Shown piece by piece: positions 1 to 64,000 of a stretch of DNA of 64,000 nt. The notes under the pieces are model-generated. The model made no database searches, had not been told where the DNA came from, and worked only from the letters and a program-made list of their open reading frames with translations. Source of the DNA: Bacillota bacterium (GTDB lineage Bacteria > Bacillota > Ch66 > Ch109); assembly GCA_013178275.1 (NCBI GenBank), contig JABLWZ010000001.1, forward strand, positions 186,001 to 250,000. Direction: 5' to 3'. A program made the position numbers and the translations under genes. Positions within the stretch are counted from its first letter, which is position 1. Each line of letters begins with the position of its first letter.

Positions 1-6
1 ATGTTC

Positions 7-1035
7 CTACCCCGCCAGGACCTCCTTAATCGCCTGGCTGACCTGGCTCACGTGCTCGCTCCTGACCCAGTAGTGGGTGACCAGCCTGAGTATCCCGTTG
101 TCCGGGGAGTTGATCAGTATCCCCCGCTTCCGCAGGCCGTCCGCGAAAGCCTCCGGATCGACGCCGGTCCCGGACAGGTCGGCGAAGACCATGTTGATAT
201 GTATCTGTTCCAGGTTCACTTTGACCCCGGGCAGCTTCGCGATCTCCCGCCCCAGGGCCAGCGCGTTTTCGCGGTCTTCACCCACCCTGAGCCGCATCTT
301 CTCCAGGGCTATCAGACCGGCGGCCGCCAGTATCCCGGCCTGCCGCATTCCACCGCCCATTATCTTGCGGCCCCGGCGGGCGAGGTCGACGAACCCCCGG
401 GTCCCCGCCAGCATCGAGCCGACCGGGGCGCAGAGGCCCTTGGAGAGGCAGAACATCACCGAGTCGCACCGGCCGGCTATCTCCCTGGCGTCTACCTTCA
501 GGTAGTCGGCCGCGTTGAACAGGCGCGCGCCGTCCAGGTGCACCGGCAGGCCGTTCTCCCGGGCCAGCCGGTAGATGTCCGACATGTACTCCAGGGAGCC
601 CACGATGCCGTTGGAGTGGGCGTTCTCCATGCAGATCAGAGCGGTGTCGGGGTGGTGGACGTCCGGGGTCCTGATCCGAGACTTCACCGCGGCGGGTATC
701 AGCTGGCCGCTGGGATTGACCGTGGTGCGCAGGTTCACCCCCGCCAGCACGGCGGCCGCCCCGGCCTCGTGGGCCACGATATGGCAGGTCTCGTCCAGGA
801 TCACTTCGTCGCCCCGCTTGCAGTGGGTCATCAGGGCCAGTTGGTTGCCGAAGGTGCCGCTGGGGACGAACAGGGCCGCCTCTTTTCCCACCAGCTGGGC
901 CGCGTACTCCTCCAGCCGGTTGACCGTGGGGTCGTCGCCGTAAACGTCGTCCCCCACCTCGGCCCGGGCCATGGCCTCCCGCATCTCCTCGGTGGGATGG
1001 GTAACCGTGTCGCTCCTGAGGTCGATAAGATTCAT
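7..1035 (-). CDS. ltaE: Low-specificity L-threonine aldolase
   Basis: PLP-dependent fold-type I enzyme that cleaves L-threonine or L-allo-threonine to glycine and acetaldehyde in the cytoplasm. The 342-residue length is normal for the family. It opens with the family signature IDLRSDTVT (residues 4-12), has a conserved His in DETCHIVAHE (about residue 85), the cofactor-contacting HLDGAR (166-171) and the Schiff-base lysine in CLSKG (K199). It is the last gene of a minus-strand series and lies 26 bp after an aminotransferase, so the pair may handle amino acids together; this coupling is inferred from position only. The gene is complete; its stop lies at the very edge of the window. Confidence 0.93.
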   Translation of the reverse strand: MNLIDLRSDTVTHPTEEMREAMARAEVGDDVYGDDPTVNRLEEYAAQLVGKEAALFVPSGTFGNQLALMTHCKRGDEVILDETCHIVAHEAGAAAVLAGVNLRTTVNPSGQLIPAAVKSRIRTPDVHHPDTALICMENAHSNGIVGSLEYMSDIYRLARENGLPVHLDGARLFNAADYLKVDAREIAGRCDSVMFCLSKGLCAPVGSMLAGTRGFVDLARRGRKIMGGGMRQAGILAAAGLIALEKMRLRVGEDRENALALGREIAKLPGVKVNLEQIHINMVFADLSGTGVDPEAFADGLRKRGILINSPDNGILRLVTHYWVRSEHVSQVSQAIKEVLAG

Positions 1036-1061
1036 TCTCTTTCCCCTCTCCCCAAACCCGT

Positions 1062-2174
1062 CTATTTTTGCTCCAGGTACTCCCGGAACTTCTCCAGTCC
1101 CGGGCCCAGGTTCCTGCGGCCGAAGCCGATCCGGAAGTTCGACCGTCCGCTGTCGTACACCGTGCCCGGCAGCAGCAGCACCCCTTTCTTCTCCAGCAGG
1201 TCGCGGGAAAAGTCCTCGGCGCTGACCCCGCCCTTCAAGCTGGGGAAGGCGATCGGTCCGGCGACCGGCGCGCGCCAGTCGAAGACGTGCGGGTAGTCGC
1301 TGAAAAAATTATGTAAGATTCCCAGGTTGCCCCTGATGATCTCCAGGTTGCGGTCCAGTATCCGCTCCCGGTGCCTCAGTGCCAGCTGAGCCAGGAACTC
1401 GCTGGGTCCGCTGTTGCAGATGGTGGTGTAGTCCTTGAATGCCGCCAGCTTCCGCATCAGGGAGTGGTCCCTGGTCGCTATCCAGCCGATCCGCAGGCCG
1501 GCCAGTCCGAACGACTTGGACATCACCCCCAGGGAGACCGCCTTTTCATAGCAGTCGGCCGCCGCGGGCAGCCGGTCCTCGGGGCTGTACTCCAGGAAAC
1601 GGTAGACCTCGTCCGAGAACAGGTAAAGCTTGTTGGCGCGGGCGGTTTCGATCACCTGCTGCCAGCTCTCGCGGCTCATCAGGTAGCCGGTGGGGTTGTG
1701 CGGGCAGTTGATGACGATGGCCCGGGTGTTGGGCCGGATGTTCTTGTTCAGGAACTCCAGGTCCAGCTCCCAGCCGTCCTCCTCCCGGGCCTTCCACTTG
1801 CTGACCTCGCAGCCCAGGGCCTTGGCTACCGCGTGGAGTGACTGGTAGCAGGGGTAGTGCACTATGACGTGGTCGCCCGGCTCCAGCACGACGTTCATAA
1901 AGCTGAAGATGGCCTCCTCCGCCCCGGTGTGCACCAGGACATCCTCCACCCCTATTTTCCTGTACAGCCCCGCTATGGCCGCCCGCAGGCCCGGGCCACC
2001 CGGGGACTCGGTGTAGCCCAGCCAGAGGCGGTTAAACGATTCCGCGGCTCCCGGCTCCAGGTCCAGCAGTTCCTTCACCGTGAGCGATTCGCAGTCCGAC
2101 CCGCAGAGCATGTGATCGGCCCTAAACTCGTAGCGGGCAAAGTATCTCTCCAGTTTGAAAGGGGGCAACCTCAT
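1062..2174 (-). CDS. PLP-dependent class I/II aminotransferase
   Basis: 370-residue fold-type I aminotransferase. Visible motifs are CPHNPTG (157-163), SDEVY (187-191), the PLP lysine in SKSFGLAGLRIGW (K220) and the C-terminal carboxylate-binding Arg in NFRIGFG. The N-terminal part resembles the subgroup that contains capreomycidine synthase-like and other atypical aminotransferases, more than classical AspC. The substrate cannot be read from the sequence. It sits 24 bp from the pyruvate-kinase-C-like gene upstream and 26 bp from threonine aldolase downstream, consistent with co-transcription. Confidence 0.85.
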   Translation of the reverse strand: MRLPPFKLERYFARYEFRADHMLCGSDCESLTVKELLDLEPGAAESFNRLWLGYTESPGGPGLRAAIAGLYRKIGVEDVLVHTGAEEAIFSFMNVVLEPGDHVIVHYPCYQSLHAVAKALGCEVSKWKAREEDGWELDLEFLNKNIRPNTRAIVINCPHNPTGYLMSRESWQQVIETARANKLYLFSDEVYRFLEYSPEDRLPAAADCYEKAVSLGVMSKSFGLAGLRIGWIATRDHSLMRKLAAFKDYTTICNSGPSEFLAQLALRHRERILDRNLEIIRGNLGILHNFFSDYPHVFDWRAPVAGPIAFPSLKGGVSAEDFSRDLLEKKGVLLLPGTVYDSGRSNFRIGFGRRNLGPGLEKFREYLEQK

Positions 2175-2198
2175 ATAATCTCCTCCTTGAAATCGGGT

Positions 2199-2762
2199 TC
2201 AGAGGGTTTTGCGCCGGGGCATGCAGATGACCTCCCGCACCTCGGTGTTGAAGAACTGGTTGGAGTGGGCGGGCAGTACGATTACAGCGGCGTCGGAGCC
2301 CTCCGAGGTCCCGCCGATGGACACGACCTCCTCGCCGTGGGGGATCAGCCCCGCGTCCTTCGCCATGACCGCGACCTCCACGGCGACCTTTACCCCCTGG
2401 CCGAATATCCTCAGGGTCTGGGCCATGATCTCCGCCGGGTAGACCCCGCCAAACTTCATCCGAATGGCCCGGTCCACCCCCGCGAACAGGTGGGTGGTGG
2501 TCAGGACCTTGACCCCCTGCTGCCTCAGGTATTCCCTGGTCTCCTCCCCCATCTCGTCCACTCCTGGTCCATTGAACCCGACGTGATGGGTTACGCAGAC
2601 CAGGTTCAGCCCGCGCCCCAGCAGCTTGCGGCAGGTGTCCCCGCTGTTGGAGGCCACCACCAGGTGCTTGATGTTCAGCTCCGCGGCGCGCTTGACCGCC
2701 ATCTCCAGGGTATTGTCGGTATTCGACTCTCCCGGGTTGTCCCAGTACATGATTGGACCCAC
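2199..2762 (-). CDS. Stand-alone pyruvate kinase C-terminal-domain-like protein
   Basis: 187 residues matching the alpha/beta allosteric C-terminal domain of pyruvate kinase without any catalytic barrel. Visible pieces are an N-terminal helix that begins with an NT-rich segment (SNTDNTLEMAVKRAAELN), a core strand IKHLVVASNSG and a C-terminal HSNQFFNTEVREVICMPR block. Such stand-alone domains occur in Clostridia and archaea; their ligand is unknown to me. It lies between an EVE-domain gene (23 bp) and an aminotransferase (24 bp). It should not be annotated as pyruvate kinase, since no active-site domain is present. Confidence 0.75.
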   Translation of the reverse strand: MGPIMYWDNPGESNTDNTLEMAVKRAAELNIKHLVVASNSGDTCRKLLGRGLNLVCVTHHVGFNGPGVDEMGEETREYLRQQGVKVLTTTHLFAGVDRAIRMKFGGVYPAEIMAQTLRIFGQGVKVAVEVAVMAKDAGLIPHGEEVVSIGGTSEGSDAAVIVLPAHSNQFFNTEVREVICMPRRKTL

Positions 2763-2785
2763 CTTTCAATCCTCGATATCATTAT

Positions 2786-3202
2786 CTATACCGTGTCTCC
2801 CCACTGGATTAACGCCTCCCACTGCTCGCGGCTGACCGGGACCACGGACAGCCGGGGCAGCCGCACCAGCTCCCACCCGGGGAAGCGTCCGCTGGCCTTG
2901 ATCGAGGCCAGGCTCACCGGTTTTATCTTCCTGACCGGCGATATCTTCACGACCAGACGCCGGGGGTCGTGCAGAACGGGATCGGGAAAAGGCTCACTGG
3001 TGACCCGGCCCAGACCGACCGCCGCCTTCTCCTTCCCGGTGTGGTAGATGATCACCTGGTCGCCCGGCCGCATCCGCGAGAGGTTTTTCAGGGCAGTGGG
3101 GTTCTTCACCCCGTCCCACACGCTTTCCCCCTCCTTGACCAGGTCGTCCCAGGAAAACTCATCCGGCTCGGTCTTCAAAAGCCAGTAGTGGTTTAGCTTC
3201 AT
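2786..3202 (-). CDS. EVE domain-containing protein
   Basis: 138-residue protein that is essentially a single EVE domain (PUA-like fold, related to YTH domains). The typical opening YWLLKTEPDEFSWDDL (residues 6-21), the WDGVKNPTALKNL block and the GDQVIIYHTGKEKAAVGLG strand pair are present. EVE proteins are thought to bind modified bases in DNA or RNA. Here the gene follows the TlpA-like selenoprotein by only 9 bp and precedes the pyruvate-kinase-C-like gene. No restriction or defence partner is visible nearby, so a housekeeping nucleic-acid role is as likely as defence. Confidence 0.85.
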   Translation of the reverse strand: MKLNHYWLLKTEPDEFSWDDLVKEGESVWDGVKNPTALKNLSRMRPGDQVIIYHTGKEKAAVGLGRVTSEPFPDPVLHDPRRLVVKISPVRKIKPVSLASIKASGRFPGWELVRLPRLSVVPVSREQWEALIQWGDTV

Positions 3203-3211
3203 TGTTCCTTC

Positions 3212-3937
3212 CTACTTCGAGAGATTATCGATTTGAGACTGCAGCTTCTGCATACCGCCATCATCGTCCCAGCCCACGGAGGGATAGCGCAGCACCCCCT
3301 GGCGGTCTGCCAGGAAACTCGCGGGTATCCCGTAAACCTCGTACTTTTCGAACACCCTTCCGTCACTGTCTAAAAGCACGGTGGCCTCCACGGGTTTCTC
3401 CGCGAAGAACTGGTTGGTCGCTGATTCGCTGTCGCTGGTCACGATGACGATCTCTATCCCCTGCTGTCTCCACTCCCCGGCCTTCTGCCGCAACTGCAGC
3501 ATCTCCCTGACGCAGGGGCCTCAGCCGGTGGAGAAGAACAGGAGGTAGACCGTCTTACCCGAGAACGCCGTCGGGAAACTGACGCTTTGCCCGCCGCGGT
3601 CCGCCAGGGTGAAGGACGGCAGGACCGAGCCGACCCTGGGCGGTCCGGAGGTCACCGGGGGAGCCTCCCCGGGCTGATTCGTCTGCGGACTGGCCGCCTG
3701 CGACGGCTGCTTGATCGACTCGCTGGTTTTGCCCGCGGGTTGATCCGCGGCCGGCTTACCAGTCTGGCTGTTATCCGCCGGGGAAGGGGTCTGGCTGGTT
3801 GTGCCGCTGCTGTTGGCTGGAGGGTTGTTCCCGCCGGGCGGTTTGCCGCCCGGGTTCTGGGTCGTCCCACAGCCGCTGGCGGCCATAGTGAACAATACCA
3901 CCAGGACCGCCAGGATCAAGCGCCGGTGTTTTCTCAT
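3212..3937 (-). CDS. TlpA-like thiol-disulfide lipoprotein with in-frame UGA (selenocysteine) at the active site
   Basis: Translation runs through an in-frame TGA at 3523-3521. The active site then reads STG-U-GPCVRE, a UxxC version of the thioredoxin CGPC motif, at residue 139 of about 241. Start ATG at 3937 follows a strong AGGAGGG site. Residues 1-22 form a signal peptide ending ASGC, a probable lipobox. A long Pro/Ser/Thr/Gln-rich linker (about 25-110) precedes the redoxin domain. After the UGA the fold continues (WRQQGIEIVIVT, DGRVFEKYEVYGIPASFL with cis-Pro, LRYPSVGW), so this is not a decayed gene. It lies directly downstream of a membrane 4Fe-4S protein and a CD1871A-type protein, a known Bacillota neighbourhood. 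Role inferred: extracytoplasmic thiol-disulfide exchange fed by the Fe-S protein. Confidence 0.85.
3473..3523 (-). promoter_or_regulatory. Candidate bacterial SECIS element behind the UGA codon
   Basis: Right after the UGA (3523-3521) the mRNA can fold into a stem-loop: CCCC at 3518-3515 pairs with GGGG at 3478-3475, and inside it CTGC at 3499-3496 pairs with GCAG at 3488-3485, with the loop AGTTGCG at 3495-3489. The apical loop lies about 26-32 nt past the UGA, where SelB-binding loops are usually found, and carries a GU. A competing small hairpin CCCTG-cgt-CAGGG also exists. Folding was done by eye. Confidence 0.5.
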
Positions 3938-3974
3938 GTTCTCCCTCCTGTGCTGTATGGATGACATCCTTATT

Positions 3975-4817
3975 TTAACACTTAATCGACCTCTGACCAA
4001 AGCTCCCGAAGGTCCAGGACAGCGCCCGTTCGGGACACGAACCGACACACTTCAGGCAGCGGACACACTCGGGGCTGTCGGGTTTCTCCCAGATCTCTAT
4101 CCGGGCCGGGCAGATCCGCTTACAGGCACCGCACCCGCTGCAGCTTTCCTGGTCGACCCGCATCTGGAACAGGCTTATCCGGTTGCAGAGCGCGTAAAAC
4201 GCCCCCAGGGGGCAGGCGACCCGGCAGAACGGCCTCCAGGTGACCACCATCGCGATCAGGAACACCGCCAGGACGGACACCTTCCACAGGAACAGGCTCC
4301 CCGCCAGGGACCGCAGCGATCCGTTCAGCAGCAGCAGGGGTAACCCAGCCTCCAGGGTGCCCGCCGGGCAGAGGTACTTGCAGAAGTAAGGCGCCGCGAT
4401 CCCCGTCTCCGCCTCTACCAGCACCAGCGGTAGCAGCACGGTCAGGAGCAGTACCAGGTACTTCAGCCAGAGCAGGGGCCGGAATATCTGCAGCTTGAAC
4501 CGGGTCGCTTTCGCCACCAGCTCCTGGAACCACCCGAAGGGACAGAGCCAGCCGCAGATAAACCTCCCGCCAAGCGCCCCGAACGCCGCCACGATCCCGG
4601 CTACGTACAGGGATACGCGCTGGGTCGTCACGGCCAGGGACTGGATCGACCCCACCGGGCACGCCCCCAGCGCCCCGGGACAGGAGTAGCAGTTCAGGAA
4701 CGGCACGCACGCCTGCTTCAGTCCTCCCTGGTAGATGCCGCCTTTTAGGAAACCCGGCAGGTAGATGTTGGAGAGTACCGCCGACGCGAGCTGAACCCAG
4801 CTCCGTATCTCAGCCAT
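3975..4817 (-). CDS. Membrane 4Fe-4S binding protein (NosR/NirI/NapH-like)
   Basis: 280-residue polytopic membrane protein with about five hydrophobic segments. It carries the NapH/NosR-type cysteine motifs CGWLCPFGWFQEL and CRVACPLGAFYAL next to membrane helices, extra Cys pairs near the N terminus (NCYSCPGALGACPVG) and in FCKYLCP, and a C-terminal di-cluster ferredoxin domain (CSGCGACKRICP and CVRCLKCVGSCP). Such proteins pass electrons across the membrane. It lies 13 bp after the CD1871A-like gene and 37 bp before the Sec-containing TlpA lipoprotein, so the plausible role is delivering reducing power to that extracytoplasmic redoxin; this is inference from context. Confidence 0.85.
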   Translation of the reverse strand: MAEIRSWVQLASAVLSNIYLPGFLKGGIYQGGLKQACVPFLNCYSCPGALGACPVGSIQSLAVTTQRVSLYVAGIVAAFGALGGRFICGWLCPFGWFQELVAKATRFKLQIFRPLLWLKYLVLLLTVLLPLVLVEAETGIAAPYFCKYLCPAGTLEAGLPLLLLNGSLRSLAGSLFLWKVSVLAVFLIAMVVTWRPFCRVACPLGAFYALCNRISLFQMRVDQESCSGCGACKRICPARIEIWEKPDSPECVRCLKCVGSCPERALSWTFGSFGQRSIKC

Positions 4818-4830
4818 GCCGCACCTCCAT

Positions 4831-4983
4831 CTATCCTATGCCTATGCACTCAAGGCAGACCCGGACCGCCTTGTGCAGCACCTGGATGGACTCTCCCGCC
4901 GAGAAACCTGCGATTATCATCGTTATCCCCAGCAGCAGCAGGGTGACCCCGGCCGCCGGTCTGCGAATGATTCTTCTTTTGAT
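4831..4983 (-). CDS. CD1871A-family small membrane CXXC protein, apparent AUC start
   Basis: About 50 residues: a basic N terminus (KRRIIRRP), one transmembrane helix (GVTLLLLGITMIIAGFSAG) and the conserved tail VCLECIGIG with its CXXC motif. The family is about this size and is found beside the 4Fe-4S/TlpA pair, as here. No ATG, GTG or TTG lies at the expected start. A GGGGG tract stands 7 nt before an in-frame ATC (4983-4981), which I take as a near-cognate start. The only alternative is ATG at 5067 or 5064, giving a 28-residue extension with a poor ribosome site that looks like untranslated leader. Confidence 0.6.
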   Translation of the reverse strand: MKRRIIRRPAAGVTLLLLGITMIIAGFSAGESIQVLHKAVRVCLECIGIG

Positions 4984-5083
4984 GTTATTACCCCCTGGCT
5001 CGAATTTTGTAGATTCAGTTACTATTGTACCGCAACCGGGTCCTTTTGGGGGCCTATATATCATCATCCCAGGAATTGCCTAA

Positions 5084-5120
5084 ATAATGTTAAGGAGACT
5101 GGCCTATCGGGCCAGCCTCC
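5084..5120 (-). terminator. Hairpin after the 4Fe-4S gene
   Basis: GGAGGCTGGCC and GGCCAGTCTCC (minus strand, 5120-5110 and 5104-5094) form an 11-bp stem with one wobble pair and a CGATA loop. The following tract is only moderately T-rich, so this is a weak or leaky terminator between the 5137-6231 gene and the redox cassette. Confidence 0.5.
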
Positions 5121-5136
5121 CGATTCCCTTTTGCCG

Positions 5137-6231
5137 TTACGCGCGGTTCTTCTCCTTCATCATGCGGGACATCTGCTCGGCCTTGGTAGCCGGTGGATGG
5201 TGCAGGACAGCGCGGCGCTTCATCGCCAGGGCATCGGTGGGACAGGAGGCCGCGCAGGCGCCGCAGCCCAGGCAGAGGTCCGCTTTAATCACCGCCGTGT
5301 CTTCCCGCATCTCGATGGCGCCCACCTGACAGCTGTCGGCGCAGACCCCGCACCCCGCACAGAGGTCCGGGTCCAGGGCCGGGATAAAGTTGCTGGGGTG
5401 AGCCGCCAGGAGGCCGGTCTCCCTCGTGGTCCTCAGGACTTCGCAGCAGCAGCCGCAGCAGTGGCAGATATAAATGTGCTGATCCAGCACGTTGTCGCCG
5501 AGGTGGACCAGGCCCTCCTTTTCGGTCTGATCCAGCACCCGCAGCAGCTCGTCCACCGAGGCCGGGCGCCCCATTCCTCGCTTAACCAGCCACTGCGCCG
5601 GGCTGCCCAGGGTGGTGCAGACCTCCAGCGGCGCGCCGCAGGCCTTGCCCAGGTGCCGGGCCTTGTGGCGGCAGGAACACATGGATAATGCCCCCCCGCC
5701 CGAGCGGCGGATGATCTCCGAGGCCCGCTCGTAGTCCAGCACCTCGGTTTCCACCACCGCGGGGATGAGCTTTTCGTAGACCAGGGTCTTGAAGAGCTGG
5801 GTATCCCGGCCGAAAAACTCCTCCCGCACCTGATCGTATTTAAAGTAGGACTCGAAAAGCTCGGCCAGTTCTTTCATGTCCACCTCTTCGCGGGCCCGCA
5901 TGAAGGTGTACTCGAAGAAGCCGATAACCATGGGAGCTAAAACGTATAAAGCCCCTCCCCGCCGGGAGAAGTCCATTATAAGTCCTTTATCCGCCATCTG
6001 GTCCAGGATCGAGTCCAGCCGGCCGGCCTCGATACCGGTAACCTCCGCCGCCTTTTCGAGGGTTACGGGTCTCATCGGCATCCGGCTGCCCACCGCCGCC
6101 TCGGTCTCGGTGTACAGCCTGAAGAGCACTTCCATCAGGACGTCGTTGACCGGCGCCCCCAGCGGGTTTCGGTTCAGCCTCTCCGCCAGGGCCAGGTAGA
6201 CCTCCCGCCTGGAGTTGACCCCATGTCCCAA
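5137..6231 (-). CDS. 4Fe-4S ferredoxin-domain protein with N-terminal winged-helix-like region
   Basis: 364 residues. The first part (about 1-110) is helical and looks like a winged helix (LEKAAEVTGIEAGRLDSILDQMADKGLI). The middle holds Cys clusters CSCRHKARHLGKAC and CHCCGCCC. The C-terminal domain has two classic [4Fe-4S] motifs, CAGCGVCADSC and CLGCGACAASCP. Start is TTG at 6231 behind GGAGGAG with 8-nt spacing. The family is common in Clostridia as a ferredoxin-type electron carrier of unknown partner. It follows the small membrane gene by 19 bp. Whether the N-terminal region binds DNA or protein is unknown. Confidence 0.75.
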   Translation of the reverse strand: MGHGVNSRREVYLALAERLNRNPLGAPVNDVLMEVLFRLYTETEAAVGSRMPMRPVTLEKAAEVTGIEAGRLDSILDQMADKGLIMDFSRRGGALYVLAPMVIGFFEYTFMRAREEVDMKELAELFESYFKYDQVREEFFGRDTQLFKTLVYEKLIPAVVETEVLDYERASEIIRRSGGGALSMCSCRHKARHLGKACGAPLEVCTTLGSPAQWLVKRGMGRPASVDELLRVLDQTEKEGLVHLGDNVLDQHIYICHCCGCCCEVLRTTRETGLLAAHPSNFIPALDPDLCAGCGVCADSCQVGAIEMREDTAVIKADLCLGCGACAASCPTDALAMKRRAVLHHPPATKAEQMSRMMKEKNRA

Positions 6232-6250
6232 TACTATCTCCTCCCCCTTT

Positions 6251-6589
6251 TCACTTCTCCTTTACCGCCAGGCTGACGATGAAACTGCAGATGGAGAGTA
6301 TCAGCGCAGCGATGATCGCGGTCCCGAACCCCGTGATCTCGAACCCGCGCACCAGTGCGCTGGTGATCCAGAGCATCAGTCCGTTTACCACCAGGGTGAA
6401 CAGGCCCAGGGTCAGCAGGTTGATCGGGAGGGTCAGGAGGAGTACGACCGGCCTGATGGCCGCGTTTGCGATTCCCAGGACGACCGACCCAAAAACCGCT
6501 CCCCCGAAGGTGACGTTGAACCCGCTCACCAGGTTGGCGGTGATCAAGATGCACAGTATGTTCAGGCCCCACCTTAACATCAAGCCCAT
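6251..6589 (-). CDS. PF04020-type four-helix small membrane protein (phage holin superfamily IV-like)
   Basis: 112 residues with four hydrophobic helices and the family pattern of a polar NAAIRPVVLLLTLPIN segment between helices 2 and 3. Proteins of this type are named for similarity to a mycobacteriophage holin but are chromosomal and widespread. ATG at 6589 is preceded by AAGGGG at 9 nt, better than the GTG at 6607 that overlaps the ribosome site. It is the first gene of a pair with the downstream 4Fe-4S protein (19-bp gap). No phage genes are nearby, so a lysis role is unlikely. Confidence 0.8.
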   Translation of the reverse strand: MGLMLRWGLNILCILITANLVSGFNVTFGGAVFGSVVLGIANAAIRPVVLLLTLPINLLTLGLFTLVVNGLMLWITSALVRGFEITGFGTAIIAALILSICSFIVSLAVKEK

Positions 6590-6690
6590 CTTTATGCACC
6601 CCTTCACAATTTTTTCCTTTGTCTATTCTAATGATTCTATGACAGAGAAAATAACTCCTCCGGGGCCGGAAATCAAACTTTGGTCCTAAG

Positions 6691-6729
6691 AAAAACGCTT
6701 CCGCTTTAACCCTATGGTCCGGCGGAAGC
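6691..6729 (-). terminator. Rho-independent terminator after the C-GCAxxG-C-C gene
   Basis: Minus-strand stem GCTTCCGC / GCGGAAGC (6729-6722 with 6704-6697) followed by GTTTTTCTT. It ends transcription of the gene at 6807-7262. Confidence 0.8.
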
Positions 6730-6806
6730 TCGAAGTATCAAATGCAAAAGAACTGATTGAGGGTAAAAACCGCGGGGTCGATTTTCTGTTTCAGGTTTTT
6801 TTCGGC

Positions 6807-7262
6807 TCAGGACAGCCGCTGCAGCAGCCAGCCGCAGACGTCCCGCACCATCGGAACGCAGATCGTATTTCTCTCGTTGGCCCTGAACTGCTCGTGCTCA
6901 GCGTGGTTATTAAAGTCCAGCCCGACGATCTCCCGGCAGTTGGTGGACCGGTTCTTGCTCGCGAAGTAGTCTATCAGCTCGCCTCCCAGGCTGTACGCGG
7001 GATCGGATTTTTCCTTCCCGCTGTCGCGCCCTTTTATCAGCCCGATCGACATCAACCCCCCGGACAGCGCCCCGCAGGTCATCTGCCTGCGGCTCATTCC
7101 GCCGCCGAAGGCGGTGGCGATCCTGGGCACCGGCGGGTCTTCTATGCCGTAGTGTTTGGCGATGGACAGCAGCACCGATTCGGCGCAGTTAAACCCGGAG
7201 TTGAACAGCTTTTCAGCGCTGTCGATTGTTGCTTCGATGCTCGGCTTCCCCTTTTCGGTCAT
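6807..7262 (-). CDS. C-GCAxxG-C-C family redox-type protein
   Basis: About 151 residues with the family cysteine pattern: NCAES near residue 30, MTCGALSGG in the middle, NCREIVG and a C-terminal Cys in RDVCGWLLQ. The family is linked to electron-transfer or metal-reduction contexts in anaerobes; the exact reaction is unknown. ATG 7262 follows AAGGGGG at 7 nt; a TTG at 7280 would overlap that site and coincide with the predicted transcription start. It has its own sigma-A promoter (7287-7315) and terminator, so it is probably monocistronic. Confidence 0.85.
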   Translation of the reverse strand: MTEKGKPSIEATIDSAEKLFNSGFNCAESVLLSIAKHYGIEDPPVPRIATAFGGGMSRRQMTCGALSGGLMSIGLIKGRDSGKEKSDPAYSLGGELIDYFASKNRSTNCREIVGLDFNNHAEHEQFRANERNTICVPMVRDVCGWLLQRLS

Positions 7263-7286
7263 TTTTTTCGCCCCCTTCAAGGAATA

Positions 7287-7315
7287 ATGATAGCCCAGCG
7301 CCGCGATATAATCAA
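7287..7315 (-). promoter_or_regulatory. Sigma-A promoter for the C-GCAxxG-C-C gene
   Basis: Minus strand: -35 TTGATT (7315-7310), 17-nt spacer, -10 TATCAT (7292-7287). The implied transcript starts near 7280, leaving a short leader before the ATG at 7262. Confidence 0.65.
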
Positions 7316-7336
7316 TAAAAGAGGGTTTTCCGGGCA

Positions 7337-7364
7337 GAAAAAACAGACCTGGAGGCAGGTCTGT
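7337..7364 (-). terminator. Terminator after the first sigma-54-linked small membrane gene
   Basis: Minus strand ACAGACCT-gcctcc-AGGTCTGT (8-bp perfect stem) followed by six T residues, 39 bp beyond the stop at 7403. Confidence 0.85.
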
Positions 7365-7402
7365 TCGATCTCTTTATATTTTCGAGGGTATGGGTCTTAC
7401 GC

Positions 7403-7651
7403 TTAGGCTACGTACCGCTTTCTCAGGAGCCCGAACAGCTCGCGGTCCTTGGTCCGGTTGCGGGAGTCGCGATGCTGGTCCTGCATGACGGTCTCCAGCT
7501 CGAACATACGGTAGTTCTCCAGGCGCTTCCTCTTCTCCCTTATCGCGCGTCTCTCTACGGCCTTGGTAACCAGGTACACCCCGGTGAAGAAACATATCTT
7601 CGCTACCACATAAAACGCTATCAGTACCCAGAAAAGTTTTAGTGTGACCAT
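7403..7651 (-). CDS. Small membrane/coiled-coil protein A under sigma-54 control
   Basis: 82 residues; I do not recognise a named family. One N-terminal transmembrane helix (LFWVLIAFYVVAKICFFTGVYLV) is followed by a basic, charged helix (AVERRAIREKRKRLENYR) that looks coiled-coil-like, and a tail ending KDRELFGLLRKRYVA. It is a clear paralogue of the protein at 8131-8388: both share the FYxxxKIxFFxxVYLVTKxxERRA core and the KDxExFG...RxxA end. ATG 7651 lies 8 nt after AGGAGG. A near-perfect sigma-54 promoter (7707-7721) is 56 bp upstream and a strong terminator follows, so it is a single-gene transcript. Confidence 0.8.
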   Translation of the reverse strand: MVTLKLFWVLIAFYVVAKICFFTGVYLVTKAVERRAIREKRKRLENYRMFELETVMQDQHRDSRNRTKDRELFGLLRKRYVA

Positions 7652-7706
7652 AACCCATACCTCCTCTTGCTTTTTTACCCTCGGTCCCATTTGCCATCAA
7701 TAATAC

Positions 7707-7721
7707 GCAATTAACGTGCCA
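7707..7721 (-). promoter_or_regulatory. Sigma-54 (-24/-12) promoter of small membrane gene A
   Basis: Minus-strand TGGCACG-TTAA-TTGC: GG at -24 and GC at -12 exactly 10 nt apart, and a full match to the consensus TGGCACG-N4-TTGC. It faces the 7403-7651 gene. Confidence 0.85.
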
Positions 7722-7852
7722 ACTTTTTGAAAACTGGCATGAATTTTATCAAGATTATTCAGGGGCCGCCCGGTTTTTCGCCGCCCTCAGGGCGGCAGTC
7801 CAGGCAGATAAAGTTTTGTGCCTTCTATAACATAGACCTTGAATACCTCGGG

Positions 7853-7886
7853 CAGCAAAAAATCGGGAGCCGGTTCCCTCCCGATT
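7853..7886 (-). terminator. Terminator after small membrane gene B
   Basis: Minus strand AATCGGGAG / CTCCCGATT 9-bp stem with an 8-nt loop, then a run of six T residues. It lies 245 bp past the stop codon of the 8131-8388 gene, leaving an unusually long 3' untranslated stretch. Confidence 0.75.
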
Positions 7887-8027
7887 CGGTGCTTTTCGGT
7901 TTAAGTTCTCGTAATTACTATGACAAGCGGTTCAATAGTGTTCCAGGTATAATGTTTCACATGAATCATTTTCGGCTGTATCCCTTGATATTACTGAGTT
8001 TGATCCTCCAGGTCATCGCTGCACCAC

Positions 8028-8068
8028 CTGGTACAGCGATTCACCACCGCGTTCCACCGCTGTACCAG
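8028..8068. promoter_or_regulatory. Candidate enhancer/operator: 11-bp inverted repeat
   Basis: CTGGTACAGCG (8028-8038) and CGCTGTACCAG (8058-8068) are perfect inverted copies with centres 30 bp apart, about three helical turns. There is no T tract, so it is not a good terminator. It sits between two sigma-54 promoters and could be a site for the neighbouring activator; that is a guess. Confidence 0.35.
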
Positions 8069-8130
8069 TTAAAAACCGCGCCGCTATGCACTTTTTCGAA
8101 CAATCTATTATTTTCTCCCGGCGCAGCCGG

Positions 8131-8388
8131 TTAAGCAATGAACCGGTTGTGCCGGGCTCCGAAGATTTCTTTGTCCTTGGTACCGGTCTTGACCTGCTGC
8201 TCGTATTCTTCGACCATCATCTGAAGCTCCACCAGGCGGTTGTGCTCGATCCGGTCCTGCTTGTCTTTCATTGCCCGCCTCTCTATCGACTTGGTGACCA
8301 GGTAAACCGAGATGAAGAACGCTATCTTCACCGTGGCGTAGAAGGCCACAAAGATCCAGAATATTGTCATCGCTGCGATCCCGGTCAT
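8131..8388 (-). CDS. Small membrane/coiled-coil protein B under sigma-54 control
   Basis: 85 residues, paralogue of the 7403-7651 product and without a family name I recognise. It has an N-terminal membrane helix (IFWIFVAFYATVKIAFFISVYLV), then the charged helix SIERRAMKDKQDRIEHNR and a Glu/Gln-rich stretch, ending KDKEIFGARHNRFIA. ATG 8388 is 6 nt after GGGGGAG. A sigma-54 promoter (8449-8463) lies about 61 bp upstream, the same geometry as for gene A. A membrane-anchored coiled-coil stress or envelope protein is one possibility; function is unknown. Confidence 0.8.
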   Translation of the reverse strand: MTGIAAMTIFWIFVAFYATVKIAFFISVYLVTKSIERRAMKDKQDRIEHNRLVELQMMVEEYEQQVKTGTKDKEIFGARHNRFIA

Positions 8389-8448
8389 CTGGCTCTCCCC
8401 CTCTCAATGTGTTTATAGACCAGTCCGGTATGGTTACCGGTATTTAAT

Positions 8449-8463
8449 GCAAAAGGCTCGCCA
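8449..8463 (-). promoter_or_regulatory. Sigma-54 (-24/-12) promoter of small membrane gene B
   Basis: Minus-strand TGGCGAG-CCTT-TTGC followed by AT: GG and GC elements 10 nt apart as required for sigma-54. The rest of the 8389-8720 spacer shows only a weak hairpin followed by a T-rich tract near 8565-8600 (minus strand), probably the end of the activator transcript. Confidence 0.75.
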
Positions 8464-8720
8464 GTATCCACGGGATTCCCGCGTCCGGTGCTTCCGGTGC
8501 TGTTGGGGAAAACCCACCGATGCCTATCCACCGCGGATGGACCACAGCCAATAAAAAAAGGCCCGCCCGTTCCTGGACAGCCCGTTTAAGGGTTTTTCGC
8601 TTCTTGTTCTAATCCTAACGAGTTTTAGCGGTTCACTTCCGCACCACGATCGAGTCGGTTGCTCATCGCTGCAGACCCCGATCACGATTCGCCTCGTTTG
8701 TATACAGGTTTTTCCTGCCC

Positions 8721-10847
8721 CTATTCCCCGTTCGGCCCGTGGTACGCATCTGAACCATTATGGTTGCTGTCTGTACCAGAGAGTTCGTACTGCTTCATCT
8801 TCCTGATTATCGTGGAGTGGGTTACACCCAGTATCTCCGCCGCCCGGCGGGTGCTCTTGCCCACCCTCAGGGCGCGGGCGACCAGTTCCCTCTCCACTAT
8901 CTCCTCGGCCTCCTTGAGGGTGGTCAGCCCCTGCACCTGTATCGGCTGGGGGGTGAACGCCTTCTGGAGTATGGTGGGCGGCAGGTTCTTGGTGGTTATG
9001 GTCTCCGCGCTGCTGGTCACGACCAGCCTCTCCACCAGGTTCTGCAGCTCCCGGACGTTGCCCGGCCAGATATAGCCTTCGAAAATCTGGTACACCTCGG
9101 GCTGCAGCTTTTTCTTCAGCCCGTACTTCTCGTTGCACTGCTTCAGGAAGAGGTTGGTCATGGGGATGATGTCCTCGCGCCGGTTTCTGAGCGGGGGTAT
9201 CTCCATCGGGACGACGTTCAGTCGATAGAACAGGTCCTCCCGGAAGTGCCGCTCCTTCACCATCTGCCAGAGGTTCTTGTTGCTGGCCGCGATGATGCGG
9301 ACGTTCAGCTTGATCGGCTTCGAGCCCCCGACCCGGTAGATCTCCTGCTCCTGCAGCGCTCTCAGCAGCTTTACCTGGAGGTTCAGCGGTATCTCACCGA
9401 TCTCGTCCAGCAGCAGGGTGCCGTTGTTGGCCAGCTCGAATATTCCGGTACGCCCCTCCCGGGCGGCCCCGGTGAACGCCCCCTTCTCGTACCCGAACAG
9501 TTCCGATTCCAGCAGGGTCTCGGGGATGGCCCCGCAGTTTATCTCGATAAAGGGACCGTTGCGGCGGGGACTGACCCGGTGGATCATCTTGGCCACGACC
9601 TCTTTGCCCACCCCTGACTCTCCGGAGATCAGGACCGTGGAATCGACCTTGGCGACGTGCAGGGCGAGTTCCACCACCCTCTGCATGGCCAGGCTGGAGG
9701 CGACCACCTCGGAGGTGGCTACGAACCTGGCCCTCCACTCTTCGAGTTCCTCCAGGTATCGGCGGCTCTGCTCGCTGCTCTGGAAGACCTGCTGCTTCAG
9801 GTCGTTCAGTTCCGACAGGTCACGGAGGTTGGTCACTATCCGAACCAGCTGGTCCTGGTTGTCGAACACCGGGATGCTGGTCGCCAGTATCTGCCCGTAC
9901 GGGCTGTTGTCGGTGAGGGAGACCGGGGTCTTGTTCTCCAGCACCATCCCGATCGCCTTGGAGATGAGGGCGTTCTGTTCGTCGAGGCTGGACGCGGTCT
10001 GTCCGATCAGATGCCCCAGGTCGATATTCACCAGCTTGCTGAAGCTGGGGCTCACCCTGACGAACCGTCCTTCCTCGTCGCTGATGGCCAGCCCGTCGTG
10101 GGAAAACTCCAGGATGCTCTCCAGCTCCTTGTTCAGCTCCTGCACCGATCTCAGCTCGGTGTAGGCCGATTCGAGTTCCGAGATGTCCTGGAACACGGCC
10201 ACCACCCCGACCACTTCGCCGTTTCGGAATATCGGCCGCCGGTTGCTCATTACCAGCGCTCGGGGTATCTGCCGCTTTTGGGTCATCTGGGCCTGACCGC
10301 TGGTGACCACGTCCATCAGGGTGCTCTCCGGGTCGACCTCGGTGATGTGGCGGCCGATCGCTTCCTGCTGGGGAACCCCGAACATCACCTCGGCCGCGGC
10401 GTTGTAGTGGGTGATGATCCCGTCCCGGTCCAGCGCGATGATGCCGTTATGGGCCGAGTCGAGCACAGTTTTGAACTGGTTGAAGGTGGTCTCGTATATA
10501 TCGAAGATGGTGTCGGTGATCCGGCTCCTCGGGATCACCCCCAGGGGGGTGCCGTCCTCCCTGACCGGGACGATCCAGGTCGACCGGTTCTTTATCGACT
10601 CTTCCAGGGACGCGTCGTAAGGCACAGTCCCCCACTCGGAGCTGAGGCTCTTCGATACCGGCTCCTTGGGGGGGAGGTTCTTAATCTCATCCTGAACCGC
10701 CACACCCAGTATCGACCCGTCGGGGTTCAATACCAGGGCGGCCTTGATCCCGTCCCGGTTAAGCCTCTCCAGAACATCCCCGGCCCTTTCCATAGAAGCA
10801 ACGATAACCGGATTCGTCGGAATTATCTGGCTTATCAGCCGCCTCAA
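8721..10847 (-). CDS. Sigma-54-dependent transcriptional activator with CBS and two PAS domains
   Basis: 708 residues. Residues 1-115 look like a CBS pair, about 118-230 and 245-350 are PAS domains, a short coiled segment follows (to about 375), and 385-620 is the AAA+ domain with Walker A GESGVGKE (409-416) and the sigma-54 contact loop GAFTGA (456-461). The C-terminal helix-turn-helix is TRRAAEILGVTHSTIIRKM. The gene starts at TTG (10847) near GGGGGAG. CBS domains suggest sensing of adenine nucleotides, PAS domains a small ligand or redox state. Two sigma-54 promoters lie within 1.1 kb downstream in front of paralogous small membrane genes, which I take as its targets. Confidence 0.92.
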   Translation of the reverse strand: MRRLISQIIPTNPVIVASMERAGDVLERLNRDGIKAALVLNPDGSILGVAVQDEIKNLPPKEPVSKSLSSEWGTVPYDASLEESIKNRSTWIVPVREDGTPLGVIPRSRITDTIFDIYETTFNQFKTVLDSAHNGIIALDRDGIITHYNAAAEVMFGVPQQEAIGRHITEVDPESTLMDVVTSGQAQMTQKRQIPRALVMSNRRPIFRNGEVVGVVAVFQDISELESAYTELRSVQELNKELESILEFSHDGLAISDEEGRFVRVSPSFSKLVNIDLGHLIGQTASSLDEQNALISKAIGMVLENKTPVSLTDNSPYGQILATSIPVFDNQDQLVRIVTNLRDLSELNDLKQQVFQSSEQSRRYLEELEEWRARFVATSEVVASSLAMQRVVELALHVAKVDSTVLISGESGVGKEVVAKMIHRVSPRRNGPFIEINCGAIPETLLESELFGYEKGAFTGAAREGRTGIFELANNGTLLLDEIGEIPLNLQVKLLRALQEQEIYRVGGSKPIKLNVRIIAASNKNLWQMVKERHFREDLFYRLNVVPMEIPPLRNRREDIIPMTNLFLKQCNEKYGLKKKLQPEVYQIFEGYIWPGNVRELQNLVERLVVTSSAETITTKNLPPTILQKAFTPQPIQVQGLTTLKEAEEIVERELVARALRVGKSTRRAAEILGVTHSTIIRKMKQYELSGTDSNHNGSDAYHGPNGE

Positions 10848-10908
10848 TGTGCTCCCCCGCCCTCTCCAGTAAATAACCGCTAGTACTTCTAGGGATTACC
10901 ATAGACAA

Positions 10909-10937
10909 ATGGTATCACATACCCCAGTTTCTTACAA
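10909..10937 (-). promoter_or_regulatory. Sigma-A promoter for the sigma-54 activator
   Basis: Minus strand -35 TTGTAA (10937-10932), 17-nt spacer, -10 TACCAT (10914-10909), about 60 bp before the TTG start. Confidence 0.5.
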
Positions 10938-10998
10938 TCGTTAATATAAATGGATTGAATTTCCTACCCAATGATATAATGTATGCGGAGGATGCTGA

Positions 10999-12018
10999 AT
11001 GCTGAAACTTTTTTCCCGTGCCAACGATATCTTCACCGAGTACCGTACAGCCTGGCTTTTCGCCTTTTCTCACGGCCTGGAAGGGATCGACGCCAATGAA
11101 AAAACCGTCAACGGCTTCTGGGAGCAGGAATACATCACCGGGTTCGATCCCGGCTCGGCCCCCGAGGCGGCACTGGTCAGGGAATCGTCCTTTCCCGGGG
11201 GGCGCGTCAGCAAGCTGATTTATTCCAGCCCGGTGACGACCCCCATCCGCGAGAACAACCTGGTACACGGCCGGCTGTATACCCCGCCGCGGCTCGAACC
11301 CCTTTCCGGACGCCCGGCGCTCCTCATCATCCCCGGCTGGCTGACCCAGGGATACCAGCGGTACGGTGAGATCTGCCGCGGGTTTTTGGAGCAGGGGATC
11401 GACTGCCTGATCCTGGCCATCCCCTACCACCTGGAACGCACCCCCGAGGGGTGTTTCAGCGGGGAGAGGTTCTTCGCCCCTGACCTGTACCAGATCATGG
11501 AGGCCATGGGCCAGGCCCTCGCTGACTGCCGCCTGGCCGTCAGCTGGCTGCTGGCCAACGGTGCCAGCGGGGCGGGCATACTGGGGTTCGACCTGGGCGG
11601 CCTGATCGGCGGGCTGCTGGCCACCCTGGAGCCGCGCCTGGCATTCGCCTCCCTGTGGGCTCCCATCCCCTGGCTGGAGCGCGCCCTGCGCCATTCCAGC
11701 TACTACCGCCCGGTGAAGGACCGGATGTTCGGCTCGGGTATCCACTGGCAGGAACTCTCCAACTGCCTCGAAACCTTCGATCCCACCCGCCGTCAGCCGG
11801 TGGTGGGACCGGACCGGATACAGTTCGTCCAGGGCTCCCACGACCGGATCGTCCGCCCGAGCTGGACCCAGCGGTGGTGGGAGGAATGGGGCAAGCCCGA
11901 TCTTCGGCGGGTCCCTCACGGGCACTTCAGCCTGCTCAAGGACCGCCGGGTCATCGACAGCACAATCGAATTCACGAAGAGCGTTCTTATAAATCATACC
12001 GGCTTGCCTACCGAATGA
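10999..12018 (+). CDS. Alpha/beta hydrolase with Asp at the nucleophile elbow
   Basis: 339-residue alpha/beta hydrolase fold protein. The oxyanion region ALLIIPGWL, an elbow G-F-D-L-G-G (196-201), an acid strand VQGSHDRIV (D282) and the histidine VPHGHFS (H307 or H309) appear in the right order. The elbow residue is Asp198 where esterases and lipases have Ser. Asp nucleophiles are known in haloalkane dehalogenases and epoxide hydrolases, but this protein resembles the dienelactone-hydrolase/ABHD18-like side of the fold. ATG 10999 has GGAGG at 8 nt. It is divergent from the sigma-54 activator. Substrate is unknown, and loss of activity is also possible. Confidence 0.75.
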   Translation: MLKLFSRANDIFTEYRTAWLFAFSHGLEGIDANEKTVNGFWEQEYITGFDPGSAPEAALVRESSFPGGRVSKLIYSSPVTTPIRENNLVHGRLYTPPRLEPLSGRPALLIIPGWLTQGYQRYGEICRGFLEQGIDCLILAIPYHLERTPEGCFSGERFFAPDLYQIMEAMGQALADCRLAVSWLLANGASGAGILGFDLGGLIGGLLATLEPRLAFASLWAPIPWLERALRHSSYYRPVKDRMFGSGIHWQELSNCLETFDPTRRQPVVGPDRIQFVQGSHDRIVRPSWTQRWWEEWGKPDLRRVPHGHFSLLKDRRVIDSTIEFTKSVLINHTGLPTE

Positions 12019-12179
12019 TTTTATCAGGCATTTCTTTTCTTTCCGCCTCTTAGGTCCACCCTTTCAATAGCGACGCCAGCGCCTATATATCCGCCCTTCA
12101 AAAGGATTTCTTCCAGGAATGTCGAATATTAGAAGTTCAGGTACTCCAATTCCATATTTACCATTGAAGGGGGATTTTT

Positions 12180-13580
12180 ATGAAACAACTGGTTTCTTTT
12201 GTTACCAGGGCCCCGCTTCATTTTGGTTACCGCCGTACCCTCTCCTCCCTGCTGATCCTGTCTCTGCTCCTTGTCTCACTGACCGTCACCCCGGCGCTGG
12301 CCGCCGGGCAGACTTATTTCAACTACACCGTGGTCTCGGGCGATACCCTGTACCTGATATCGCTCAGGTACGGCACCACCGTCAACGCCCTCACCAGCAT
12401 CAACGGTTTGACCTCGACCAACCTGAGGGTCGGCCAGGTCTTGAAGATTCCCAATCTAACCGCTAACTCCTGCCGGGTCAGGGCTGGCGACACCTTGTAC
12501 ATCATTGCCCAGCGTTTCGGGACCACTGTCAGTGGGATCAATACAGCGAACGGGCTCACCTCGGAAATGATATACCCCGGCCAGACCCTGATTCTGCCCG
12601 ACAGTTCTATATACGTCGAGTATCTGGTCCAATCAGGGGATACGCTGTACATCATCAGCTTAAAGTTTCAGACCACCGTGGCCGAGCTGAAGTCCCTCAA
12701 CCAGCTGACCTCCGAGATGCTGAACGTGGGTCAGGCCCTGCGGGTGCCGCGAGTAAAGGCCGCCTCACCCACCGAGCCGGCGGCGGGGAAGTATACGGTG
12801 AAGTCGGGTGATACCCTCTACATCCTGGCGGGAAAATACGGGACCACCGTGCAGAGGATCATGGAACTCAACAGCCTGACCTCGACCAATCTCAACGTCG
12901 GTCAGTCCCTGCTGATCCCCGGGTACGACCCGTCCAAGGAGCCGGCGGCCCCGGTGCCCCCCACCGCCAGCTGGACGGTGCCCAGCGGAACGGTTCTGGT
13001 CCACGTCGCCTCCGGGCAGTGCCTCTGGGACCTGACCCAGAAGTACAAGACCTCCCAGGCCGCCATAACCGCCACCAACCACCTGCACACGGACATGCTG
13101 CAGTACAACCAGCCCCTGTTCGTCCCCCTGAACTCTACCACCCCGGTGACGGTGACCGCGCCCTCGGTTCCCTACAAGACGGGGTACGGCGAGTGGCTGG
13201 ACTGGGAGTACGTCAACTGGATTTTCGATACCTGCAGCCAGGCGGTGGTGCGCGATCTGGCGACCGGCCGGGAGTTTAACGTGAAGCGCTACGGAGGCTC
13301 CAACCACGCCGACTGCGAGCCCCTGACCCAGAGCGACACCGATGTGATGAAATCCATCTACGGCGGGACCTGGACCTGGGAACGCCGGGCGGTCCTGGTC
13401 AGGGTGGGCGGCCGGGTCTTCGCCGGGTCCATGGCGGGGATGCCGCACGGCACCGAGTCGATAGCCGGCAACGGGTTCGAAGGGATGTTCGACCTGCACT
13501 TCCTGAACAGCCGCACCCACAACACCAACCAGATCGATACCCTGCACCAGGCCATGGTGCAGAAGGCGGCGGGGTATTAG
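12180..13580 (+). CDS. Secreted five-LysM wall-binding protein with conserved C-terminal domain
   Basis: 466 residues. Residues 1-41 are a signal peptide (hydrophobic LSSLLILSLLLVSLTVTPALAA). Five LysM modules follow (about 45-90, 95-140, 147-192, 202-247, 270-315); the first four are canonical (SGDTLYxIxxxxxTTV...NxLTSxxLxVGQxLxIP), the fifth is diverged (SGQCLWDLTQKYKTS). The C-terminal 130 residues (VRDLATGREFNVKRYGGSNHAD... to HFLNSRTHNTNQID..HQAMVQKAAGY) match an uncharacterised domain often joined to LysM or peptidoglycan-binding modules in Bacillota; its His, Asp and Asn residues suggest an enzyme. Likely a wall or spore-coat protein. It ends in a shared terminator with the convergent FmdB-type gene. 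Confidence 0.85.
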   Translation: MKQLVSFVTRAPLHFGYRRTLSSLLILSLLLVSLTVTPALAAGQTYFNYTVVSGDTLYLISLRYGTTVNALTSINGLTSTNLRVGQVLKIPNLTANSCRVRAGDTLYIIAQRFGTTVSGINTANGLTSEMIYPGQTLILPDSSIYVEYLVQSGDTLYIISLKFQTTVAELKSLNQLTSEMLNVGQALRVPRVKAASPTEPAAGKYTVKSGDTLYILAGKYGTTVQRIMELNSLTSTNLNVGQSLLIPGYDPSKEPAAPVPPTASWTVPSGTVLVHVASGQCLWDLTQKYKTSQAAITATNHLHTDMLQYNQPLFVPLNSTTPVTVTAPSVPYKTGYGEWLDWEYVNWIFDTCSQAVVRDLATGREFNVKRYGGSNHADCEPLTQSDTDVMKSIYGGTWTWERRAVLVRVGGRVFAGSMAGMPHGTESIAGNGFEGMFDLHFLNSRTHNTNQIDTLHQAMVQKAAGY

Positions 13581-13594
13581 TTTCAATTAAAATC

Positions 13595-13632
13595 AAAAGG
13601 CCCGGTCGTTTTTTCGACCGAGCCCTTTTTTT
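13595..13632. terminator. Bidirectional terminator
   Basis: Stem GGC-c-CGGTCG / CGACCG-a-GCC around a T6 loop, with A-rich left flank and T7 right flank, between the convergent LysM and FmdB-type genes. Confidence 0.85.
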
Positions 13633-13637
13633 CGCTC

Positions 13638-13985
13638 CTATGCCTTTCCCGACTGGTCCCCCTTGGTCAGATCGTCGATCACCATCTCGGGATCGGGGTT
13701 CCTGGTCCCCCAGCGTTTCTCTTTGTAGGACTCGACCAGGTCATCGTGGTTGACCTTGGTCCAGTCGAAGTTGGGATCTTCCAGGTCGTCCATGTCCATG
13801 ATCTTCCGGTTGGTCCGTTTCTCAGCAAACCAGTTGCCCCTGAAGGAGTAAAAATTGCGACTGGGTTTGAAGACTCGGCTTACCTTACCCTGGCAGTTTG
13901 GACAGGTCTCCAGGTTTCTGTCGTCCACGGTCAGCTTGACATCGAAGGTTCCGCATTTTTCGCACTCGAAGGTATAGGTTGGCAT
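13638..13985 (-). CDS. FmdB-family zinc ribbon protein
   Basis: 115 residues starting MPTYTFECEKCG at ATG 13985, behind GGGGGAGAG. The N-terminal domain is a zinc ribbon with CxxC (CEKCG, about 9-12) and a second CxxC (CPNCQG, about 32-35), the FmdB regulatory-protein fold. The C-terminal half is acidic and basic patches (NRKIMDMDDLEDPNFDW) without a known domain. Proteins of this type are small metal-binding proteins of uncertain role. Confidence 0.8.
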   Translation of the reverse strand: MPTYTFECEKCGTFDVKLTVDDRNLETCPNCQGKVSRVFKPSRNFYSFRGNWFAEKRTNRKIMDMDDLEDPNFDWTKVNHDDLVESYKEKRWGTRNPDPEMVIDDLTKGDQSGKA

Positions 13986-14108
13986 AATCTCTCCCCCTGC
14001 TAGGACAATATTATATATTATTTCTGAATAAAACCATATCGCATCCGGGGACAAACGTCAATACTTCCAGCACCCGCAACCGATCAGCTTTCCCCCGCCG
14101 GGCCCTTT

Positions 14109-16397
14109 TTATACGCCCCTCTCCGCCCCGGACACCTCCTCGATCTTTATCAGCCGGTAACGGTCAAAAACCCGGCCGACCGCTTCGACGACGTGCTGGT
14201 GGCAGGTAAAGTAGATAACCTGCCGCTCGCCCGCCACCTGCCTCAGGACCCGTAGCGCCCCTTCCAGGCGTTCCCGGTCGAAGTCCACCAGCACCTCATC
14301 GAGGATGATCGGGAGCTTCACCGCCGGGTACATCTGGGCCAGCGCCAGCCTGACCGAGAGGTACAGCTGGAACAGGGTCCCCCGGCTGAGGGCTTTCACG
14401 GGTTTTCTCGCCCCGTCGGCGGTCTCGACCTCAATCTGGTCCGGCCGGCCCACCGTCGCCACCACCCGGCGGTAGCCGCCGGCGGTCATCTCCTCGAAGA
14501 ACCGGGAGGCCAGCCGCATAACCTCGGGCTGCCGGTTCTGTTCGTGTCTTTCCTTGGCCATCTCTATCAGCTGGCGGCACAGGCAGCAGACCTGCCACCT
14601 CCCGGCCACCTGCTCCAGGGTGTTCTGCCGCATCTCCCGCTCCAGGGTCTTTTCCGCCAGCCGGTCGCTGGTCTCCAGGCTCTTCTTCTGCCCGCGCAGC
14701 GCGCCCAGTTCTTCCCCCACCCGCTTCAGGCCTTCGCTGACAGCGGCCAGGCCCTCCTGGTGCCGCCCGGTCGCCTCCTCGATCGAGACCCGATCGAGGG
14801 AGGCCAGGTCCTGTTTTAGCTTCTCCAGTTCCCCTTCCTGCCGCTGGCTGATCACCAGCAGCCGGTCCTCGCAGGTCTCGATCCTCTTTCTGGTATCCCT
14901 GATCCGCCGCTCGGCATCGGCCTTCTGCCGGAACTCCTCGTCGTCCCCGGCCCCGGCCGCCTTCATCAGGGCCGCCAGCTCCTTTTCGATATAGAACCCG
15001 CGCTGGCGGACCTCTTTTTCCCGGTTCAGCTCGAGCATACCCCGGTTGATGTCCTCCCAGGTGCCGTCTATCATCCCCAGGGCGACCGGGAACAGCTTGC
15101 GGTTGTATCCCTGGTAGTCCTCCCGGGCCTCTTTCGCCTTCTGGATCTCCTTACCGACCTGTTCCAGCTGCTGCTTCAGGTACTCCGAACTCTGCCGGTT
15201 GGCCTCGCGGCGGCGGGCGTTTCCTCTGGAGGTCCTGACCCCGGAGACGGTTATAAAGACTCCCAGCGCCAGGGTGACAACCAGGGTGACCGCCCCGAAG
15301 CCGGGGTAGTTTAAAAAGGCGAACCAGGTCAGCACCGCCATCAGGCCGATCAGCAGCCCCCCCGCCCAGAGCGGGACTATCGGGGCGATGCTCTGCTCCG
15401 CCTCCAGCATCTCGTTCTGCCTCGCCAGGTCCTCCCGGCGCTTCGCCAGATGGGCCTCCTCCCCGTCGAGGGATTCCAGCCGCCTCAGGTTGAACTCCAG
15501 GTCGGACAGGGCGTTTTCTCGGTCCTCCAGGGAGTACAGGGAGGGAGCGGCGATTGTCGGCAGGTTCTTCCTCTCTTCCACCAGCTGGCTGTACCGTTCC
15601 AGTCCGTTGACCGGGAACCCCGCCATCGGGGGCAGTTCCGCCAGCTGACGCTGCAGCGCCTCGATCTCGTCCAGTATCTCCCGGGAGCGTTTCATCTCTT
15701 CCAGCCGGCGGACCTCGGTCTCCAGCCGCCGCTGCTCCTCCGTGAGGGAATACCACTCCCGCTCCAGCCCGGCCTCGCGCTCCCCGAACCGGGAGAACTC
15801 CTCGTGCTGATGCTGCAGCTCGGATATCTCGCGGTCCAGCCGGTGGATCTCCAGCGCCAGCTGGTTCAGCCGCGGGTTCTTCCCCGACGGCTTGAACAGC
15901 TCCTCCATCTCCTTTTTCAGCCCGCTGATGGCGGTGGTGAGCTTATCGGCCGCCACCCCGGTGCCCGCCCCGTACAGGTAGGCGCTGACCTCCAGCTGCG
16001 ACAGCTCGTCGAAACGGCGCAGCTCGTCCACGTCGAAGGCGAGAATGTTCCGGTACACCGCCGGGGTCAGGCCTTCTATGGCCGAGGCCAGGTCCGGGTC
16101 CACCTGGAGGCTGTCTTTCTTCCCGGTCTGGTACCTCTCGATGCGGTACTCCCGGCCGGCGTCGTCCAGGAGCACCAGGTGCCCTCCCAGCCGCCCGCCC
16201 CTCAAAGCCGGGGTCTCGGTCCAGCCCTTGACCTTGAACCCCAGGAGGATGCTGCGGATGAACCCCATCAGGGTCGATTTACCCGCCTCGTTGCGGCCGT
16301 AGACCAGGTTCAGGCCTTCTCCCAGGTCTTCCCGCCCGAGGTAGAAGTCGTTCAGTATCCCGAAGCCCTCGATCTTAAGCTCCGCCAGCCGCATCAT
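14109..16397 (-). CDS. AAA/SMC-like ATPase of the YhaN type
   Basis: 762 residues. Walker A GRNEAGKSTLMGF at the N terminus (about 34-46), long central coiled coils rich in Glu, Arg and Leu interrupted by two adjacent hydrophobic helices around residue 345-385, and a C-terminal ABC half with LSRGTLFQLYLSVRLALAQ signature and Walker B PIILDEVLVDFD. This matches YhaN-type RecN/SbcC relatives that bind DNA ends. Its start overlaps the stop of the phosphoesterase gene by 4 bp, as in yhaO-yhaN pairs. Expected role: ATP-driven DNA processing with that nuclease. The membrane-helix pair suggests anchoring at the membrane. Confidence 0.85.
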   Translation of the reverse strand: MMRLAELKIEGFGILNDFYLGREDLGEGLNLVYGRNEAGKSTLMGFIRSILLGFKVKGWTETPALRGGRLGGHLVLLDDAGREYRIERYQTGKKDSLQVDPDLASAIEGLTPAVYRNILAFDVDELRRFDELSQLEVSAYLYGAGTGVAADKLTTAISGLKKEMEELFKPSGKNPRLNQLALEIHRLDREISELQHQHEEFSRFGEREAGLEREWYSLTEEQRRLETEVRRLEEMKRSREILDEIEALQRQLAELPPMAGFPVNGLERYSQLVEERKNLPTIAAPSLYSLEDRENALSDLEFNLRRLESLDGEEAHLAKRREDLARQNEMLEAEQSIAPIVPLWAGGLLIGLMAVLTWFAFLNYPGFGAVTLVVTLALGVFITVSGVRTSRGNARRREANRQSSEYLKQQLEQVGKEIQKAKEAREDYQGYNRKLFPVALGMIDGTWEDINRGMLELNREKEVRQRGFYIEKELAALMKAAGAGDDEEFRQKADAERRIRDTRKRIETCEDRLLVISQRQEGELEKLKQDLASLDRVSIEEATGRHQEGLAAVSEGLKRVGEELGALRGQKKSLETSDRLAEKTLEREMRQNTLEQVAGRWQVCCLCRQLIEMAKERHEQNRQPEVMRLASRFFEEMTAGGYRRVVATVGRPDQIEVETADGARKPVKALSRGTLFQLYLSVRLALAQMYPAVKLPIILDEVLVDFDRERLEGALRVLRQVAGERQVIYFTCHQHVVEAVGRVFDRYRLIKIEEVSGAERGV

Positions 16398-17683
16398 CCG
16401 TCCTCACCCCCCAGCAGGTCGAGCCCCAGGTCCTCCGCCTCGGCCAGCAGCCGCTCCATCTCCTCCCCGGACGGCTCATCCAGGTAGCGTCCGAGGGGGT
16501 GGTTCTGGTGCAGCGCCTGCATCCCCGCCTTCAGCTGCCGCATCAGGTCGGGGTCAAGGGCGGCCTGGCGGGACAGCCGGAGGAAGTCCCCCAGCAGGGT
16601 CTGGGATTGCCGGACCGATTCTTTGTCGATCTCGGGCTGGACGTTCAGGTTCAGCGACTCTATCCAGACGAAGTCCTCGACCGGGGTGGAGTAACGGCTC
16701 CGAAGCTGCTGCAGCAGGTCGGTCCGGTAGGAGTTGTTCATGAGTCTTTTATGTAAGGGTCCCCTCCCGTTAAGCTGCACCCTGACCACCCCGGCCAGCC
16801 GTGGGTTGTTCTGCTTCAGTCCCCACAGCCGGTCCTCCAGCGCGTTCAGGAGCGCGGTGTCCGTGCCGAGCCCGGCGATCGGCAGGTCTATGAAGTGCCA
16901 GCGGACGTTGTCCGTCGGCATGAACTCGCACTCCAGGGAGCGGTCCTCCGCGACCCTGACCAGGACGCAGCCCTTGGCACCCATCTCGCGGACGCTCCTC
17001 CCCTGGTGGCACCCGGGATAGATGACCCTGGTGAACTCGGTATGCAGTACGGTGTGGCTGTGGATGTGGCCCAGGGCCCAGTAGTCGTACCCGCTCCCGA
17101 TCAGGTCGTCCAGCCGGCAGGGGGCGTAGTTGTCGTAACCCTCGATGGAGCCGACGTTCGCGTGCAGCATGGCGATGGAGAACGGCTCCCGGGGCGGCCG
17201 GGGAAACAGCAGCGCCAGGTTTTCGGTCACCGCGGCGCGGGGATAGCTGATCCCGTATACCCGGGCAACCTCCTGTCCCTGCCGGATGACCGGCCGGCTC
17301 TCGACCTCCCGGTCGGAAAACACGTGCACCGTCTCCGGAAACTCCAGGTCAGCCCTCCAGCCGTCGGAGCTGTCGTGGTTCCCGGTAACTATGAAGACCT
17401 GGATGCCCATCTCCGCCAGCCTCCGGGTCTCTTCCCGGAAGCGGAGCTGCGCCCTCAGGCTGCGGTTGGAAAGGTCGTAAACGTCCCCCGCCAACAGCAG
17501 GAAATCCACCCTCTCCTGCAGGCAGAGGTCCACCAGCCGTTTAAGGGCGATAAAGGTGCAGTCCCGCAGCCTCTCGACGATGTGCCGGTACTCGCCGGTC
17601 TCCGACACCTCCTGGCTGATCCCCCGGAAGGGACTGTCGAGGTGCAGGTCCGCGGCGTGGATGAATGAAAATCCTTTACCCAA
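16394..17683 (-). CDS. Metallophosphoesterase DNA repair exonuclease, YhaO/SbcD type
   Basis: 429 residues with calcineurin-like motifs: FIHAADLHLDSPF (D11, H13), LLAGDVYD, VTGNHD and ALGHIHSHTVL in order. Such enzymes are manganese-dependent nucleases. The C-terminal region is helical and unrelated to SbcD capping sequences. It is translationally coupled (4-bp overlap) to the YhaN-like ATPase, forming a nuclease-ATPase pair for DNA ends, analogous to SbcCD. Confidence 0.88.
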   Translation of the reverse strand: MGKGFSFIHAADLHLDSPFRGISQEVSETGEYRHIVERLRDCTFIALKRLVDLCLQERVDFLLLAGDVYDLSNRSLRAQLRFREETRRLAEMGIQVFIVTGNHDSSDGWRADLEFPETVHVFSDREVESRPVIRQGQEVARVYGISYPRAAVTENLALLFPRPPREPFSIAMLHANVGSIEGYDNYAPCRLDDLIGSGYDYWALGHIHSHTVLHTEFTRVIYPGCHQGRSVREMGAKGCVLVRVAEDRSLECEFMPTDNVRWHFIDLPIAGLGTDTALLNALEDRLWGLKQNNPRLAGVVRVQLNGRGPLHKRLMNNSYRTDLLQQLRSRYSTPVEDFVWIESLNLNVQPEIDKESVRQSQTLLGDFLRLSRQAALDPDLMRQLKAGMQALHQNHPLGRYLDEPSGEEMERLLAEAEDLGLDLLGGEDG

Positions 17684-17740
17684 GTTGCTCCTCCGGTTTA
17701 TGTATTCAGCCGAGTCTTTTATTTCTACAAGCCGGCCTGG

Positions 17741-19306
17741 TTATTCCTGCCGGTCCTGACCCTGGTCCGGTGTTTTTTCCCGGTACCGCTCCCGCAGGAC
17801 GTTTTTCATCACCTTGCCCATGGTGTTCTTGGGCAGGGCGTCGACCAGGTGGACCTCCTTGGGGCGCTTGTACCCCGCCAGGTTGTCGCGGCACAGTCTC
17901 TCGATGTCCGCCCGGCCGGTCCGGGCACCGCTCCTTAGGGCCACCACCGCCGTCACCCGCTCCCCCAGGTCCTCGTCGGGCAGCCCGATGACCGCCGCCT
18001 CTTCCACCCCGTCCAGGGTCTCGATCAGGGCCTCGATCTCCTTGGGATAGACGTTCAGCCCCCCCGAGATCACCAGGTCCTTGGCGCGGCTGACCAGGAA
18101 AAGGTACCCGTCGCGGTCCCAGTATCCCAGGTCCCCGGTCCTGAACCAGCCGTCGACGAACGACTCCCCGGTCTTTTCCGGCATCCTCCAGTATCCCGCG
18201 AAGACGTTGCGGCCCTTTACCCAGATCTCACCCACCGGTCCGGCCCCCAGATCCGCACCGTCGTCACCCACCACCCGGGCGGACACCCCCGGGAGGGGCC
18301 GCCCCACGCTGCCGGGTTTGCGTTCTCCCTGCAGCGGGTTGGACACGTTCATCCCGGTCTCCGACATGCCGTAGCGCTCCAGGATGGTATGGCCGAAGGC
18401 CCTCCGGAACCGCTCGAAGGCGGCGGCGGTCAGGGGAGCAGACCCGGAGACCCAGAGCCGCATGGACGATAGGTCGAACCGCCGGGGGTCGTCCATCTGC
18501 AGCAGCCGCTGGTACATGGTAGGAACCCCCATGAAAACGCTGCAGCGGTGCTTTTCTATGTTCCCCAGGACATCGAACGGCTCGAAACGGGACCGCATCA
18601 CCACCTCCATCCCCGAGTGCAGAGCCCCGGTCAGGGCCACCAGCAGCCCGTGCACGTGGAACAACGGCAGGGTATGCAGCAGGACGTCCCGGCTGGTGTG
18701 CCCCCAGGCCTCCCGCAGGGACTCCAGGTTGTTTAAAATATTGTCCCGGGTCAGCATCGCCCCCTTGGAGCGGCCGGTGGTCCCCGAGGTGTAGATAATC
18801 AGGGTAACGCTTTTAGGATCTAAGTCGAAATCGATCCCCGAGCCACCCTCCATAAGGAGCGAGCCGAAGCGTATTATATAAATGCCGGGGGCCTCGATGG
18901 ATTCCAGGTCCTGACCCCGGTCCTCGACCACCACCAGGTGCTCCAGGAACGGGAATTCCTCCCGGGTGAGACCGAGCCGGGCCGCGATCGAGGCCTCGGT
19001 GACCAGCACCCTCGATTCCGAGTCGGCCAGGAAGTACGCCATCTCGTCCCTGGTGTAGGCGTTGTTCAGCGGAACCAGGATGCTCCCCAGCATCAGGTTG
19101 GCGAGGTAGGTGTAGATAAACTCCATCCGCTTGCCCATCTGGATGGCGATTCGGTCCCCCTTTGATATCCCCAGTCCCTTCAGGGATCGTCTGACTTTCT
19201 CTGCGTTCTCCCACAACCGCTGGTAGTCAAGCTCCTTCTCCCTGAATAAGAACCTTTTCTCCGGGTGCCTCGAAACGTTTTCCTCGATTATCCTGATCAG
19301 GTCCAT
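17741..19306 (-). CDS. AMP-forming acyl-CoA ligase (long-chain fatty acid type)
   Basis: 521-residue ANL-superfamily enzyme. Motifs are IYTSGTTGRSKGAMLT (AMP/P-loop), the substrate region LERYGMSETGMNVSNPL, the hinge FRTGDLGYWDRDGYLFLVSRAKDLVISGGLNVYPKEIE and the catalytic lysine of the C-terminal lid (KRPKEVHLVDALPKNTMGKVMK). It activates a carboxylic acid to acyl-AMP and then to acyl-CoA. Chain length cannot be fixed from sequence; fatty-acid or malonate-like substrates are both known in close relatives. It is a single gene with its own upstream region at 19307-19440. Confidence 0.9.
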   Translation of the reverse strand: MDLIRIIEENVSRHPEKRFLFREKELDYQRLWENAEKVRRSLKGLGISKGDRIAIQMGKRMEFIYTYLANLMLGSILVPLNNAYTRDEMAYFLADSESRVLVTEASIAARLGLTREEFPFLEHLVVVEDRGQDLESIEAPGIYIIRFGSLLMEGGSGIDFDLDPKSVTLIIYTSGTTGRSKGAMLTRDNILNNLESLREAWGHTSRDVLLHTLPLFHVHGLLVALTGALHSGMEVVMRSRFEPFDVLGNIEKHRCSVFMGVPTMYQRLLQMDDPRRFDLSSMRLWVSGSAPLTAAAFERFRRAFGHTILERYGMSETGMNVSNPLQGERKPGSVGRPLPGVSARVVGDDGADLGAGPVGEIWVKGRNVFAGYWRMPEKTGESFVDGWFRTGDLGYWDRDGYLFLVSRAKDLVISGGLNVYPKEIEALIETLDGVEEAAVIGLPDEDLGERVTAVVALRSGARTGRADIERLCRDNLAGYKRPKEVHLVDALPKNTMGKVMKNVLRERYREKTPDQGQDRQE

Positions 19307-19447
19307 GGTGCGCCCTCCCCAATTCTGTCTCTCTCTTTAATGAATATTGTTGGCTTAATATGTAAAAAATGTGATCTAAATAATAGCCTCCGGAGGCTGG
19401 ATAATATATAGTTTTATTATAGCGTATTATGAAAGGAGCGGTTGATC

Positions 19448-19684
19448 TTGAGTATTGACCAGGCAGTGGGACTCTTCGGCCAGTGGCAGGCCTGGTTTGC
19501 CCAACACCCCCTGGTTTTCGCGCTGGTAATCGTCTGGGCTTTTCTCTGGAAGGGGCTGGCCCTCTGGCACTCCGCCCGCGGCAGTCAGCCGGTCTGGTTC
19601 TTCTTCCTCCTGATAATCAACACCCTTGGAATACTGGAGATACTTTACCTGCTGTTCTTCCGCCGCCGGCGGAGGGTGTTTTAA
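19448..19684 (+). CDS. Small membrane protein, DUF5652-like
   Basis: About 78 residues: two membrane helices (HPLVFALVIVWAFLWKGLALW and PVWFFFLLIINTLGILEILYLLFF) ending in RRRRRVF. The WKGxALWHSARxxQ...NTxGILEIxYLF pattern is that of DUF5652. I choose TTG 19448, 9 nt after AAGGAG; the TTG at 19442 is too close to it. No function is known. Confidence 0.75.
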   Translation: MSIDQAVGLFGQWQAWFAQHPLVFALVIVWAFLWKGLALWHSARGSQPVWFFFLLIINTLGILEILYLLFFRRRRRVF

Positions 19685-19700
19685 TCTCGACCGGAAATAC

Positions 19701-19737
19701 AAAAACCGGATGCACCGCGGCATCCGGTTTTATTTTT
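19701..19737. terminator. Bidirectional terminator
   Basis: AAACCGGATGC and GCATCCGGTTT perfect 11-bp stem with a 6-nt loop, flanked by A and T tracts, between the convergent DUF5652-like and MFS genes. Confidence 0.85.
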
Positions 19738-19789
19738 GAGGTTGTAACTGGCAAAGGGATACTCGATCGGCATGAACCGGGTGCTGATT

Positions 19790-21040
19790 TTAATCTGAGT
19801 CAGTATGCAGCCTGACATGATGGCGGAAGGCGAAAAGACCGACCGCGAACAATACGGCGATTCCCAGCACGCCAAAGCTTGAATGCCCGGTCACCTGGGT
19901 TATAACGCCCATCAGCAGCGTACCGAAAAAGGCGGCCCCTTTCCCGAACACATCGAACAATCCAAAGAACTCATTCGCATTCTCCTTGGGGATAATGCGC
20001 GAAAAATAGGAACGTGAAAGCGCCTGTATGCCTCCCTGGAAAACGGCGACGCAGACGGCAAGCAGCCAAAACTCCCAGGCCCGGTCCAGCTGGAGGGCAA
20101 ACAGCGTAATGGCCAGGTATCCCAAAATCGATACGAGGATCAAATTCGTCGCCTTCAGCTTTTTCGTCAACCGCGCGAATAATATGGCACAGGGGAATGC
20201 CACCACCTGGGTGAGCAGCAGCGCCAGCAGCAGGTTGTTATCGGAAATGCCCACGTCTTTTCCATAAGAGGTCGCCATCTCTATAATCGTATATACTCCA
20301 TCGATATAGAGGAAAAAAGCAAACAGAAACGAGAATATGCCTTTATGCTCGCGAACATGGGTAAGGGTATGCCATAGGCGGGACAAGCTTTCGCGCACCG
20401 GGTGGCCGCCGCTTTCGAGGGCGTACACCTGGCGATACCTGCGAAGAATCGGAACGGTGAAAAGCGTCCACCACAGAGCGGTGATGATAAAAGACAGCTT
20501 GGTTGCGGCCGCTGTCCCTAACCCGGTCGCATTGGCGGTAAGAATCAGCGCCAGACAGGACACAAACGGAATACAACTGCCGATATAGCCCCAGCCATAG
20601 CCGTGTGCGCTTATGAGATCCGCGCGCTCGCTGCCGGTGATATCGGGCAGCATGGCGTCATAAAAGATGAGGCTTCCGGAAAACCCTGATTTGGCGATGA
20701 TAAATATTCCAAGGAAGACCAGCCAGCCGACCGGCAGGGCAAGACCCAGGCAGCCGGCGACGCCCACGGCCATGAAACCGAAAAACAGCGGTTTTTTGTA
20801 CCCGCGCAGATCGCCCACGGAACCGAGTATGGGGCCGAGAACGGCTACGATGATCGTAGAAACACTGGCGGCATAGCCCCAATACGCAGTGGATGCAGCG
20901 TTGCTGATCCCAACCGTCGAAGCGAGGTTTTTAAAGTATATCGGTATAATCGTGGATACCAGTATGATAAACGCCGAATTACCCACATCGTAAAGTATCC
21001 AGCTCTTCTCCAACCGGTTCATGTCCAGTTTCTCCTCCAT
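19790..21040 (-). CDS. MFS transporter of the UMF1/Atg22-like family
   Basis: 416 residues with about 12 membrane helices. The N terminus SWILYDVGNSAFIILVSTIIPIYF and the motif GSVGDLRGYKKPLF are typical of Atg22-like major facilitators. The C-terminal half has the RSYFSRIIPKENANEFFGLFDVFGKGAAFFG block seen in these proteins. Substrate unknown; amino-acid efflux is suggested by yeast Atg22 only. Its first 62 bp overlap the 3' end of the upstream phospholipase-C-like gene in another frame, implying translational coupling. Codon use is less GC-rich than in flanking core genes. Confidence 0.88.
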   Translation of the reverse strand: MEEKLDMNRLEKSWILYDVGNSAFIILVSTIIPIYFKNLASTVGISNAASTAYWGYAASVSTIIVAVLGPILGSVGDLRGYKKPLFFGFMAVGVAGCLGLALPVGWLVFLGIFIIAKSGFSGSLIFYDAMLPDITGSERADLISAHGYGWGYIGSCIPFVSCLALILTANATGLGTAAATKLSFIITALWWTLFTVPILRRYRQVYALESGGHPVRESLSRLWHTLTHVREHKGIFSFLFAFFLYIDGVYTIIEMATSYGKDVGISDNNLLLALLLTQVVAFPCAILFARLTKKLKATNLILVSILGYLAITLFALQLDRAWEFWLLAVCVAVFQGGIQALSRSYFSRIIPKENANEFFGLFDVFGKGAAFFGTLLMGVITQVTGHSSFGVLGIAVLFAVGLFAFRHHVRLHTDSD

Positions 21041-21785
21041 AATTCATATTAAATCCTGCCAACTCTCGCGGCCTGGTGCCCATAGCCGCACAGGCCCGGC
21101 GCATCCTTTCCGGAGCTTCGTCAAGCGCCAGGGAATAAAGCTCGTCCAGGCGCCGGGCGTGCTCTCGCTGTTCCGGGGATACGGCGCTGGGAAGCGATAT
21201 CGGGGAAAACGCGCCGTGCTTTCCCGCAACGGTTTCCAATACAAGTATAAGGCCTTTATGATCCAGCAGCCAGGTATAAAACCGTCTGGATTTCAGGCAT
21301 CTGCTGATTATACCTGCGTCCATGCCGGGCCAAAGGGAGGCGATCGCTTCAAGATCCAGCCCAGAGGTATGCACGAGCAGATGCCTTGACCTTACAGATC
21401 CGCACCGCGAGAGGATATGCCGGTCATAGGCTGCCTCCATCCGATGATGGTCCGAAATATCCCGGCTGTGCCCGTCGATATAAGGATGGCAGCATGCGTC
21501 CAGCGTGTAGTGGCATATCAATCCCATCATGTAGGACAGGGCGGCTTTTTCACGCACCTCCGCCAGGATCGGAATGAACATTCGTATTGCGGGCTGTTCG
21601 TGACACGCGGTGCCATAATCCGAGACATCTGTTTTACGGTAGGGCTGGTAAAAGTAAAAAAGGTCCGGCCCCTGAAGCCCGGTATCGTATTCCCGTTTAT
21701 AAGCGAGCGCGCGTGACCTCAGATCCGCATCGAGACGGTTTAGAATATCCTGGCCAAACTGGTAGTGGGCCACGCAGTCCGGCAT
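20979..21785 (-). CDS. Zinc-dependent phospholipase C-like protein
   Basis: 268 residues of the PF00882 type. An N-terminal MPDCVAHYQFGQDIL supplies the first His, followed by GPDLFYFY, a CHYTLDACCHPYIDGHS block and HHRMEAAYD with further metal-binding His/Asp residues. No signal peptide is visible, so it probably acts inside the cell, and real phospholipase activity is unproven for such proteins. ATG 21785 follows AAAGGGGTG. It overlaps the MFS gene by 62 bp; the two likely form one transcript. Confidence 0.8.
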   Translation of the reverse strand: MPDCVAHYQFGQDILNRLDADLRSRALAYKREYDTGLQGPDLFYFYQPYRKTDVSDYGTACHEQPAIRMFIPILAEVREKAALSYMMGLICHYTLDACCHPYIDGHSRDISDHHRMEAAYDRHILSRCGSVRSRHLLVHTSGLDLEAIASLWPGMDAGIISRCLKSRRFYTWLLDHKGLILVLETVAGKHGAFSPISLPSAVSPEQREHARRLDELYSLALDEAPERMRRACAAMGTRPRELAGFNMNYGGETGHEPVGEELDTLRCG

Positions 21786-21954
21786 ATTTTCACCCCTTTT
21801 TTATTTTAAAGTATAGACTAAAAGGTTTTATAATCGGCAGGTTAATTTTATGTAAATGTTTCAACGATACTTTTCAGATTGACTTTACAGAACGCTTCCT
21901 TGGGACCGGCATATCTGATAGAATTAATTATTATTACGAAAAGAGGTAAAAGTT

Positions 21955-23106
21955 ATGATTAATTCCTTTGACTTTTTACTTCCGACCAAGATCAGGTACG
22001 GAACGGGCATCATTCAGGTCCTGGGCGAAGAACTGAAACTACTGAACGCCAAAAACGTCATGGTTATCACCGATAAAGTCCTTGCCAAAACCGAAATGGC
22101 AGAAAGGCTCGCCGGCCTCATCCAAAAGGAAGGGATTCGCTTCATCATGTACGACGGGATCGAGGCGAATCCGAAAGACTATAATGTGGAGGCCTGCGCC
22201 GAAAAAGCCCGGGAGGAATCGATAGACACGCTGGTGGCCTTCGGCGGGGGAAGCCCGATAGATGCCGCCAAGGCCGTGGCGGTCCTGGCCAGACAGGGCG
22301 GTAAGGTCAGGAGCTATCAGGGAAAGGGAAAAATAAAGGATGACTGCCTGCCTCTTTTGACCATCCCGACAACCGCCGGCACCGGCAGCGAGGTTACCTT
22401 TTCTTCGGTGATAACCGATACCGAGGAGAGATTCAAGTTTACGATAAAAAGTACGGCGATAGCGGCAAAAACGGCGATCATCGACCCGGAACTCACCCTG
22501 ACGGTTCCGCCGCTCATCACCGCCGCCACGGGTATAGACGCCCTGACCCACGCGATCGAGGGTTATACGGCCAACTGTACCGAGCCCATAGCGGAAGCGG
22601 TGGGTTTATACGCGGTTGAATACATCGCGAAAAATATCGTGGAAGCAGTCAGGAACGGCAGCAACCTGGAAGCAAGGGATAAAATGATGATGGGAAGCCT
22701 GCTGGCCGGCTTGTCCTTCAGCCACGCTGACGTGGCCTCGGTGCACTGTATGGCGGAAGCGCTGGGCAGCATCTACGACGCGCCCCACGGCATGTGCAAC
22801 GCGATACTGCTCCCGTACGTCATGGAATACAGCCTGCCGGCCGCGGAGCATAAATACGCCAGAATAGCGAGGGCCATGGGAATCGATGAAACGAATGACT
22901 CCAAAGCGGCGGTAAAAGGTATAGAGCTTATTCGGCAACTGTCGCAGGAAATCGGGTTGCCCGGGATAAAGTCACTGAACGTAAGTCCTGACGATTTTGA
23001 GCTTTTGGCGGAAATGTCCGTGAAGAACGGTTCCAACGACAGCAATCCAAGGGCAATAACCAGGGATGGCTATGTTATGCTGTTCAACCAGGCGTATCAG
23101 GGTTAA
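21955..23106 (+). CDS. Iron-containing alcohol dehydrogenase
   Basis: 383-residue group III dehydrogenase. NAD(P)-binding GGGSPIDAAKAVAV, TIPTTAGTGSEVT, and metal ligands in the region IDPELT, HADVASVHCMAEALGS and DAPHGMCNAILLPYVMEY are all present. It interconverts an alcohol or diol and its aldehyde in the cytoplasm; 1,3-propanediol, butanol or ethanol type activity cannot be told apart. ATG 21955 has AGAGG at 9 nt. It is divergent from the phospholipase-like gene, and the 170-bp spacer is AT-rich. Confidence 0.92.
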   Translation: MINSFDFLLPTKIRYGTGIIQVLGEELKLLNAKNVMVITDKVLAKTEMAERLAGLIQKEGIRFIMYDGIEANPKDYNVEACAEKAREESIDTLVAFGGGSPIDAAKAVAVLARQGGKVRSYQGKGKIKDDCLPLLTIPTTAGTGSEVTFSSVITDTEERFKFTIKSTAIAAKTAIIDPELTLTVPPLITAATGIDALTHAIEGYTANCTEPIAEAVGLYAVEYIAKNIVEAVRNGSNLEARDKMMMGSLLAGLSFSHADVASVHCMAEALGSIYDAPHGMCNAILLPYVMEYSLPAAEHKYARIARAMGIDETNDSKAAVKGIELIRQLSQEIGLPGIKSLNVSPDDFELLAEMSVKNGSNDSNPRAITRDGYVMLFNQAYQG

Positions 23107-23181
23107 CATTTTTTCCAACCTGGTTCATACATCGGCTTGCACCACTGGAACCCACAGCTCAAACTCTCCGTGAACTAAGCA

Positions 23182-23215
23182 AAAGAAGCCGACTGCCGCT
23201 GCAGTCGGCTTCTTT
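23182..23215. terminator. Bidirectional terminator
   Basis: AAAGAAGCCGACTG / CAGTCGGCTTCTTT: a perfect 14-bp stem with a 6-nt loop between the convergent alcohol dehydrogenase and surface-protein genes. Confidence 0.9.
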
Positions 23216-23234
23216 CCACGAATCCCCCGCCTTT

Positions 23235-26200
23235 CTATGCGGGGGGAGTTTTCAACAACAAATTATACAGCACCTGCGCCATTTCCGCCCGGGTGGTGGT
23301 GCTGAGCGGCATGAGCATTCCGCTGCTGCCGCTGACAGTTCCGTTTTCGACCAGCAACGTCATGGCGTCCTTCGCCCAGGCGTCGATCTGCCCAGCGTCG
23401 GCGAAGTCGGAAAGCGCCCTGCCGGAGCCGCCCGGCGGGAGTTGCCCGATGGATTTCAATGCGTTATAGAGCAGGGTGAACATTTCCTGCCGGGTGATCT
23501 CTCTGTCAGGTGCAAACAGGTTGTTTCCTATGCCGCCTGAAATCTCCAGCCTCTTCGCCGCTGCCAGATAGCCGGTATAGTATGTGTCTCCGGCGTCCGC
23601 AAAGTTATCCTGCGGCCTTGCATCGGGAGCAATGCCGTAAGCGTTCATCAGCAGCACCAGGAACTGGCCTCTGGTCAACTTGGCCCCGGGGCTGAAACTG
23701 CCGTCTCCGGTGCCGGTTGTGATACCCCGTGCCGCGATGAAGCTAACCGCCCTGTGGTACCACGCACCCGCGGCCACATCATTGAAACTCACCAGGTTAT
23801 ATACCACCATAAAGTCGCTAAAGCTGGCGGCATTAAAGGTGACCATTCCGGTCGCCGCGTCATAGCGCCCGTTCGATATGGTCACTAAATTGCCCGAGCC
23901 GTCTAAATGCCATACGACAATGCTCTCGGGATGATCAAGCTCCGCGGGAAGCGGCGTATAAGGGATGGATACCGTCACTGGAGCGCCGGGGTTATTCCAG
24001 TCGGTCTGTCTGCCGTCGATGGACAGCGAGAGCTGGATGAGCGGCTTGTCACCGATGGCGGCTTTTATACCCTCCGGCAGCTTGCTCTTATCTCCCTGAC
24101 CGATGGTGATCTGCGCCATGCTTCCGCTGATTCCCGAAACCCCGGTCAGCATGTTCGTCGGAATGATGAGGCTGCCCGTATTGGTATAGAGAGTCAGCGT
24201 ACCCTGTTCATCACTCATTGACAGGTCAGGCACCGGTATGCCGGCGGAATAGGTGACGACGTTGGGAATCGAGGGCATGGTAATTGTCACATTCTTGTCC
24301 TGGGCAAGGTCCTCGGAGCTTATATCTATAGAGGCAGTTCTATCATTATTGACTGTAACCGGAACTTTCGTTTCATAGCCGCTTCCTGCCTTCACCTGTG
24401 CATTATATGCCGGGGTCGATGCAGTTCTGCCGGAGCCTCCGCCGGAAGGCCTGCGCGGGGTTACCGCGTTGGAGGCGGCGGAGGCCGGGCCGGTCCCGGC
24501 GGCGTTGGCGGCCGTTACCGTAAAGGTATAGGCGGTCCCGTTCGCCAGCCCGGTAACGGTAATCGGAGTGTCGGCTCCGGTGGCCGTAATATTACCCGGG
24601 CTCGAAGTCACGGTATACCCGGTGATGGCGCTTCCTCCGTTATCCGCCGGCGGGTTAAAGCTCACTGTGGCCTCGCCGTTGCCGGCTGTCGCCGTTACGT
24701 CGGTCGGCGCTCCCGGAACGGTCCCCGGCGTCGCGCTGACCTCGTTGGAATAGCCGCTGTCCCCTCCCGGATTGGACGCCTTGACCACGAAGTAGTAGGT
24801 CGTGCCGTTCGTGAGACCGGTCGCGTCGTAGCCGTACACCGCGCCGGCCACGGTGTCGAGCGCCGCCCCGTACGAACCCGAGGTGGTGCTCAGGTATATT
24901 TTGTATCCGGCCGCTTCCGCCACGCTGTCCCAGGCGATAACGACATGGGCGTCTCCCGCGATCGCCGATTGGATGGTCGGCGCTCCCGGCGCGGGCGCCT
25001 GCGGCGTCGCGCTGACCTCGTTGGAATAGCCGCTGTCCCCTCCCGGATTGGACGCCTTGACCACAAAGTAGTAGGTCGTGCCGTTCGTGAGACCGGTCGC
25101 GTCGTAGCCGTACACCGCGCCGGCCACGGTGTCGAGCGCCGCCCCGTACGAACCCGAGGTGGTGCTCAGGTATATTTTGTATCCGGCCGCTCCCGGCACG
25201 CTGTCCCAGGCGATAACGACATGGGCGTCTCCCGCGATCGCCGATTGGATGGTCGGCGCTCCCGGCGCGGGCACTTCGTTGTCGGTTATGGTCAGCACAG
25301 CGGCGCTCGTCCCCAAGTCCGCCCCGCCGGTGGCGTTGCTCAGGGTTAGATTCACGGTCTCGCCGCCTTCGTAGACGGCGTCGTCGGTTATACTGACCGT
25401 GAAGGTCTTGCTGGTTTCTCCATCGGCAAAGCTCAATGTCCCGCTGGCCGCGGTGTAGTCGCTGCCCGCCGTGGCGGTTCCGTTGCTGGTGGCGTAGTCC
25501 ACGGTAACGGCCCCGTCGCTGCCGCCGCTGCGGTTGACGGTGATGGTCACGCTGCCGCCGTTCTCCGCCACGCTGTAGGCCGCGCTGCTGAAGGCCAGCG
25601 TCCCCACCTGGGCAGTAGCATCGAAGGTCACGGTGAAGGTCAGGGTGTTGCCGACGCCCGTCCCGCTGGTGGTGGTGGCGCCAACTGAGGAAGCGCCTGC
25701 CACTGTCGGGGTAAAGGGGGCCGCCAGAAATTCCTTGCCGTTCTTGGAGGTCAGGATGATGGTCGCCGTATAGACCTGGCCGCCCTTGAATTTTCCTTCT
25801 ACGGTCAGCGCTTCGTTCCAGGTTAAGCCGGTTACCGTATAGTCGGCATTGGAGGTCGAGGTTTCCGCCTGCGCCGCGTCTTGCGGGGCGGCTCCCGCCA
25901 CCGGGGCCGTTATAGCCACCGACGCCGCGCTTATTTCCCATTGGGCATACAGCGTCTGCGGCGTGTTGATGTCCGCGGTATCATCCGCCTCCACCCGCGC
26001 GCCTGTGCCGTTTATGCCTGTGTACCACCCGGCAAAGGTGAAGCCAGACCTCGCCGGTTCAGGCAATTCGCCATAAGCGGAGCCGCTTGTCACCGTCTTC
26101 ACGGCCGGCGTTACCGTACCGCCCGCCGGGTCAAAAGTGACGGTATAGTTTATCCCCTTCAGGCGTGGATAGAGGCCTGCCGTGAAAATCCAAACACTCG

Positions 26201-26327
26201 TGTCCCAGTCCAAGTTGGTAAATGGTGTGGCGACTTTCATTTCCGAAGTCGGCTTGCCCGCCGCCTCGCCGCCGGCGTCGTCGCCTCTGCGGCCGCCGGC
26301 GCCGTGACGCTGCCGCTGTTGTAGCAA
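23235..26327 (-). CDS. C-terminal part of a frameshifted SLH surface protein (InlB, Calx-beta, Fn3, SLH)
   Basis: Open frame of up to 1030 codons that lacks its own start signal; it continues the GLUG protein of 26237-27373 after a frameshift near 26258-26300. After a short SEMKVATPFTNLDWDTSVW segment typical of GLUG protein ends come an InlB B-repeat (VTFDPAGGTVTP...AGWYTG), a 'transglutaminase-like' stretch, a Calx-beta repeat (VAENGGSVTITVNRSGG...TAGSDYT...ITDDAVYEGGETV), three fibronectin-III domains, a Gly/Ser hinge, a bacterial Ig-like region and three SLH domains (FNDVAAGAWYHRAVSF, DNFADAGDTYYTGYL, SDFADAGQIDAWAKD) that bind wall polymer. Two Fn3 domains are almost identical at DNA level. 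It is the last gene of a two-component operon. Confidence 0.75.
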   Translation of the reverse strand: MLQQRQRHGAGGRRGDDAGGEAAGKPTSEMKVATPFTNLDWDTSVWIFTAGLYPRLKGINYTVTFDPAGGTVTPAVKTVTSGSAYGELPEPARSGFTFAGWYTGINGTGARVEADDTADINTPQTLYAQWEISAASVAITAPVAGAAPQDAAQAETSTSNADYTVTGLTWNEALTVEGKFKGGQVYTATIILTSKNGKEFLAAPFTPTVAGASSVGATTTSGTGVGNTLTFTVTFDATAQVGTLAFSSAAYSVAENGGSVTITVNRSGGSDGAVTVDYATSNGTATAGSDYTAASGTLSFADGETSKTFTVSITDDAVYEGGETVNLTLSNATGGADLGTSAAVLTITDNEVPAPGAPTIQSAIAGDAHVVIAWDSVPGAAGYKIYLSTTSGSYGAALDTVAGAVYGYDATGLTNGTTYYFVVKASNPGGDSGYSNEVSATPQAPAPGAPTIQSAIAGDAHVVIAWDSVAEAAGYKIYLSTTSGSYGAALDTVAGAVYGYDATGLTNGTTYYFVVKASNPGGDSGYSNEVSATPGTVPGAPTDVTATAGNGEATVSFNPPADNGGSAITGYTVTSSPGNITATGADTPITVTGLANGTAYTFTVTAANAAGTGPASAASNAVTPRRPSGGGSGRTASTPAYNAQVKAGSGYETKVPVTVNNDRTASIDISSEDLAQDKNVTITMPSIPNVVTYSAGIPVPDLSMSDEQGTLTLYTNTGSLIIPTNMLTGVSGISGSMAQITIGQGDKSKLPEGIKAAIGDKPLIQLSLSIDGRQTDWNNPGAPVTVSIPYTPLPAELDHPESIVVWHLDGSGNLVTISNGRYDAATGMVTFNAASFSDFMVVYNLVSFNDVAAGAWYHRAVSFIAARGITTGTGDGSFSPGAKLTRGQFLVLLMNAYGIAPDARPQDNFADAGDTYYTGYLAAAKRLEISGGIGNNLFAPDREITRQEMFTLLYNALKSIGQLPPGGSGRALSDFADAGQIDAWAKDAMTLLVENGTVSGSSGMLMPLSTTTRAEMAQVLYNLLLKTPPA
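24727..25278. repeat. Tandem 276-bp duplication encoding two Fn3 domains
   Basis: Copies 24727-25002 and 25003-25278 are head to tail and differ at only a handful of positions (for example Ser-Val-Ala-Glu-Ala versus Ser-Val-Pro-Gly-Ala). The period is 92 codons, so domain duplication kept the frame. It is recent or kept uniform by recombination. Confidence 0.9.
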
Positions 26328-27373
26328 AATTTTATCGTACCAGCACTGCCGGCCACGCCGCCTACATAACCGTTGCCGCTGCCGCTCCCGGTTACGCTGC
26401 CTTTGTTATAGCAGTTTTCAATTGCGCCTGCCATCGTTCCCGCGACGCCGCCGGTATAGCTAACCCCGCTGACGACGCCGGCGTTATAGCAGTATTTCAC
26501 CGCACCATTGCTCTCACCGACCACGCCGCCTATCTTATTGCTGCTACCGGTTATGCTGCCGGTATTGTAGCAGTATTGGATTTGGGTTGTCGCGTCGCTG
26601 CCATAACCCACAACGCCGCCGACAGTGCTGCTGCCGGTTACGCTGCCGGTGTTATAGCAGTTCACTACTGTCCCCCTAACTAAATATCCAACCACGCCGC
26701 CGATATAACCAGGGTCGGCGCTCCCGTTTACGCTGCCGGTATTGTAGCAGTTTTGTACTGTGGCTGTGCCCGAGCTATAACCCACAACGCCCCCGATACC
26801 AGACGTACCGGCGATATAGCTATCCTCCACGCCGACATTTTTCACCGTAGCAGGGGTGTCTATCCAGCCGAAAAACCCCCGATAATTGCCGCCATTACAA
26901 TATATGCCGCTGACCGTATGCCCTCCGCCGTCGAAAACGCCGGTGAACGCCTTGCCGTTGGTTCCGATGGGCCTCCAGGCGCGGGCCGCGGCGCCGGCGT
27001 TATTTTTAAGCTCCGCGCTTTCCACAACGCCGTCGCCGTCGTCCGCCCAGGTGTTGAGGACGATATCGGCGGTCAGCTTATAGCCTGCCGCCCTCGCCGC
27101 CGTGGTTTTTCCGGCGCCGGTGCTGTCGGTATAAGTCACAAGGTTTGCGGCTGCGAAGACCTGTTCTGTCAAATAAGCCAAATCCGCCGACGACGAAATG
27201 GCGAGCGGGTTTGTGTCTTTGTTATAGGGAGCGGTTATGTCCACCACGGTCAGGAATGTGCTGATGCTGCCGTCCCACACCGTTACCGCCGCGCCCGCCG
27301 CCGGCGTAAAGCCCGGCATGAGGCTTATTACCATGCACAGGGTTAAAACGATACTGAATAATCTTTTCTTCAT
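26237..27373 (-). CDS. N-terminal part of the frameshifted surface protein (signal peptide, GLUG repeats)
   Basis: Starts at ATG 27373, 8 nt after GGGGAGG, with a clear signal peptide (MKKRLFSIVLTLCMVISLMPGFTPAAGA). Residues about 100-370 carry six GLUG-type repeats of the pattern IGGVVGY...VxNCYNTGSVxGS, as in adhesin-like surface proteins. The frame runs out at 26237 right after TAPAAAEATTPA; the next domain continues in another frame (23235-26327). Upstream is the lone receiver gene, whose stop lies 74 bp before this start. Together the two parts would make a protein of about 1,370 residues anchored by SLH domains. Confidence 0.75.
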   Translation of the reverse strand: MKKRLFSIVLTLCMVISLMPGFTPAAGAAVTVWDGSISTFLTVVDITAPYNKDTNPLAISSSADLAYLTEQVFAAANLVTYTDSTGAGKTTAARAAGYKLTADIVLNTWADDGDGVVESAELKNNAGAAARAWRPIGTNGKAFTGVFDGGGHTVSGIYCNGGNYRGFFGWIDTPATVKNVGVEDSYIAGTSGIGGVVGYSSGTATVQNCYNTGSVNGSADPGYIGGVVGYLVRGTVVNCYNTGSVTGSSTVGGVVGYGSDATTQIQYCYNTGSITGSSNKIGGVVGESNGAVKYCYNAGVVSGVSYTGGVAGTMAGAIENCYNKGSVTGSGSGNGYVGGVAGSAGTIKFCYNSGSVTAPAAAEATTPAARRRASRLRK

Positions 27374-27447
27374 CCGGTTGACCTCCCCGCTTTTTTCATA
27401 TCCAAACATCATAAAAAACGCGCTCCGAACATTTTCGACCAGGTTTT

Positions 27448-27816
27448 TCATGAGCACCCACGGCCTTTTCCAAGCCGGTCAAGGGCTTTTTCCAGCCTCT
27501 CCTTCCTCACCGGCTTGAGCAGATAGTCCGCTCCGATCGCGGATATCGCTCCCGCGTATTTGTTATAGGCGGTTACAAAAACGACCTTGATTTCCGGATG
27601 GGTGCCGGAAAGCACCTTGGCCAGTTCCAGCCCGTTTTTCCCCGGCATCTCGATGTCCATAAATACCGCGTCCGGCCGGTCTTCTTCGACAGCGGCCAGG
27701 GCCTTTTCCCCGGCCGTGTACATTCCCGCGATACAGACATTGGGAAGCTCGGATAAAATAAGCTCCATTATCTTCAGCGCGTAAGGCTCGTCGTCAACGA
27801 GCACCACTCTGAGCAT
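27448..27816 (-). CDS. Stand-alone response-regulator receiver domain
   Basis: 122 residues from ATG 27816 (GAGGTG 9 nt upstream). It has the acidic pair VDDEP, phospho-acceptor Asp in VFMDIEMPGKNGLEL (D54), Thr in VFVTAYNKYA and Lys in DYLLKPVRKERLEKAL. It is very similar to the first 120 residues of the regulator at 28037-29134, so it arose by partial duplication and lost the DNA-binding and BTAD parts; the alpha4 region has also lost one residue (YAGAISAIGADY). It may act as a phosphate sink or competitor for the upstream kinase, or be decaying. Confidence 0.8.
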   Translation of the reverse strand: MLRVVLVDDEPYALKIMELILSELPNVCIAGMYTAGEKALAAVEEDRPDAVFMDIEMPGKNGLELAKVLSGTHPEIKVVFVTAYNKYAGAISAIGADYLLKPVRKERLEKALDRLGKGRGCS

Positions 27817-27975
27817 TTTCTCATTCACCTCAACTTCACTCTCGCGGTTTTTCATTCGGGTATATTATAAAAAACGCGCTCTGAACAATTTCTGAACATT
27901 TTTCGACAAAATCTCCCGGACAGGTTTTTTACTTCTTCGTTTCGCTCGGGATGGCGTAACTGCGGGGCTTCGGGC

Positions 27976-28013
27976 AACAAAAGGCCCGGCAGAAAAAATT
28001 TTCTGCCGGGTTT
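27976..28013 (-). terminator. Terminator between regulator and lone receiver genes
   Basis: CCCGGCAGAAAA / TTTTCTGCCGGG 12-bp stem, with CCTTTTG on the minus strand after it. It would separate the kinase-regulator transcript from the receiver and surface-protein genes. Confidence 0.7.
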
Positions 28014-28036
28014 CGGCAATAGTTTATTCGACTTTT

Positions 28037-29134
28037 TTATTCACATATATTTTCGAGGGATTTTTGCGGCAGGCCGAGCTCTTTCATCACCGACCAATAG
28101 CGGTCATACGCTCCAAGCATCCGACCGGTGCTGCCCATCCTGCGACAGCACCGTATGAGCGTTTCATAGGCCGCCTCGTTCATATCGTCTATCCTCAGGA
28201 GGATGTCCACCGCGTCGGCCGCTTTTTCGGGCAGGGCTTTGCCCTCGTAATACAGAGCCATGTCCATGCAGGCCGCCGCCAAAACGTTTTGCAGTTCAAG
28301 CCTTTTGCCGTCGGCCCACTGGTATCCGTCTTCCTCAAAATAGGCACCCGTATATAAGCTCAATGCTTCTTCATATTCGTCGATGTTCCGGTCGTGGACC
28401 CTGCCCATGTCAGCAAGCCGTTTCTCCAGTTCCTCCGCGTCGCAGGCGGCGTCGGAAAGGCGAAGGCTGTAGCCGCCGGCAATCTTTTTCAGTTCCACGC
28501 CGCCGCCAAGCTCTCCTATAGCCTTTTTCAGGTTGTAAAGGGTGGTATGGAACAGTACGCCGGCTTTTTCCGCGTCGAACTTCGGCCACAGCGCCTCGAT
28601 GATTTTTTCCCTCGACAGCACCTTGTGCCGAAGGTGTATCAAAAGGGCCATCAGTTCCTCCGTCTTTCTGGTCCGGAAGCTGAGGGGAGCGCCGGCGGAA
28701 GATGAGACTTCGAATTTCCCGAAACACTGTATCTTAATCCTTTGGTCCCTTTCAGAAACGACCGGCTCGTGTTCTTCGTTTTTTACAAGCCGCGCGAGGG
28801 TTTTTTCCAGACGTTCCTTTCTGACCGGCTTTAAGAGGTAGTCCACGGCGCTGGCCTCAAAGGCCGCTATGGCGTACTGGTTATAAGCGGTGACAAACAC
28901 CACCCTGATTTTCGGATGCCTGTCCGCCAGCTCCTCGGCAAGCTCCAGCCCGTTTTTCCCCGGCATCTCTATATCCACGAACACCGCGTCCGGCCGGTCT
29001 TCCTCTATGGCGGCGAGGGCTGGTTCGGGAGCCGTATACATCCCCGCGATCCAAACGTGGGGAAGCTCCGATAAAATATGCTCCATGTTTTTCAGCGCGG
29101 AGGGCTCGTCGTCAATGAGTGTTATTCTCAGCAT
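28037..29134 (-). CDS. Response regulator with winged-helix and SARP-type BTAD domain
   Basis: 365 residues. Receiver (1-120) has DDEP, D54 in VFVDIEMPGKNG and K in LLKPVRKERL. Residues about 132-225 form an OmpR-like winged helix (IKIQCFGKFEVSS...FRTRKTEELMALLIHLRHKVLSREKIIEALWP). Residues about 235-365 are a bacterial transcriptional activator domain of TPR type (EYEEALSLYTGAYFEEDGYQWADGKRLELQN). This layout resembles SARP-like regulators. It starts 4 bp after the histidine kinase stop, so the two are a cognate pair. Target inferred: the surface-protein locus downstream. Confidence 0.9.
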   Translation of the reverse strand: MLRITLIDDEPSALKNMEHILSELPHVWIAGMYTAPEPALAAIEEDRPDAVFVDIEMPGKNGLELAEELADRHPKIRVVFVTAYNQYAIAAFEASAVDYLLKPVRKERLEKTLARLVKNEEHEPVVSERDQRIKIQCFGKFEVSSSAGAPLSFRTRKTEELMALLIHLRHKVLSREKIIEALWPKFDAEKAGVLFHTTLYNLKKAIGELGGGVELKKIAGGYSLRLSDAACDAEELEKRLADMGRVHDRNIDEYEEALSLYTGAYFEEDGYQWADGKRLELQNVLAAACMDMALYYEGKALPEKAADAVDILLRIDDMNEAAYETLIRCCRRMGSTGRMLGAYDRYWSVMKELGLPQKSLENICE

Positions 29135-29138
29135 TTTT

Positions 29139-31031
29139 TCACCCTGTTTTCACCTTCACGGAAATTTTTGTCTCCGTACCGGGAATGCTCGTTATCTCAA
29201 CGTCCGTACCGTAAAAATGGCCGAGCCTTTTGCGGACGTTCTTAAGCCCGGTACCGGTGCCTTCCTTCTTTTCTCCGCGCAGGATTTTTTCAAGGTCATC
29301 CTCCGCTATCCCCGCGCCGTTGTCCTCTACGGTAATGGTATAGAAGCCTTCGGTTTTTTCTCCCTTTATGGTGAGGCGGCCTTCCCGCTCCACCTTCCGC
29401 AGACCGTGGCGCACCGCGTTTTCGACCAGCGGCTGGATCAGCATGGGCGGGATGAGTATATTCTCGTCGTCTTCCATCTCAATGCTGTATTCAAGGCTGC
29501 CGGCAAACCGGGCCTTTTCAAGGGATAAATAGGCGTTTACCGCCTCTATCTCCCGTTCCAGAGGAACGAGCTTTTCCTCCGAATCGAAATCGAACATGTA
29601 ACGGAGATAGTCCGATAAATCGAGCAGCATGTCCGCTGCTTTCGCGGCGTCGGTGTGGCAGCTGGCGATGATGGCGTTGATGGTATTGTACAGGAAATGC
29701 GGCTTGATCTGCGCCTGCAGGAATGCCGTTTCGCTGCTGAGAACCTTGTCCAGCGCAATCTGAAGCTGCCGGTGGTCGTTGGCGAGCCTCGCCGCCTGCA
29801 CGACTGCGAGGAGAATGATCAGGACGACCGAACCGATTGAGGTTAAAGCTTCAAAGGGAGAGTTTATGATATTGGAACCCTTCAGGATGTCGTGAGCCAC
29901 CGCAAGCGCCATGAAGAGAACGCCGATGACAATCGTGCGCGCGCCGAAAAGCCCTTTGTACGCCGCCTTTGATATGACGAATACGATATAGGCGAGGACT
30001 GAAAGGTTAATCCAGTCGTATGCGGGTGTGATGGCAGTAAAGACGCGGAAGGGGGTAACCAGGGAAAACACGGTGAAGGCGGCGGCTAAAATAAAGTGCA
30101 CACGTACAAGTTTTTTCGAGCCTTCCTCGGGATAAAAGCTGTTTATGAAAACCGAAAACATGAATACGCCCCAATAGAGGCTGATAAAAAACAGAAATAC
30201 CGCCAGTGTATAGGGAAAGTCCGGAAACAGCCTGAGCATAAAATAGTTCTCGGAAAAAAGCAGCTTGAGGGCGATGGTGACGCATCCGATGGAGAAATAG
30301 AGGCTTTCTTTTGAATTCCTCCGCATCAGGAATATGCAGAAAAAGTATATCGCAATAACAAAGAGGCAGCCGAGTATAAAGGCGTCTCTGGCGAAGGACA
30401 GCCGGTCCTCGCTCTGGAGCTGCCCGTAAGAGCCTATCTTTATCCCTTCATATAAGCCTCCGTGGGCTTCGGTGAAGTTTGAGACATGGATGATAATGTC
30501 CAGCACGCCGCCGTTATCGTCGATGCGGACAAGCGCGGGCGCTCTTGCCGGTATGGAAGTCATAGCGTCCGTTCCGGGAGTTCCGGAAAGGGCGTACTCT
30601 TTCCCGTTTACGATAAGACTAGAAGCGGTCAGGGCAGGCATGATTTTAAGGCCGTCCAGTCGGTTATCGCCCGGTATGACCTTAATTCTGTATGTAGCGT
30701 AGCCGAACCCCGGGAAGCTCTCTGCGCCGTTTTGGTACTTGTCCCAGGTGCCCGGCACGTTTACTAGCAGCTTTTCAGCCTGTATCTCAGGCCGGCCGAG
30801 GTCCTTTTCCTGGAGAAATTCCTGCCAGTAAAACTCCCATTCGCCGTCCAGTGCCACCGGACCGTCTTTTTCCATATCCCATCCGGTCAGGTCCAGTACC
30901 CCGTCTTTCACCGCCGGCATTCCGCTGTGGTGGGTATTATAGATTGCGACATAGACCAGCAGAGCCGAAAGGCAGAGCAATGCGGCAAGGCTTACGGTAA
31001 TCCTGACAGCTTTACTGTATTTGCTGACCAT
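29139..31031 (-). CDS. 7TMR-DISM sensor histidine kinase (LytS-type kinase core)
   Basis: 630 residues. An N-terminal membrane helix is followed by an extracytoplasmic 7TMR-DISMED2 jelly-roll domain (about 40-195; LDLTGWDMEKDGPVALDGEWEFYW), seven membrane helices (about 205-400), a short coiled coil, then the His_kinase box QIKPHFLYNTINAI and an HATPase domain (LIQPLVENAVRHGL, DNGAGI, GTGLKNVRKRL). DISMED2 domains are thought to bind carbohydrate, so it may sense wall or environmental sugar. It is 9 bp after an HTH gene and 4 bp before its regulator. Confidence 0.92.
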   Translation of the reverse strand: MVSKYSKAVRITVSLAALLCLSALLVYVAIYNTHHSGMPAVKDGVLDLTGWDMEKDGPVALDGEWEFYWQEFLQEKDLGRPEIQAEKLLVNVPGTWDKYQNGAESFPGFGYATYRIKVIPGDNRLDGLKIMPALTASSLIVNGKEYALSGTPGTDAMTSIPARAPALVRIDDNGGVLDIIIHVSNFTEAHGGLYEGIKIGSYGQLQSEDRLSFARDAFILGCLFVIAIYFFCIFLMRRNSKESLYFSIGCVTIALKLLFSENYFMLRLFPDFPYTLAVFLFFISLYWGVFMFSVFINSFYPEEGSKKLVRVHFILAAAFTVFSLVTPFRVFTAITPAYDWINLSVLAYIVFVISKAAYKGLFGARTIVIGVLFMALAVAHDILKGSNIINSPFEALTSIGSVVLIILLAVVQAARLANDHRQLQIALDKVLSSETAFLQAQIKPHFLYNTINAIIASCHTDAAKAADMLLDLSDYLRYMFDFDSEEKLVPLEREIEAVNAYLSLEKARFAGSLEYSIEMEDDENILIPPMLIQPLVENAVRHGLRKVEREGRLTIKGEKTEGFYTITVEDNGAGIAEDDLEKILRGEKKEGTGTGLKNVRKRLGHFYGTDVEITSIPGTETKISVKVKTG

Positions 31032-31040
31032 CCTGCAACC

Positions 31041-31238
31041 TCACAATTCGCAGCCGGTTTTTTTATACCTTCCCGTCACCACTCTCGCGTCTTCCGGCTT
31101 TTTTGCGTCTTGGGGAATGGCCCAGGCGCGGCCCAGCCTGAATACCCCTTCGATCCGGCCCTGCTCGCACAGAGTCTGGACGCGCCTCTCGGAAATGCCC
31201 CATTTTTGGGCTGTTTGCTTTGCGGATACATACTCCAT
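31041..31238 (-). CDS. Small helix-turn-helix (excisionase/MerR-like) DNA-binding protein
   Basis: 65 residues from ATG 31238, 7 nt after GGGGGA. The sequence YVSAKQTAQKWGISERRVQTLCEQGRIEGVFRLGRAWAIP is a helix_turn_helix_17-type domain with the wing typical of excisionase-like proteins. The short basic tail ends KKTGCEL. It is the first gene of the kinase-regulator operon and lies next to the tRNA-Ala 3' end. No integrase is present beside it, so it is more likely a regulator than an active excisionase. Confidence 0.75.
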   Translation of the reverse strand: MEYVSAKQTAQKWGISERRVQTLCEQGRIEGVFRLGRAWAIPQDAKKPEDARVVTGRYKKTGCEL

Positions 31239-31331
31239 TCGCCATTCCCCCAACCATATGCCTGATACGATTGTATTCGGAGTTCCGAATATAATCAATA
31301 AGCCCTATTGTTGACATACGTATGATAGCAT

Positions 31332-31365
31332 AAAAAGCCCAGCCCAATTTTTCATCGGACTGGGT
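31332..31365 (-). terminator. Terminator of tRNA-Ala
   Basis: Minus strand CCCAGTCC / GGGCTGGG (8 pairs, one wobble) with an 11-nt loop, followed by CTTTTTA, 11 bp past the tRNA 3' end. Confidence 0.85.
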
Positions 31366-31375
31366 TGATTGACTT

Positions 31376-31451
31376 TGGTGGACGATAAGGGACTCGAACC
31401 CTCGACCTCCTGAATGCGAGCCAGGCGCTCTCCCAGCTGAGCTAATCGCCC
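31376..31451 (-). tRNA. tRNA-Ala (anticodon CGC)
   Basis: 76-nt cloverleaf with encoded CCA. Acceptor GGGCGAT pairs with ATCGTCC and contains the G3:U70 pair that marks alanine tRNAs. Anticodon stem CCTGG/TCAGG holds the loop CTCGCAT (anticodon CGC, codon GCG). T arm GAGGGTTCGAGTCCCTT is regular. It has its own promoter (31469-31497) and terminator. Confidence 0.97.
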
Positions 31452-31468
31452 ACTTAAAACACAGGACG

Positions 31469-31497
31469 ATTATAGCACAGTCCGGAACAAGTATCAA
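31469..31497 (-). promoter_or_regulatory. Promoter of tRNA-Ala
   Basis: Minus strand -35 TTGATA (31497-31492), 17-nt spacer, -10 TATAAT (31474-31469). On the plus strand a TATACT at 31515-31520 lies 17 nt from the same -35 position and may serve the racemase gene. Confidence 0.85.
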
Positions 31498-31570
31498 CCC
31501 TGGTTTAGTTGTGCTATACTAGAGAAAATTTCCTGGCAGCAGGACATCACAGTGAAGGGGTAAGTTGCTC

Positions 31571-32818
31571 ATGCGGACCATCAGTCTTGGATACGACCGC
31601 CAGCAGATCGAGTTCGAGCTGGATAAAAGCAGGATAATCAAGGTCCTGAACCCGAACGTCATGGAGATCTCCCGCAGTCCCGAGGAGGAGATACTGGACG
31701 CCCTGAAGAACCCTATCGCCAGTTCCCGCCTGCGCAGCATCGTGAAGCCGGGCGAGAAGATCGCCATCGTCACCAGCGACATCACCCGTCCCTTCCCGAC
31801 CGCCCTGGTGCTGCCATTCGTCCTGGAGGAGCTGAAGTCGGCCCGGGTCAGCCTGGACGATGTGACGGTGGTGCTGGGCCTGGGGATCCACCGTCCCCAC
31901 ACCGACGAGGAGCGGGAGAGGATCATCGGGATGCCGCTTTCGTCCATCCGCTGCCTGGACAGCGACCCCGGCGACTGCGTGCACCTGGGCCAGACCCGCC
32001 GGGGCACCCCGGTGGACGTGTTCCGCCCGGTGGCGGAGGCGGACCGGCGCATCTGTCTCGGCAACATCGAGTACCACTATTTCGCTGGCTACAGCGGCGG
32101 GGTGAAGGCGATCTTCCCCGGGGTATCCACCCACCAAGCGATCCAGAACAACCACAGCATGATGGTGGAGGAGACCGCGATGGCGGGGGTCCTGGAGGGC
32201 AACCCGGTCCGCGAGGACATCGAGGAGATCACGGAATACCTGCCGGTGGACTTCATCCTGAACGTGGTGCTGGACGACAAGAAGCAGGTGGTGCGGGCGG
32301 TGGCGGGCCATCACCAGAAGGCGCACCGACAGGGCTGCCGCTTCCTGGACCAGCTTTACCAAGTGCAGATACCCCGTCTGGGGGAGGTCGTGATAACCTC
32401 GCCGGGCGGTTTTCCCAAGGACCTGAACCTTTACCAGGCGCAGAAGGCCCTGGACAACGCCAAGTACGCCGTGAAACCCGGCGGGATAATCATCCTGGCG
32501 GCTTCCTGCAAGGAGGGGCTGGGTGAGCCGGTTTTCGAGAACTGGGTGATGGAGGCCGAGAAGCCGCAGGACCTCCTGGACCGGCTCGGGCGCCGCTTCG
32601 AACTCGGCGGGCACAAGGCCGCGGCCATCGCCATGGTGCTGAAACGCTCCCGGGTGTTCCTGGTCTCGGATCTGGAGGACTCGCTGGTGGAGAGGCTGGG
32701 CTGCCGTCCCTTCAAAAACTGCACCGACGCGGTAAACCAGGCCCTCCGGGAGATGGGCGAGGACGCCGGGGTGATCGTGATGCCCGCGGGCGGCTCAATC
32801 CTGCCCCGGCTGCGGTGA
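31571..32818 (+). CDS. larA: LarA-type nickel-dependent 2-hydroxyacid (lactate) racemase family protein
   Basis: 415 residues from ATG 31571 (AAGGGG 10 nt upstream). Residues H107 (GIHRPH), H169 (IEYHYFAGYSGG), K179 (GGVKAIFPG) and H195 (IQNNHSMM) match, with a constant offset, the H108, H174, K184 and H200 that hold the nickel-pincer cofactor in Lactobacillus LarA. It should racemise lactate or another 2-hydroxy acid in the cytoplasm. The cofactor-making larB, larC and larE genes are not in this window. A GlcD/GlcF oxidase pair lies 4 kb away on the same strand, which fits lactate use. The 3' end overlaps the convergent lipid-kinase gene by 24 bp. Confidence 0.82.
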   Translation: MRTISLGYDRQQIEFELDKSRIIKVLNPNVMEISRSPEEEILDALKNPIASSRLRSIVKPGEKIAIVTSDITRPFPTALVLPFVLEELKSARVSLDDVTVVLGLGIHRPHTDEERERIIGMPLSSIRCLDSDPGDCVHLGQTRRGTPVDVFRPVAEADRRICLGNIEYHYFAGYSGGVKAIFPGVSTHQAIQNNHSMMVEETAMAGVLEGNPVREDIEEITEYLPVDFILNVVLDDKKQVVRAVAGHHQKAHRQGCRFLDQLYQVQIPRLGEVVITSPGGFPKDLNLYQAQKALDNAKYAVKPGGIIILAASCKEGLGEPVFENWVMEAEKPQDLLDRLGRRFELGGHKAAAIAMVLKRSRVFLVSDLEDSLVERLGCRPFKNCTDAVNQALREMGEDAGVIVMPAGGSILPRLR

Positions 32819-33775
32819 AGCTCCGGCCGCTGCCATGATCTTCAGGGCCGACGGCAGTATCTCGTAGCTGGCGGAGGCATGTCCCAGCTGTTCGCCGTCC
32901 ACTTCCAGGAGCGGTGGATGTTCGGGTTCGAGCGCCCGCACCTGGACCCGGGAGCCCCGGTGCCAGGATATCTTGGGGTGGGTCAGGTGGGTGCCGCGGT
33001 ACACCCGGTACAGGTTCGCCAGCAGGTCAGGCCGGCTGAGGTCCTTGGCGATCACGACGTCGAACAGCCCATCGTCCACCACCGCCCGGGGAGCCATCCT
33101 CATCCCCCCGCCGAAGTACTGTCCGTTGGCCACCGCTACGGTGACCGCCCGGCCCCGGTACACCTCTTCCTCGTCTATCACCACCGAGACCGCCTGGTTG
33201 CGGTAGTTCGACAGCGAGGCCAACATGCCCCACAGGAACGACGCGAACCCTCCCAGCGCCTTGGAGGCGCTGTTCACCCTCCAGCAGGTGTCCCCTCCCA
33301 GGCCCACGTCGGAAAGGTTGACGAAGTACCGCTCGGCCCTATCCCCCTGGTGGTCGAGGTAGGTTATCCGCCCCAGGTCGATGCTGCGCCAGCCCTGGCA
33401 TCCCGGGGTCTGAAGCATCTCCGCCAGCGGAGCCAGCCCGTGGGGGAGGTTCAGCGTTCGGGCCAGGTCCGACCCGGTCCCCCGGGGTATCACCCCGAGC
33501 ACCGCCCGGGGGTTTATCAATGTTCCGTTCTGGAAGAATCCGTTCACGACCTCGTGGACGGTGCCGTCTCCCCCCACCGCCACCACCTGGCGGCATCCAT
33601 CCAGGAGCGCCTGGCGGGCCATCTCGATCGCCTCCCCCGGGCGGGTGGTGATGCGGGATTCGAATTCCAGACCTTCGCTCTGCAGCGCACGGGCCATCGA
33701 AGGCCATGCTTTACCGGTGGTTCGATTCGCGGAGTGCGGATTGATGATGCATATAACGCGGCTGTCTCTGCTAAT
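32795..33775 (-). CDS. Diacylglycerol/lipid kinase family protein, apparent AUU start
   Basis: About 326 residues of the YegS/DgkB type. The conserved opening RVICIINPHSANRTTGK is followed by the nucleotide motif AVGGDGTVHEVVNG, PRGTGSDLARTLNLP and metal-site SDVGLGGD and DGLFDVVI blocks. The conserved N-terminal strand lies in frame upstream of the first ATG (33697). Between it and an in-frame TAA there is no ATG, GTG or TTG; an ATT at 33775-33773 lies just after AGGGAGAGGGAG. I take ATT as the start, overlapping the RtcB stop codon. It phosphorylates a lipid or sphingoid alcohol at the inner membrane face; the substrate is unknown. Confidence 0.8.
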   Translation of the reverse strand: MSRDSRVICIINPHSANRTTGKAWPSMARALQSEGLEFESRITTRPGEAIEMARQALLDGCRQVVAVGGDGTVHEVVNGFFQNGTLINPRAVLGVIPRGTGSDLARTLNLPHGLAPLAEMLQTPGCQGWRSIDLGRITYLDHQGDRAERYFVNLSDVGLGGDTCWRVNSASKALGGFASFLWGMLASLSNYRNQAVSVVIDEEEVYRGRAVTVAVANGQYFGGGMRMAPRAVVDDGLFDVVIAKDLSRPDLLANLYRVYRGTHLTHPKISWHRGSRVQVRALEPEHPPLLEVDGEQLGHASASYEILPSALKIMAAAGASPQPGQD

Positions 33776-35198
33776 CTTCTCCCTCTCCCTTTATCACCGC
33801 CAGCGGCCTGAGGCGCGCCACCTTGCGGGTGATGCCTATCTCCGCCAGCGTTTCGACTACCTCGTCTATGTTCTTGTATGCTATCGGCGATTCGTCCAGC
33901 AGGTCCTTGTAGCTGCGGGCGTGGTATAGGACCCCGGACATCGACCGCTCGAACTCCTCCTTCGAGATGTTCCTCCGCGCGGCGGTGCGCGACAGCACCC
34001 TCCCCGCGCCGTGGTTGACCGAGTGGAAGGTCTCGCTGCCCCGGGGGGCGCCCAGCAGCACGTAGGATGAGGTCCCCATGCTCCCCGGCACCAGGGCGGG
34101 GTGCCCGGTCCCCAGGTACCGCCGGGGGTTGCCGGGGTGGTTGGGAGGCAGCGCTCGGGTGGCCCCCTTGCGGTGCACCAGCAGGCTGCGGCCGTGGTGG
34201 TCCTCGAACTTGGCGATGTTGTGAGCCACGTCGTAGACCAGCTGCAGCTCTTCCCCGTCCACCCGCATCACGCTGGCGAAGGCCCGGCGCACGTCGAAGG
34301 CTATCAGGTGCCGGTTGGCGAACGCCAGGTTGACCGCGCAGGTCATCGCCTTCAGGTAGTCCTGCCCCTCCCTGGAGCCTATCGGTACTGACGCCAGACC
34401 CTTGCTGGGCAGGCTTATCCCGTAACGGGGCGCGGCCTGCAGCATGATCCGGCTGTAGTCGGTGCATATCTGGTGCCCGAATCCGCGGCTCCCGGTGTGT
34501 ATCATGACCGTGACGCAGCCGGGGTGCAGTCGGCAGGTCTCCGCGGCGTCGGGGTCGTAGACCTCCTCCACCACCCCGATCTCGATGAAGTGGTTGCCGC
34601 CGCCCAGGGTCCCCACCTGGTCGAGCCGCTTCCGGGAGGCGGGGGTCAGGGCGTCGAGGTCGGCCCCCTCCATCGCTCCCCTCTCCTCGATGCTTTCCAG
34701 CTCGCCCTCCTCGCCATAACCCCAGCTGGCGAGGGCCTTCACCCCCTGGTGCAGTATGGTGTCCACTTCCTTCTTCCCTATCTCGCAGTGCTGGCTCCGC
34801 TTCCCGATGCCGGCCGGCACCCGCTCCTCGATCGCTCGCACCAGTCTGGTGAGGGGTTCCTGGTTCAGGGACTCGGCCGCTATCGACGAGGCCAGTAGCC
34901 GCACCCCGCAGTTGATATCCATGCCGACCGCCCCGGCCGAGACCACCCCTTTCGAGGCGTCGGTGGCCACCACCCCTCCGATGGGAAGCCCGTAACCCGC
35001 GTGGATATCGGGCAGGCCGATCACGTCGGGCACCACCCCCGGCAGGCTGGCGGCGTCCACCAGCTGCTGGATGGCGCCCTCCTCGTCGAACCGCTCCCGG
35101 AGGGCCGGACGCAGGTAGACCCGGCAGTCGACCTTCATGTCCCCCTGCCGCTTGATGCGGTAGCAGTTTTTTCCCTCCGATGAGAGCGAGAATTTCAT
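33771..35198 (-). CDS. rtcB: RNA-splicing ligase RtcB
   Basis: 475-residue GTP- and manganese-dependent ligase joining RNA 2',3'-cyclic phosphate or 3'-phosphate ends to 5'-OH ends. Signatures are GLPDIHAGYGLPIGGV, the Cys in MDINCGVRLL, GTLGGGNHFIEIG, HTGSRGFGHQI and the guanylated His in HSVNHGAGRVLSR. Length is normal for the bacterial type. It overlaps murB by 4 bp at its start and the lipid kinase at its stop, so the three genes are translationally linked. No archease gene or RtcA/RtcR is seen nearby, so it probably serves general RNA repair. Confidence 0.95.
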   Translation of the reverse strand: MKFSLSSEGKNCYRIKRQGDMKVDCRVYLRPALRERFDEEGAIQQLVDAASLPGVVPDVIGLPDIHAGYGLPIGGVVATDASKGVVSAGAVGMDINCGVRLLASSIAAESLNQEPLTRLVRAIEERVPAGIGKRSQHCEIGKKEVDTILHQGVKALASWGYGEEGELESIEERGAMEGADLDALTPASRKRLDQVGTLGGGNHFIEIGVVEEVYDPDAAETCRLHPGCVTVMIHTGSRGFGHQICTDYSRIMLQAAPRYGISLPSKGLASVPIGSREGQDYLKAMTCAVNLAFANRHLIAFDVRRAFASVMRVDGEELQLVYDVAHNIAKFEDHHGRSLLVHRKGATRALPPNHPGNPRRYLGTGHPALVPGSMGTSSYVLLGAPRGSETFHSVNHGAGRVLSRTAARRNISKEEFERSMSGVLYHARSYKDLLDESPIAYKNIDEVVETLAEIGITRKVARLRPLAVIKGEGED

Positions 35199-36157
35199 AG
35201 GTTGAACCCTTTCGCGGAAAGCATGTTCTTGAAGGCCTGTTTTCCCACCAGGTCCTCTCCCACTACCTGTATCTCCGGCTCCAGCCGGACCCCGCAGTGC
35301 TCCTGCACCACCTGCTGGATTATCTCGATCAGCCCCAGCACGTCGCCGGCGGTGGCCTGGCCGCGGTTGACGATGAAGCCCGCGTGCTTCTCCGAGACCT
35401 GGGCGTCGCCAACGTTGAAACCCTTGAGGCCTAATCCCTCGATCATCGGCCCCACGTACTTCCCGGGCGGCCGGCGGAACACGCTCCCCGCGCTGGGCAG
35501 CTCCAGGGGCTGGACTGCCTGTCGCCTCTCGGTGTATTCCTGCATCCGGGCCTTTATCTCGGCGGGGTCCCCGGCCTTCAGCTTCAGGTCAGCGCTCACT
35601 ACCACCAGGCCGCTCCCCTGCAGCGAACTGTGCCGGTAGCCGTAATCCAGCTGCCCGGCGTCCAGCTCCAGGACCTCCCCCTGCTGGTCGATGGCCCGCA
35701 CCGATTCCACCACATCCTTCATCTCGCCGCCGTAGGCCCCCGCGTTCATCACCAGCGCTCCCCCCAGGGACCCGGGGATACCCACCGCGAACTCCAGGCC
35801 GCTCAGGGACTCCCCGGCCGCCATTTTGGAGAGTTCGGCCAGGGGTATGCCGGCCCCCGCCCTCATCCGGTCGGACCTGAACTCCACCTGGCCCAGGCCG
35901 CGGTCGATCTTTACCACCAGACCCCGGACCCCCCCGTCCTTTACCAGGAGGTTGCTGCCCAGCCCGATCACCAGCAGGGGCAGCCGGTGCTCCCGGGCGA
36001 AGATTATCAGCCTCGCCAGCTCCTCCTCGCTCCCCGGGGTGACCAGGGCGTCCGCCGGGCCCCCGATGGCGAAGGTGGTATGCCGCGACATGGGTTCGTT
36101 GTACTTGATTCTTTCCGCTGGGACCAGTTCACCCAGTTTTTCCAGTATCTGTTCCAC
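35195..36157 (-). CDS. murB: UDP-N-acetylenolpyruvoylglucosamine reductase
   Basis: 320-residue FAD enzyme that reduces UDP-GlcNAc-enolpyruvate to UDP-MurNAc in peptidoglycan precursor synthesis. FAD-binding motifs NEPMSRHTTFAIGGPADAL and GLGSNLLVKDGGVRGLV, SGLEFAVGIPGSLGGALVMNAGAYGGE, the catalytic Ser in PSAGSVFRRP and Glu near the C terminus are all present; this is the type I/IIb-like form found in Bacillota. It is the first gene of murB-rtcB-lipid kinase and is divergent from the glcD-like gene. Confidence 0.96.
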   Translation of the reverse strand: MEQILEKLGELVPAERIKYNEPMSRHTTFAIGGPADALVTPGSEEELARLIIFAREHRLPLLVIGLGSNLLVKDGGVRGLVVKIDRGLGQVEFRSDRMRAGAGIPLAELSKMAAGESLSGLEFAVGIPGSLGGALVMNAGAYGGEMKDVVESVRAIDQQGEVLELDAGQLDYGYRHSSLQGSGLVVVSADLKLKAGDPAEIKARMQEYTERRQAVQPLELPSAGSVFRRPPGKYVGPMIEGLGLKGFNVGDAQVSEKHAGFIVNRGQATAGDVLGLIEIIQQVVQEHCGVRLEPEIQVVGEDLVGKQAFKNMLSAKGFNL

Positions 36158-36264
36158 CAGCTGTTTCCTCCGTCTGTATACAATATTGTTTTAGCTCGCT
36201 CCGAGGGTCTTATATGGTATAATCGGCTTCAGGTAAAACTATCATACCACGGGTCAAGATTAAG

Positions 36265-37704
36265 GTGAAAGAGGTGCTGACCACTAAGATGGAACGTTCT
36301 CAACTTATCAAAGGGCTTGAGCAGATTTTGGAACCTGGTCGGATCATATCCGATCCGGTGGATTTGATGTATTACTCTTTCGACAGCTCCTTCCTGGCGC
36401 GGTTGAACAAGTTTATGCCCGACGTGGTGGTGACCCCGCGTTCTACCGAGGAAGTCAGCGCCGTGATGCGTTTCGCATATGAAAACAGTATCCCCGTCAC
36501 CCCCCGCGGCGCGGGCACGGGTGAAACCTGCGGCAGCGTGCCGGTCCAGGGGGGCATCGTGATGGACCTGTCGACCTGGGACACCATTGAGGAGATCGAC
36601 GCCGCCAACATGCAGGTCATCGTCCGGCCCGGGGTGATCCACGGCCGGCTGAACGAGAAGCTCGCGGCGATGGGGATGTTCTTCCCTCCCGACCCGGGAA
36701 GCACCCGGATGTGCACCATCGGCGGGATGGTGGCCAACAACGCCAGCGGCCTGAGGGCGGTTAAGTACGGGTGCACCGAACAGTACGTCCTGGGCCTCGA
36801 GGTGGTGCTCCCCAACGGTGAGGTGATCGTGACCGGCGGGCTGCATTCGCGGGCCGTGAAGAGCGTCTCGGGTATGAACATCACCAAGCTGTTCGTCGGT
36901 TCCGAGGGGATACTGGGTGTGATCACCCGCGTCCGGCTCCGCATCTGGCCGAAACCCAAGGGACGCGGCATCGTGATGGCGGTTTACAAATCCCTGGACG
37001 ACGCCCCCGCCTCTGTGCTGGAGGTCTACCAGTCGGGGATACTGCCCTCGGGGATAGAGGTCCTCGACCAGTCAGCGATCAAGGCGGTCAACCTGTACAA
37101 ACCCGAGATAAACCTTCCCGACGCCGAGGCCATACTGCTCTTCGAGGTGGACGGCAACCCCGACAGCGTCGAGTGGGAAGGAAATAAGATATGCGAGGTT
37201 GCCCGCCAGCGGGCGATCAGTGTCGAGTGGGCCACCGACGCCAAGCGGATGGCCAGCCTCTGGGAAGGCCGCAGCGTGGTGGCTACCGCCGCCGCCCGGG
37301 TTCGCCCCGACGGTACCCGGGTCTTCGCGGGCGAGGACATCAGCGTTCCCCTCTCCAAGGTGGCGGAGGTGCTGCGGGCGATCCGGGCCCTGGGCGACAA
37401 GCACGGGGTCAGGGTGGTCAACTACGGCCACATCGGTGACGGCAACGTCCACACCGCCCCGGTCATCGACCCCGATATCCCGCAGGAGGTCGAGATGGCC
37501 AACGCGCTGGTCGATGACATCCACCGCTACGCGGTAACCGTCGGCGGCACCACCACCGGGGAACACGGCGTGGGCGCGGTGCGCGCCAAGTACGCCGAGC
37601 TGGAGCACGGCGCGGCGGTGGGAGTAATGCGCATGATCAAGCAGGCCTTTGACCCCAAGGGGATCATGAACCCTGGCAAACTGGTCCCGAAGGAGGAGGC
37701 TTAA
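36265..37704 (+). CDS. FAD-linked 2-hydroxyacid oxidase (GlcD-like)
   Basis: About 479 residues of the glycolate oxidase/D-lactate dehydrogenase family. The PCMH-type FAD domain shows VTPRGAGTGETCGSVPVQGGIVMDL and GGMVANNASGLRAVKYG; the C-terminal domain has NYGHIGDGNVHTAPVIDP and TTGEHGVGAVRAKY, with metal and substrate His residues. It should oxidise D-lactate or glycolate and pass electrons to the Fe-S subunit, whose gene starts 3 bp after this stop. The GTG at 36265 is used here; GTG 36274 or ATG 36289 are possible. A TATAAT at 36218-36223 is the likely -10. Confidence 0.9.
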   Translation: MKEVLTTKMERSQLIKGLEQILEPGRIISDPVDLMYYSFDSSFLARLNKFMPDVVVTPRSTEEVSAVMRFAYENSIPVTPRGAGTGETCGSVPVQGGIVMDLSTWDTIEEIDAANMQVIVRPGVIHGRLNEKLAAMGMFFPPDPGSTRMCTIGGMVANNASGLRAVKYGCTEQYVLGLEVVLPNGEVIVTGGLHSRAVKSVSGMNITKLFVGSEGILGVITRVRLRIWPKPKGRGIVMAVYKSLDDAPASVLEVYQSGILPSGIEVLDQSAIKAVNLYKPEINLPDAEAILLFEVDGNPDSVEWEGNKICEVARQRAISVEWATDAKRMASLWEGRSVVATAAARVRPDGTRVFAGEDISVPLSKVAEVLRAIRALGDKHGVRVVNYGHIGDGNVHTAPVIDPDIPQEVEMANALVDDIHRYAVTVGGTTTGEHGVGAVRAKYAELEHGAAVGVMRMIKQAFDPKGIMNPGKLVPKEEA

Positions 37705-37707
37705 GCA

Positions 37708-39033
37708 GTGTTTAAAGACACCACCGTGGTCAAGGATATGATAAAGAAGTGCGTGCGCTGCGGCCAGTGCCGTGTCGTCTGCCCGATCTTCCGGGAATAC
37801 GGGACGGAGAACTACTCGCCCCGGGGCCAGGTCTTCCTGGTGCAGATGATCCGGGACGGCCAGCTGCCCGCCTCCGACAAGGTGGCGGAGAAGCTGGGCG
37901 ACTGCCTGATGTGCGAGACCTGCTACCGCAACTGCCCCTCGGCCATCCCGGTGCACGAGATGGTCGCCGAGGCGAGGTCGTTCGTGAACCAGCAGCGTCC
38001 CTCGGCGGTGCGCGACCTGGTCTTCGAACGGATGTGGTCCCACCCGGGACGACTGCGGACCGCGATCGGGGCCATGTCGCTGGCGGATACCCTGGGCCTG
38101 CGGTCCCTGGGCCGATTGTTCGGAATCACCCGCCTGCTGCCCGGGGATCTGCCCAAGGCGGAAAAAATCCTGGCACGCGTCCCCCGGGCCGCCGCCCACA
38201 ACCAGCTGCCCTCGTTCAACCCGGCGGTCGGTCCGGTCAAGCTCCGGGCGGCTTACTTCCTGGGCTGCGCCTCCGACCTGCTGCTGCCCGATATACCGGT
38301 GGCCGCGGTAAAGGCCCTGACCCGTTCGGGGGCCGATGTGGTGATCCCCCAGAACATCAACTGCTGCGGACTGCCCCACCTGGCCAACGGGAGGAAGGAC
38401 CTGACTGTGCGCCTGGCCGCCAAAAACCTGCTGGCCCTGATCGACTCCGGGGCAGATTTCGTGGTCAGCGACTGCGCCTCCTGCACCTCTGCCTTAAGCA
38501 GCAAGTACTATTCTCGGGAGGGTCTGGAAGAGGCCGCCGCGGACGGCCTGCTGGTCGACGAGCGTGGCCGGGAGTTCGATCTCGATAAGCTGATCGAGGC
38601 GGCCGAATGGCTGAAAACCAGGGTAGTCGACCTGAACGTCATGCTGGTGGATAAGCTGGGGATGGAGGACCTGAAACCCAGGTTCGAGGCTCCCCTGCGG
38701 GTGACCTACCATGACCCGTGCCACCTGTCCAAGGCGCAGAAGATAACCCAGCAGCCGCGCCAGCTGCTTCAGTCCATCGAAGGCCTGGACTTCAGGGAGA
38801 TGAAAGAGGCGGACGTCTGCTGCGGCGGTTCCGGCACCTTCGGGATGTCTCACTACGACCTGTCCATGAAGATACTGGGCCGCAAGGTCGACTCGATCCT
38901 GGAGACCGGGGCCCAGGTGGTCGCCACCTCCTGCCCCAGCTGCATCACGCAGCTCAGCCACGGCCTGAGGGAAGCGGGGTCGCCGGTGGAGGTCCTGCAC
39001 CCGGTACAGCTGCTGGTGCGCGGGCTGAAGTAG
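37708..39033 (+). CDS. Fe-S subunit of 2-hydroxyacid oxidase (GlcF-like)
   Basis: 441 residues. Two N-terminal 4Fe-4S motifs (CVRCGQCRVVCP and CLMCETCYRNCP) are followed by two CCG domains: the first with NINCCGLPHLANGR, the second with YHDPCHLSKAQKI and VCCGGSGTFGMSH, plus TSCPSCITQL. These bind extra clusters in GlcF and HdrB-type proteins. It takes electrons from the FAD subunit and could feed quinone or an electron-transfer flavoprotein. Directly downstream of the GlcD-like gene; together with LarA it suggests use of both lactate isomers. Confidence 0.9.
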   Translation: MFKDTTVVKDMIKKCVRCGQCRVVCPIFREYGTENYSPRGQVFLVQMIRDGQLPASDKVAEKLGDCLMCETCYRNCPSAIPVHEMVAEARSFVNQQRPSAVRDLVFERMWSHPGRLRTAIGAMSLADTLGLRSLGRLFGITRLLPGDLPKAEKILARVPRAAAHNQLPSFNPAVGPVKLRAAYFLGCASDLLLPDIPVAAVKALTRSGADVVIPQNINCCGLPHLANGRKDLTVRLAAKNLLALIDSGADFVVSDCASCTSALSSKYYSREGLEEAAADGLLVDERGREFDLDKLIEAAEWLKTRVVDLNVMLVDKLGMEDLKPRFEAPLRVTYHDPCHLSKAQKITQQPRQLLQSIEGLDFREMKEADVCCGGSGTFGMSHYDLSMKILGRKVDSILETGAQVVATSCPSCITQLSHGLREAGSPVEVLHPVQLLVRGLK

Positions 39034-39060
39034 CCGACAGCGCTAAAAAGAAAACAAAAC

Positions 39061-39081
39061 GGCCCGGGGGTTCCCCGGGCC
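39061..39081 (-). terminator. Terminator of the small Cys/Arg-rich ORF
   Basis: GGCCCGGGG / CCCCGGGCC 9-bp stem with a short loop; the minus strand continues CGTTTTGTTTTC. It ends the 39091-39327 gene and possibly also limits the convergent GlcF-like transcript. Confidence 0.7.
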
Positions 39082-39090
39082 AGCTTCATC

Positions 39091-39327
39091 TTATAAGCAC
39101 CCAGGTCCTCTTAACTGCTGCCACCATTTTCTATTGGGTTCGCGAGCCGTTTCTCTCATGGGAACAACAATGACATTTACGCAGCAGCAATCGCATCGAC
39201 GCTGACGCCGTCTTCTCCTGCGATTTACGTCACGTAGAGCATCACGATTATCGCTATTCATTTCGTTTAATGTTTCATATTCGTCATCGGACAGTATTTC
39301 ATCAAAATCATCTTCGAATTCAGTCAC
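39091..39327 (-). CDS. Small acidic/Arg-rich protein with CDCCC motif, unknown
   Basis: 78 residues, no family recognised. The N-terminal third is acidic (EFEDDFDEILSDDEYETLNE), then a run of six or more Arg residues, then RCDCCCVNVIVVP and a Trp-containing tail. GTG 39327 is preceded by GGGGGGAAGAGG, and a terminator follows immediately, so it looks expressed. Base composition is lower in G+C than in its neighbours. The Cys cluster could bind metal; the Arg run could bind nucleic acid. Function unknown. Confidence 0.55.
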   Translation of the reverse strand: MTEFEDDFDEILSDDEYETLNEMNSDNRDALRDVNRRRRRRQRRCDCCCVNVIVVPMRETAREPNRKWWQQLRGPGCL

Positions 39328-39430
39328 TTGCCTCTTCCCCCCTTTACGAGTTTATCACTCCATTATATGGGGTTTCTGCATAGTCGTTCCAAGTAGTGCT
39401 AAATTAATCCATTTTAGACAAAAAAACAAA

Positions 39431-39455
39431 AACCCCGGTTTCGGGGCAATTTTTG
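39431..39455. terminator. Hairpin terminator
   Basis: CCCC-ggtttc-GGGG with A-rich left flank and TTTTT right flank; works in either direction, 60-100 bp from the surrounding genes. Confidence 0.6.
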
Positions 39456-39458
39456 AGT

Positions 39459-39489
39459 ATAAAATACCGCCGTTGTCGGCAACGGCGGT
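39459..39489 (-). terminator. Terminator of the PH-like membrane protein gene
   Basis: ACCGCCGTT / AACGGCGGT 9-bp stem; the minus strand continues ATTTTATAC. It lies 11 bp beyond the stop at 39500. Confidence 0.7.
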
Positions 39490-39499
39490 TAAGTTTTTC

Positions 39500-40390
39500 T
39501 TAAGAGAAGCTGATCACGTAGATGGACAGGCTGGCGAAGAAGATGGTGATGAATATCCCGATCCCCCACATCATGTATCCGCCCGCGGTCATGTTCTGGT
39601 AGACCTTGCGGGCCGACGAGATGTTGATGAAGAACATCGCGACCGCTATCACCGCCAGGAGGACCAGCTCCCGTGGCGGCGCCGCCACCCCTTTGGCCAG
39701 GGCCTCGCTCACCTTGCTGGGGAAGAACGCGGCCAGGTAAGCGACATAGCCGATGACGCAGATGAAGTTCAACCCCGCCAGCGCCAGGTAGATGTTGTCC
39801 TCCGAGGGAACCGGCTGCAGCAGCGCCTCCTGGATCTCGTCCAGGTCGACCTGCTGGGCTATCAGGCTGGTCTTCTTCTGCACCAGTTCCAGAAAAACCG
39901 CCACCTCGGCCGGGGTCACCCCGAATACCCCTATCCCGGTCCTCAGGACCACCAGGTTGTCTTCGAGTTCAGTGCCGAAGACGCTCATAACCCCCAGGCC
40001 GCTGATGGTGAAAGCCCCGGCGCTGTATCCCGGCCAGTTGGCCCCGAACACCGGCCACACCTTGGGCATCCCCTTGATCCTCTCGATCGAGCGTATGCTG
40101 TCCCAGGGTATCCTCTTGTTCATCAGGCCCCAGCGGATATAGAGGCCGTCGTCCTCGATGCGGTAGCTGATGGCGAAAAACGCCAGCACCACGTAAAAAC
40201 CGAACAGGGCGAATATCAGGAAGGGTATCATCAGCATGGCCTTCATCAAAGCGCTGGATTCGGCCAGGGAAAAGCTGAGACCGCCGCCCAGGATAACCAC
40301 CAGCACCACAAACGCCGCGAACCCGATTACCCCCCCCAGGGTCGGCACGGGTTTATACAGCTTGTGTTCCGATCCCATCTCTGGCATCAT
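39500..40390 (-). CDS. Polytopic membrane protein with PH-like domain, unknown
   Basis: About 296 residues from ATG 40390 (GGAGGGG 7 nt upstream). Two N-terminal membrane helices are followed by a bacterial PH-like soluble domain (about 80-180: YRIEDDGLYIRWGLMNKRIPWDSIRSIERI ... LVQK), then three more helices (LALAGLNFICVIGYVAYLAAF, ELVLLAVIAVAMFFI, MMWGIGIFITIFFASLSIYVI). The architecture is that of bPH-domain membrane proteins of unknown role. It stands alone between terminators. Confidence 0.65.
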   Translation of the reverse strand: MMPEMGSEHKLYKPVPTLGGVIGFAAFVVLVVILGGGLSFSLAESSALMKAMLMIPFLIFALFGFYVVLAFFAISYRIEDDGLYIRWGLMNKRIPWDSIRSIERIKGMPKVWPVFGANWPGYSAGAFTISGLGVMSVFGTELEDNLVVLRTGIGVFGVTPAEVAVFLELVQKKTSLIAQQVDLDEIQEALLQPVPSEDNIYLALAGLNFICVIGYVAYLAAFFPSKVSEALAKGVAAPPRELVLLAVIAVAMFFINISSARKVYQNMTAGGYMMWGIGIFITIFFASLSIYVISFS

Positions 40391-40482
40391 ACGGCATCCC
40401 CTCCTTCTCTTATCCAATTATTTTAGCATAACCCGACGTTTTTGTCTCAGTGCTTTGTCGGATTGTTCGACAATTGATGATT

Positions 40483-41643
40483 CTAGGGCTGTTCCCCCAG
40501 TATCACTACCGCCTCAATGGTCCGGCCGTCCCGGATGATCTCCAGCCGGACCTGGTCCCCCACCTTGCGCTTGCGCACCTCGCTGGTGAAGTCGTCCGGC
40601 CCCTGGACCGGCTGCCCGTCTATTTTACGGATTATGTCCTTGGCGCTGAGGTTCGCCTGCGCGGCCGGGCTTCCCGGTTCCACGCCGATGATGACGACCC
40701 CTTTAAGGTCGGGGAGCTTGGCGCTGCTGGCGATATCGGGGGTGATGGCCTGGGTGGAGATGCCCATCCAGGGCCGTGATATCCGGCCCTTGTTGATCAG
40801 GTCGTCGAGGACCTCCTTGGCGGTGTTGACCGGGATGGCGAAACCGATCCCCTGGGCCTGGGCGTTTACCGCGGTGTTTATCCCCACCACCTGCCCCTGC
40901 AGGTTCAAAAGCGGCCCTCCGCTGTTGCCGGGGTTGATCGCCGCGTCGGTCTGGATAAGGTTGCGGTATATCCGGTCCTCCACCGACACCGGCCTCCCCA
41001 GGGCGCTGACCACCCCGGTGGTCACCGTGTGGTCGAGTCCGAACGGGTTGCCGATGGCTATCACCCAGTCACCCGGCCTAAGCCCCCCCGAATCCCCGAG
41101 GGACAGCTGGGGCAGCGTTTTCCCCGCGTCTATCTTGATGACTGCCAGGTCCAGTTCGTGGTCGGAACCCACCACTATGGCCGGGAGGGGCTTGTCCATC
41201 CCGTTGACGGTCACCTCGATGGTACTGGCCGACTTGACCACGTGTTCGTTGGTCACGATATGGCCTTCCGGGGTGATCAGGAACCCGGTGCCGATCCCAT
41301 AGTTCACCTGGGTCTGCGGTCTTACCCGCGGGTTGCCGAAGAACTCACGGAAGAACGGGTCGTCGAAAAAGGGGTCCACGACCCGGGTCTCGTTGATGGT
41401 GTTGATGTTGACCACCGCCGGGCTGGCCTGAGCCACGGTGTCGGCGACATTGAGAGGTCCGATCACCACCGCCGGGGTCTGCGCCGGGGCGGTGGTGGAT
41501 GAAGACGGGGGCGGCTCCGGCGCGCCGGGCTTGAGGTTGAAAAACCCGGCGGGGATTATCCCCGCGGCCACCAGGGCCCCTCCCAACAGGAAAGCTATCA
41601 GTACTAGGGCTGATTTGTAAAACGCCCTGCCCGCTCCGTTCAA
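40483..41643 (-). CDS. HtrA/DegP-type membrane-anchored serine protease
   Basis: 386 residues. One N-terminal membrane anchor (12-30), a Pro/Ser/Thr linker, a trypsin-like domain with catalytic H134 (TNEHVVK), D165 (DLAVIK) and S241 (GNSGGPLL), and one C-terminal PDZ domain (about 285-380). Such enzymes degrade or refold misfolded proteins outside the membrane. It is 94 bp downstream of the D,D-carboxypeptidase gene on the same strand. The Bacillota HtrA/HtrB/YyxA type fits best. Confidence 0.93.
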   Translation of the reverse strand: MNGAGRAFYKSALVLIAFLLGGALVAAGIIPAGFFNLKPGAPEPPPSSSTTAPAQTPAVVIGPLNVADTVAQASPAVVNINTINETRVVDPFFDDPFFREFFGNPRVRPQTQVNYGIGTGFLITPEGHIVTNEHVVKSASTIEVTVNGMDKPLPAIVVGSDHELDLAVIKIDAGKTLPQLSLGDSGGLRPGDWVIAIGNPFGLDHTVTTGVVSALGRPVSVEDRIYRNLIQTDAAINPGNSGGPLLNLQGQVVGINTAVNAQAQGIGFAIPVNTAKEVLDDLINKGRISRPWMGISTQAITPDIASSAKLPDLKGVVIIGVEPGSPAAQANLSAKDIIRKIDGQPVQGPDDFTSEVRKRKVGDQVRLEIIRDGRTIEAVVILGEQP

Positions 41644-41737
41644 CCCGGTCTTCCCCCTTTCGGTTCTTCTCGCGCCAATTTTAGCACCACCCGGAATGGT
41701 TGTCCAGCGCGAACCCTGGGGAATCCTGCTGCGGTCC

Positions 41738-43021
41738 CTACCAGTCGTTGTACCTGGAACGCCGTGCGTGACGGTCAGCCCGCCGCGCCGACATCTTCAG
41801 GTCCGTCGAGAAACGGTGCTGCTTTTTCTTCCTCCAGTTTCGGCCGCCGAGGAAGATGATCCCCCCCAGGCCGACGAACCCGCCGATCAGTACCGGCAGG
41901 GTCGGGTAACGCTCCGCCGGCACCTCGGCGGCGGTTACGAGTGGTATCGGTTCCAGGGGCTGCCCCCCGACCGTGCAGTTCAGGTAGCCGGCCACGGTCC
42001 CCGCCGGCATCGGGGCCGGCAGGTTTTGATTCACGTAGGCCTGGGTCTGGATGCTGAGTCCATTCGCCTCTGGCGCGTTGACACACAGGTCCCGGGAGGC
42101 CAGCAGGTCTATCGACCTCCCGCGGGAAAGCTGGAGCTGGGCGGATGCCTGGTCTTTCTGAACCACCTGCAGGCTGGTGCTGTTTTTAAGACCGTAGTCC
42201 AGCAGGCGGGCGGTGTTTTCCCAGATGGTCGAGTCGCACCCCAGCACCACCGATATCATCTCCCGCCCATCTCTCTGGGCCGAGGCGACCAGGCAGTTCT
42301 TCGCGTCACTGGTATACCCCGTCTTGACCCCGGTTATCCCGGGGTAGTTGTAGAGCAGCCGGTTCAGGTTGTAGAGGTTGACCTGGTGCAGGTTGCCGAT
42401 CCAGGGGCGGCTCTTGGTGGTGATAATCTTGCGAAACTCCTGGTTATTCAGTGCCTGCCGGGTTATCAGCGCCATGTCGCGGGGGGTGGAATAGTGCATC
42501 GGGTCGGACAGCCCGGTGGGGTTCGTGAAGTTGGTGTTGTTCGCCCCCAGCTCTTTGGCCCGGCGGTTCATCATCTCCACGAACCTCTCCACCGATCCCT
42601 CGCCCTCATGGGCGGCCAGCGTCCAGGCCGCGTCGTTGGCGGAGTTCAGGAGCGCCGCGTACAGCAGCTGTTCCACGGTCTTGGTCTCGCCGGGTTCCAG
42701 GTAGACCACGGTGCCATCCTGCTCTTTGGCCTCCTGCGGGGTCGCGACCACCTCGTCCAGGCGGGACTGTTCCAGCACCAGCATCGCGGTCATTATCTTG
42801 GTGGTGCTGGCCATGGGCATCCTGGCGTTAGCGTTTCGGCCGTGGATGACGTACCCTGACGAGGCGTCCATCAGAACCACCCCGGAGGCCTCGAACTCGG
42901 GCGGCGCTTCCACCCCGTAAACGGTTTTTTTATCCAGCGGAGATGCAATAATCCAGAGAACAATAATCAATAATAATGGAAAGGTGAGATACCGGTTTGC
43001 AGGTTTGTGTTTAAACAGCAC
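41738..43021 (-). CDS. D-alanyl-D-alanine carboxypeptidase, DacF-like (penicillin-binding protein 5 family)
   Basis: 427 residues with an N-terminal hydrophobic segment (signal or anchor, 11-26). Active-site motifs are SxxK in MASTTKIMTAM (S72, K75), SxN in LLNSANDAAW and KTG in TGVKTGYT. After the beta-lactamase-like domain comes a PBP5_C domain and a C-terminal membrane helix (TLPVLIGGFVGLGGIIFL) with a basic cytoplasmic tail. It trims D-Ala from peptidoglycan stem peptides; DacF forms also act in spore cortex. A sporulation role is possible but not shown. Confidence 0.93.
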   Translation of the reverse strand: MLFKHKPANRYLTFPLLLIIVLWIIASPLDKKTVYGVEAPPEFEASGVVLMDASSGYVIHGRNANARMPMASTTKIMTAMLVLEQSRLDEVVATPQEAKEQDGTVVYLEPGETKTVEQLLYAALLNSANDAAWTLAAHEGEGSVERFVEMMNRRAKELGANNTNFTNPTGLSDPMHYSTPRDMALITRQALNNQEFRKIITTKSRPWIGNLHQVNLYNLNRLLYNYPGITGVKTGYTSDAKNCLVASAQRDGREMISVVLGCDSTIWENTARLLDYGLKNSTSLQVVQKDQASAQLQLSRGRSIDLLASRDLCVNAPEANGLSIQTQAYVNQNLPAPMPAGTVAGYLNCTVGGQPLEPIPLVTAAEVPAERYPTLPVLIGGFVGLGGIIFLGGRNWRKKKQHRFSTDLKMSARRADRHARRSRYNDW

Positions 43022-43085
43022 TTTATCACCTTTAACTTATTTTTAATAACGGTTATAATTATTCCGTTACATGGAGGTCGATGCA

Positions 43086-43586
43086 ATGATTATCGTGAGC
43101 GCCTGCCTGGTTGGGATAAACGCCCGCTACGACCAAAAGTCCAACTCCCACCCCCAGTTGATCGAGGAGATGCGCCGCGGTGGACTGCTGCCGCTTTGTC
43201 CCGAGCAGCTGGGCGGTCTGCCGACCCCCCGCATCCCCTGTGAGATACGTGGAGGGACCGCTGCCGAACTGCTGTGGCAGCATCAGCAGGAAGACGAGGA
43301 TAAGCCGGTACGGGTCGTCAATCGGGCGGGTAAGGACGTTACCGCCCAGTTCGTCAAGGGGGCCGAGGAGGTCGCCCGGCTGGCGGATTTTTACGGCGTC
43401 AAGGCGGCGGTCCTGAAAGCCCGTAGTCCCTCCTGCGGCTGCGGCAAAATCTACGACGGCAGCTTTTCCCACCAGGTCATCGATGGCTACGGGGTCACCG
43501 CCGAGGCGCTGCTGCAGCGGGGGGTCACCGTGATAACCGAGGAGGACTATACCTCCGAATGGATGGAGAGGATGAAGACCCTCTAG
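43086..43586 (+). CDS. DUF523 family protein
   Basis: 166 residues from ATG 43086, 8 nt after GGAGG. Family marks are IIVSACLVGINARYD, LLPLCPEQLGGLPTPRIPCEI, AVLKARSPSCGCGKIYDGSFS and a C-terminal VTAEALLQRGVTVITEED. The conserved Cys residues suggest a metal or redox site; biochemical function is unknown. It is divergent from the dacF-like gene and is followed by a PP-loop enzyme 76 bp later. Confidence 0.85.
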   Translation: MIIVSACLVGINARYDQKSNSHPQLIEEMRRGGLLPLCPEQLGGLPTPRIPCEIRGGTAAELLWQHQQEDEDKPVRVVNRAGKDVTAQFVKGAEEVARLADFYGVKAAVLKARSPSCGCGKIYDGSFSHQVIDGYGVTAEALLQRGVTVITEEDYTSEWMERMKTL

Positions 43587-43662
43587 TATTTTAAATTAAA
43601 ATCCTGACACCGGTAAATTTACTTTTCTGATATCAGAATTACTAAAGGAGCGTCGCAGTAAA

Positions 43663-44658
43663 ATGACCAGAGCCGTTTCTCTTATATCGGGTGGCTTGGA
43701 CAGCCAGCTGGCGGTAAAGGTTATACAGGACCAGGGGATCGAGGTGCACGGGGTAAACTTCGTCAGCCCGTTCTTCGGCGGCTCGGACAGCGTGGTCCAG
43801 GCGGCCCGGCAGCTGGGTATCGGACTCCACACCATCGACTTCAGCGAAGAATACCTGGCCCTGCTGAAGAATCCCCGCTACGGGTTCGGTAAAAACCTGA
43901 ATCCCTGCATCGACTGCCACGGGTTCATGCTGAACCTGGCGGGTAAGTACATGGAGCAGATCGGGGCCGACTTCATAATCACCGGCGAGGTCCTGAAACA
44001 GCGTCCCATGTCGCAGAACAAGGACGCGCTGGGTATAGTGGAAAGGCTCTCCGGGTACCCCGGCTTGATACTGCGGCCGCTTTCCGCCAAGCTGCTCCCA
44101 CCGACCGAACCCGAGATACGGGGTCTGGTCGACCGGGAACGGCTGCTGGACATCAGCGGACGCTCGCGCCGGGCCCAGATCGAACTGACCGAACGTTATG
44201 GGATCACCGACTATCCCTCTCCCGCCGGCGGCTGCCTGCTGACCGTTCCGTCCTTCGCCGAGCGCCTGCGGCACCTCTTTATCCGCCGCCCGGAACCCTC
44301 CCGGCGGGAGCTGGAACGTCTGAAGGTCGGCCGCCACTTCTTCGGGCCAGGCGGGTTTTACCTGATAACCGGCCGCCGGCACGATGAAAACGAGGTCCTG
44401 CAGTCTTCGCTCCAGCCCGGGGAGGTCCTGCTCAAGGCCGCCGCCCACCCCGGCCCGGTTTCACTTTTGAGCAAAACCGACGGTTCGCCGATCACCCCCG
44501 GGGACCTTTCCATCGCCGCCTCCCTGACCGCCCGCTACAGTGACGGGCGTGAGCTGGATTCGGTGGAGATTAAGCACTGGTCCCTCGAAAGCGAGCCAGA
44601 GGTGATGCCCGCCGCTCCCCGCGACCCGTCGGGGATCGCGGGGCTCGAACACTACTAG
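43663..44658 (+). CDS. PP-loop ATP pyrophosphatase of the ThiI/MnmA-like group
   Basis: 331 residues. The PP-loop SGGLDSQLA at the N terminus (about 9-17) and an NPCIDCHGFML CxxC motif followed by IITGEVLKQRPMSQNK match enzymes that adenylate tRNA uridine or related substrates for sulfur insertion. The AGGCLL motif in the middle adds another conserved Cys, as in MnmA/ThiI relatives. The C-terminal third (VGRHFFGPGGFYLITGRRHDEN) is a small beta domain unique to this subgroup. Exact substrate not assignable. It overlaps the convergent SGNH gene by 4 bp. Confidence 0.75.
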   Translation: MTRAVSLISGGLDSQLAVKVIQDQGIEVHGVNFVSPFFGGSDSVVQAARQLGIGLHTIDFSEEYLALLKNPRYGFGKNLNPCIDCHGFMLNLAGKYMEQIGADFIITGEVLKQRPMSQNKDALGIVERLSGYPGLILRPLSAKLLPPTEPEIRGLVDRERLLDISGRSRRAQIELTERYGITDYPSPAGGCLLTVPSFAERLRHLFIRRPEPSRRELERLKVGRHFFGPGGFYLITGRRHDENEVLQSSLQPGEVLLKAAAHPGPVSLLSKTDGSPITPGDLSIAASLTARYSDGRELDSVEIKHWSLESEPEVMPAAPRDPSGIAGLEHY

Positions 44659-45203
44659 CTCCACCCCAGGTCCTGCGGCAGGACCTTCTCGGCCATGGCG
44701 GCGTAGCCCTCGATGGTGGGATGCCCGCCGTCCAGCAGCAGGTCGTGCCGAATCTCCCCGTCCCCCTGGAAAAAGGCCGACGCGAAGTCGATGGTCAGGG
44801 CGCCCTTGTCCTCGGCAAACCCCTTGATCCAACCGCGCAGACGCGCCATCCTCCTCTCGGGTTCCGCCCATCCCAGTGGGATCGGCAGGCCCAGCACCGG
44901 GGTGATGCCGTGCTTTACGCTCTCTTCCCATATCTTTTCCAGGTTGTACTGGATGCGGTCCAGTGATTCCCGGATGATTATGTCGTTGGCTCCTCCCAGG
45001 ATCACCACGTGGGTGGGTTTCTTCTCCACCACCTGAAATGGGAACCGGTAAAGCATCCCCTCGGTGGTGTCTCCGTTTACACCCCGGTTTATCATGTCAA
45101 GATCGTTTCTTTGCGCCACCAGGTGGACCCAGGAGTACTCCGGTCCATACGGGAACCCCCAGGTGATGCTGTCCCCCAGGCAGACAATTTTGGTGCTGGT
45201 CAT
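44655..45203 (-). CDS. SGNH/GDSL-type hydrolase
   Basis: 182 residues with block I CLGDSITWG (Ser nucleophile), block II Gly in INRGVNGDTTEGM, block III GGANDI and block V DGGHPTIEGY (Asp and His). No signal peptide, so a cytoplasmic esterase or lysophospholipase-like enzyme (TesA/arylesterase relatives). Its start overlaps the stop of the UPF0182 gene by 4 bp, suggesting coupled translation. Confidence 0.88.
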   Translation of the reverse strand: MTSTKIVCLGDSITWGFPYGPEYSWVHLVAQRNDLDMINRGVNGDTTEGMLYRFPFQVVEKKPTHVVILGGANDIIIRESLDRIQYNLEKIWEESVKHGITPVLGLPIPLGWAEPERRMARLRGWIKGFAEDKGALTIDFASAFFQGDGEIRHDLLLDGGHPTIEGYAAMAEKVLPQDLGWS

Positions 45204-48001
45204 CGAGGATTGGTACCGCTCCTTTCAGTGGTTGTCGGTCCGGTCGTCGCCGCTCCGGTCGTCCGCTCCAGTTCTTTGAGTATCGCATCCAGTTCCTTGA
45301 TGCTCTCGCCGTAGCCGGCCCAGTCGCCCGCGCTCAGCTTCTTCTGCGCCTCGTTGTAGGTCTGGCGGGCGCTCTTGACCAGTTCCTGGACGGACAGGGT
45401 GTTAGGCAGGGTCCCTTCTTCCGCCGCCGGGGGTACCGGCGGCGCGGGCGGGGGTTTTACCTCCTTGAATATCATCTCCAGCGCTGCCTCCAGTGTCTTG
45501 TCCATCACCACCTGGTCGCCGTAGACCACCACCACCCGCCGCAGCTCGGGCAGGCGGCTCTGGTCAGCCTGAAGGTACAGCGGCTCCACGTAGATGATGG
45601 AGTGCTCGATCGGTATCACCATTATGTTTCCGCGGAAGGTGCTGGACCCTTTCTGGTTCCACAGGGAAAGTTCCTTGGAGATTTCGCCGTCCTGTTCTAT
45701 CCGGGCCTCGATCTGCATGGGGCCGTAAACCAGTTTCTGCTTCGGGAAGTGGTATACCAGCATCTGGCCGTAGCGTTCCCCGTCGGAGCGGGCGCAGAGC
45801 CAGCCGACCATGTTCTCCCGCTTGGCCGGGGTAAACGGCAGCATCAGCAGGAACTCGGGCTGGCTTTCTCCCGGCAGCTTCATCACCATGTAGTACGGCT
45901 TCATGGTCTCCTTCTTGCCGCCGAACAGCTCCTCGGGGATGCTCCACTTGTCCTCCTTGTTGTAGAAGACCAGCGGGTCTTCCATGTGGTAGGTGCTGTA
46001 AATGCTGGCCTGGAGGTTGAACAGGTCCTCGGGGTACCTCAGGTGACGCTTGATGTCGGGCGGCATATTGTCTATCGGCTGGAACAGCCGGGGGAATATC
46101 AGCTGGTAGCTCCTGACGATCGGGTCGTCCTCGTCGGTGATATAGAAGTCGGTACTGCCGTTGTACGCGTCGATCACCACCTTGACCGAGTTGCGGACGT
46201 AGTTGCCCCACCCCTCGGTCGGTTCCGAATAGGGGTAGCGGTCGCTGGTGGTGTAGGCGTCCTGTATCCAGTACAGCCTCCCCTGGCTGACCACCAGGTA
46301 GGGGTCCTCGTCGAAGCGCAGGAAGGGCGCGATCTTCCTGACCCGCTCGTGGATGTTGCGGTAGTACAGGAGCTGGCTCTGGCTGTTCACCTCGTTGGAA
46401 AGCAGAAGTTTATAGTCGCCCAGGCCCATGGCGAACATGGAGCGGCAGAACGGAGAGGACAGCATGATCCCGCCCGTCTCCTGGTAGTAGCTCTCGACGT
46501 TTTCATCACCCTTGGGGTAGTTGAACTCCGGGGTGGCGGCGTTCACTATCACGTAGCTGTCGTTGGTCTCCCCGTAGTAGATCTCCGGCCGCTCCAGGGG
46601 TATCCCCGCCTTGTCGGTCTCCGGGGGTATGTTCTGGATATAGAACTCGGGCAGCCCCTCGGGGGTGACCTCGTTGACCGGGCTCATGGCCATCCCGTAG
46701 CCGTGGGTGTACTTGAGCCTCTGGTTGATCCAGGTCTGGGCCTGTTCGGGCAGCTTGGTCTGGTCTATCTCCCGGGCGGCCAGCGCCACCTGCCGCAGTT
46801 CGCCGTTCAGGTGGTAGCGGTCGATGTCGATGTCCTTGAAGCCGTAGTACGGTCGCATCTCCTGTATCTGGCCGTAGGTCTGTTTCAGCGGCTGCCAGTC
46901 CCAGAGGCGGACGTTCTCGATGGTGTCCTGGTTGTCCTTGACCATCTGGGTGGTCAGGTTGTTGTCCGCGGGGAAGGCCACCCGCTTGATGTTATCGAGG
47001 TTGTATCCCTTTTTGGTGTACTCGATGGTGTAGTTGATGTAGGGCTCCTCCATCGCGAACTGGTTGGGCACCACCCTGAAATTTTGAATCATCCCCGGGT
47101 AGGCGTACCCCAGGAGCAGCGAGGCGCTGATCAGGATGACGATGCTCAGGAGGACCCACTTGATCTTGCGGATGAACAGGTTGGCCAGGATCAGGACCGC
47201 GCAGATGACGGCCACCGCTTCCAGGCTCTGGTACGCCAGCAGCCGGCCGTGGATATCGGCGTAGCTGGCCCCGTAGACCACCCCGTTGCTGGAGAACAGC
47301 AGCTCGTAGGTGCTGAGCTTATACCCCCAGGCCTTGATCAAAAAGAACAGCGCTATCAGCACCGAGAAGTGGATCTTCGGTCGGGTGAAATCCCCTAGGG
47401 GGTTTCTGAAAAAGGCCGAGGGACTGCTGACGATGTAGATGAGGCCCACGATGATGGCGGTAGCCAGCATCCCGCCTATCAGGTAGTTGTATATCATCTG
47501 GTAGAAGGGGAGCTTGAAGACGTAGAACCCGATGTCCTTATAAAAGATGGGGTCCACCACCTCGAAGCTGCCCGCGTGGAAGTACTGCTGCACCACCATC
47601 CAGTCCTGCGAGGCCAGGAGGCTGATTATGTAGGCGAGGATAAAGCTCAGCAGCAGGAAGAATATTATCAGCCCGCGCCCCTGGAGGAAGACCTCCCAGA
47701 AGGGTTTCTGCTTGCGGATAACCCTGGCGGGTTCATCCCCTCCCTGCAGGAAGTTCATCAGCGAGCGGCGGGTGACCAGAAAGTTGCCCATAAAGAGCAG
47801 GAAAAGCCCTATCCCCACCACCAGCCGCAGGGCGACCTGCGAGAAGAAGATGGTGAGAAAAACCGAGAGCTTATTTACAGAGGCGAACCAGACCCAGTCC
47901 ATGTAAAAGTTGGTGATCATGGCGGTGATAACTATGACCGCCAGTAAAACCACCAGGACTGTAGTCTTCACCTTGGAATTAATATCCATTGAATCCTCCA
48001 T
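45200..48001 (-). CDS. UPF0182 family large membrane protein
   Basis: 933 residues: seven N-terminal membrane helices (about 1-310) and a large extracytoplasmic domain with family blocks such as RVVPNQFAMEEPYINYTIEYTKKGYNLDNI, TTQMVKDNQDTIENVRLWDWQPL, YFKD-type repeats and YGMAMSPVNEVTPEGLPEFYIQNIPP. The C-terminal 130 residues are helical and Pro-rich. Function is unknown; the family is widespread in Clostridia, cyanobacteria and Actinobacteria. Downstream SGNH hydrolase overlaps by 4 bp. Confidence 0.93.
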   Translation of the reverse strand: MEDSMDINSKVKTTVLVVLLAVIVITAMITNFYMDWVWFASVNKLSVFLTIFFSQVALRLVVGIGLFLLFMGNFLVTRRSLMNFLQGGDEPARVIRKQKPFWEVFLQGRGLIIFFLLLSFILAYIISLLASQDWMVVQQYFHAGSFEVVDPIFYKDIGFYVFKLPFYQMIYNYLIGGMLATAIIVGLIYIVSSPSAFFRNPLGDFTRPKIHFSVLIALFFLIKAWGYKLSTYELLFSSNGVVYGASYADIHGRLLAYQSLEAVAVICAVLILANLFIRKIKWVLLSIVILISASLLLGYAYPGMIQNFRVVPNQFAMEEPYINYTIEYTKKGYNLDNIKRVAFPADNNLTTQMVKDNQDTIENVRLWDWQPLKQTYGQIQEMRPYYGFKDIDIDRYHLNGELRQVALAAREIDQTKLPEQAQTWINQRLKYTHGYGMAMSPVNEVTPEGLPEFYIQNIPPETDKAGIPLERPEIYYGETNDSYVIVNAATPEFNYPKGDENVESYYQETGGIMLSSPFCRSMFAMGLGDYKLLLSNEVNSQSQLLYYRNIHERVRKIAPFLRFDEDPYLVVSQGRLYWIQDAYTTSDRYPYSEPTEGWGNYVRNSVKVVIDAYNGSTDFYITDEDDPIVRSYQLIFPRLFQPIDNMPPDIKRHLRYPEDLFNLQASIYSTYHMEDPLVFYNKEDKWSIPEELFGGKKETMKPYYMVMKLPGESQPEFLLMLPFTPAKRENMVGWLCARSDGERYGQMLVYHFPKQKLVYGPMQIEARIEQDGEISKELSLWNQKGSSTFRGNIMVIPIEHSIIYVEPLYLQADQSRLPELRRVVVVYGDQVVMDKTLEAALEMIFKEVKPPPAPPVPPAAEEGTLPNTLSVQELVKSARQTYNEAQKKLSAGDWAGYGESIKELDAILKELERTTGAATTGPTTTERSGTNPR

Positions 48002-48110
48002 CGACTCGTCGGATTTCCCGCCGGTTTAAAATAAATTGTAACACAACACCAGAGATTTGAATAATTTCCAGGTCGAGAAACTCTGACCGGATCAGGGTCG
48101 GGCACCGGAA

Positions 48111-48140
48111 GAAAAAAAACGTTACCCTGTGCAGGGCAAC
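48111..48140 (-). terminator. Terminator after the 88-residue hypothetical gene
   Basis: GTTgCCCTG / CAGGGtAAC stem on the minus strand followed by eight T residues (48119-48112). Confidence 0.75.
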
Positions 48141-48166
48141 GATACCAAACACTATTAAGTCACCGA

Positions 48167-48433
48167 CTACTCGTCGATGAACAGGGTTTTCCCTTTGTAC
48201 TCCCAGACCTGTTCTAAAACCCACTGGTCGTTGGTCCTGACCAGCTCACACACGATGCCCTGCTTGGTCTCGCAGCGGTACCTCGCCTCATCGTAGAGCT
48301 TGGAGAAGACCGGCCTGCCCTGCACCACGGAGAAACTGGTCACCTGGTACAGTGCCTTACGCCAAACGAATGACTTCGGATGGCCTTCTCTGTCGAGACC
48401 AACATCGACCTGATCGTTGTACATCTGGCTCAT
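48167..48433 (-). CDS. Small conserved hypothetical protein, DUF6504-like
   Basis: 88 residues, no membrane segment. The opening (VDVGLDREGHPKSFVWRKALYQVTS) resembles DUF6504 proteins, in which a basic Arg/Trp-rich strand pair is followed by a variable tail; here the tail is RCETKQGIVCELVRTNDQWVLEQVWEYKG. It ends with its own terminator. Function unknown; the family match is tentative. Confidence 0.6.
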   Translation of the reverse strand: MSQMYNDQVDVGLDREGHPKSFVWRKALYQVTSFSVVQGRPVFSKLYDEARYRCETKQGIVCELVRTNDQWVLEQVWEYKGKTLFIDE

Positions 48434-48498
48434 GGTTTTATTATACCAGCTTGGTGTCGTACAGGGATAGGGGATATTCGTTTTTTGTTAAACTCTTG

Positions 48499-49437
48499 TC
48501 ACCCGTTGCGGGCCATCTCGACCAGCCGGCTGACCAGCTCGGGAAAACCGATGCCCGCCGCCCGGGCGGCGTCGGGGAAAAGGCTGGTGGCAGTCATCCC
48601 CGGCGCGGTGTTGACCTCCAGTACAAAGGGGTTGCCTTCCGGGTCGACTATGCAGTCCACCCGGGAAAGACCCCGGCAGCCCAGCGCCTGGTACGCCCTG
48701 AGACATGCCTGCTTGGCCCGCTCCTGCTGCTCCTCCGGGATGCGCGGCGGTATTATGTGGTCGCTCATGCCCGGGGTGTACTTGGTTTCATAGTCGTATA
48801 CCCCGGTGACCGAGTATATCTCTATCAGCGGCAGCACCAGGGGGGGATCGTCGCCCAGGATCGACGAGGTGACCTCCACCCCCGATATCATCTTTTCTAT
48901 CAGCACCTGGGGGTCGTAGGAAAAGGCCAGTTCCAGCGCGGCCTCCAGCTTTTCCGCCTCATGCACGAACGAGATACCGATGGTGGACCCCTGGGTAACC
49001 GGCTTCACCACCACCGGCAGCGAAAGCTGGGAGACGACCCGCTCCACCACCGCGGATACGCCTGCCGTACGGGCCTCTTTCTGGTTCACCACCACGAACG
49101 GCGGGGTAGGAATCCCCTCGAAACAGAAGACCTTCTTGGCCATGAGCTTATTCAACCCCAGGGCGCTGGCCAGCACCCCCGGGCCGGTGTAGGGTATCCC
49201 CAGTATCTCCAGCAGCCCCTGCATGGTCCCGTCCTCACCCAGGGCGCCGTGCAGGGCTATAAAGGCCACCTCCGGGCGGTCCTCCAACAGCCTTTTCCCG
49301 ATCGTGGCGTCCACGTCGATCTGATATGCGTCATAACCCGCCTCCAGCAGGGCCTGGTATACCGCCTGCCCGCTGCGGAGGGAAACCTCCCTCTCCGCCG
49401 AGGTGCCGCCCTTCAGCACCGCTACCCTTTTCTTCAT
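48499..49437 (-). CDS. ddl: D-alanine--D-alanine ligase
   Basis: 312-residue ATP-grasp enzyme that makes D-Ala-D-Ala for peptidoglycan. Features: VLKGGTSAEREVSLRSG at the N terminus, ALHGALGEDGTMQGLLEILGIPYTG, the Lys-containing PVVVKPVTQGSTIGISFV, and the C-terminal LGCRGLSRVDCIVDPEGNPFVLEVNTAPGMTATSLFP. Length fits DdlB. It lies 68 bp upstream of the PHP gene's end in opposite transcription order and appears independently transcribed. Confidence 0.95.
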   Translation of the reverse strand: MKKRVAVLKGGTSAEREVSLRSGQAVYQALLEAGYDAYQIDVDATIGKRLLEDRPEVAFIALHGALGEDGTMQGLLEILGIPYTGPGVLASALGLNKLMAKKVFCFEGIPTPPFVVVNQKEARTAGVSAVVERVVSQLSLPVVVKPVTQGSTIGISFVHEAEKLEAALELAFSYDPQVLIEKMISGVEVTSSILGDDPPLVLPLIEIYSVTGVYDYETKYTPGMSDHIIPPRIPEEQQERAKQACLRAYQALGCRGLSRVDCIVDPEGNPFVLEVNTAPGMTATSLFPDAARAAGIGFPELVSRLVEMARNG

Positions 49438-49505
49438 TAGGTCCGCCTCCTCGATTCAAAGAATTCACTTTCGCCGGCCCACCGGTCGGGTAATCCCTTT
49501 CGCCC

Positions 49506-50348
49506 TCAGACGTTCAGGCTGCGGTGGTACTCCTCCAGCCGCTCCACGATCACCGGCGGGATGGTGAGATCACCCATGGTGACCGGGGCGAACCTTCCAT
49601 GGTAGTCGCTGCCTCCGGTGGCCAGCAGTCCCCACTCCCGGGCCAGGGTCTCGTAGCGCTCGATCATCTCGTCCCGGTTGCCGAAGTAGTAGTAGTATAC
49701 CTCAATCCCCGGCAGTCCGAAACGTCGGATGATGTCCTGCACCAGCTGTTCATCGCGTATGATCCCGGGATGGGCCAGGACCGGAATGCCGCGGCACTCC
49801 CGGATCAGCTCCACCGCCTCCCCCAGCGGGTTTTTGGTGAACTCCACGTAAGTTTCGGTATTTCTGGTAAGGTATTTTCGCAGCACCTGCACCATCTCGT
49901 CCTGGGTGGAGATGTATCCCGCCTCGTAGATCGCGTGCAGGATGTGGTTCTTGCCGATGGCGACGTTGTTGTTCGCTATCCCCGCCACATGGTCGTAGTC
50001 GATGTTGAACCCGTGCTGCCTTAAATTATCAACGATCTGGGAAGCCACCTGGTTACGCTGCTCCCTCAGCTCGTGGAGACGGTCGCGCATCAGCCGGCAG
50101 TCAGGATCGAAGAGGTAGCCCAGCAGATGGATCTCCCGGCTGCGGTAGGTGGTCAGCAGCTCCACCCCGGCCAGGACCTTTATCCCCCGATCCGCGGCCT
50201 CTCCGCGGATCTCCAGGTACCCCTCGATGCTTTCGTGGTCGGTCAGGCTGATGACCCCAAGTCCCCGGGCAGCGGCCTCGTCCATGGCGTCCCGCGGCGG
50301 GGTGGCCCCGTCAGAAGCGGTCGTGTGGATGTGCAAATCTATGTTCAT
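49506..50348 (-). CDS. PHP-domain phosphoesterase (TrpH/RNase AM-like)
   Basis: About 280 residues from ATG 50348, which begins MNIDLHIHTTASDG. The PHP metal ligands appear as DLHIHTTASDG, ISLTDHESIEG, GVELLTTY, a later VLAHPGI and the C-terminal ATGGSDYHGRF. YciV/TrpH relatives are 5'-3' exoribonucleases or 3',5'-nucleotide phosphatases; which one applies here is unclear. ATG 50372 or an upstream start would add a poorly conserved extension. It is divergent from tRNA-Trp. Confidence 0.88.
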   Translation of the reverse strand: MNIDLHIHTTASDGATPPRDAMDEAAARGLGVISLTDHESIEGYLEIRGEAADRGIKVLAGVELLTTYRSREIHLLGYLFDPDCRLMRDRLHELREQRNQVASQIVDNLRQHGFNIDYDHVAGIANNNVAIGKNHILHAIYEAGYISTQDEMVQVLRKYLTRNTETYVEFTKNPLGEAVELIRECRGIPVLAHPGIIRDEQLVQDIIRRFGLPGIEVYYYYFGNRDEMIERYETLAREWGLLATGGSDYHGRFAPVTMGDLTIPPVIVERLEEYHRSLNV

Positions 50349-50497
50349 CGGCAGCACCCTCTCCACATCCATAATAGTAGATTTATTCGAGGCCTGGATT
50401 GGAAATACCTCTATCCGCCTGCCAAAATCATAATCTTTATAACCCGCCCTGCCAGAACTTGGCGCTCCCCTCGGCTTATTATCTTCAGGTCCTCCTA

Positions 50498-50526
50498 TTG
50501 CCATCCGCCCCGGTCTTTGATAAAAT
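50498..50526 (+). promoter_or_regulatory. Promoter of tRNA-Trp
   Basis: -35 TTGCCA (50498-50503), 17-nt spacer, -10 TAAAAT (50521-50526), 21 nt before the mature tRNA. Confidence 0.75.
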
Positions 50527-50547
50527 AGCCATGCGGCATTTTTACGC

Positions 50548-50622
50548 AGGGGTGTAGCTCAATGGTAGAGTAGTGGCCTCCAAAGCCATTGGTTGCGGGT
50601 TCGAGTCCTGCCGCCCCTGCCA
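50548..50622 (+). tRNA. tRNA-Trp (anticodon CCA)
   Basis: 75 nt with encoded CCA. Acceptor AGGGGTG pairs with CGCCCCT (one wobble), discriminator G73, anticodon stem GTGGC/GCCAT with loop CTCCAAA (anticodon CCA), T arm GCGGGTTCGAGTCCTGC. D arm GCTCAATGGTAGAGT is normal. Confidence 0.97.
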
Positions 50623-50630
50623 AGAATTTT

Positions 50631-50670
50631 AAACCCCGGGTTTTTTTTAAAACCCCGGGGTTGTTGTTTT
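50631..50670 (+). terminator. Terminator of tRNA-Trp
   Basis: AACCCCGG / CCGGGGTT 8-bp stem with a T/A-rich loop, then TGTTGTTTT. Confidence 0.75.
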
Positions 50671-50737
50671 CCCCGATTCTTTGGGCTCCATCCCGATGTC
50701 CCCATTCAGGGTCTTCCAAATCAGCCCTCATGTTCGG

Positions 50738-50766
50738 TTGCTACTTTCCCTTTTTTTGGTTATCAT
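50738..50766 (+). promoter_or_regulatory. Promoter of the structured RNA/leader
   Basis: -35 TTGCTA (50738-50743), 17-nt spacer, -10 TATCAT (50761-50766). The expected start at about 50773 is exactly the first base of stem P1 of the RNA. Confidence 0.7.
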
Positions 50767-50772
50767 ATCCCG

Positions 50773-50886
50773 GTAGGCATGGACCGGGACATCCACCCCG
50801 CACCCCGGTGCGGGGGCCTACACACCAATATCCGCGGTTTTCAGGCGGATCAGCCGGGCCAGGGAGCATCGCTCCCTGGCCCTTTT
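50773..50886 (+). ncRNA. Unassigned structured RNA: three-way junction, hairpin and intrinsic terminator
   Basis: By eye the transcript folds as P1 GTAGGC (50773-50778) with GCCTAC (50816-50821), P2 TGGA (50780-50783) with TCCA (50792-50795), P3 CCCCGCAC (50796-50803) with GTGCGGGG (50808-50815), then P4 ATCCGC (50830-50835) with GCGGAT (50845-50850), and a 12-bp terminator hairpin (50856-50867 with 50871-50882) plus TTTT. The P2 and P3 loops contain CGGG and CCCG, able to kiss. It matches no class I know. A promoter fits its 5' end, and a 49-codon ORF starts 24 bp after the T tract, so it may be a riboswitch-like leader or a free small RNA. Confidence 0.65.
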
Positions 50887-50910
50887 CGTGTTGTCGGTGG
50901 GAAGTGAGCT

Positions 50911-51060
50911 ATGGGGATATACTTTCGGCGGGATCCATATAAAGACAAGAACTGGTTTGAAACCTGCATACGCTGCCGGGAGTGGGCCGGTCAAGAGAAC
51001 CGTCCAACCGTCCCCGTTATCACCAGTGATCAGCCTCCTAGTACAACCCCCGGTCATTAA
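50911..51060 (+). CDS. 49-residue protein with CIRC motif behind the structured leader
   Basis: Short ORF from ATG 50911, preceded by GGGAAGTGAG. The product begins MGIYFRRDPYKDKNWFETC, has a CxxC (TCIRCREW, residues 19-22) and a Pro/Thr-rich tail ending TTPGH. Aromatic and charged residues suggest a genuine small protein, perhaps metal-binding, but no family is recognised and it may be remnant sequence. Its last 23 bp overlap the convergent membrane protein gene. The terminator 24 bp upstream would control it if the leader is regulatory. Confidence 0.4.
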   Translation: MGIYFRRDPYKDKNWFETCIRCREWAGQENRPTVPVITSDQPPSTTPGH

Positions 51061-51493
51061 CATGGCACTTGATGGACCTAGCCCTGCACAAAGACTCAAA
51101 GGTTTCTCGAATTTCTCTGCTTTTACGATACCTTTTGGGGTTAATATTAAACGGTTTTCCTTTTTTAGGTATTATCCTGATAAAAGGATTCAAGAATTCC
51201 ATCGCGATTGATGAAAAATAAACCTCCTCAATATCCTCCCACCTTATTTTATCCCTGCCACACTCGATAACTTCATCATCAAAATACAACTGTCCCGGTA
51301 TGTTAAAATAGGCGATGAAAGCGAAAACGGCAATTATAAAGTAGTAGAAAAAACTTACCTCTTCTGACAGCGTTCTTGAGTAAGCAAGAAGCAGCCCAAA
51401 TCCCACCAAACCCGAGACTGCTGAAAACAGCTGCCAGGAAAAATGCTTAATTCTATACTTATATCCCCTTTTTTTCACAACGCTTTCAACCAT
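51038..51493 (-). CDS. Small membrane protein, possible orphan RHS immunity protein
   Basis: 151 residues; no family recognised. Two adjacent membrane helices (about 20-65: WQLFSAVSGLVGFGLLLAYS and FFYYFIIAVFAFIAYF) are followed by a PH-like soluble domain (LYFDDEVIECGRDKIRWEDIEEVYFSS ... FRIIPKKGKPFNI). Start ATG 51493 lies 9 bp after the stop of an RHS C-terminal remnant, the position normally held by an RHS immunity gene. Its G+C is clearly lower than that of core genes. The immunity role is inferred from position only. Confidence 0.6.
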   Translation of the reverse strand: MVESVVKKRGYKYRIKHFSWQLFSAVSGLVGFGLLLAYSRTLSEEVSFFYYFIIAVFAFIAYFNIPGQLYFDDEVIECGRDKIRWEDIEEVYFSSIAMEFLNPFIRIIPKKGKPFNINPKRYRKSREIRETFESLCRARSIKCHVNDRGLY

Positions 51494-51502
51494 CGCACAT
51501 CC

Positions 51503-51710
51503 CTATTTGCCTTTCTTTATTGCCGAATTACTGATATACCTGTGAGCATCCCTGGTCAGGAACCGTCCTAACGTGGGGCTGTAATACCGGCTCCTCTCCT
51601 GATCTATCCAATTCCATTATATTTGAATTGGCCTCATGTGTATAGTGGTCATAGCTGTCCGAGATAGTCCCATACGCCGCCGGTTTTTCCTGACCCAGTT
51701 TTAGGTCAAC
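51503..51710 (-). pseudogene. RHS-repeat core remnant
   Basis: Minus-strand frame 51604-51503 reads DQERSRYYSPTLGRFLTRDA then 13 residues and a stop; RYYSPTLGRFLTRDA is the hallmark of the RHS repeat-associated core. Just upstream FKYNGI and similar RHS-like pieces lie in other frames with an in-frame TAA at 51619-51617, so the gene is frameshifted and truncated. The polymorphic toxin tip that should follow the core is missing. Confidence 0.8.
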
Positions 51711-51726
51711 TGCTCATTGCAAAACA

Positions 51727-51750
51727 AAAAACCTCTTGGCAGAGGTTTTT
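51727..51750. terminator. Bidirectional terminator
   Basis: AAAACCTCT / AGAGGTTTT with a TGGC loop, between the RHS remnant and the recombinase gene. Confidence 0.8.
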
Positions 51751-51779
51751 ACGTTATCTTTATGCCGGCATAGCTGTTT

Positions 51780-52352
51780 TCACAGGTTAAGGTTTATCTG
51801 CACCTGGTCCAGTTCTTCCTCGGTCACCCCGATGTACCTCAGGGTGATGCTGGGCGCCAGGTGGTTGAATATCTTCTGCAGGTGGGCCACATCCGTCCCC
51901 TGGCGGTAGGCGTGGTAGCCGAAGGTCTTGCGCAGGGTGTGGGTCCCGATGGGGCTGACTATCCCCACCCGCTGCGCCGCGTCGTTTAAAACCTGCCAGG
52001 CCTGGATGCGGCTGATCGGCTGGTTTTCCCCCTTGCGGGAGGCGAACAGGTACTGGTCCATCTTGATCCCGCGGACGCTTTCCATGTAGTCGTTGATGGC
52101 TCCCTTGACCGTCTGGTTGAGGATGAACTTCTTCCCCTGCCCGTTCTTCCGGTCATTCACGATCAGGAAGTCCTTGACCCGGTTCTTGCTGTCCACGACG
52201 TCGGTAACCTTTAACCGCAGCAGGTCGGATACCTTAAGCCCGGTGTTGATACCCAGGGTAAAAAGCAGGTAGTTGCGCGGGCTTTCTTTTTTCAGAATCC
52301 TCTTGATGGCGTCAATCTTTTTTACGTCACGAATTGGTTCCACTGTACTCAC
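51780..52352 (-). CDS. Short tyrosine recombinase/integrase family protein
   Basis: 190 residues from GTG 52352 (GGGAGG 10 nt upstream). It is only the catalytic domain, without the SAM-like N-terminal domain of XerC/D. Catalytic positions are HxxR in THTLRKTFGYH (H138, R141), H164 in IFNHLAPS and Y173 in LRYIGV. The first catalytic position, normally Arg in a GLRISELL motif, is Lys40 (INTGLKVSDLL). Short integrases of this kind are common in Bacillota accessory regions. It is next to an RHS remnant. Whether it is active is uncertain because of the Lys substitution. Confidence 0.8.
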   Translation of the reverse strand: MSTVEPIRDVKKIDAIKRILKKESPRNYLLFTLGINTGLKVSDLLRLKVTDVVDSKNRVKDFLIVNDRKNGQGKKFILNQTVKGAINDYMESVRGIKMDQYLFASRKGENQPISRIQAWQVLNDAAQRVGIVSPIGTHTLRKTFGYHAYRQGTDVAHLQKIFNHLAPSITLRYIGVTEEELDQVQINLNL

Positions 52353-52624
52353 TTTTCGGATACCTCCCAATACTGATATCTTGCCCTCGCTCGCATCAGG
52401 GCGCCCCTCTCTTTACCAGATACTTGATTCACCTGCATCCAGACGGTCCTCGGTTTTTATATAAATCCATCGAGATAATAGTATTTTATTCTGTTCACTG
52501 TTTTATAGTTAAACTAACATATTTATACTATTTATACAAGTTCTTTCTGAAGGCGAGCGGTGTAAATTATTTTTACACTATATAGCTGCTGTAATCATTT
52601 ATATGCATGTTCTTACGTCGGGGA
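52353..52624. other. AT-rich spacer, no gene seen
   Basis: Contains a strongly AT-rich stretch (about 52460-52580) with an inverted repeat GTGTAAA / TTTACAC (52560-52566 and 52572-52578). It probably holds the promoter and a possible operator of the recombinase gene. No reading frame with a ribosome site was found. Confidence 0.4.
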
Positions 52625-53185
52625 TTATTTTTTGGCGGAAAATCCGTAGCTCCCGGTGGGGGCCCCTACCCCGAGGTAGTCTATCTGCCCGTTGTACGCC
52701 ACCGGGTTGAACCTTTCATTGTCGATCCTTCCCCGGGGATCCAGCGCCGATTCATCGATATGGACGGCCAGCACCTCCGCCAGGAACAGGTCGTGGCTCC
52801 CCAGCTCCAGGACCTGCCGCACCTCGCACTCCAGGTTGACCGGGCATTCCTCGATCAGGGGCGGCGCCACCTTCGAGGCCGGCCGGGGGGTGAGCCCGGT
52901 GGCTGCGAACTTATCCACGTCGCGGCCCGACACCACCCCGCAGTAGTCGGTAACCCGCAGCAGGGACTGGGTCGGGAGGTTGATCACGAACTGCCGGTTC
53001 TTCTTGATCAACCCGTGTGAGTACCTGGACGGCCTGATGCCGATGCCCACCATCGGGGGCTCGGAGCACACCGTTCCCGCCCAGGCGATGGTGATGATGT
53101 TCGGCCGGTTCTGGTCATCGACCGAGGTTACCAGTACCACCGGCACCGGCTGCAGTGCTGTCGAGCCCGGCTTTTCTATCTTCAT
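52625..53185 (-). CDS. Flavin reductase-like FMN-binding flavoprotein
   Basis: 186 residues with the split-barrel flavin reductase fold: PVVLVTSVDDQNRPNIITIAWAGTVCSEPPMVGIGIRPSRYSH at the N terminus binds FMN, followed by FVINLPTQSLL and the conserved GxxSGRDVDKFAATGL region. These proteins bind FMN and may act in electron transfer or flavin reduction; no specific partner is visible. 35 bp separate it from the downstream gdpD-like gene on the same strand. Confidence 0.88.
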   Translation of the reverse strand: MKIEKPGSTALQPVPVVLVTSVDDQNRPNIITIAWAGTVCSEPPMVGIGIRPSRYSHGLIKKNRQFVINLPTQSLLRVTDYCGVVSGRDVDKFAATGLTPRPASKVAPPLIEECPVNLECEVRQVLELGSHDLFLAEVLAVHIDESALDPRGRIDNERFNPVAYNGQIDYLGVGAPTGSYGFSAKK

Positions 53186-53220
53186 CCCGTTTTCCTCCTC
53201 TATATTTTTTTAAGCAGTCT

Positions 53221-53955
53221 TCATCCGCTCAGTCCGTCCCTGATGTCGATCGCTTTCTGTGCGTGATCGGTTATCACCACATCTACCCGCCAGCGGCAGA
53301 ACCTCTCGATCAGACGGGGTTGGTTCACCGTCCAGATATAGAGGGGTATCCGTTTTGCCGCGGCGGCCTTCACGAACCGGTAGCTGGCTAGGGCGTAGTG
53401 GGGCGCGAGGAAATCCGCGCCGCAGCGTTTTCGGCGTCTCCAGGGAAACATCTCCGTCAGCCTCGTGTTCAGTAGGTTGACCGGGTCCCTTTCTCCCAGC
53501 AGCAGGCCCACCGGCACCGCCGGGTCCATCTTTTTCAGCGCCGCCACCGTAGAGTCGTGGAAGGAGGTGCATACAAACCGTCCCCGCGGGATATGCTTTA
53601 AAACAGCGTCGAGGAAGTACTCTTCGTAGCCGGTTTCTTTCAGCTCGATGTCGAACCGGATGTGTCTGCCAAACTCCGCCAGGACTTCTTCCAGCCGCGG
53701 TATCTGGTAGTCCGCCAGGGACCCCAGTGCTCGGTAATCGACCTCCGCGATGACGTACTCCCGATTGTCTCTGGTGACGAAACGGTCGTGGTGGACCAGC
53801 AAAACCCCATCGGCGGACCTTCGTACGTCGATCTCTATCATGTCAGCCCCCAGCTCGACAGCCCGGGAAAATGCCTCCCGGGTGTTTTCGCGGGCTGAAT
53901 CGGTAGACCCTCGATGCGCGGCAATCAAGGGGATCGTCACTTTATCACCTGACAT
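53221..53955 (-). CDS. Glycerophosphodiester phosphodiesterase
   Basis: 244-residue TIM-barrel enzyme hydrolysing glycerophosphodiesters to glycerol-3-phosphate and an alcohol. IAAHRGSTDSARENTREAF carries the catalytic His and Glu/Arg; EIDVRRSADGVLLVHHD holds metal ligands and the second His; FDIELKETGYEEYF and the C-terminal LYIWTVNQPRLIERFCRWRVDVVITD complete the pattern. No signal peptide, so cytoplasmic. It follows in the same direction after a 180-bp gene-free stretch (53956-54142) in which I see only T-rich sequence and a weak 15-codon ORF at 54094. Confidence 0.92.
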   Translation of the reverse strand: MSGDKVTIPLIAAHRGSTDSARENTREAFSRAVELGADMIEIDVRRSADGVLLVHHDRFVTRDNREYVIAEVDYRALGSLADYQIPRLEEVLAEFGRHIRFDIELKETGYEEYFLDAVLKHIPRGRFVCTSFHDSTVAALKKMDPAVPVGLLLGERDPVNLLNTRLTEMFPWRRRKRCGADFLAPHYALASYRFVKAAAAKRIPLYIWTVNQPRLIERFCRWRVDVVITDHAQKAIDIRDGLSG

Positions 53956-54166
53956 AGGTCCTCCGGGTTATATTGTGCCATAAAATTAAAGGCTTTTTAC
54001 ATTTTTTTTGCAATTTTTTCTGGTTAACCTATTTTATTCATCTGGTTGGAGGTATATTTCTGCTCCCGGTTCTTGGCGGCCGGGGGGCAGGTAGATGTGG
54101 ACAGGACTTGCGAATAGTCAGTGCGGTTTAAGCAAAAGATAGATGAAAGGAGGTTCGTTTTCGCAT

Positions 54167-54547
54167 ATGAAAAACTTCAACGGGCTTTTGGCCAAGTTCA
54201 TCCTTTTCCCTTTGTTGGTATTCGTTTTCATACGGTTGATGCCCAATATGCTCAGTTTCTATACCCCGGGTCAGGTTATAACCCTTTCCTGGCTGGTCGG
54301 GCTTGCCCTTTACCTGATAGACTTGACCCGCTTGTCCAGTTGGGGACCGCTGAGCACTTCTTTGGCGGATTTTCTGGTGAGTGCGGTCATGGTCTGGGGC
54401 TTTGCCTTTATCGTCAAGGTATCCATCTACATCAATTTCTGGAGCGTGTTGCTGGTGGCTTTGGGGATAGCTGTACTAGAGTACCTGATCCACCGCTTCA
54501 TTCAATCCTTCCCGGTGGATCTACCCCAACAAAAACCGCGTCCCTAG
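54167..54547 (+). CDS. Small membrane protein, YndM/DUF2512-like
   Basis: 126 residues from ATG 54167; an AGGAGG lies 13 nt upstream. Four hydrophobic helices (FILFPLLVFVFIRLMP, VITLSWLVGLALYLIDL, TSLADFLVSAVMVWGFAFIV, WSVLLVALGIAVLEYLIH) and the pattern FIxFPL...GDLxIL-like match DUF2512 proteins. Sporulating Bacillota often carry it; role unknown. Convergent with, and overlapping by 4 bp, the riboswitch-linked small gene. Confidence 0.65.
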   Translation: MKNFNGLLAKFILFPLLVFVFIRLMPNMLSFYTPGQVITLSWLVGLALYLIDLTRLSSWGPLSTSLADFLVSAVMVWGFAFIVKVSIYINFWSVLLVALGIAVLEYLIHRFIQSFPVDLPQQKPRP

Positions 54548-54717
54548 TGCAGAACCCTTTTCAGTCTCGAGTTGTAGGTCAGCAGCCGCCGGGCCCGCAT
54601 GGTTCCTGCTTTCCTCTTCCCGGCCCTGGCGGTCGGAACGAAAAACAACCGGTAGAGCGCCTCTTTTTCCTCTGCGGTGAGGACCAGTGATATCTGGTTC
54701 CTGTTCAGAGCTATCAT
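54544..54717 (-). CDS. 57-residue basic protein downstream of a c-di-GMP riboswitch
   Basis: Begins MIALNRNQISLVLTAEEKEA at ATG 54717, after GGGGAAAGG; an upstream in-frame ATG lies inside the terminator hairpin and is unlikely. The product is strongly basic in its second half (ARAGKRKAGTMRARRLLTYNSRLKRVLH) with a short amphipathic N-terminal helix. No family is recognised. The c-di-GMP-I aptamer (54792-54890) and terminator hairpin upstream mean it is probably switched by c-di-GMP. It could also be a relic of a longer gene. Confidence 0.5.
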   Translation of the reverse strand: MIALNRNQISLVLTAEEKEALYRLFFVPTARAGKRKAGTMRARRLLTYNSRLKRVLH

Positions 54718-54749
54718 CCTTTCCCCGGTATTAATTGCCGAAGCAACAA

Positions 54750-54771
54750 GCCCCATCAATTGTGATGGGGC
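54750..54771 (-). terminator. Terminator hairpin of the riboswitch expression platform
   Basis: Minus strand GCCCCATCA-caat-TGATGGGGC, a 9-bp perfect stem, followed by TTGTTGCTT. It lies 20 nt after the aptamer and 33 nt before the ATG at 54717. Confidence 0.65.
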
Positions 54772-54791
54772 AAACAGTTCTCCCGTGAAGA

Positions 54792-54890
54792 CCGGTCATC
54801 CTCGGTGGCAACCAGGCTGGCATAGGTTTTACCTTTAGCCCCTTGGCTTTGCGTCACGCCCTTTCGGAGCGCTTTGCCCTTATCACAGAT
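54792..54890 (-). promoter_or_regulatory. Cyclic di-GMP-I (GEMM) riboswitch
   Basis: Minus-strand RNA carries the class signature: GGGCAAAGC (54879-54871), a GNRA tetraloop in CTCCGAAAGGG, the conserved GACGCAAAGCC (54855-54845), then CCTATGCCAGCCTGGTTGCC (54826-54807). These are the P2 receptor, tetraloop and P3 elements that bind c-di-GMP. A terminator hairpin follows at 54750-54771, so it should act by transcription attenuation on the 57-codon ORF. The 5' edge and P1 pairing are set only roughly. The rest of 54891-55066 shows an AT-rich region with no gene. Confidence 0.88.
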
Positions 54891-55066
54891 TTCCCTATTC
54901 TATTAACAGCAGTTCCGCATATTTTTATTATTATTTCAACATCTTTGTGCAAACTCCTCCTTGGTAAAGAAATATTTTACCGGGATGATTCTTTTGCCTT
55001 TTTTCCTGCAGGATTGTGGTTCAAAGTGTCGAAATACTAACGGATTAGTCAGCCTGGAGGAAAAAT

Positions 55067-56002
55067 ATGCGGGGAGATGCGGTCCGTTCAATCGTAGCGT
55101 TTGCGGTCATCCTTTCACTAATGGTGTTTTCTATCGCTCTGAGCACCGCTTCCGGAGCATGGTTGATTTCGATGGATGCACCTCTGGTTAAGGTTTCCAG
55201 TTCAGCGGCTGCTTCCTCTCCGCCGCCAGACCCGGCTCCCGCGCCTCCGCCCGTCGAGCAGACCGCGGCAAAGGCCCCCGATCCGCCGGCTGCCGAGCCG
55301 CCAGCTACGGAGCCGCCAGTTAAAGATCCCCCTCAAAACCCGACTGTCTCCGATGACTATCCATCTGACAAACCGATTAAAAACACCAACCCCTCGGCCA
55401 AAAAAATCGCTTTCCTGACCTTTGACGACGGTCCCTCCGAGGAGGTAACCCCGATAATCCTCGACGTGCTCCGCGAACACAAGGTTAAAGGAACCTTTTT
55501 CGTGGTCGGCTTCAACGCTGAGAGACACCCGGAAGTCCTGCAGCGGATAGCCGCCGAGGGCCACCGGATAGGGAACCACTCCTACAGCCACCGCATCAAG
55601 AGCATCTACCGGGACTCCAACGTCCTGCTGGATGAGATACAATCCTGCGACAACGCCATAGCCAGCGCGACCGGGCTTCACCCCCGGATCTTTCGGGCTC
55701 CCGGCGGCTCAAGGCCTTTCCTCAAGCCGGCTCTGGCGGCCAAGGTGACGGAGGCTGGATACCAGTACTTCGACTGGAACGTCTGCCCCGGCGATGCTGT
55801 GGTCAATGGACTGACCGCTGACCAAATGACCAGAATCACCCTGCAGCAGGCCAGCACCAAGAGTTATATCATCGTGCTGCTGCACGACTCTTACACGATG
55901 CAGCAGACAGCCAAGGCCCTGCCCCGGATCATCAAGGGCCTGCAGGAACAGGGTTTCACCTTCCAGGTGATCGAACCCGACACCGCGCCTATCCATTTTT
56001 AA
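55067..56002 (+). CDS. Secreted polysaccharide deacetylase
   Basis: 311 residues. N-terminal signal or anchor helix (9-30), a Pro/Ala-rich linker (about 45-110), and a NodB domain with FLTFDDGPSEE (Asp pair), GNHSYSHR (metal His), FRAPGGSRP, FDWNVCPGDAV and a late LLHDSYT. It removes acetyl groups from peptidoglycan or another wall glycan. ATG 55067 is 7 nt after GGAGG. It is next to a c-di-GMP riboswitch but on the opposite strand, so it is not directly controlled by it. Confidence 0.93.
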   Translation: MRGDAVRSIVAFAVILSLMVFSIALSTASGAWLISMDAPLVKVSSSAAASSPPPDPAPAPPPVEQTAAKAPDPPAAEPPATEPPVKDPPQNPTVSDDYPSDKPIKNTNPSAKKIAFLTFDDGPSEEVTPIILDVLREHKVKGTFFVVGFNAERHPEVLQRIAAEGHRIGNHSYSHRIKSIYRDSNVLLDEIQSCDNAIASATGLHPRIFRAPGGSRPFLKPALAAKVTEAGYQYFDWNVCPGDAVVNGLTADQMTRITLQQASTKSYIIVLLHDSYTMQQTAKALPRIIKGLQEQGFTFQVIEPDTAPIHF

Positions 56003-56111
56003 TCAGCCGCGGCCGACCCGGGTTCGCGGTCAATCGATGACCGCTGCCCGGTTTATTTTTTTTCTGGCGGGGCAGAATATTGTCGTCTATTTAAAAAAGG
56101 AGGAAGAGTTT

Positions 56112-56300
56112 ATGAAGATGATCGTGGACCAGGACCTCTGCATCGAGTGCGGCCAGTGCATCGATCTGTGCCCCGAGGTCTTCGACTGGAACGACGACGG
56201 AAAGGCTCAGTCCCAGGCCAGCGAGATCGACTCGGACAACGAGGCTTGTGCGATGGAGGCCGCTGAAAACTGTCCCACCGACGCCATCTTAGAGGCTTAA
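56112..56300 (+). CDS. Single-cluster [4Fe-4S] ferredoxin
   Basis: 62 residues from ATG 56112 (AGGAGGAAGAG upstream). Cys pattern CIECGQCIDLCPEVF near the N terminus and CPTD near the C terminus bind one [4Fe-4S] cluster, as in Thermotoga and Desulfovibrio type ferredoxins; the CAMEAAENCP region replaces the second cluster and may hold a disulfide. It is a small acidic electron carrier. It ends in a bidirectional terminator. Confidence 0.92.
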   Translation: MKMIVDQDLCIECGQCIDLCPEVFDWNDDGKAQSQASEIDSDNEACAMEAAENCPTDAILEA

Positions 56301-56319
56301 AAAAGCAGACGGCGAAGAA

Positions 56320-56362
56320 AAACGACGGGCTGGTCCTTTTATACGGACCAGCCCTCTTATTA
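56320..56362. terminator. Bidirectional terminator
   Basis: GGGCTGGTCC / GGACCAGCCC perfect 10-bp stem with an 8-nt loop between the convergent ferredoxin and EF-G-like genes, flanked by A-rich and T-rich tracts. Confidence 0.9.
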
Positions 56363-56383
56363 TCCAGCCGTTTATATAACCGG

Positions 56384-58432
56384 TTACTTTTCTTCCGCCT
56401 TCTCTGCCTTGCGGGCCGCGATGACCTTTTCCGCCATGTTGGGCGGCAGTTCCTCGTAGCCGGTGATGTCCATCTTGTAGAATCCGCGCCCCTGGGTCAT
56501 CGACTTCAGCTCGATGGCGTAGCGCTGCATCTCCGCCGCCGGGACCTGGGCCTTGATGATCTGGTACCTTCCCTTGGGCTCCATCCCGAGTATCCGTCCC
56601 CGCTTGCCGGTGAGGTCCCCCATGATGTCGCCCATGAACTGTTCGGGTATCGTTACCTCGACCTCGGCGATGGGTTCCAGCAGGGTCGGCTTCGCCTGCT
56701 CCATCCCCTTCTTCATGGCGATGATGGCGGCCAGCTTGAAGGAGAGTTCGTTGGAGTCGACGGTATGATAGGAACCGTCGTAGAGGTTGACCTTGACCCC
56801 GGAGACCGGGTATCCCGCGAGCACGCCCTCCGACATGAACTCCTTGACCCCTTTTTCCACCGCCGGCACGTACTGCTTCGGTACCGAACCGCCGAAGAGG
56901 CTCTCGGTGAACTCATATTCGTTGCCGGAGCCGGGGCTGATCTCCAGCCAGACATGGCCGTACTGGCCGTGGCCGCCGGTCTGCTTCTTGTGTTTTCCTT
57001 CGACCTTCACCGTGCCGCGGATGGTCTCGCGGTACGGGACGATCGGGTCTTTGGTGTTTACCTCCACCCCAAACTTGCGCTGGAGGCGTTCCAGGATGAT
57101 GTCCAGGTGGGATTCTCCCATCCCGGTGAGCAGGTTCTGACGGGTTTCGGGGTTCTTGGTCCAGCGGATCGACGGGTCTTCTTCCATCAAGCGGTTGATG
57201 GCGCTGCCCAGCTTGTCCTCGTCCCCCTTGCTCTTGGGCTCGATGGCCACCGAGAATCGGGGCTCGGGGAACTCGATCCCCTCCAGCTGCACCTGGTTGT
57301 TCTTCTGGCACAGGGTATCGCCGGTGGTGGTTTCGCCGAGCTTGGCGACCGCGGCGATGTCGCCCGCTTTGAGTTCGGTCACCGTGTCCTGGTTCTTACC
57401 CCGCATGACGAGTATCTGACCTATCTTCTCTTCCTTCTCCCGGTTGGCGTTGTAAAGGAAGCTGTCTGCCTTGATGGAACCGGAGAACAGTCTGAAGAAG
57501 CTGAGCTTGCCCACGTAGGGGTCGGCCAGGGTCTTAAAGATCAGCGCCGCGGTCGGTTCGGCGTTCAGGTTCTTGCCCTCGGCGGCCAGGGTGTCCGCGG
57601 GGGACGGCAGGGACTCGACTATCAGGTCGAGCAGCTGATGGACCCCGATGTTCTTACCCGCCGAACCGCAGAGCACGGGTACGACCGTCCCCTTGATGAT
57701 GGCGGCTTTCAGTCCCGCGTAGACCTCCTCCGGGGTCAGGGTCTCACCTTCCAGGTACTTGGTCAGCAGGTCGTCGTTGCCCTCGGCGGAGGACTCGACC
57801 AGCTGTTCACGCGCACTGGCGGCTTCATCCGCCATGTCCGCGGGTATCTCGGACTCCTTGAACTTGCCGCCCGCTTCCCAGGTGAAGGCCTTCATGTGCA
57901 GCAGGTCGACTATCCCGGTGAAGCTGTTCTCTGAACCGATGGGCAGCTGGATCGGCACCACCTTGTGGCCGAGGTTTTCCCGCATCTGCTCCAGGGTCCG
58001 GGAAAAGCTGGAGTTTTCCCGGTCGAGCTTGTTGATGAAGGCGATGCGCGGGATGTTGTGCTTCTCCGCCTCTTCCCAGTAGACCTCGGTTTGAACCTCT
58101 ACCCCCGATACGCCCTCCACCACAACGATCAGACTGTCCACCACCCGCATGGCCGCTTTTACCTCCGCGGCATAGTCGGCGAAGCCCGGGGTGTCGATCA
58201 GGTTTATCTTGTTATCCTTCCACTCTATCGGCACCAGGGTGGCGTTGATGGTCATCTTCCTTTTAATCTCTTCGGGATGAAAATCGCTGATAGTGGTTCC
58301 GTCCTCTACCTTTCCCACTCTGGTGGTGTGCCCTGCGTTAAAAGCCATGGTTTCCGCCAGTGAGGTCTTGCCGGCTCCGCCATGCGATATCAGAGCGACA
58401 TTGCGCAGTCTTTCGGTTGGGTATACCTTCAA
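56384..58432 (-). CDS. Elongation factor G-like translation GTPase (class II EF-G)
   Basis: 682 residues with all EF-G domains. The G1 loop is SHGGAGKTSLAE (16-27) rather than the AHIDAGKTT of the main EF-G; G3 is DTPGFADY, G4 NKLD. Domain II, the domain IV tip (KHKKQTGGHGQYGHVWLE) and domain V (EPIAEVEVTIPEQFMGDIMGDLTGKRGRI) are intact. This pattern marks the EF-G paralogues found beside canonical FusA in many Bacillota, which may act in ribosome recycling or under stress. No rps or tuf genes are near, as expected for the paralogue. Confidence 0.9.
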   Translation of the reverse strand: MKVYPTERLRNVALISHGGAGKTSLAETMAFNAGHTTRVGKVEDGTTISDFHPEEIKRKMTINATLVPIEWKDNKINLIDTPGFADYAAEVKAAMRVVDSLIVVVEGVSGVEVQTEVYWEEAEKHNIPRIAFINKLDRENSSFSRTLEQMRENLGHKVVPIQLPIGSENSFTGIVDLLHMKAFTWEAGGKFKESEIPADMADEAASAREQLVESSAEGNDDLLTKYLEGETLTPEEVYAGLKAAIIKGTVVPVLCGSAGKNIGVHQLLDLIVESLPSPADTLAAEGKNLNAEPTAALIFKTLADPYVGKLSFFRLFSGSIKADSFLYNANREKEEKIGQILVMRGKNQDTVTELKAGDIAAVAKLGETTTGDTLCQKNNQVQLEGIEFPEPRFSVAIEPKSKGDEDKLGSAINRLMEEDPSIRWTKNPETRQNLLTGMGESHLDIILERLQRKFGVEVNTKDPIVPYRETIRGTVKVEGKHKKQTGGHGQYGHVWLEISPGSGNEYEFTESLFGGSVPKQYVPAVEKGVKEFMSEGVLAGYPVSGVKVNLYDGSYHTVDSNELSFKLAAIIAMKKGMEQAKPTLLEPIAEVEVTIPEQFMGDIMGDLTGKRGRILGMEPKGRYQIIKAQVPAAEMQRYAIELKSMTQGRGFYKMDITGYEELPPNMAEKVIAARKAEKAEEK

Positions 58433-58621
58433 ACCTTTTCTCCTCCTTTATATTTAGGTATCTGTTTCACTTCATAGCTTCCCCAGTATATCAATGGTTA
58501 AGATACTCTAATACTTTACCAGATTCCGTAATGCGTAGTCAAGGGAGATTAGGGCCCGGCCGAGGATTCTTCTATTTGACCCCCTGGCAACATATGTATG
58601 ATTTGGAAAGGAGCGATCACG

Positions 58622-60151
58622 ATGCCGGTCAAACGGCCGCTGGTACGGGGTACGATAATCCTCGGCTCGGTCAACCTGTACAACCGCTGCCTGGGTGTGT
58701 TCAGCCAGGCGATGGCGGTCAGGCTCCTCGGCACGCAGGGGTACGGGCTTTATCAGCTGTCGATGCCGATCTTCACCCTCTGTCTGGTCCTGGCGACCGC
58801 CGGGATCCCCCCCGCGCTGACGCGGCTGGTGGCGGACGAGTCTTCGCGCCGCAACCTGCCGGCCGTCTACCGGGCCGTGCGCTGGTCTTTTTGGGCCCTG
58901 GCCCTGCTCGGGGTAGTATTCGCGGTCCTGATCGCCTTCTCCTGGCCGCTGATCGCCCGCTTCCAGCTTGCTGACCACCGCATCCGGGGGTGCCTCTTGG
59001 TCCTGGGCTGCTCCCTGCCGGTGATCGCTGCCGCCTCATCCCTGAGGGCCTATTTCCAGGGAGTACAGCGGATGGGGGTCCCGGCCCTGGCCCAGATGCT
59101 GGAACAGACCACCCGGGTGGCCGGCGGCCTGTACATGGCCTATTACCTGCTGCCCCTGGGGATCGGCTGGGCCGCTGCGGGTTATGCCTCGGGGGTGGTC
59201 ATGGGTGAAGCGGTCGGCCTGCTGCTGATGCTGGCCGTATACTGCCTGCAGCGGGGGCGCCAGGCCGCCTCCCGGCCGGGTGACAATACGGTGTCCCGGT
59301 CAACGGGTCCGGTGACGGACCGGATCGCGCACTTCGCGGCCCCCGCCACCCTCAACCGGCTCCTGTCAGCGGTGGTTCTCAACATCGAGGCGGTGCTAAT
59401 CCCGCGCTTCCTGCTCCAGGGCGGGTGCTCTCCCGAGCAGGCGACCGCCCTCTACGGGCAGTTCATGGGGGTCGCGCTCACCCTGATCACCATACCCGGC
59501 ATCAGCACCCTGGCCGTCAGCGCCAACCTGCTGCCGGCCGTCGCCAACGCCCGAGCGCGGGGGGATACGGCCTATATCGAGAAGGCCGCGAGCCAGGGGA
59601 TCAAGATCGTTCTGGCCCTGAGCCTCCCGATAACGGTGGTCCTCTGCCGGTTTCCGCAGGAGATAACCCACCTGGTTTTCGGTCTGAGCGACGATATGTC
59701 CTACCTCCGGGTCCTGGCCCTCGGCGGTGTCGGACTGTACCTGATCCAGATCACCAACGGCATCCTCTACGGCCTGAACCGTCCCCGCCGGGTGCTGGTA
59801 AATACTACGTTCTATTCATTGGTCCGCATCGCCCTGATCTGCGTCTTCATGTCCCGGGGGAGCGGGCTGCTCCCGCTGGCCTGGGCCTATCTTTTCAGCT
59901 ACCTGCTGGGGATGCTGCTGAATATCGCGCCCCTCTACTCCTGCATCGGATCGGGACGTCCGCCGAGGCTCTCCAGTTCCCTGGCAGCCGCCGGGTTTAT
60001 GCTGCTGGCAATCGAATCAGTGGGGCTGTATTTCGGCCAGTCGGGTTATCCCGCGGTCCCCTTACTGCTCCTGATGATCGGGGCCGGTCTGACGGTTTAC
60101 GGAATCACCCTGCTGCTGCGCGATTACCACCTGCTGCGGCGGCCGAGCTGA
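58622..60151 (+). CDS. SpoVB/MurJ-like polysaccharide biosynthesis flippase
   Basis: 509 residues from ATG 58622 (AAAGGAG 9 nt upstream). About 14 membrane helices of the MVF/MATE-like fold, with the N-terminal GTIILGSVNLYNRCLGVFSQAMAVRLLGTQGYGLYQLSMPIF typical of the stage V sporulation protein B group. It probably flips lipid-linked wall or spore-cortex precursors. Its 3' end overlaps the convergent 87-residue gene by 28 bp. It is one of the main signs of an endospore former. Confidence 0.88.
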   Translation: MPVKRPLVRGTIILGSVNLYNRCLGVFSQAMAVRLLGTQGYGLYQLSMPIFTLCLVLATAGIPPALTRLVADESSRRNLPAVYRAVRWSFWALALLGVVFAVLIAFSWPLIARFQLADHRIRGCLLVLGCSLPVIAAASSLRAYFQGVQRMGVPALAQMLEQTTRVAGGLYMAYYLLPLGIGWAAAGYASGVVMGEAVGLLLMLAVYCLQRGRQAASRPGDNTVSRSTGPVTDRIAHFAAPATLNRLLSAVVLNIEAVLIPRFLLQGGCSPEQATALYGQFMGVALTLITIPGISTLAVSANLLPAVANARARGDTAYIEKAASQGIKIVLALSLPITVVLCRFPQEITHLVFGLSDDMSYLRVLALGGVGLYLIQITNGILYGLNRPRRVLVNTTFYSLVRIALICVFMSRGSGLLPLAWAYLFSYLLGMLLNIAPLYSCIGSGRPPRLSSSLAAAGFMLLAIESVGLYFGQSGYPAVPLLLLMIGAGLTVYGITLLLRDYHLLRRPS

Positions 60152-60387
60152 GCCGCCAGCCAGTAGACCCCCAGCGCTCCCAGGAGGAAGATGGCCAGCT
60201 GGTAAGCGAAGCCCAGGCGGATATCGTCGACCACGGTCAGCAGAAATGCCAGCCCCAGGGGAAGAAAGATGCTGTAAGCGGGGTTGCCGCCCAGCCACTG
60301 CCTGGTCCTGAACCAGGAGACGGCACGGCCGATGTTGAAGATCACCAGGAAGATGACCGCGTTCAGGATAAAATCGTATAAGAACAA
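60124..60387 (-). CDS. Small membrane protein, unknown
   Basis: 87 residues with three predicted membrane helices (YDFILNAVIFLVIFNIG, AYSIFLPLGLAFLLTVV, GFAYQLAIFLLGALGVYWLAA) and a basic C terminus. TTG 60387 lies 8 nt after GGAG. It follows surE by 24 bp in the same direction, so is likely the last gene of the folE-surE run. No family recognised. Confidence 0.6.
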   Translation of the reverse strand: MFLYDFILNAVIFLVIFNIGRAVSWFRTRQWLGGNPAYSIFLPLGLAFLLTVVDDIRLGFAYQLAIFLLGALGVYWLAAQLGRRSRW

Positions 60388-60411
60388 GCTAATTACTCCC
60401 GCTCCGGCATT

Positions 60412-61182
60412 CTATTTCAGGATGGGCTTCAGCCTCTGGCTGAGGTGATGCATCTGGTGATAGCTGGTGAGATCGAAGTGGATGGGCGTGATCGATGTCT
60501 TGTTGTTTTTCAGGGCCATGACGTCGGTGTCCTCGTCCTGCTCGTCGTCGACGATGTCCCCGGCCAGCCAGTAGTAGGTCTTGCCCCGGGGGTCCTTCCG
60601 TTCGGTGAACACGTCTTCGTAGCGGCGTATCCCCAGCTTGGTAATGGCCGCCCCGGCCATCTCCGAGGCTGGAACCGCCGGGATGTTCACGTTCAGCAGC
60701 AGGTCCGGGCTGATCTCTTTTTTCATCAGCTGCTCGCAGAGCTGGCGGGTAAAGCTGGCGGCGTAGCTGTAGTCGACGCCGATATCGAAGCTGTTCAGTG
60801 AGACCGCGATCGAGGCGACCCCCAGGATGGAGGCCTCCAGGGCCGCGGAAACGGTCCCCGAGTAGAGGACGTCCGTACCAACGTTGGCCCCCCGGTTTAT
60901 CCCCGAGATGACCAGGTCGGGCGGGGGATTCAAAAGGGTGCACACCCCCAGTTTTACACAGTCGGCGGGGGTGCCGTCGACTACCCACCCGCAGTCGGGG
61001 GAGCCGGTAAAGACGACCCTTTCGGCCCGGATCGGGTGATGGACGGTGATACTGTGTCCGGTGGCGCTCCTTTCACGGTCCGGGGCGATAACCGCCAGTT
61101 CCGCCAGGCCCTTCAGAGCGTGGCGCAGGGCCTGGATTCCAGGAGCCATGATACCGTCGTCGTTACTAAGGAGTATCAGCAT
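60412..61182 (-). CDS. surE: 5'/3'-nucleotidase SurE
   Basis: 256 residues. Metal and phosphate residues sit in SNDDGIMAPGI (D8, D9), GHSITVHHPI, DGTPADCVKLG and SGINRGANVGTDVLYSGTVSAA, all diagnostic. The enzyme dephosphorylates nucleoside monophosphates in the cytoplasm. It starts 19 bp after lepB, in an operon-like run folE-ypmA-lepB-surE. A conserved C-terminal extension (DVMALKNNKTSITPIHFDLT) completes the fold. Confidence 0.95.
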   Translation of the reverse strand: MLILLSNDDGIMAPGIQALRHALKGLAELAVIAPDRERSATGHSITVHHPIRAERVVFTGSPDCGWVVDGTPADCVKLGVCTLLNPPPDLVISGINRGANVGTDVLYSGTVSAALEASILGVASIAVSLNSFDIGVDYSYAASFTRQLCEQLMKKEISPDLLLNVNIPAVPASEMAGAAITKLGIRRYEDVFTERKDPRGKTYYWLAGDIVDDEQDEDTDVMALKNNKTSITPIHFDLTSYHQMHHLSQRLKPILK

Positions 61183-61201
61183 TGAGTCCCGCTACTTTCA
61201 T

Positions 61202-61741
61202 CTATTTCATACTGCCCCATCGGCCGAGAGGCCAATAGGTGAGGAAGGCTTTGCCCTTGATGTGCTCCTTGGTCAGCCAGCTGTTCCACTGGTGGCTGTC
61301 GAAGCTGTGGTTGCGGTTGTCCCCCATCACGAAGTATGAACCGGGGGGTACGGTGACCGGGCCGAAGCTGTAGTTCGGCTTCTCGTTGATGTAGTCCTCT
61401 TTCAGCGGCTGGCCGTTGATGAAAACCTGGCCCTTGGCGACCTCCACCCGGTCTCCCGGCAGTCCGATCACCCTTTTGATGAAGTCGTCCTTGTAGCCCG
61501 TCTCGAGCGGGGGTTCGAACACTATGACATCGAGCCGCTCGGGGTCCTGGAACCGATAGATGAAACGGTTGACCAGGACTCGGTCGTTTTCCTGGATGGT
61601 GGGCTTCATCGAGCCCGAGGGTATCCAACGGGCCTCCACCACGAAGAACCTGATCAGCATCGCCAGGACCAGGGCGACGATGATAATGCTGAGGACCTCT
61701 TTTATAAACCCGGACGTGTCACGGGAGGTTGTGTTTTCCAT
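61202..61741 (-). CDS. lepB: Signal peptidase I
   Basis: 179-residue type I signal peptidase with one N-terminal membrane helix (about 13-33). Catalytic Ser44 lies in PSGSMKPTI and Lys89 in FIKRVIGLPGD; box E is GSYFVMGDNRNHSFDSH. It cleaves signal peptides of secreted proteins on the outer face of the membrane. It is 31 bp downstream of ypmA and 19 bp upstream of surE. Confidence 0.95.
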   Translation of the reverse strand: MENTTSRDTSGFIKEVLSIIIVALVLAMLIRFFVVEARWIPSGSMKPTIQENDRVLVNRFIYRFQDPERLDVIVFEPPLETGYKDDFIKRVIGLPGDRVEVAKGQVFINGQPLKEDYINEKPNYSFGPVTVPPGSYFVMGDNRNHSFDSHQWNSWLTKEHIKGKAFLTYWPLGRWGSMK

Positions 61742-61772
61742 CTGCAGCAGTTCACCTCGAAAAATGCCGGAT

Positions 61773-61964
61773 TTATACCTCGTAGACCGAGATGGTCATC
61801 GTCTGATCCTGGCTGTTTTTGGTCAAGCCAAACATCAGCTGCTTGTGTTTCAGGGTTTTGTTCAAAAAATCCACGACCTTGTAAAGCTCCGCGTTTTCCG
61901 CCAGGGTCCGGGTAGCCATGGGGATCAGCTTCCCGCCTGGGGTCAGGTTCGGTTGGTCGGACAT
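61773..61964 (-). CDS. YpmA family protein (DUF4264)
   Basis: 63 residues. The TRTLAENAELYKVVDFLNKTLKHKQLMFGLTK stretch is the conserved DUF4264 core. Small soluble protein of unknown function, restricted to Bacillota. It begins 18 bp after folE and lies before lepB. Ribosome site GAGAGAGGAAACG precedes ATG 61964. Confidence 0.85.
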   Translation of the reverse strand: MSDQPNLTPGGKLIPMATRTLAENAELYKVVDFLNKTLKHKQLMFGLTKNSQDQTMTISVYEV

Positions 61965-61982
61965 CTCGTTTCCTCTCTCCGG

Positions 61983-62540
61983 TTAAGGGCTTTTGATCAG
62001 GGAAAGGGCCTCCACCCGGGTGGCCTCGTTCTGGAACACCCCTCTTACCGCCGAGGTCAGGGTCTTGGAGCCGGGCTTCTTTATCCCCCGCATGGTCATG
62101 CACATGTGCTCGGCCTCGATAACCACCATCACCCCCATGGGGTTGAGCGCCGCCATGATCGTGTCGGCGATCTGCGAGGTGAGCCGCTCCTGCATCTGCG
62201 GCCTTTTCGCGTAGTCCTCGACCACCCGCGCCAGCTTGCTGAGGCCGGTGACCTTTCCCTTTCGGGGGATGTACGCGACATGGGCCTGTCCAAAGAAGGG
62301 AAGCAGGTGGTGTTCGCACATCGAGTAGAAGGGAATGTCCTTGACCAGCACCATCTCGCTGTGAGGCTCGGTAAAGAAGGCCTCCAGCCGTTCCCTGGGG
62401 TCCCTCTCGAGACCGTGGAATATCTCCTCGTACATCTCCGCGACCCGGTCCGGCGTTCCCCGCAGTCCTTCCCGTTCGGGGTTCTCGCCCATCGCCTCCA
62501 GTATCTCTCTGACCGCTTTTTTTATTCTTTCTAAATCCAT
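61983..62540 (-). CDS. folE: GTP cyclohydrolase I
   Basis: 185 residues. Zn ligands are in [33 protein letters not shown], with a second Cys in the region [20 protein letters not shown], and the active-site QERLTSQIA block. It converts GTP to 7,8-dihydroneopterin triphosphate, first step of folate or tetrahydropterin synthesis. Two in-frame Met lie in the first ten codons; ATG 62540 gives the normal length. It leads the folE-ypmA-lepB-surE run. Confidence 0.96.
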
Positions 62541-62734
62541 ACTCGTCAGGTCGGTGCGCCGGTTGTCGATTTACTGCGATTCAGGAATCAAGTATTCTAT
62601 AAATCCGCTGCCGGTTTGGTCCGCCGCTCCTTAACCCTTTTCACCCGCCTTTTCTTCAAGTAACGACCTATTATGCATTTTATCATTAAACTCTCGGATT
62701 GAAAAAGCCCATTCCCGGAAAAATAGGTAAAAAT

Positions 62735-62757
62735 GACGCCGGGGCATGAGCCCCAGC
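62735..62757 (-). terminator. Second hairpin in the TPR-folE spacer
   Basis: Minus strand GCTGGGGC-tcat-GCCCCGGC (near-perfect) followed by GTCATTTTTA. Backup terminator after the TPR gene. Confidence 0.55.
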
Positions 62758-62772
62758 ACCTCAGAGTAAGTG

Positions 62773-62799
62773 CAATAGAAAACTTGGCTGTCGCCAAGT
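62773..62799 (-). terminator. Terminator of the TPR protein gene
   Basis: Minus strand ACTTGGC-gaca-GCCAAGT followed by TTTCTATTG, 27 bp past the stop at 62826. The rest of 62541-62825 holds no convincing gene. Confidence 0.7.
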
Positions 62800-62825
62800 A
62801 TCGGGCAGCGGATATATCGCTCCGG

Positions 62826-63971
62826 TCATGAGGTCAGAATGTCCCGGCCGGTCTCGTAGTGCGCCAGGCCGCAGGCCAGGTTGTAGCACCTTACCGCCAT
62901 GTCCGCCCTCCCCCGCTTCACCATCAGGGACCCCAGGGTTCCCCAGGCCGCCCGGTTCTGGGGGTTCATGCGCAGCAGCCGGCTCAGTTTCTCCACGGCC
63001 TCGTCCTCGCGCCGCAGTTTTTCCAGGCATACCGCCTGGTTGTTCAGCACTATCGGGTGGTCAGGCCTGATGGCCAGGGCCTGTTCGTAGGTCTTCAGGG
63101 CCTCCGGCAGTTTTCCGCTGGCCTCGAGGGACATCGCCAGGTTGTTGAGCAGGGTCACATCCCGCGGGCAGATGCTTATCGCCTTCTGGAAGTATCCCCG
63201 GGCCTCCTCGTGGAAACCCGCCTGGGCGAGCACGCTGGCGAGGTTGGAGACCGTCTCCGGGTCATCCAGGTCCAGTACGTCCAGGTGCTCCCGGTATATC
63301 TCGGCAGCCGCGATGTGCTTTCCCGCCTTCGCCAGCGCCACCCCGTAGTTGTTGATAAAGGTAGGTTCTCTATGACCCAGGGCCCGGGCCTCCGCAAAGC
63401 AGTGGAGTGCGTCTTCGAACCTCCCCAGGCAGGTAAGCGCGCAGCCGATGTTGGCCAGCAGCATAGGGTCGCGGGGGCTGCTCCTCAGGCCTCTCTCGCC
63501 GCACCTGAGCGCATCGAGGTACCTCTTTTCGGCCAGGAAGCATATGCTGAGGTTGTTCAGGGTATCGGGGTGGTCGGGCTTTAAGCTCAGGGCCCGGTTG
63601 AAGCAGTTTTCCGCCTCCTTGTAGCGCCCCAGTTGGAGCAGGGCCTCACCCTTGTGGTTCCAGCCCTCCAGGGATTGCGGGTTCTGGTCGAGGTACTCCC
63701 GCCAGACGTCCATCGACGACTCCCAGTCTCTTGACTGGTGCAGCGCCTGGCCCAGCCAGTAAATCGCGTCGACCTTCCCCGGGGATTGTCTCAGGACCTC
63801 CTCGAAAACGGCGATGGCCGCTCCAGCCTCTCCCTTTTCCAGGAGCCGCCTGCCCTCTCTAAGGGCCGCCGCAGTCTCCCGGGATGCGTCCCTCTCACCC
63901 ACGGGGTCCCGGGGTCTCACCATCGATCTGAGCCGCGACTGAAGGGTTTGACGCCATTGGATCAGGTCCAT
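62826..63971 (-). CDS. Tetratricopeptide repeat protein
   Basis: 381 residues made of about nine TPR units from residue 35 on (for example AIYWLGQALHQSRDWESSMDVWREYLDQNP, EGWNHKGEALLQLGRYKEAENCFNRALSLKP, DTLNNLSICFLAEKRYLDALRCGERGL). The N-terminal 30 residues are basic and charged, without membrane segment. TPR arrays bind protein partners; no enzyme domain is visible. The start ATG 63971 lies close to the window edge, with GAGAGGTGATTCCCCG before it. Function unknown. Confidence 0.85.
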   Translation of the reverse strand: MDLIQWRQTLQSRLRSMVRPRDPVGERDASRETAAALREGRRLLEKGEAGAAIAVFEEVLRQSPGKVDAIYWLGQALHQSRDWESSMDVWREYLDQNPQSLEGWNHKGEALLQLGRYKEAENCFNRALSLKPDHPDTLNNLSICFLAEKRYLDALRCGERGLRSSPRDPMLLANIGCALTCLGRFEDALHCFAEARALGHREPTFINNYGVALAKAGKHIAAAEIYREHLDVLDLDDPETVSNLASVLAQAGFHEEARGYFQKAISICPRDVTLLNNLAMSLEASGKLPEALKTYEQALAIRPDHPIVLNNQAVCLEKLRREDEAVEKLSRLLRMNPQNRAAWGTLGSLMVKRGRADMAVRCYNLACGLAHYETGRDILTS

Positions 63972-64000
63972 CGGGGAATCACCTCTCGGCTTTACTTGCC

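Follow-up and report, generated by a model that had tools for sequence, protein, structure and literature searches.

A Redoxin Lipoprotein Gene with an In-Frame UGA Codon and Two Membrane Partners: A Candidate Selenoprotein Cassette in a Bacillota Genome

The Locus and Its Genes

The window considered here, i.e., the whole stretch of DNA that was analyzed (64,000 nucleotides), comes from a Bacillota genome of 4.77 Mb in 55 contigs, and its minus strand carries a cassette of three genes. The features discussed are the following:

4831..4983, minus strand: CD1871A family small membrane protein with a C-terminal CXXC (VCLECIGIG); NF040920 55.4 bits, cut-off 32
3975..4817, minus strand: NapH/NosR-like polytopic membrane 4Fe-4S protein, 280 aa; Fer4_5 62.8 bits (cut-off 22), Fer4 34.5 bits
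3212..3937, minus strand: putative selenocysteine-containing TlpA/ResA-type redoxin lipoprotein, 241 aa when read through UGA, stop TAG
3521..3523, minus strand: UGA codon, predicted selenocysteine (Sec), first residue of UGPC; Cys or UGA in 45/45 aligned relatives
3486..3501, minus strand: candidate bSECIS hairpin UGCUGC-AGUU-GCGGCA, loop 3492-3495, 25 nt from UGA to loop

The preliminary description of this DNA had placed the redoxin gene behind those of a membrane 4Fe-4S protein and a CD1871A-like CXXC protein, and the domain scores listed above agree with both assignments. The middle gene passes the cut-offs of Fer4_5, Fer4, and some small 4Fe-4S domains only. It shares with NapH/MauN the Fer4_5 motifs and the C-terminal ferredoxin-type Cys motifs, but differs from that family in its score (77 bits against a cut-off of 213.05 for TIGR02163) and in an additional N-terminal C-x5-C-x2-CP-x5-CP motif, which 27 or 28 of 28 relatives share, along with every Cys of the cluster motifs. 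The CD1871A protein consists of a positively charged N-terminus, one helix, and the C-terminal CXXC; given the positive-inside rule, this CXXC would lie on the outer face of the membrane. Its start is uncertain, being either the ATC at 4983 or the ATG at 5067. In the region 4960-5067, there is no ATG, GTG, or TTG close to where homologues (∼44–50 aa) would place the start, and an AUC start at 4983 is possible because a strong Shine-Dalgarno-like AGGGGG precedes the ATC; the alternative ATG at 5067 is located upstream of a TACAAT box.

The intergenic gaps are just 13 and 37 nt, so that the three genes are likely placed on one transcript. On the same strand, an EVE-domain gene (2786-3202) that starts 9 nt beyond the end of the redoxin gene may share its transcript. 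Elsewhere in the window, the translation of 6807-7280 resembles the C-GCAxxG-C-C family, some members of which are selenoproteins (PMC13188914).

The UGA Codon and the Selenium Machinery

The redoxin frame starts with an ATG at 3937 on the minus strand, preceded by AGGAGGGAGA, and encodes a signal peptide, the lipobox MAASGC, and then a Pro/Asn-rich linker. The in-frame TGA is codon 139 of 241, in the context FFSTG-U-GPC; past it the frame continues as GPCVREM up to a TAG stop that ends at 3212. A single AhpC-TSA/Redoxin domain spans the codon (AhpC-TSA 77.3 bits, cut-off 26; Redoxin 69.2 bits, cut-off 26.6), and in the alignment the active-site column holds Cys or Sec in all 45 relatives, with the second Cys invariant. 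Thus, three earlier claims hold: that a UGA (3523-3521) stands in place of the first Cys in a CGPC site, giving UGPC; that the protein is intact on both sides of it; and that automatic callers would split the gene, as under translation table 11 the frame does become two ORFs. An in-frame UGA that takes the place of a redox Cys within otherwise conserved protein is one of the features expected of a bacterial SelB-dependent selenoprotein.

The same genome contains a second redoxin of this kind, 47% identical to the first, with TGA at the same codon (FFSTG-U-GACVNEVLQLQP):

L021:6290-6952 (G000:C34): orphan UGA paralogue, on contig 34

Since this paralogue and 16 of the 26 redoxins found beside CD1871A genes in other genomes have TGA at exactly the same codon, a chance UGA is excluded.

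A search for selA, selB, selC, and selD had been suggested as a check, and all four are present in the window genome. SelB scores 336 bits and adjoins a selA-like gene, recognized from its translation alone; a tRNA-Sec with a UCA anticodon (66.6 bits, with ARAGORN in agreement) is located on the same contig as the window; and there are two selD genes, in both of which an in-frame UGA falls within the canonical GUAAK motif:

G000:C1:51560-52480 (L054): selD with in-frame UGA
G000:C23:143036-143962 (L055): selD with in-frame UGA

One of these selD genes is on the window's contig, while the other and selA-selB are elsewhere in the genome. Both UGA-containing copies are assigned to one genome, whose estimated contamination is 6.4%. 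The UGA in both selD genes implies that UGA is probably read as Sec elsewhere in the organism too. A whole-genome reassignment of UGA was also considered and ruled out, because TGA is the ordinary stop of other window genes.

The codon could instead be a true stop, leaving either a pseudogene or only an N-terminal fragment, with the downstream part translated from an ATG at 3502. The two ORFs obtained with table 11 and the ordinary termination of other window genes by TGA (2199-2762, 6251-6607, 6807-7280) are compatible with such a stop. However, UGA is kept at the same codon in many species whose proteins are 30–46% identical, and the downstream half is conserved; the differences between the two paralogues downstream of the codon are distributed as 45/26/54 over the three codon positions, with the minimum at the second; and the Sec machinery is in place, as is a conserved hairpin. 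A true stop is therefore scarcely credible, and the codon at 3523-3521 is almost certainly read as selenocysteine. The preliminary description had named two findings that would speak against its reading, namely a genome without selA/B/C/D, or relatives with a sense codon other than Cys and a decayed downstream domain; the genome has all four genes, and the relatives have Cys or UGA followed by a conserved downstream half. From the sequence data, the view that the redoxin gene is a genuine SelB/SECIS-dependent selenoprotein gene is well supported.

A Gene-Specific Hairpin

In PMC13188914, bacterial SECIS (bSECIS) elements are modeled as a stem of 4–16 bp with a loop of 3–9 nt and a G in loop positions 1–2, located 16–37 nt from the UGA and having a minimum free energy (MFE) of at most −7.5 kcal/mol. 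The hairpin at 3501-3486, with 6 bp, the loop AGUU (G second, U next), and an MFE of −8.6 kcal/mol (z −2.76), agrees with this model in every respect, and it falls inside the segment (3473-3523) where a plausible SECIS had been proposed. A longer fold of 40 nt is no better than shuffled sequences (z −0.88). The Rfam SECIS_1 model gave no match in the window genome and was equally silent in the control genomes, while an Rfam search over 3200-4000 returned sub-threshold matches only.

The element recurs in other genes. The sequence GYUGC-AGUU-GCRGC stands at a fixed distance past the UGA in 14 of the 16 UGA cassette genes, which had been collected without reference to RNA, and in both paralogues of the window genome. 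It occupies codons 8–11 after the UGA, i.e., CTG/TTG-CAG-TTG-CAG, the last codon being CGG in the window; the middle Leu is TTG in 16/16 genes, against 18% TTG among Leu codons elsewhere in the same genes. The hairpin is absent from Cys homologues, including the closest one (L093). Its pairs vary to wobble only, with no double compensation, so that the support for the RNA comes from conservation and position and not from covariation.

In the 4.77 Mb of the window genome, the 14-mer by itself is found twice, each time behind the UGA of a redoxin paralogue, and it therefore belongs to this gene rather than serving as a general SECIS; the selD genes have a different downstream hairpin. Since many bacterial SECIS elements are said to bear no mutual resemblance (PMC13188914), a near-constant hairpin is unusual. 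Two UGA redoxins beside CD1871A cassettes, L072 (at 5892) and L075 (minus strand), have unrelated downstream hairpins and form a separate branch, and for these a second origin of Sec within the redoxin-CD1871A partnership is possible.

Distribution of the Cassette

Searches at the family and class levels, where only 3–4 genomes were covered, found no relative beyond the window's own genome, and a protein-pattern search with the redoxin alone found none either, its patterns falling mostly in poorly conserved parts. The comparison was built on two other collections, which overlap, with several records evidently common to both.

The first consists of 40 other CD1871A loci from the same phylum. 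A NapH-like gene adjoins CD1871A at every one of them, and BLAST recognizes a redoxin at 26, whose first active-site codon is TGA in 16 and TGC or TGT in 10; beside the other 14, BLAST recognized no redoxin. Several loci have the redoxin on the opposite flank of the NapH-like/CD1871A pair. No additional gene recurs beside the cassette except in close relatives. The tRNA-Sec, scored as present above 60 bits with weaker matches taken as cross-hits to other tRNAs, was detected in 16/16 genomes with a UGA redoxin vs 5/10 with a Cys redoxin (Fisher p 0.004, kinship ignored).

The second collection comes from a scan of about 85,000 genomes (257 billion bases) with the pattern TGA-N6-TGY-N6-RAR-NN-GYTGCAGTTGCRGC. 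All 28 matches are redoxins with UGA at the first Cys position (the hairpin arms in these sequences being fixed by the search pattern itself), with 98–107 residues downstream of Sec, or 145 in one that carries an extra anchor at its C-terminus. The matches include Syntrophomonas wolfei subsp. methylbutyratica (L105), Desulfotomaculum, Candidatus Desulfopertinax cowenii, and Peptococcaceae, and 22 of the 28 have a NapH-like match beside them, some loci being cut at contig ends. Among 399 genomes of the phylum the pattern occurs in 17, and a reversed control pattern in 0. Two records are peculiar: L103 is a UGA redoxin that shares the hairpin and is found in a MAG labeled Desulfovibrio, either by horizontal transfer or as a mis-binned contig, and L125:1610-2045 combines the UGA redoxin and hairpin with the extra C-terminal transmembrane anchor (∼145 residues after Sec).

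In a redoxin tree built without the active-site and hairpin codons, the hairpin-bearing Sec redoxins form one clade (support 100/99), in which the window redoxin clusters with its paralogue and L122. The Cys redoxin L093, whose host has a tRNA-Sec, is nested in a supported Sec sub-clade (96/85), and this nesting suggests a loss from Sec to Cys. A long-branched Cys protein, L083, is also within the Sec clade, but its placement is unsure.

These data bear on whether the three genes work together. Sec could be real and the cassette nonetheless reversed or separate, with the NapH-like and CD1871A proteins serving another partner and the redoxin merely co-located. This would fit the 14 CD1871A loci at which BLAST recognizes no redoxin while the NapH-like gene is always there, and the loci where the redoxin sits on the opposite flank. 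It would also fit the contig 34 paralogue, in whose surrounding 13 kb no NapH-like or CD1871A gene was found, as judged from translations, so that the redoxin can occur without the cassette; this paralogue adjoins apparent phage structural genes, again from translations only. The redoxins at 26 of the 40 CD1871A loci and the NapH-like genes beside 22 of the 28 hairpin-pattern UGA redoxins argue for an association instead, and we give a separate role of the pair a minor though real chance.

Fold and Likely Chemistry of the Redoxin

A structure model built from 16 relatives (pLDDT 93, pTM 0.88) is closest to a Bacillus thiol-disulfide oxidoreductase (4nmu) and Chlorobium DsbE (3gl3), with a TM-score of 0.88 each, and most Bcp and Prx structures rank below ResA/DsbE. 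The best NCBIfam family is ResA (NF002854), at 69.9 bits and hence under the cut-off of 170. Among the relatives, a Glu three residues past the second Cys is near-invariant and a Pro before the last strands is invariant, both of which are hallmarks of ResA and thioredoxins; ResA carries a CxxCxxE motif. The redoxin thus resembles ResA/TlpA/CcmG-DsbE in fold, membrane anchoring, CxxCxxE, and the position of the cis-Pro, but it differs from them by Sec at the first Cys, by scores below the curated cut-offs, and by the lack of ResB and CcdA in most host genomes.

Two specific functions were weighed. The redoxin might be a Sec version of the ResA apocytochrome c reductase, which would ready CXXCH for haem together with ResB/ResC. 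The nearest structures, the best NCBIfam family, and the Glu that matches CxxCxxE all point in this direction, but the score is far under the ResA cut-off, and among 19 genomes with UGA redoxins ResB is missing in 16 and a DsbD/CcdA domain in 15, in searches that both gave matches in control genomes; the window genome itself has a ResB. The absence of these proteins from most UGA-cassette genomes speaks against cytochrome c maturation as the principal role, and we regard this function as improbable.

Alternatively, it might be a selenoperoxidase that reduces peroxides outside the membrane, with the cassette or other thiols regenerating the selenol. The AhpC/TSA domain is consistent with this. 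However, both positions of UxxC are fixed in 45/45 relatives, as in a thiol-disulfide oxidoreductase; the peroxidatic TxxC/TxxU motif is absent, UxxC being found in all Sec and CxxC in all Cys relatives; and ResA and DsbE are nearer in structure than most Bcp and Prx entries. Moreover, the peroxidatic Cys of peroxiredoxins aligns with the second Cys of the redoxin and not with Sec. Sec sits at the position of the attacking Cys of the CxxC pair, and a thiol-disulfide role appears likelier because the nucleophile of a peroxiredoxin would occupy the other position. Relatives are classed as Prx-like in the literature (PMC1794560), which favors a peroxidase, but we still consider this function unlikely.

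That literature provides the closest known proteins. The redoxin shares with the Prx-like thiol:disulfide oxidoreductase selenoproteins the PF00578 domain (77.3 bits vs 26) and the UxxC motif, here UGPC. For Syntrophomonas wolfei, a selenoprotein survey from 2006 (PMC1794560) includes a “distant Prx-like thiol:disulfide oxidoreductase”, which is probably an orthologue of the UGA redoxin family. The sources consulted give such proteins singly, and in them the cassette, the gene-specific hairpin, and their spread are not described. SaoT and other UxxC thioredoxins (PMC13188914) are alike in being UxxC selenoproteins encoded in operons, but SaoT corresponds to NF040730, of the SAO selenoprotein operon, and the window redoxin has no match to NF040730 in NCBIfam. 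Judged by its sequence, the redoxin is a new member of an established group, the UxxC Prx-like/TlpA selenoproteins, and sits within a conserved cassette.

A Possible Electron Relay

The three proteins suggest a path for electrons across the membrane, as the preliminary description had proposed in outline. Electrons would enter at the cytoplasmic 4Fe-4S clusters of the NapH-like protein and travel, via membrane-embedded clusters, to the outer-face CXXC of CD1871A; the resulting dithiol would reduce the Se–S bond of the UGPC lipoprotein, and the selenol would in turn reduce disulfides, other oxidized sulfur, or peroxide substrates outside the membrane. We infer this relay, including the direction of flow, the order of the partners, and the substrate, from the presence of the NapH-like gene at 40/40 CD1871A loci and the lack of DsbD/CcdA in 15/19 UGA-redoxin genomes. 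For the explanation as a whole, an exported, lipid-anchored UGPC selenoprotein served by a NapH-like/CD1871A relay, we see the chances as evenly balanced.

More tentatively, the cassette may be an iron–sulfur-driven counterpart of DsbD/CcdA, with a gene-specific bSECIS kept nearly unaltered across ∼30% protein identity. Low-potential electrons would then pass through the NapH-like protein and the CXXC micro-protein to the selenol lipoprotein, which would provide reducing power outside the cytoplasm in anaerobes without DsbD/CcdA. The proposed role in common with the DsbD/CcdA transmembrane thiol donors is to supply reducing power to an outer thioredoxin-fold protein, but these have a thiol-exchanging membrane domain where the cassette has a NapH-like 4Fe-4S protein and a CXXC micro-protein, and no homology was detected between them. 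The idea of a replacement is weaker for the window organism than for the group because the searches gave one clear CcdA-like match in its genome, along with a weaker match to DsbD_TM and a ResB.

Significance

Because standard gene calling cuts the redoxin at the UGA, annotation shows a pair of fragments and conceals the connection with two uncharacterized partners. A literature search linking CD1871A with a selenoprotein found nothing, and no description of the CD1871A/NapH-like cassette or of a gene-specific SECIS was found in the reviews searched by term, although the neighborhood papers of Haft (2023, 2025) may contain one. Many anaerobic bacteria have the UGA redoxin together with these membrane proteins, and its near-constant hairpin offers a clean system for studies of SelB recognition. 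If the relay is true, it would explain how outer thiols are reduced in anaerobes that lack DsbD/CcdA and would give the CD1871A family its first function. The redoxin may form the end of an unrecognized route that exports electrons from the cell.

Follow-up and report, generated by a model that had tools for sequence, protein, structure and literature searches.

The minus strand of a 64,000-nucleotide stretch of a Bacillota genome (hereafter the window) carries a c-di-GMP-I riboswitch to which we give about an even chance of acting as an OFF switch on the transcription of a gene for a lineage-specific basic protein of 57 residues. The aptamer, a terminator-like hairpin, two mutually exclusive pairings and the gene-like codon usage of the downstream frame are computed features of this locus, which is organized as follows.

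55067..56002, plus strand: polysaccharide deacetylase gene, divergent (PF01522, 113.1 bits)
54804..54888, minus strand: c-di-GMP-I aptamer (Rfam RF01051, 74.8 bits)
54873..54887, minus strand: proposed antiterminator strand 1, the aptamer 5' strand UGUGAUAAGGGCAAA (duplex with 54774-54761, -16.9 kcal/mol)
54761..54774, minus strand: proposed antiterminator strand 2, UUUGCCCCAUCACA, overlapping the terminator 5' arm (pairing and nested folds)
54750..54771, minus strand: intrinsic-terminator-like hairpin GCCCCATCA-CAAT-TGATGGGGC, then TTGTTGCTTC (terminator scan and d-score)
54544..54717, minus strand: basic orphan ORF of 57 aa with an ATG start (codon usage gene-like; no homologue found)
54143..54547, plus strand: DUF2512 gene, convergent (PF10710, 50.1 bits, cut-off 26.5)

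The covariance model for the c-di-GMP-I (GEMM-I) class matches positions 54888-54804 with E 7.5e-13, far above its gathering score of 35 bits, over its full length (model positions 1-87 of 87) and with no non-standard pair in the alignment. This is the sole riboswitch that Rfam finds in the whole window, and its score lies within the range of the 19 copies scored in the genome (68.1-87.3 bits). The alignment displays a GAAA tetraloop in P2, CUAAAG...UAUG in P3 and GGGCAAA, so that tetraloop and receptor are both present. Judged by its place in the aptamer, the ligand-selective nucleotide is presumably G. PMC9262584 supports the assignment of this selective G; many cGAMP-type variants have A at the same position. 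On sequence grounds, the window RNA is a predicted c-di-GMP binder, an ordinary and well-formed GEMM-I riboswitch. The aptamer proposed in the initial annotation is thus confirmed by the Rfam scan, and the limits then given to the locus (54544-54890) are correct within a few bases.

The source genome (4.77 Mb in 55 contigs) belongs to a sparsely represented part of the phylum. In an EF-G comparison, which may omit the genome's own record, a Syntrophomonadaceae MAG comes closest among named records (76% identity), and the next records, including Moorella and Syntrophaceticus, reach ~60-63%. At least 19 GEMM-I aptamers score over the cut-off in this genome, a lower bound obtained from 150 of 285 first-look candidates. 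Besides the window copy and one located at the end of a contig, where no gene follows, there are 17; since two sets of these are in tandem, they stand before 14 different ORFs. Eleven of these 14 first downstream ORFs have a Pfam match at E up to 0.01, namely HD (twice), response regulator, FecR, transglutaminase, sigma region 4, flagellar rod (FlgB), Fn3-associated repeats (twice), CHASE4-PAS and a sub-threshold zinc ribbon. Control of signalling and surface genes by c-di-GMP is therefore normal in this genome; and since 3 of the 14 targets have no such match, an uncharacterised target is not peculiar to the window.

Other features of these copies, and of the window at large, are recorded here for themselves. 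The three targets without a Pfam match at E up to 0.01 have 146 aa (L006), at least 444 aa (L008) and 81 aa (L014). The protein encoded behind three near-identical tandem aptamers (L015, L016 and L017; C52:106406-106780, minus strand) carries Fn3-associated repeats and chitobiase C-terminal repeats. A triple-tandem c-di-GMP riboswitch of natural origin has been published (PMC4759541). A tandem pair (L005 and L009; C54:178087-178326, minus strand) precedes a 291-aa transglutaminase-like protein. At one further copy (L007, C23:165985-166074), the aptamer strand UAAGGGCA is complementary to UGCCCUUA of the next terminator hairpin (p 0.003), and a later ORF matches sigma-70 region 4. Within the window, two similar-looking small membrane-protein ORFs with gene-like codon usage lie close together on the minus strand (7403-7690 and 8131-8388).

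A linker of 32 bases separates the aptamer from the hairpin at 54771-54750, which has nine pairs, six of them G-C, a computed stability of -15.6 kcal/mol and a d value of 2.1 in a d'Aubenton-Carafa-type formula. Its tail is T-rich but imperfect, giving a weak U tract that a short UUCG-type hairpin, seen in the sequence, overlaps. Terminator-like sites of the same loose kind occur at chance level in the scanned stretch (3, against 3.0 in shuffles). Aptamer and hairpin are compatible and coexist in the computed folds. A terminator-type expression platform is supported, and the terminator reported in the initial annotation corresponds to this 9-bp hairpin.

The direction of control was approached by folding the RNA at successively later 3' ends (nested transcripts). 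Aptamer pairs are present at moderate population in transcripts ending from 54804 to 54770, and the aptamer pair is gone (0.002) when the end reaches 54766. In transcripts ending at 54763-54753, where the terminator 5' arm has emerged and the 3' arm is incomplete, the GGGCAAA-UUUGCCC antiterminator pair forms with a probability >0.99, and the aptamer can be retained only at a cost of 6.1-6.6 kcal/mol. Once the transcript ends between 54750 and 54700, the terminator has a probability >0.9 with or without the aptamer. The complete hairpin being thermodynamically favoured even without ligand, the switch must be kinetic; and since the antiterminator captures the aptamer 5' strand while the terminator is still unfinished, termination is expected to be favoured when c-di-GMP is bound.

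From these folds we infer how the RNA would respond to its ligand. At low c-di-GMP, the aptamer 5' strand (GGGCAAA and the preceding leader) would pair with the emerging terminator 5' arm (UUUGCCC...AUCACA); this pairing would destroy the ligand pocket and delay the hairpin, and the polymerase would continue to the ORF. When c-di-GMP is abundant, it would retain the 5' strand in the aptamer and leave the terminator arm free, so that the hairpin would form and transcription would end ahead of the start codon. In our judgement of these models, the OFF direction is likely.

Shuffle controls give the antiterminator moderate support. The observed cost of keeping the aptamer is reached in none of 400 cases when arm and loop are shuffled, and in 22 of 400 when the linker is shuffled with them. 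Dinucleotide shuffles of the 75 downstream bases give p 0.02 for the pairing, and mononucleotide shuffles of the arm alone equal it in 6 of 5000 trials. Leader shuffles pair as strongly in 659 of 5000 trials, indicating that the leader contributes little specificity. Ranked against the window's own downstream region, the 5' strand of the window comes second of 19. A comparable signal appears in only two other copies of the genome, L002 (p 0.017) and L007, which indicates that the arrangement is not a general platform of this genome.

The ORF behind the switch extends from an ATG at 54717 to a stop at 54544 and is preceded by a weak Shine-Dalgarno-like GGGG (54726-54723). Its product contains 13 K/R against 3 D/E, with a computed pI of 11.7. 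In a codon-usage model, it scores 0.348 bits per codon; 239 real gene segments of the same length have a mean of 0.420 (sd 0.224), and 34% of them score below it. Open shadow segments reach this score in only 2 of 367 cases, a contrast flattered by the training of the model on 35 long window ORFs pre-filtered by its own score; the remaining five frames over the ORF all score <0. The small gene of the initial annotation thus stands as far as its coding character goes, on codon usage, and we infer that it is quite likely to be translated. AlphaFold2, run on the single sequence, gives a weak model (mean pLDDT 61.4, pTM 0.27) with helices at residues 15-25 and 38-56. The protein may be a new c-di-GMP effector, its position behind the switch being the one ground for such a function.

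The homologues of the protein sought after the initial annotation did not appear in the sampled genomes, genome contigs, viral contigs, plasmids, phages or profiles. By tblastn, with E-values calculated per genome, the ORF matches itself alone in its own genome, 21 other genomes among 101 relatives at E up to 1 (best 0.07), and 10 others among 398 sampled genomes of the phylum (E 0.007-0.046); both last counts are below chance expectation. Thirteen aligned loci among the relatives proved to be unrelated peptides, some with stops. The class of the source organism is represented by four genomes in the searched set, and none of the three others has a match. Profile and sequence searches were likewise negative in Pfam (E up to 1), NCBIfam (10), PHROGs (10) and PDB (10). 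Two other origins were considered and set aside. The middle of the ORF was examined as a possible genomic repeat; its short matches in the own genome fall in long open frames, are scattered and of low identity, and are taken as ordinary GC-rich codon strings. A relation to the sigma-region-4-like protein behind L007 gave no alignment. The open-licence literature searched yielded nothing on small or orphan genes of this kind as c-di-GMP switch targets.

The surroundings are as the initial annotation described them, with a convergent DUF2512 gene and a divergent wall deacetylase, both confirmed by their Pfam matches. The DUF2512 frame has its first ATG at 54143 and an alternative ATG at 54167 preceded by AAAGGAGG. 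It lies tail to tail with the ORF, both stops falling within one CTAG (54544-54547). A tblastn search of the three class relatives leaves the DUF2512 protein unmatched; with the PF10710 profile, two of the three do contain the family, and the source genome has another copy of it. A GEMM match was found, within the flanks scanned, at none of 30 DUF2512 loci elsewhere (one each from 30 of 101 genomes with a DUF2512 match), nor near four deacetylase loci of the class relatives. DUF2512 is not named in the open-licence literature searched. On the minus strand, a scan for intrinsic terminators detects no terminator-like site between 53100 and 54750; together with the overlapping stops, this is compatible with read-through RNA also covering DUF2512.

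Two rival readings have their basis in PMC9943018. This survey puts c-di-GMP switches ahead of all other families in their tendency to lie antisense (152 antisense against 2,554 sense, P 4.6e-62), and it holds that small genes which follow such switches and lack orthologues are probably errors of annotation. The riboswitch might accordingly serve in antisense, with read-through RNA entering DUF2512, the ORF being secondary or spurious, and early termination by c-di-GMP relieving antisense interference. Any transcript beyond the ORF is indeed antisense to DUF2512, given the overlapping stops, and the empty terminator scan points the same way, but it is weak evidence with Rho outside its reach. 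Furthermore, the opposite-strand gene comes next only if the ORF is not a gene, whereas its codon usage is gene-like, and the other DUF2512 loci lack a GEMM aptamer in their scanned flanks; antisense action appears unlikely. The survey's view of annotation errors, the weak Shine-Dalgarno and the ORF's want of homologues in all searches favour instead a relic: a riboswitch parted from the gene it once controlled, followed by a permanent terminator and then by an ORF that is either fortuitous or in decay. The initial annotation had named two signs of such a relic. The absence of homologues was found; constant termination at 54750 is opposed by the computed antiterminator, since a pairing across the terminator arm is still there. 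A fully consensus-like aptamer, scoring inside the range of its genome, and a gene-like ORF also argue against decay, and this explanation is equally doubtful.

It is improbable that the switch is of the ON type or translational and works through pairings outside secondary-structure folding. In its favour, the hairpin dominates the full-length RNA whether or not the aptamer is formed, the U tract is weak, and closely related aptamers can work either way (PMC9262584), but a pilM-type ON switch requires mutual exclusion of aptamer and hairpin, an arrangement seen in none of the folds, where the two coexist. It is tempting to imagine one switch with two outputs, in which read-through at low c-di-GMP would make both a lineage-restricted basic protein, probably nucleic-acid-binding, and an antisense RNA over the DUF2512 membrane-protein gene; the conjunction is very improbable. 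The preferred reading is an OFF switch for the 57-residue protein. New outputs of c-di-GMP can be reached quickly through the targets of its riboswitches, and the putative target here is a small protein from a poorly sampled Bacillota lineage for which the searches gave no relatives. As a GEMM switch with a read-through transcript that overlaps a convergent gene, the locus is also open to experimental test.

The other GEMM-I riboswitches of the same genome share the aptamer class, and several have terminator-like hairpins downstream, but 11 of their 14 targets have a Pfam match (one below its cut-off) whereas the window target has none. The antisense-acting c-di-GMP-I switches of PMC9943018 resemble the window's switch in having a GEMM-I RNA that points into a convergent neighbour, the ends overlapping; in the window, however, a gene-like ORF lies between the aptamer and the convergent gene. 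The closest characterised switch is Cd1, which PMC9262584 places upstream of the flagellar operon of Clostridioides difficile and describes as a terminator-type OFF switch acting on transcription, with an antiterminator that competes with an aptamer and a terminator able to coexist. The same source reports that closely related aptamers serve as ON or OFF switches. Compared with Cd1, as described there, the window has a GEMM-I aptamer, a compatible intrinsic-terminator-like hairpin downstream, a predicted competing antiterminator and a predicted OFF direction in common. The two differ in that the Cd1 antiterminator uses the aptamer 3' strand whereas that of the window is predicted on the 5' strand, and in their targets, flagellar genes for Cd1 and an orphan small ORF here.
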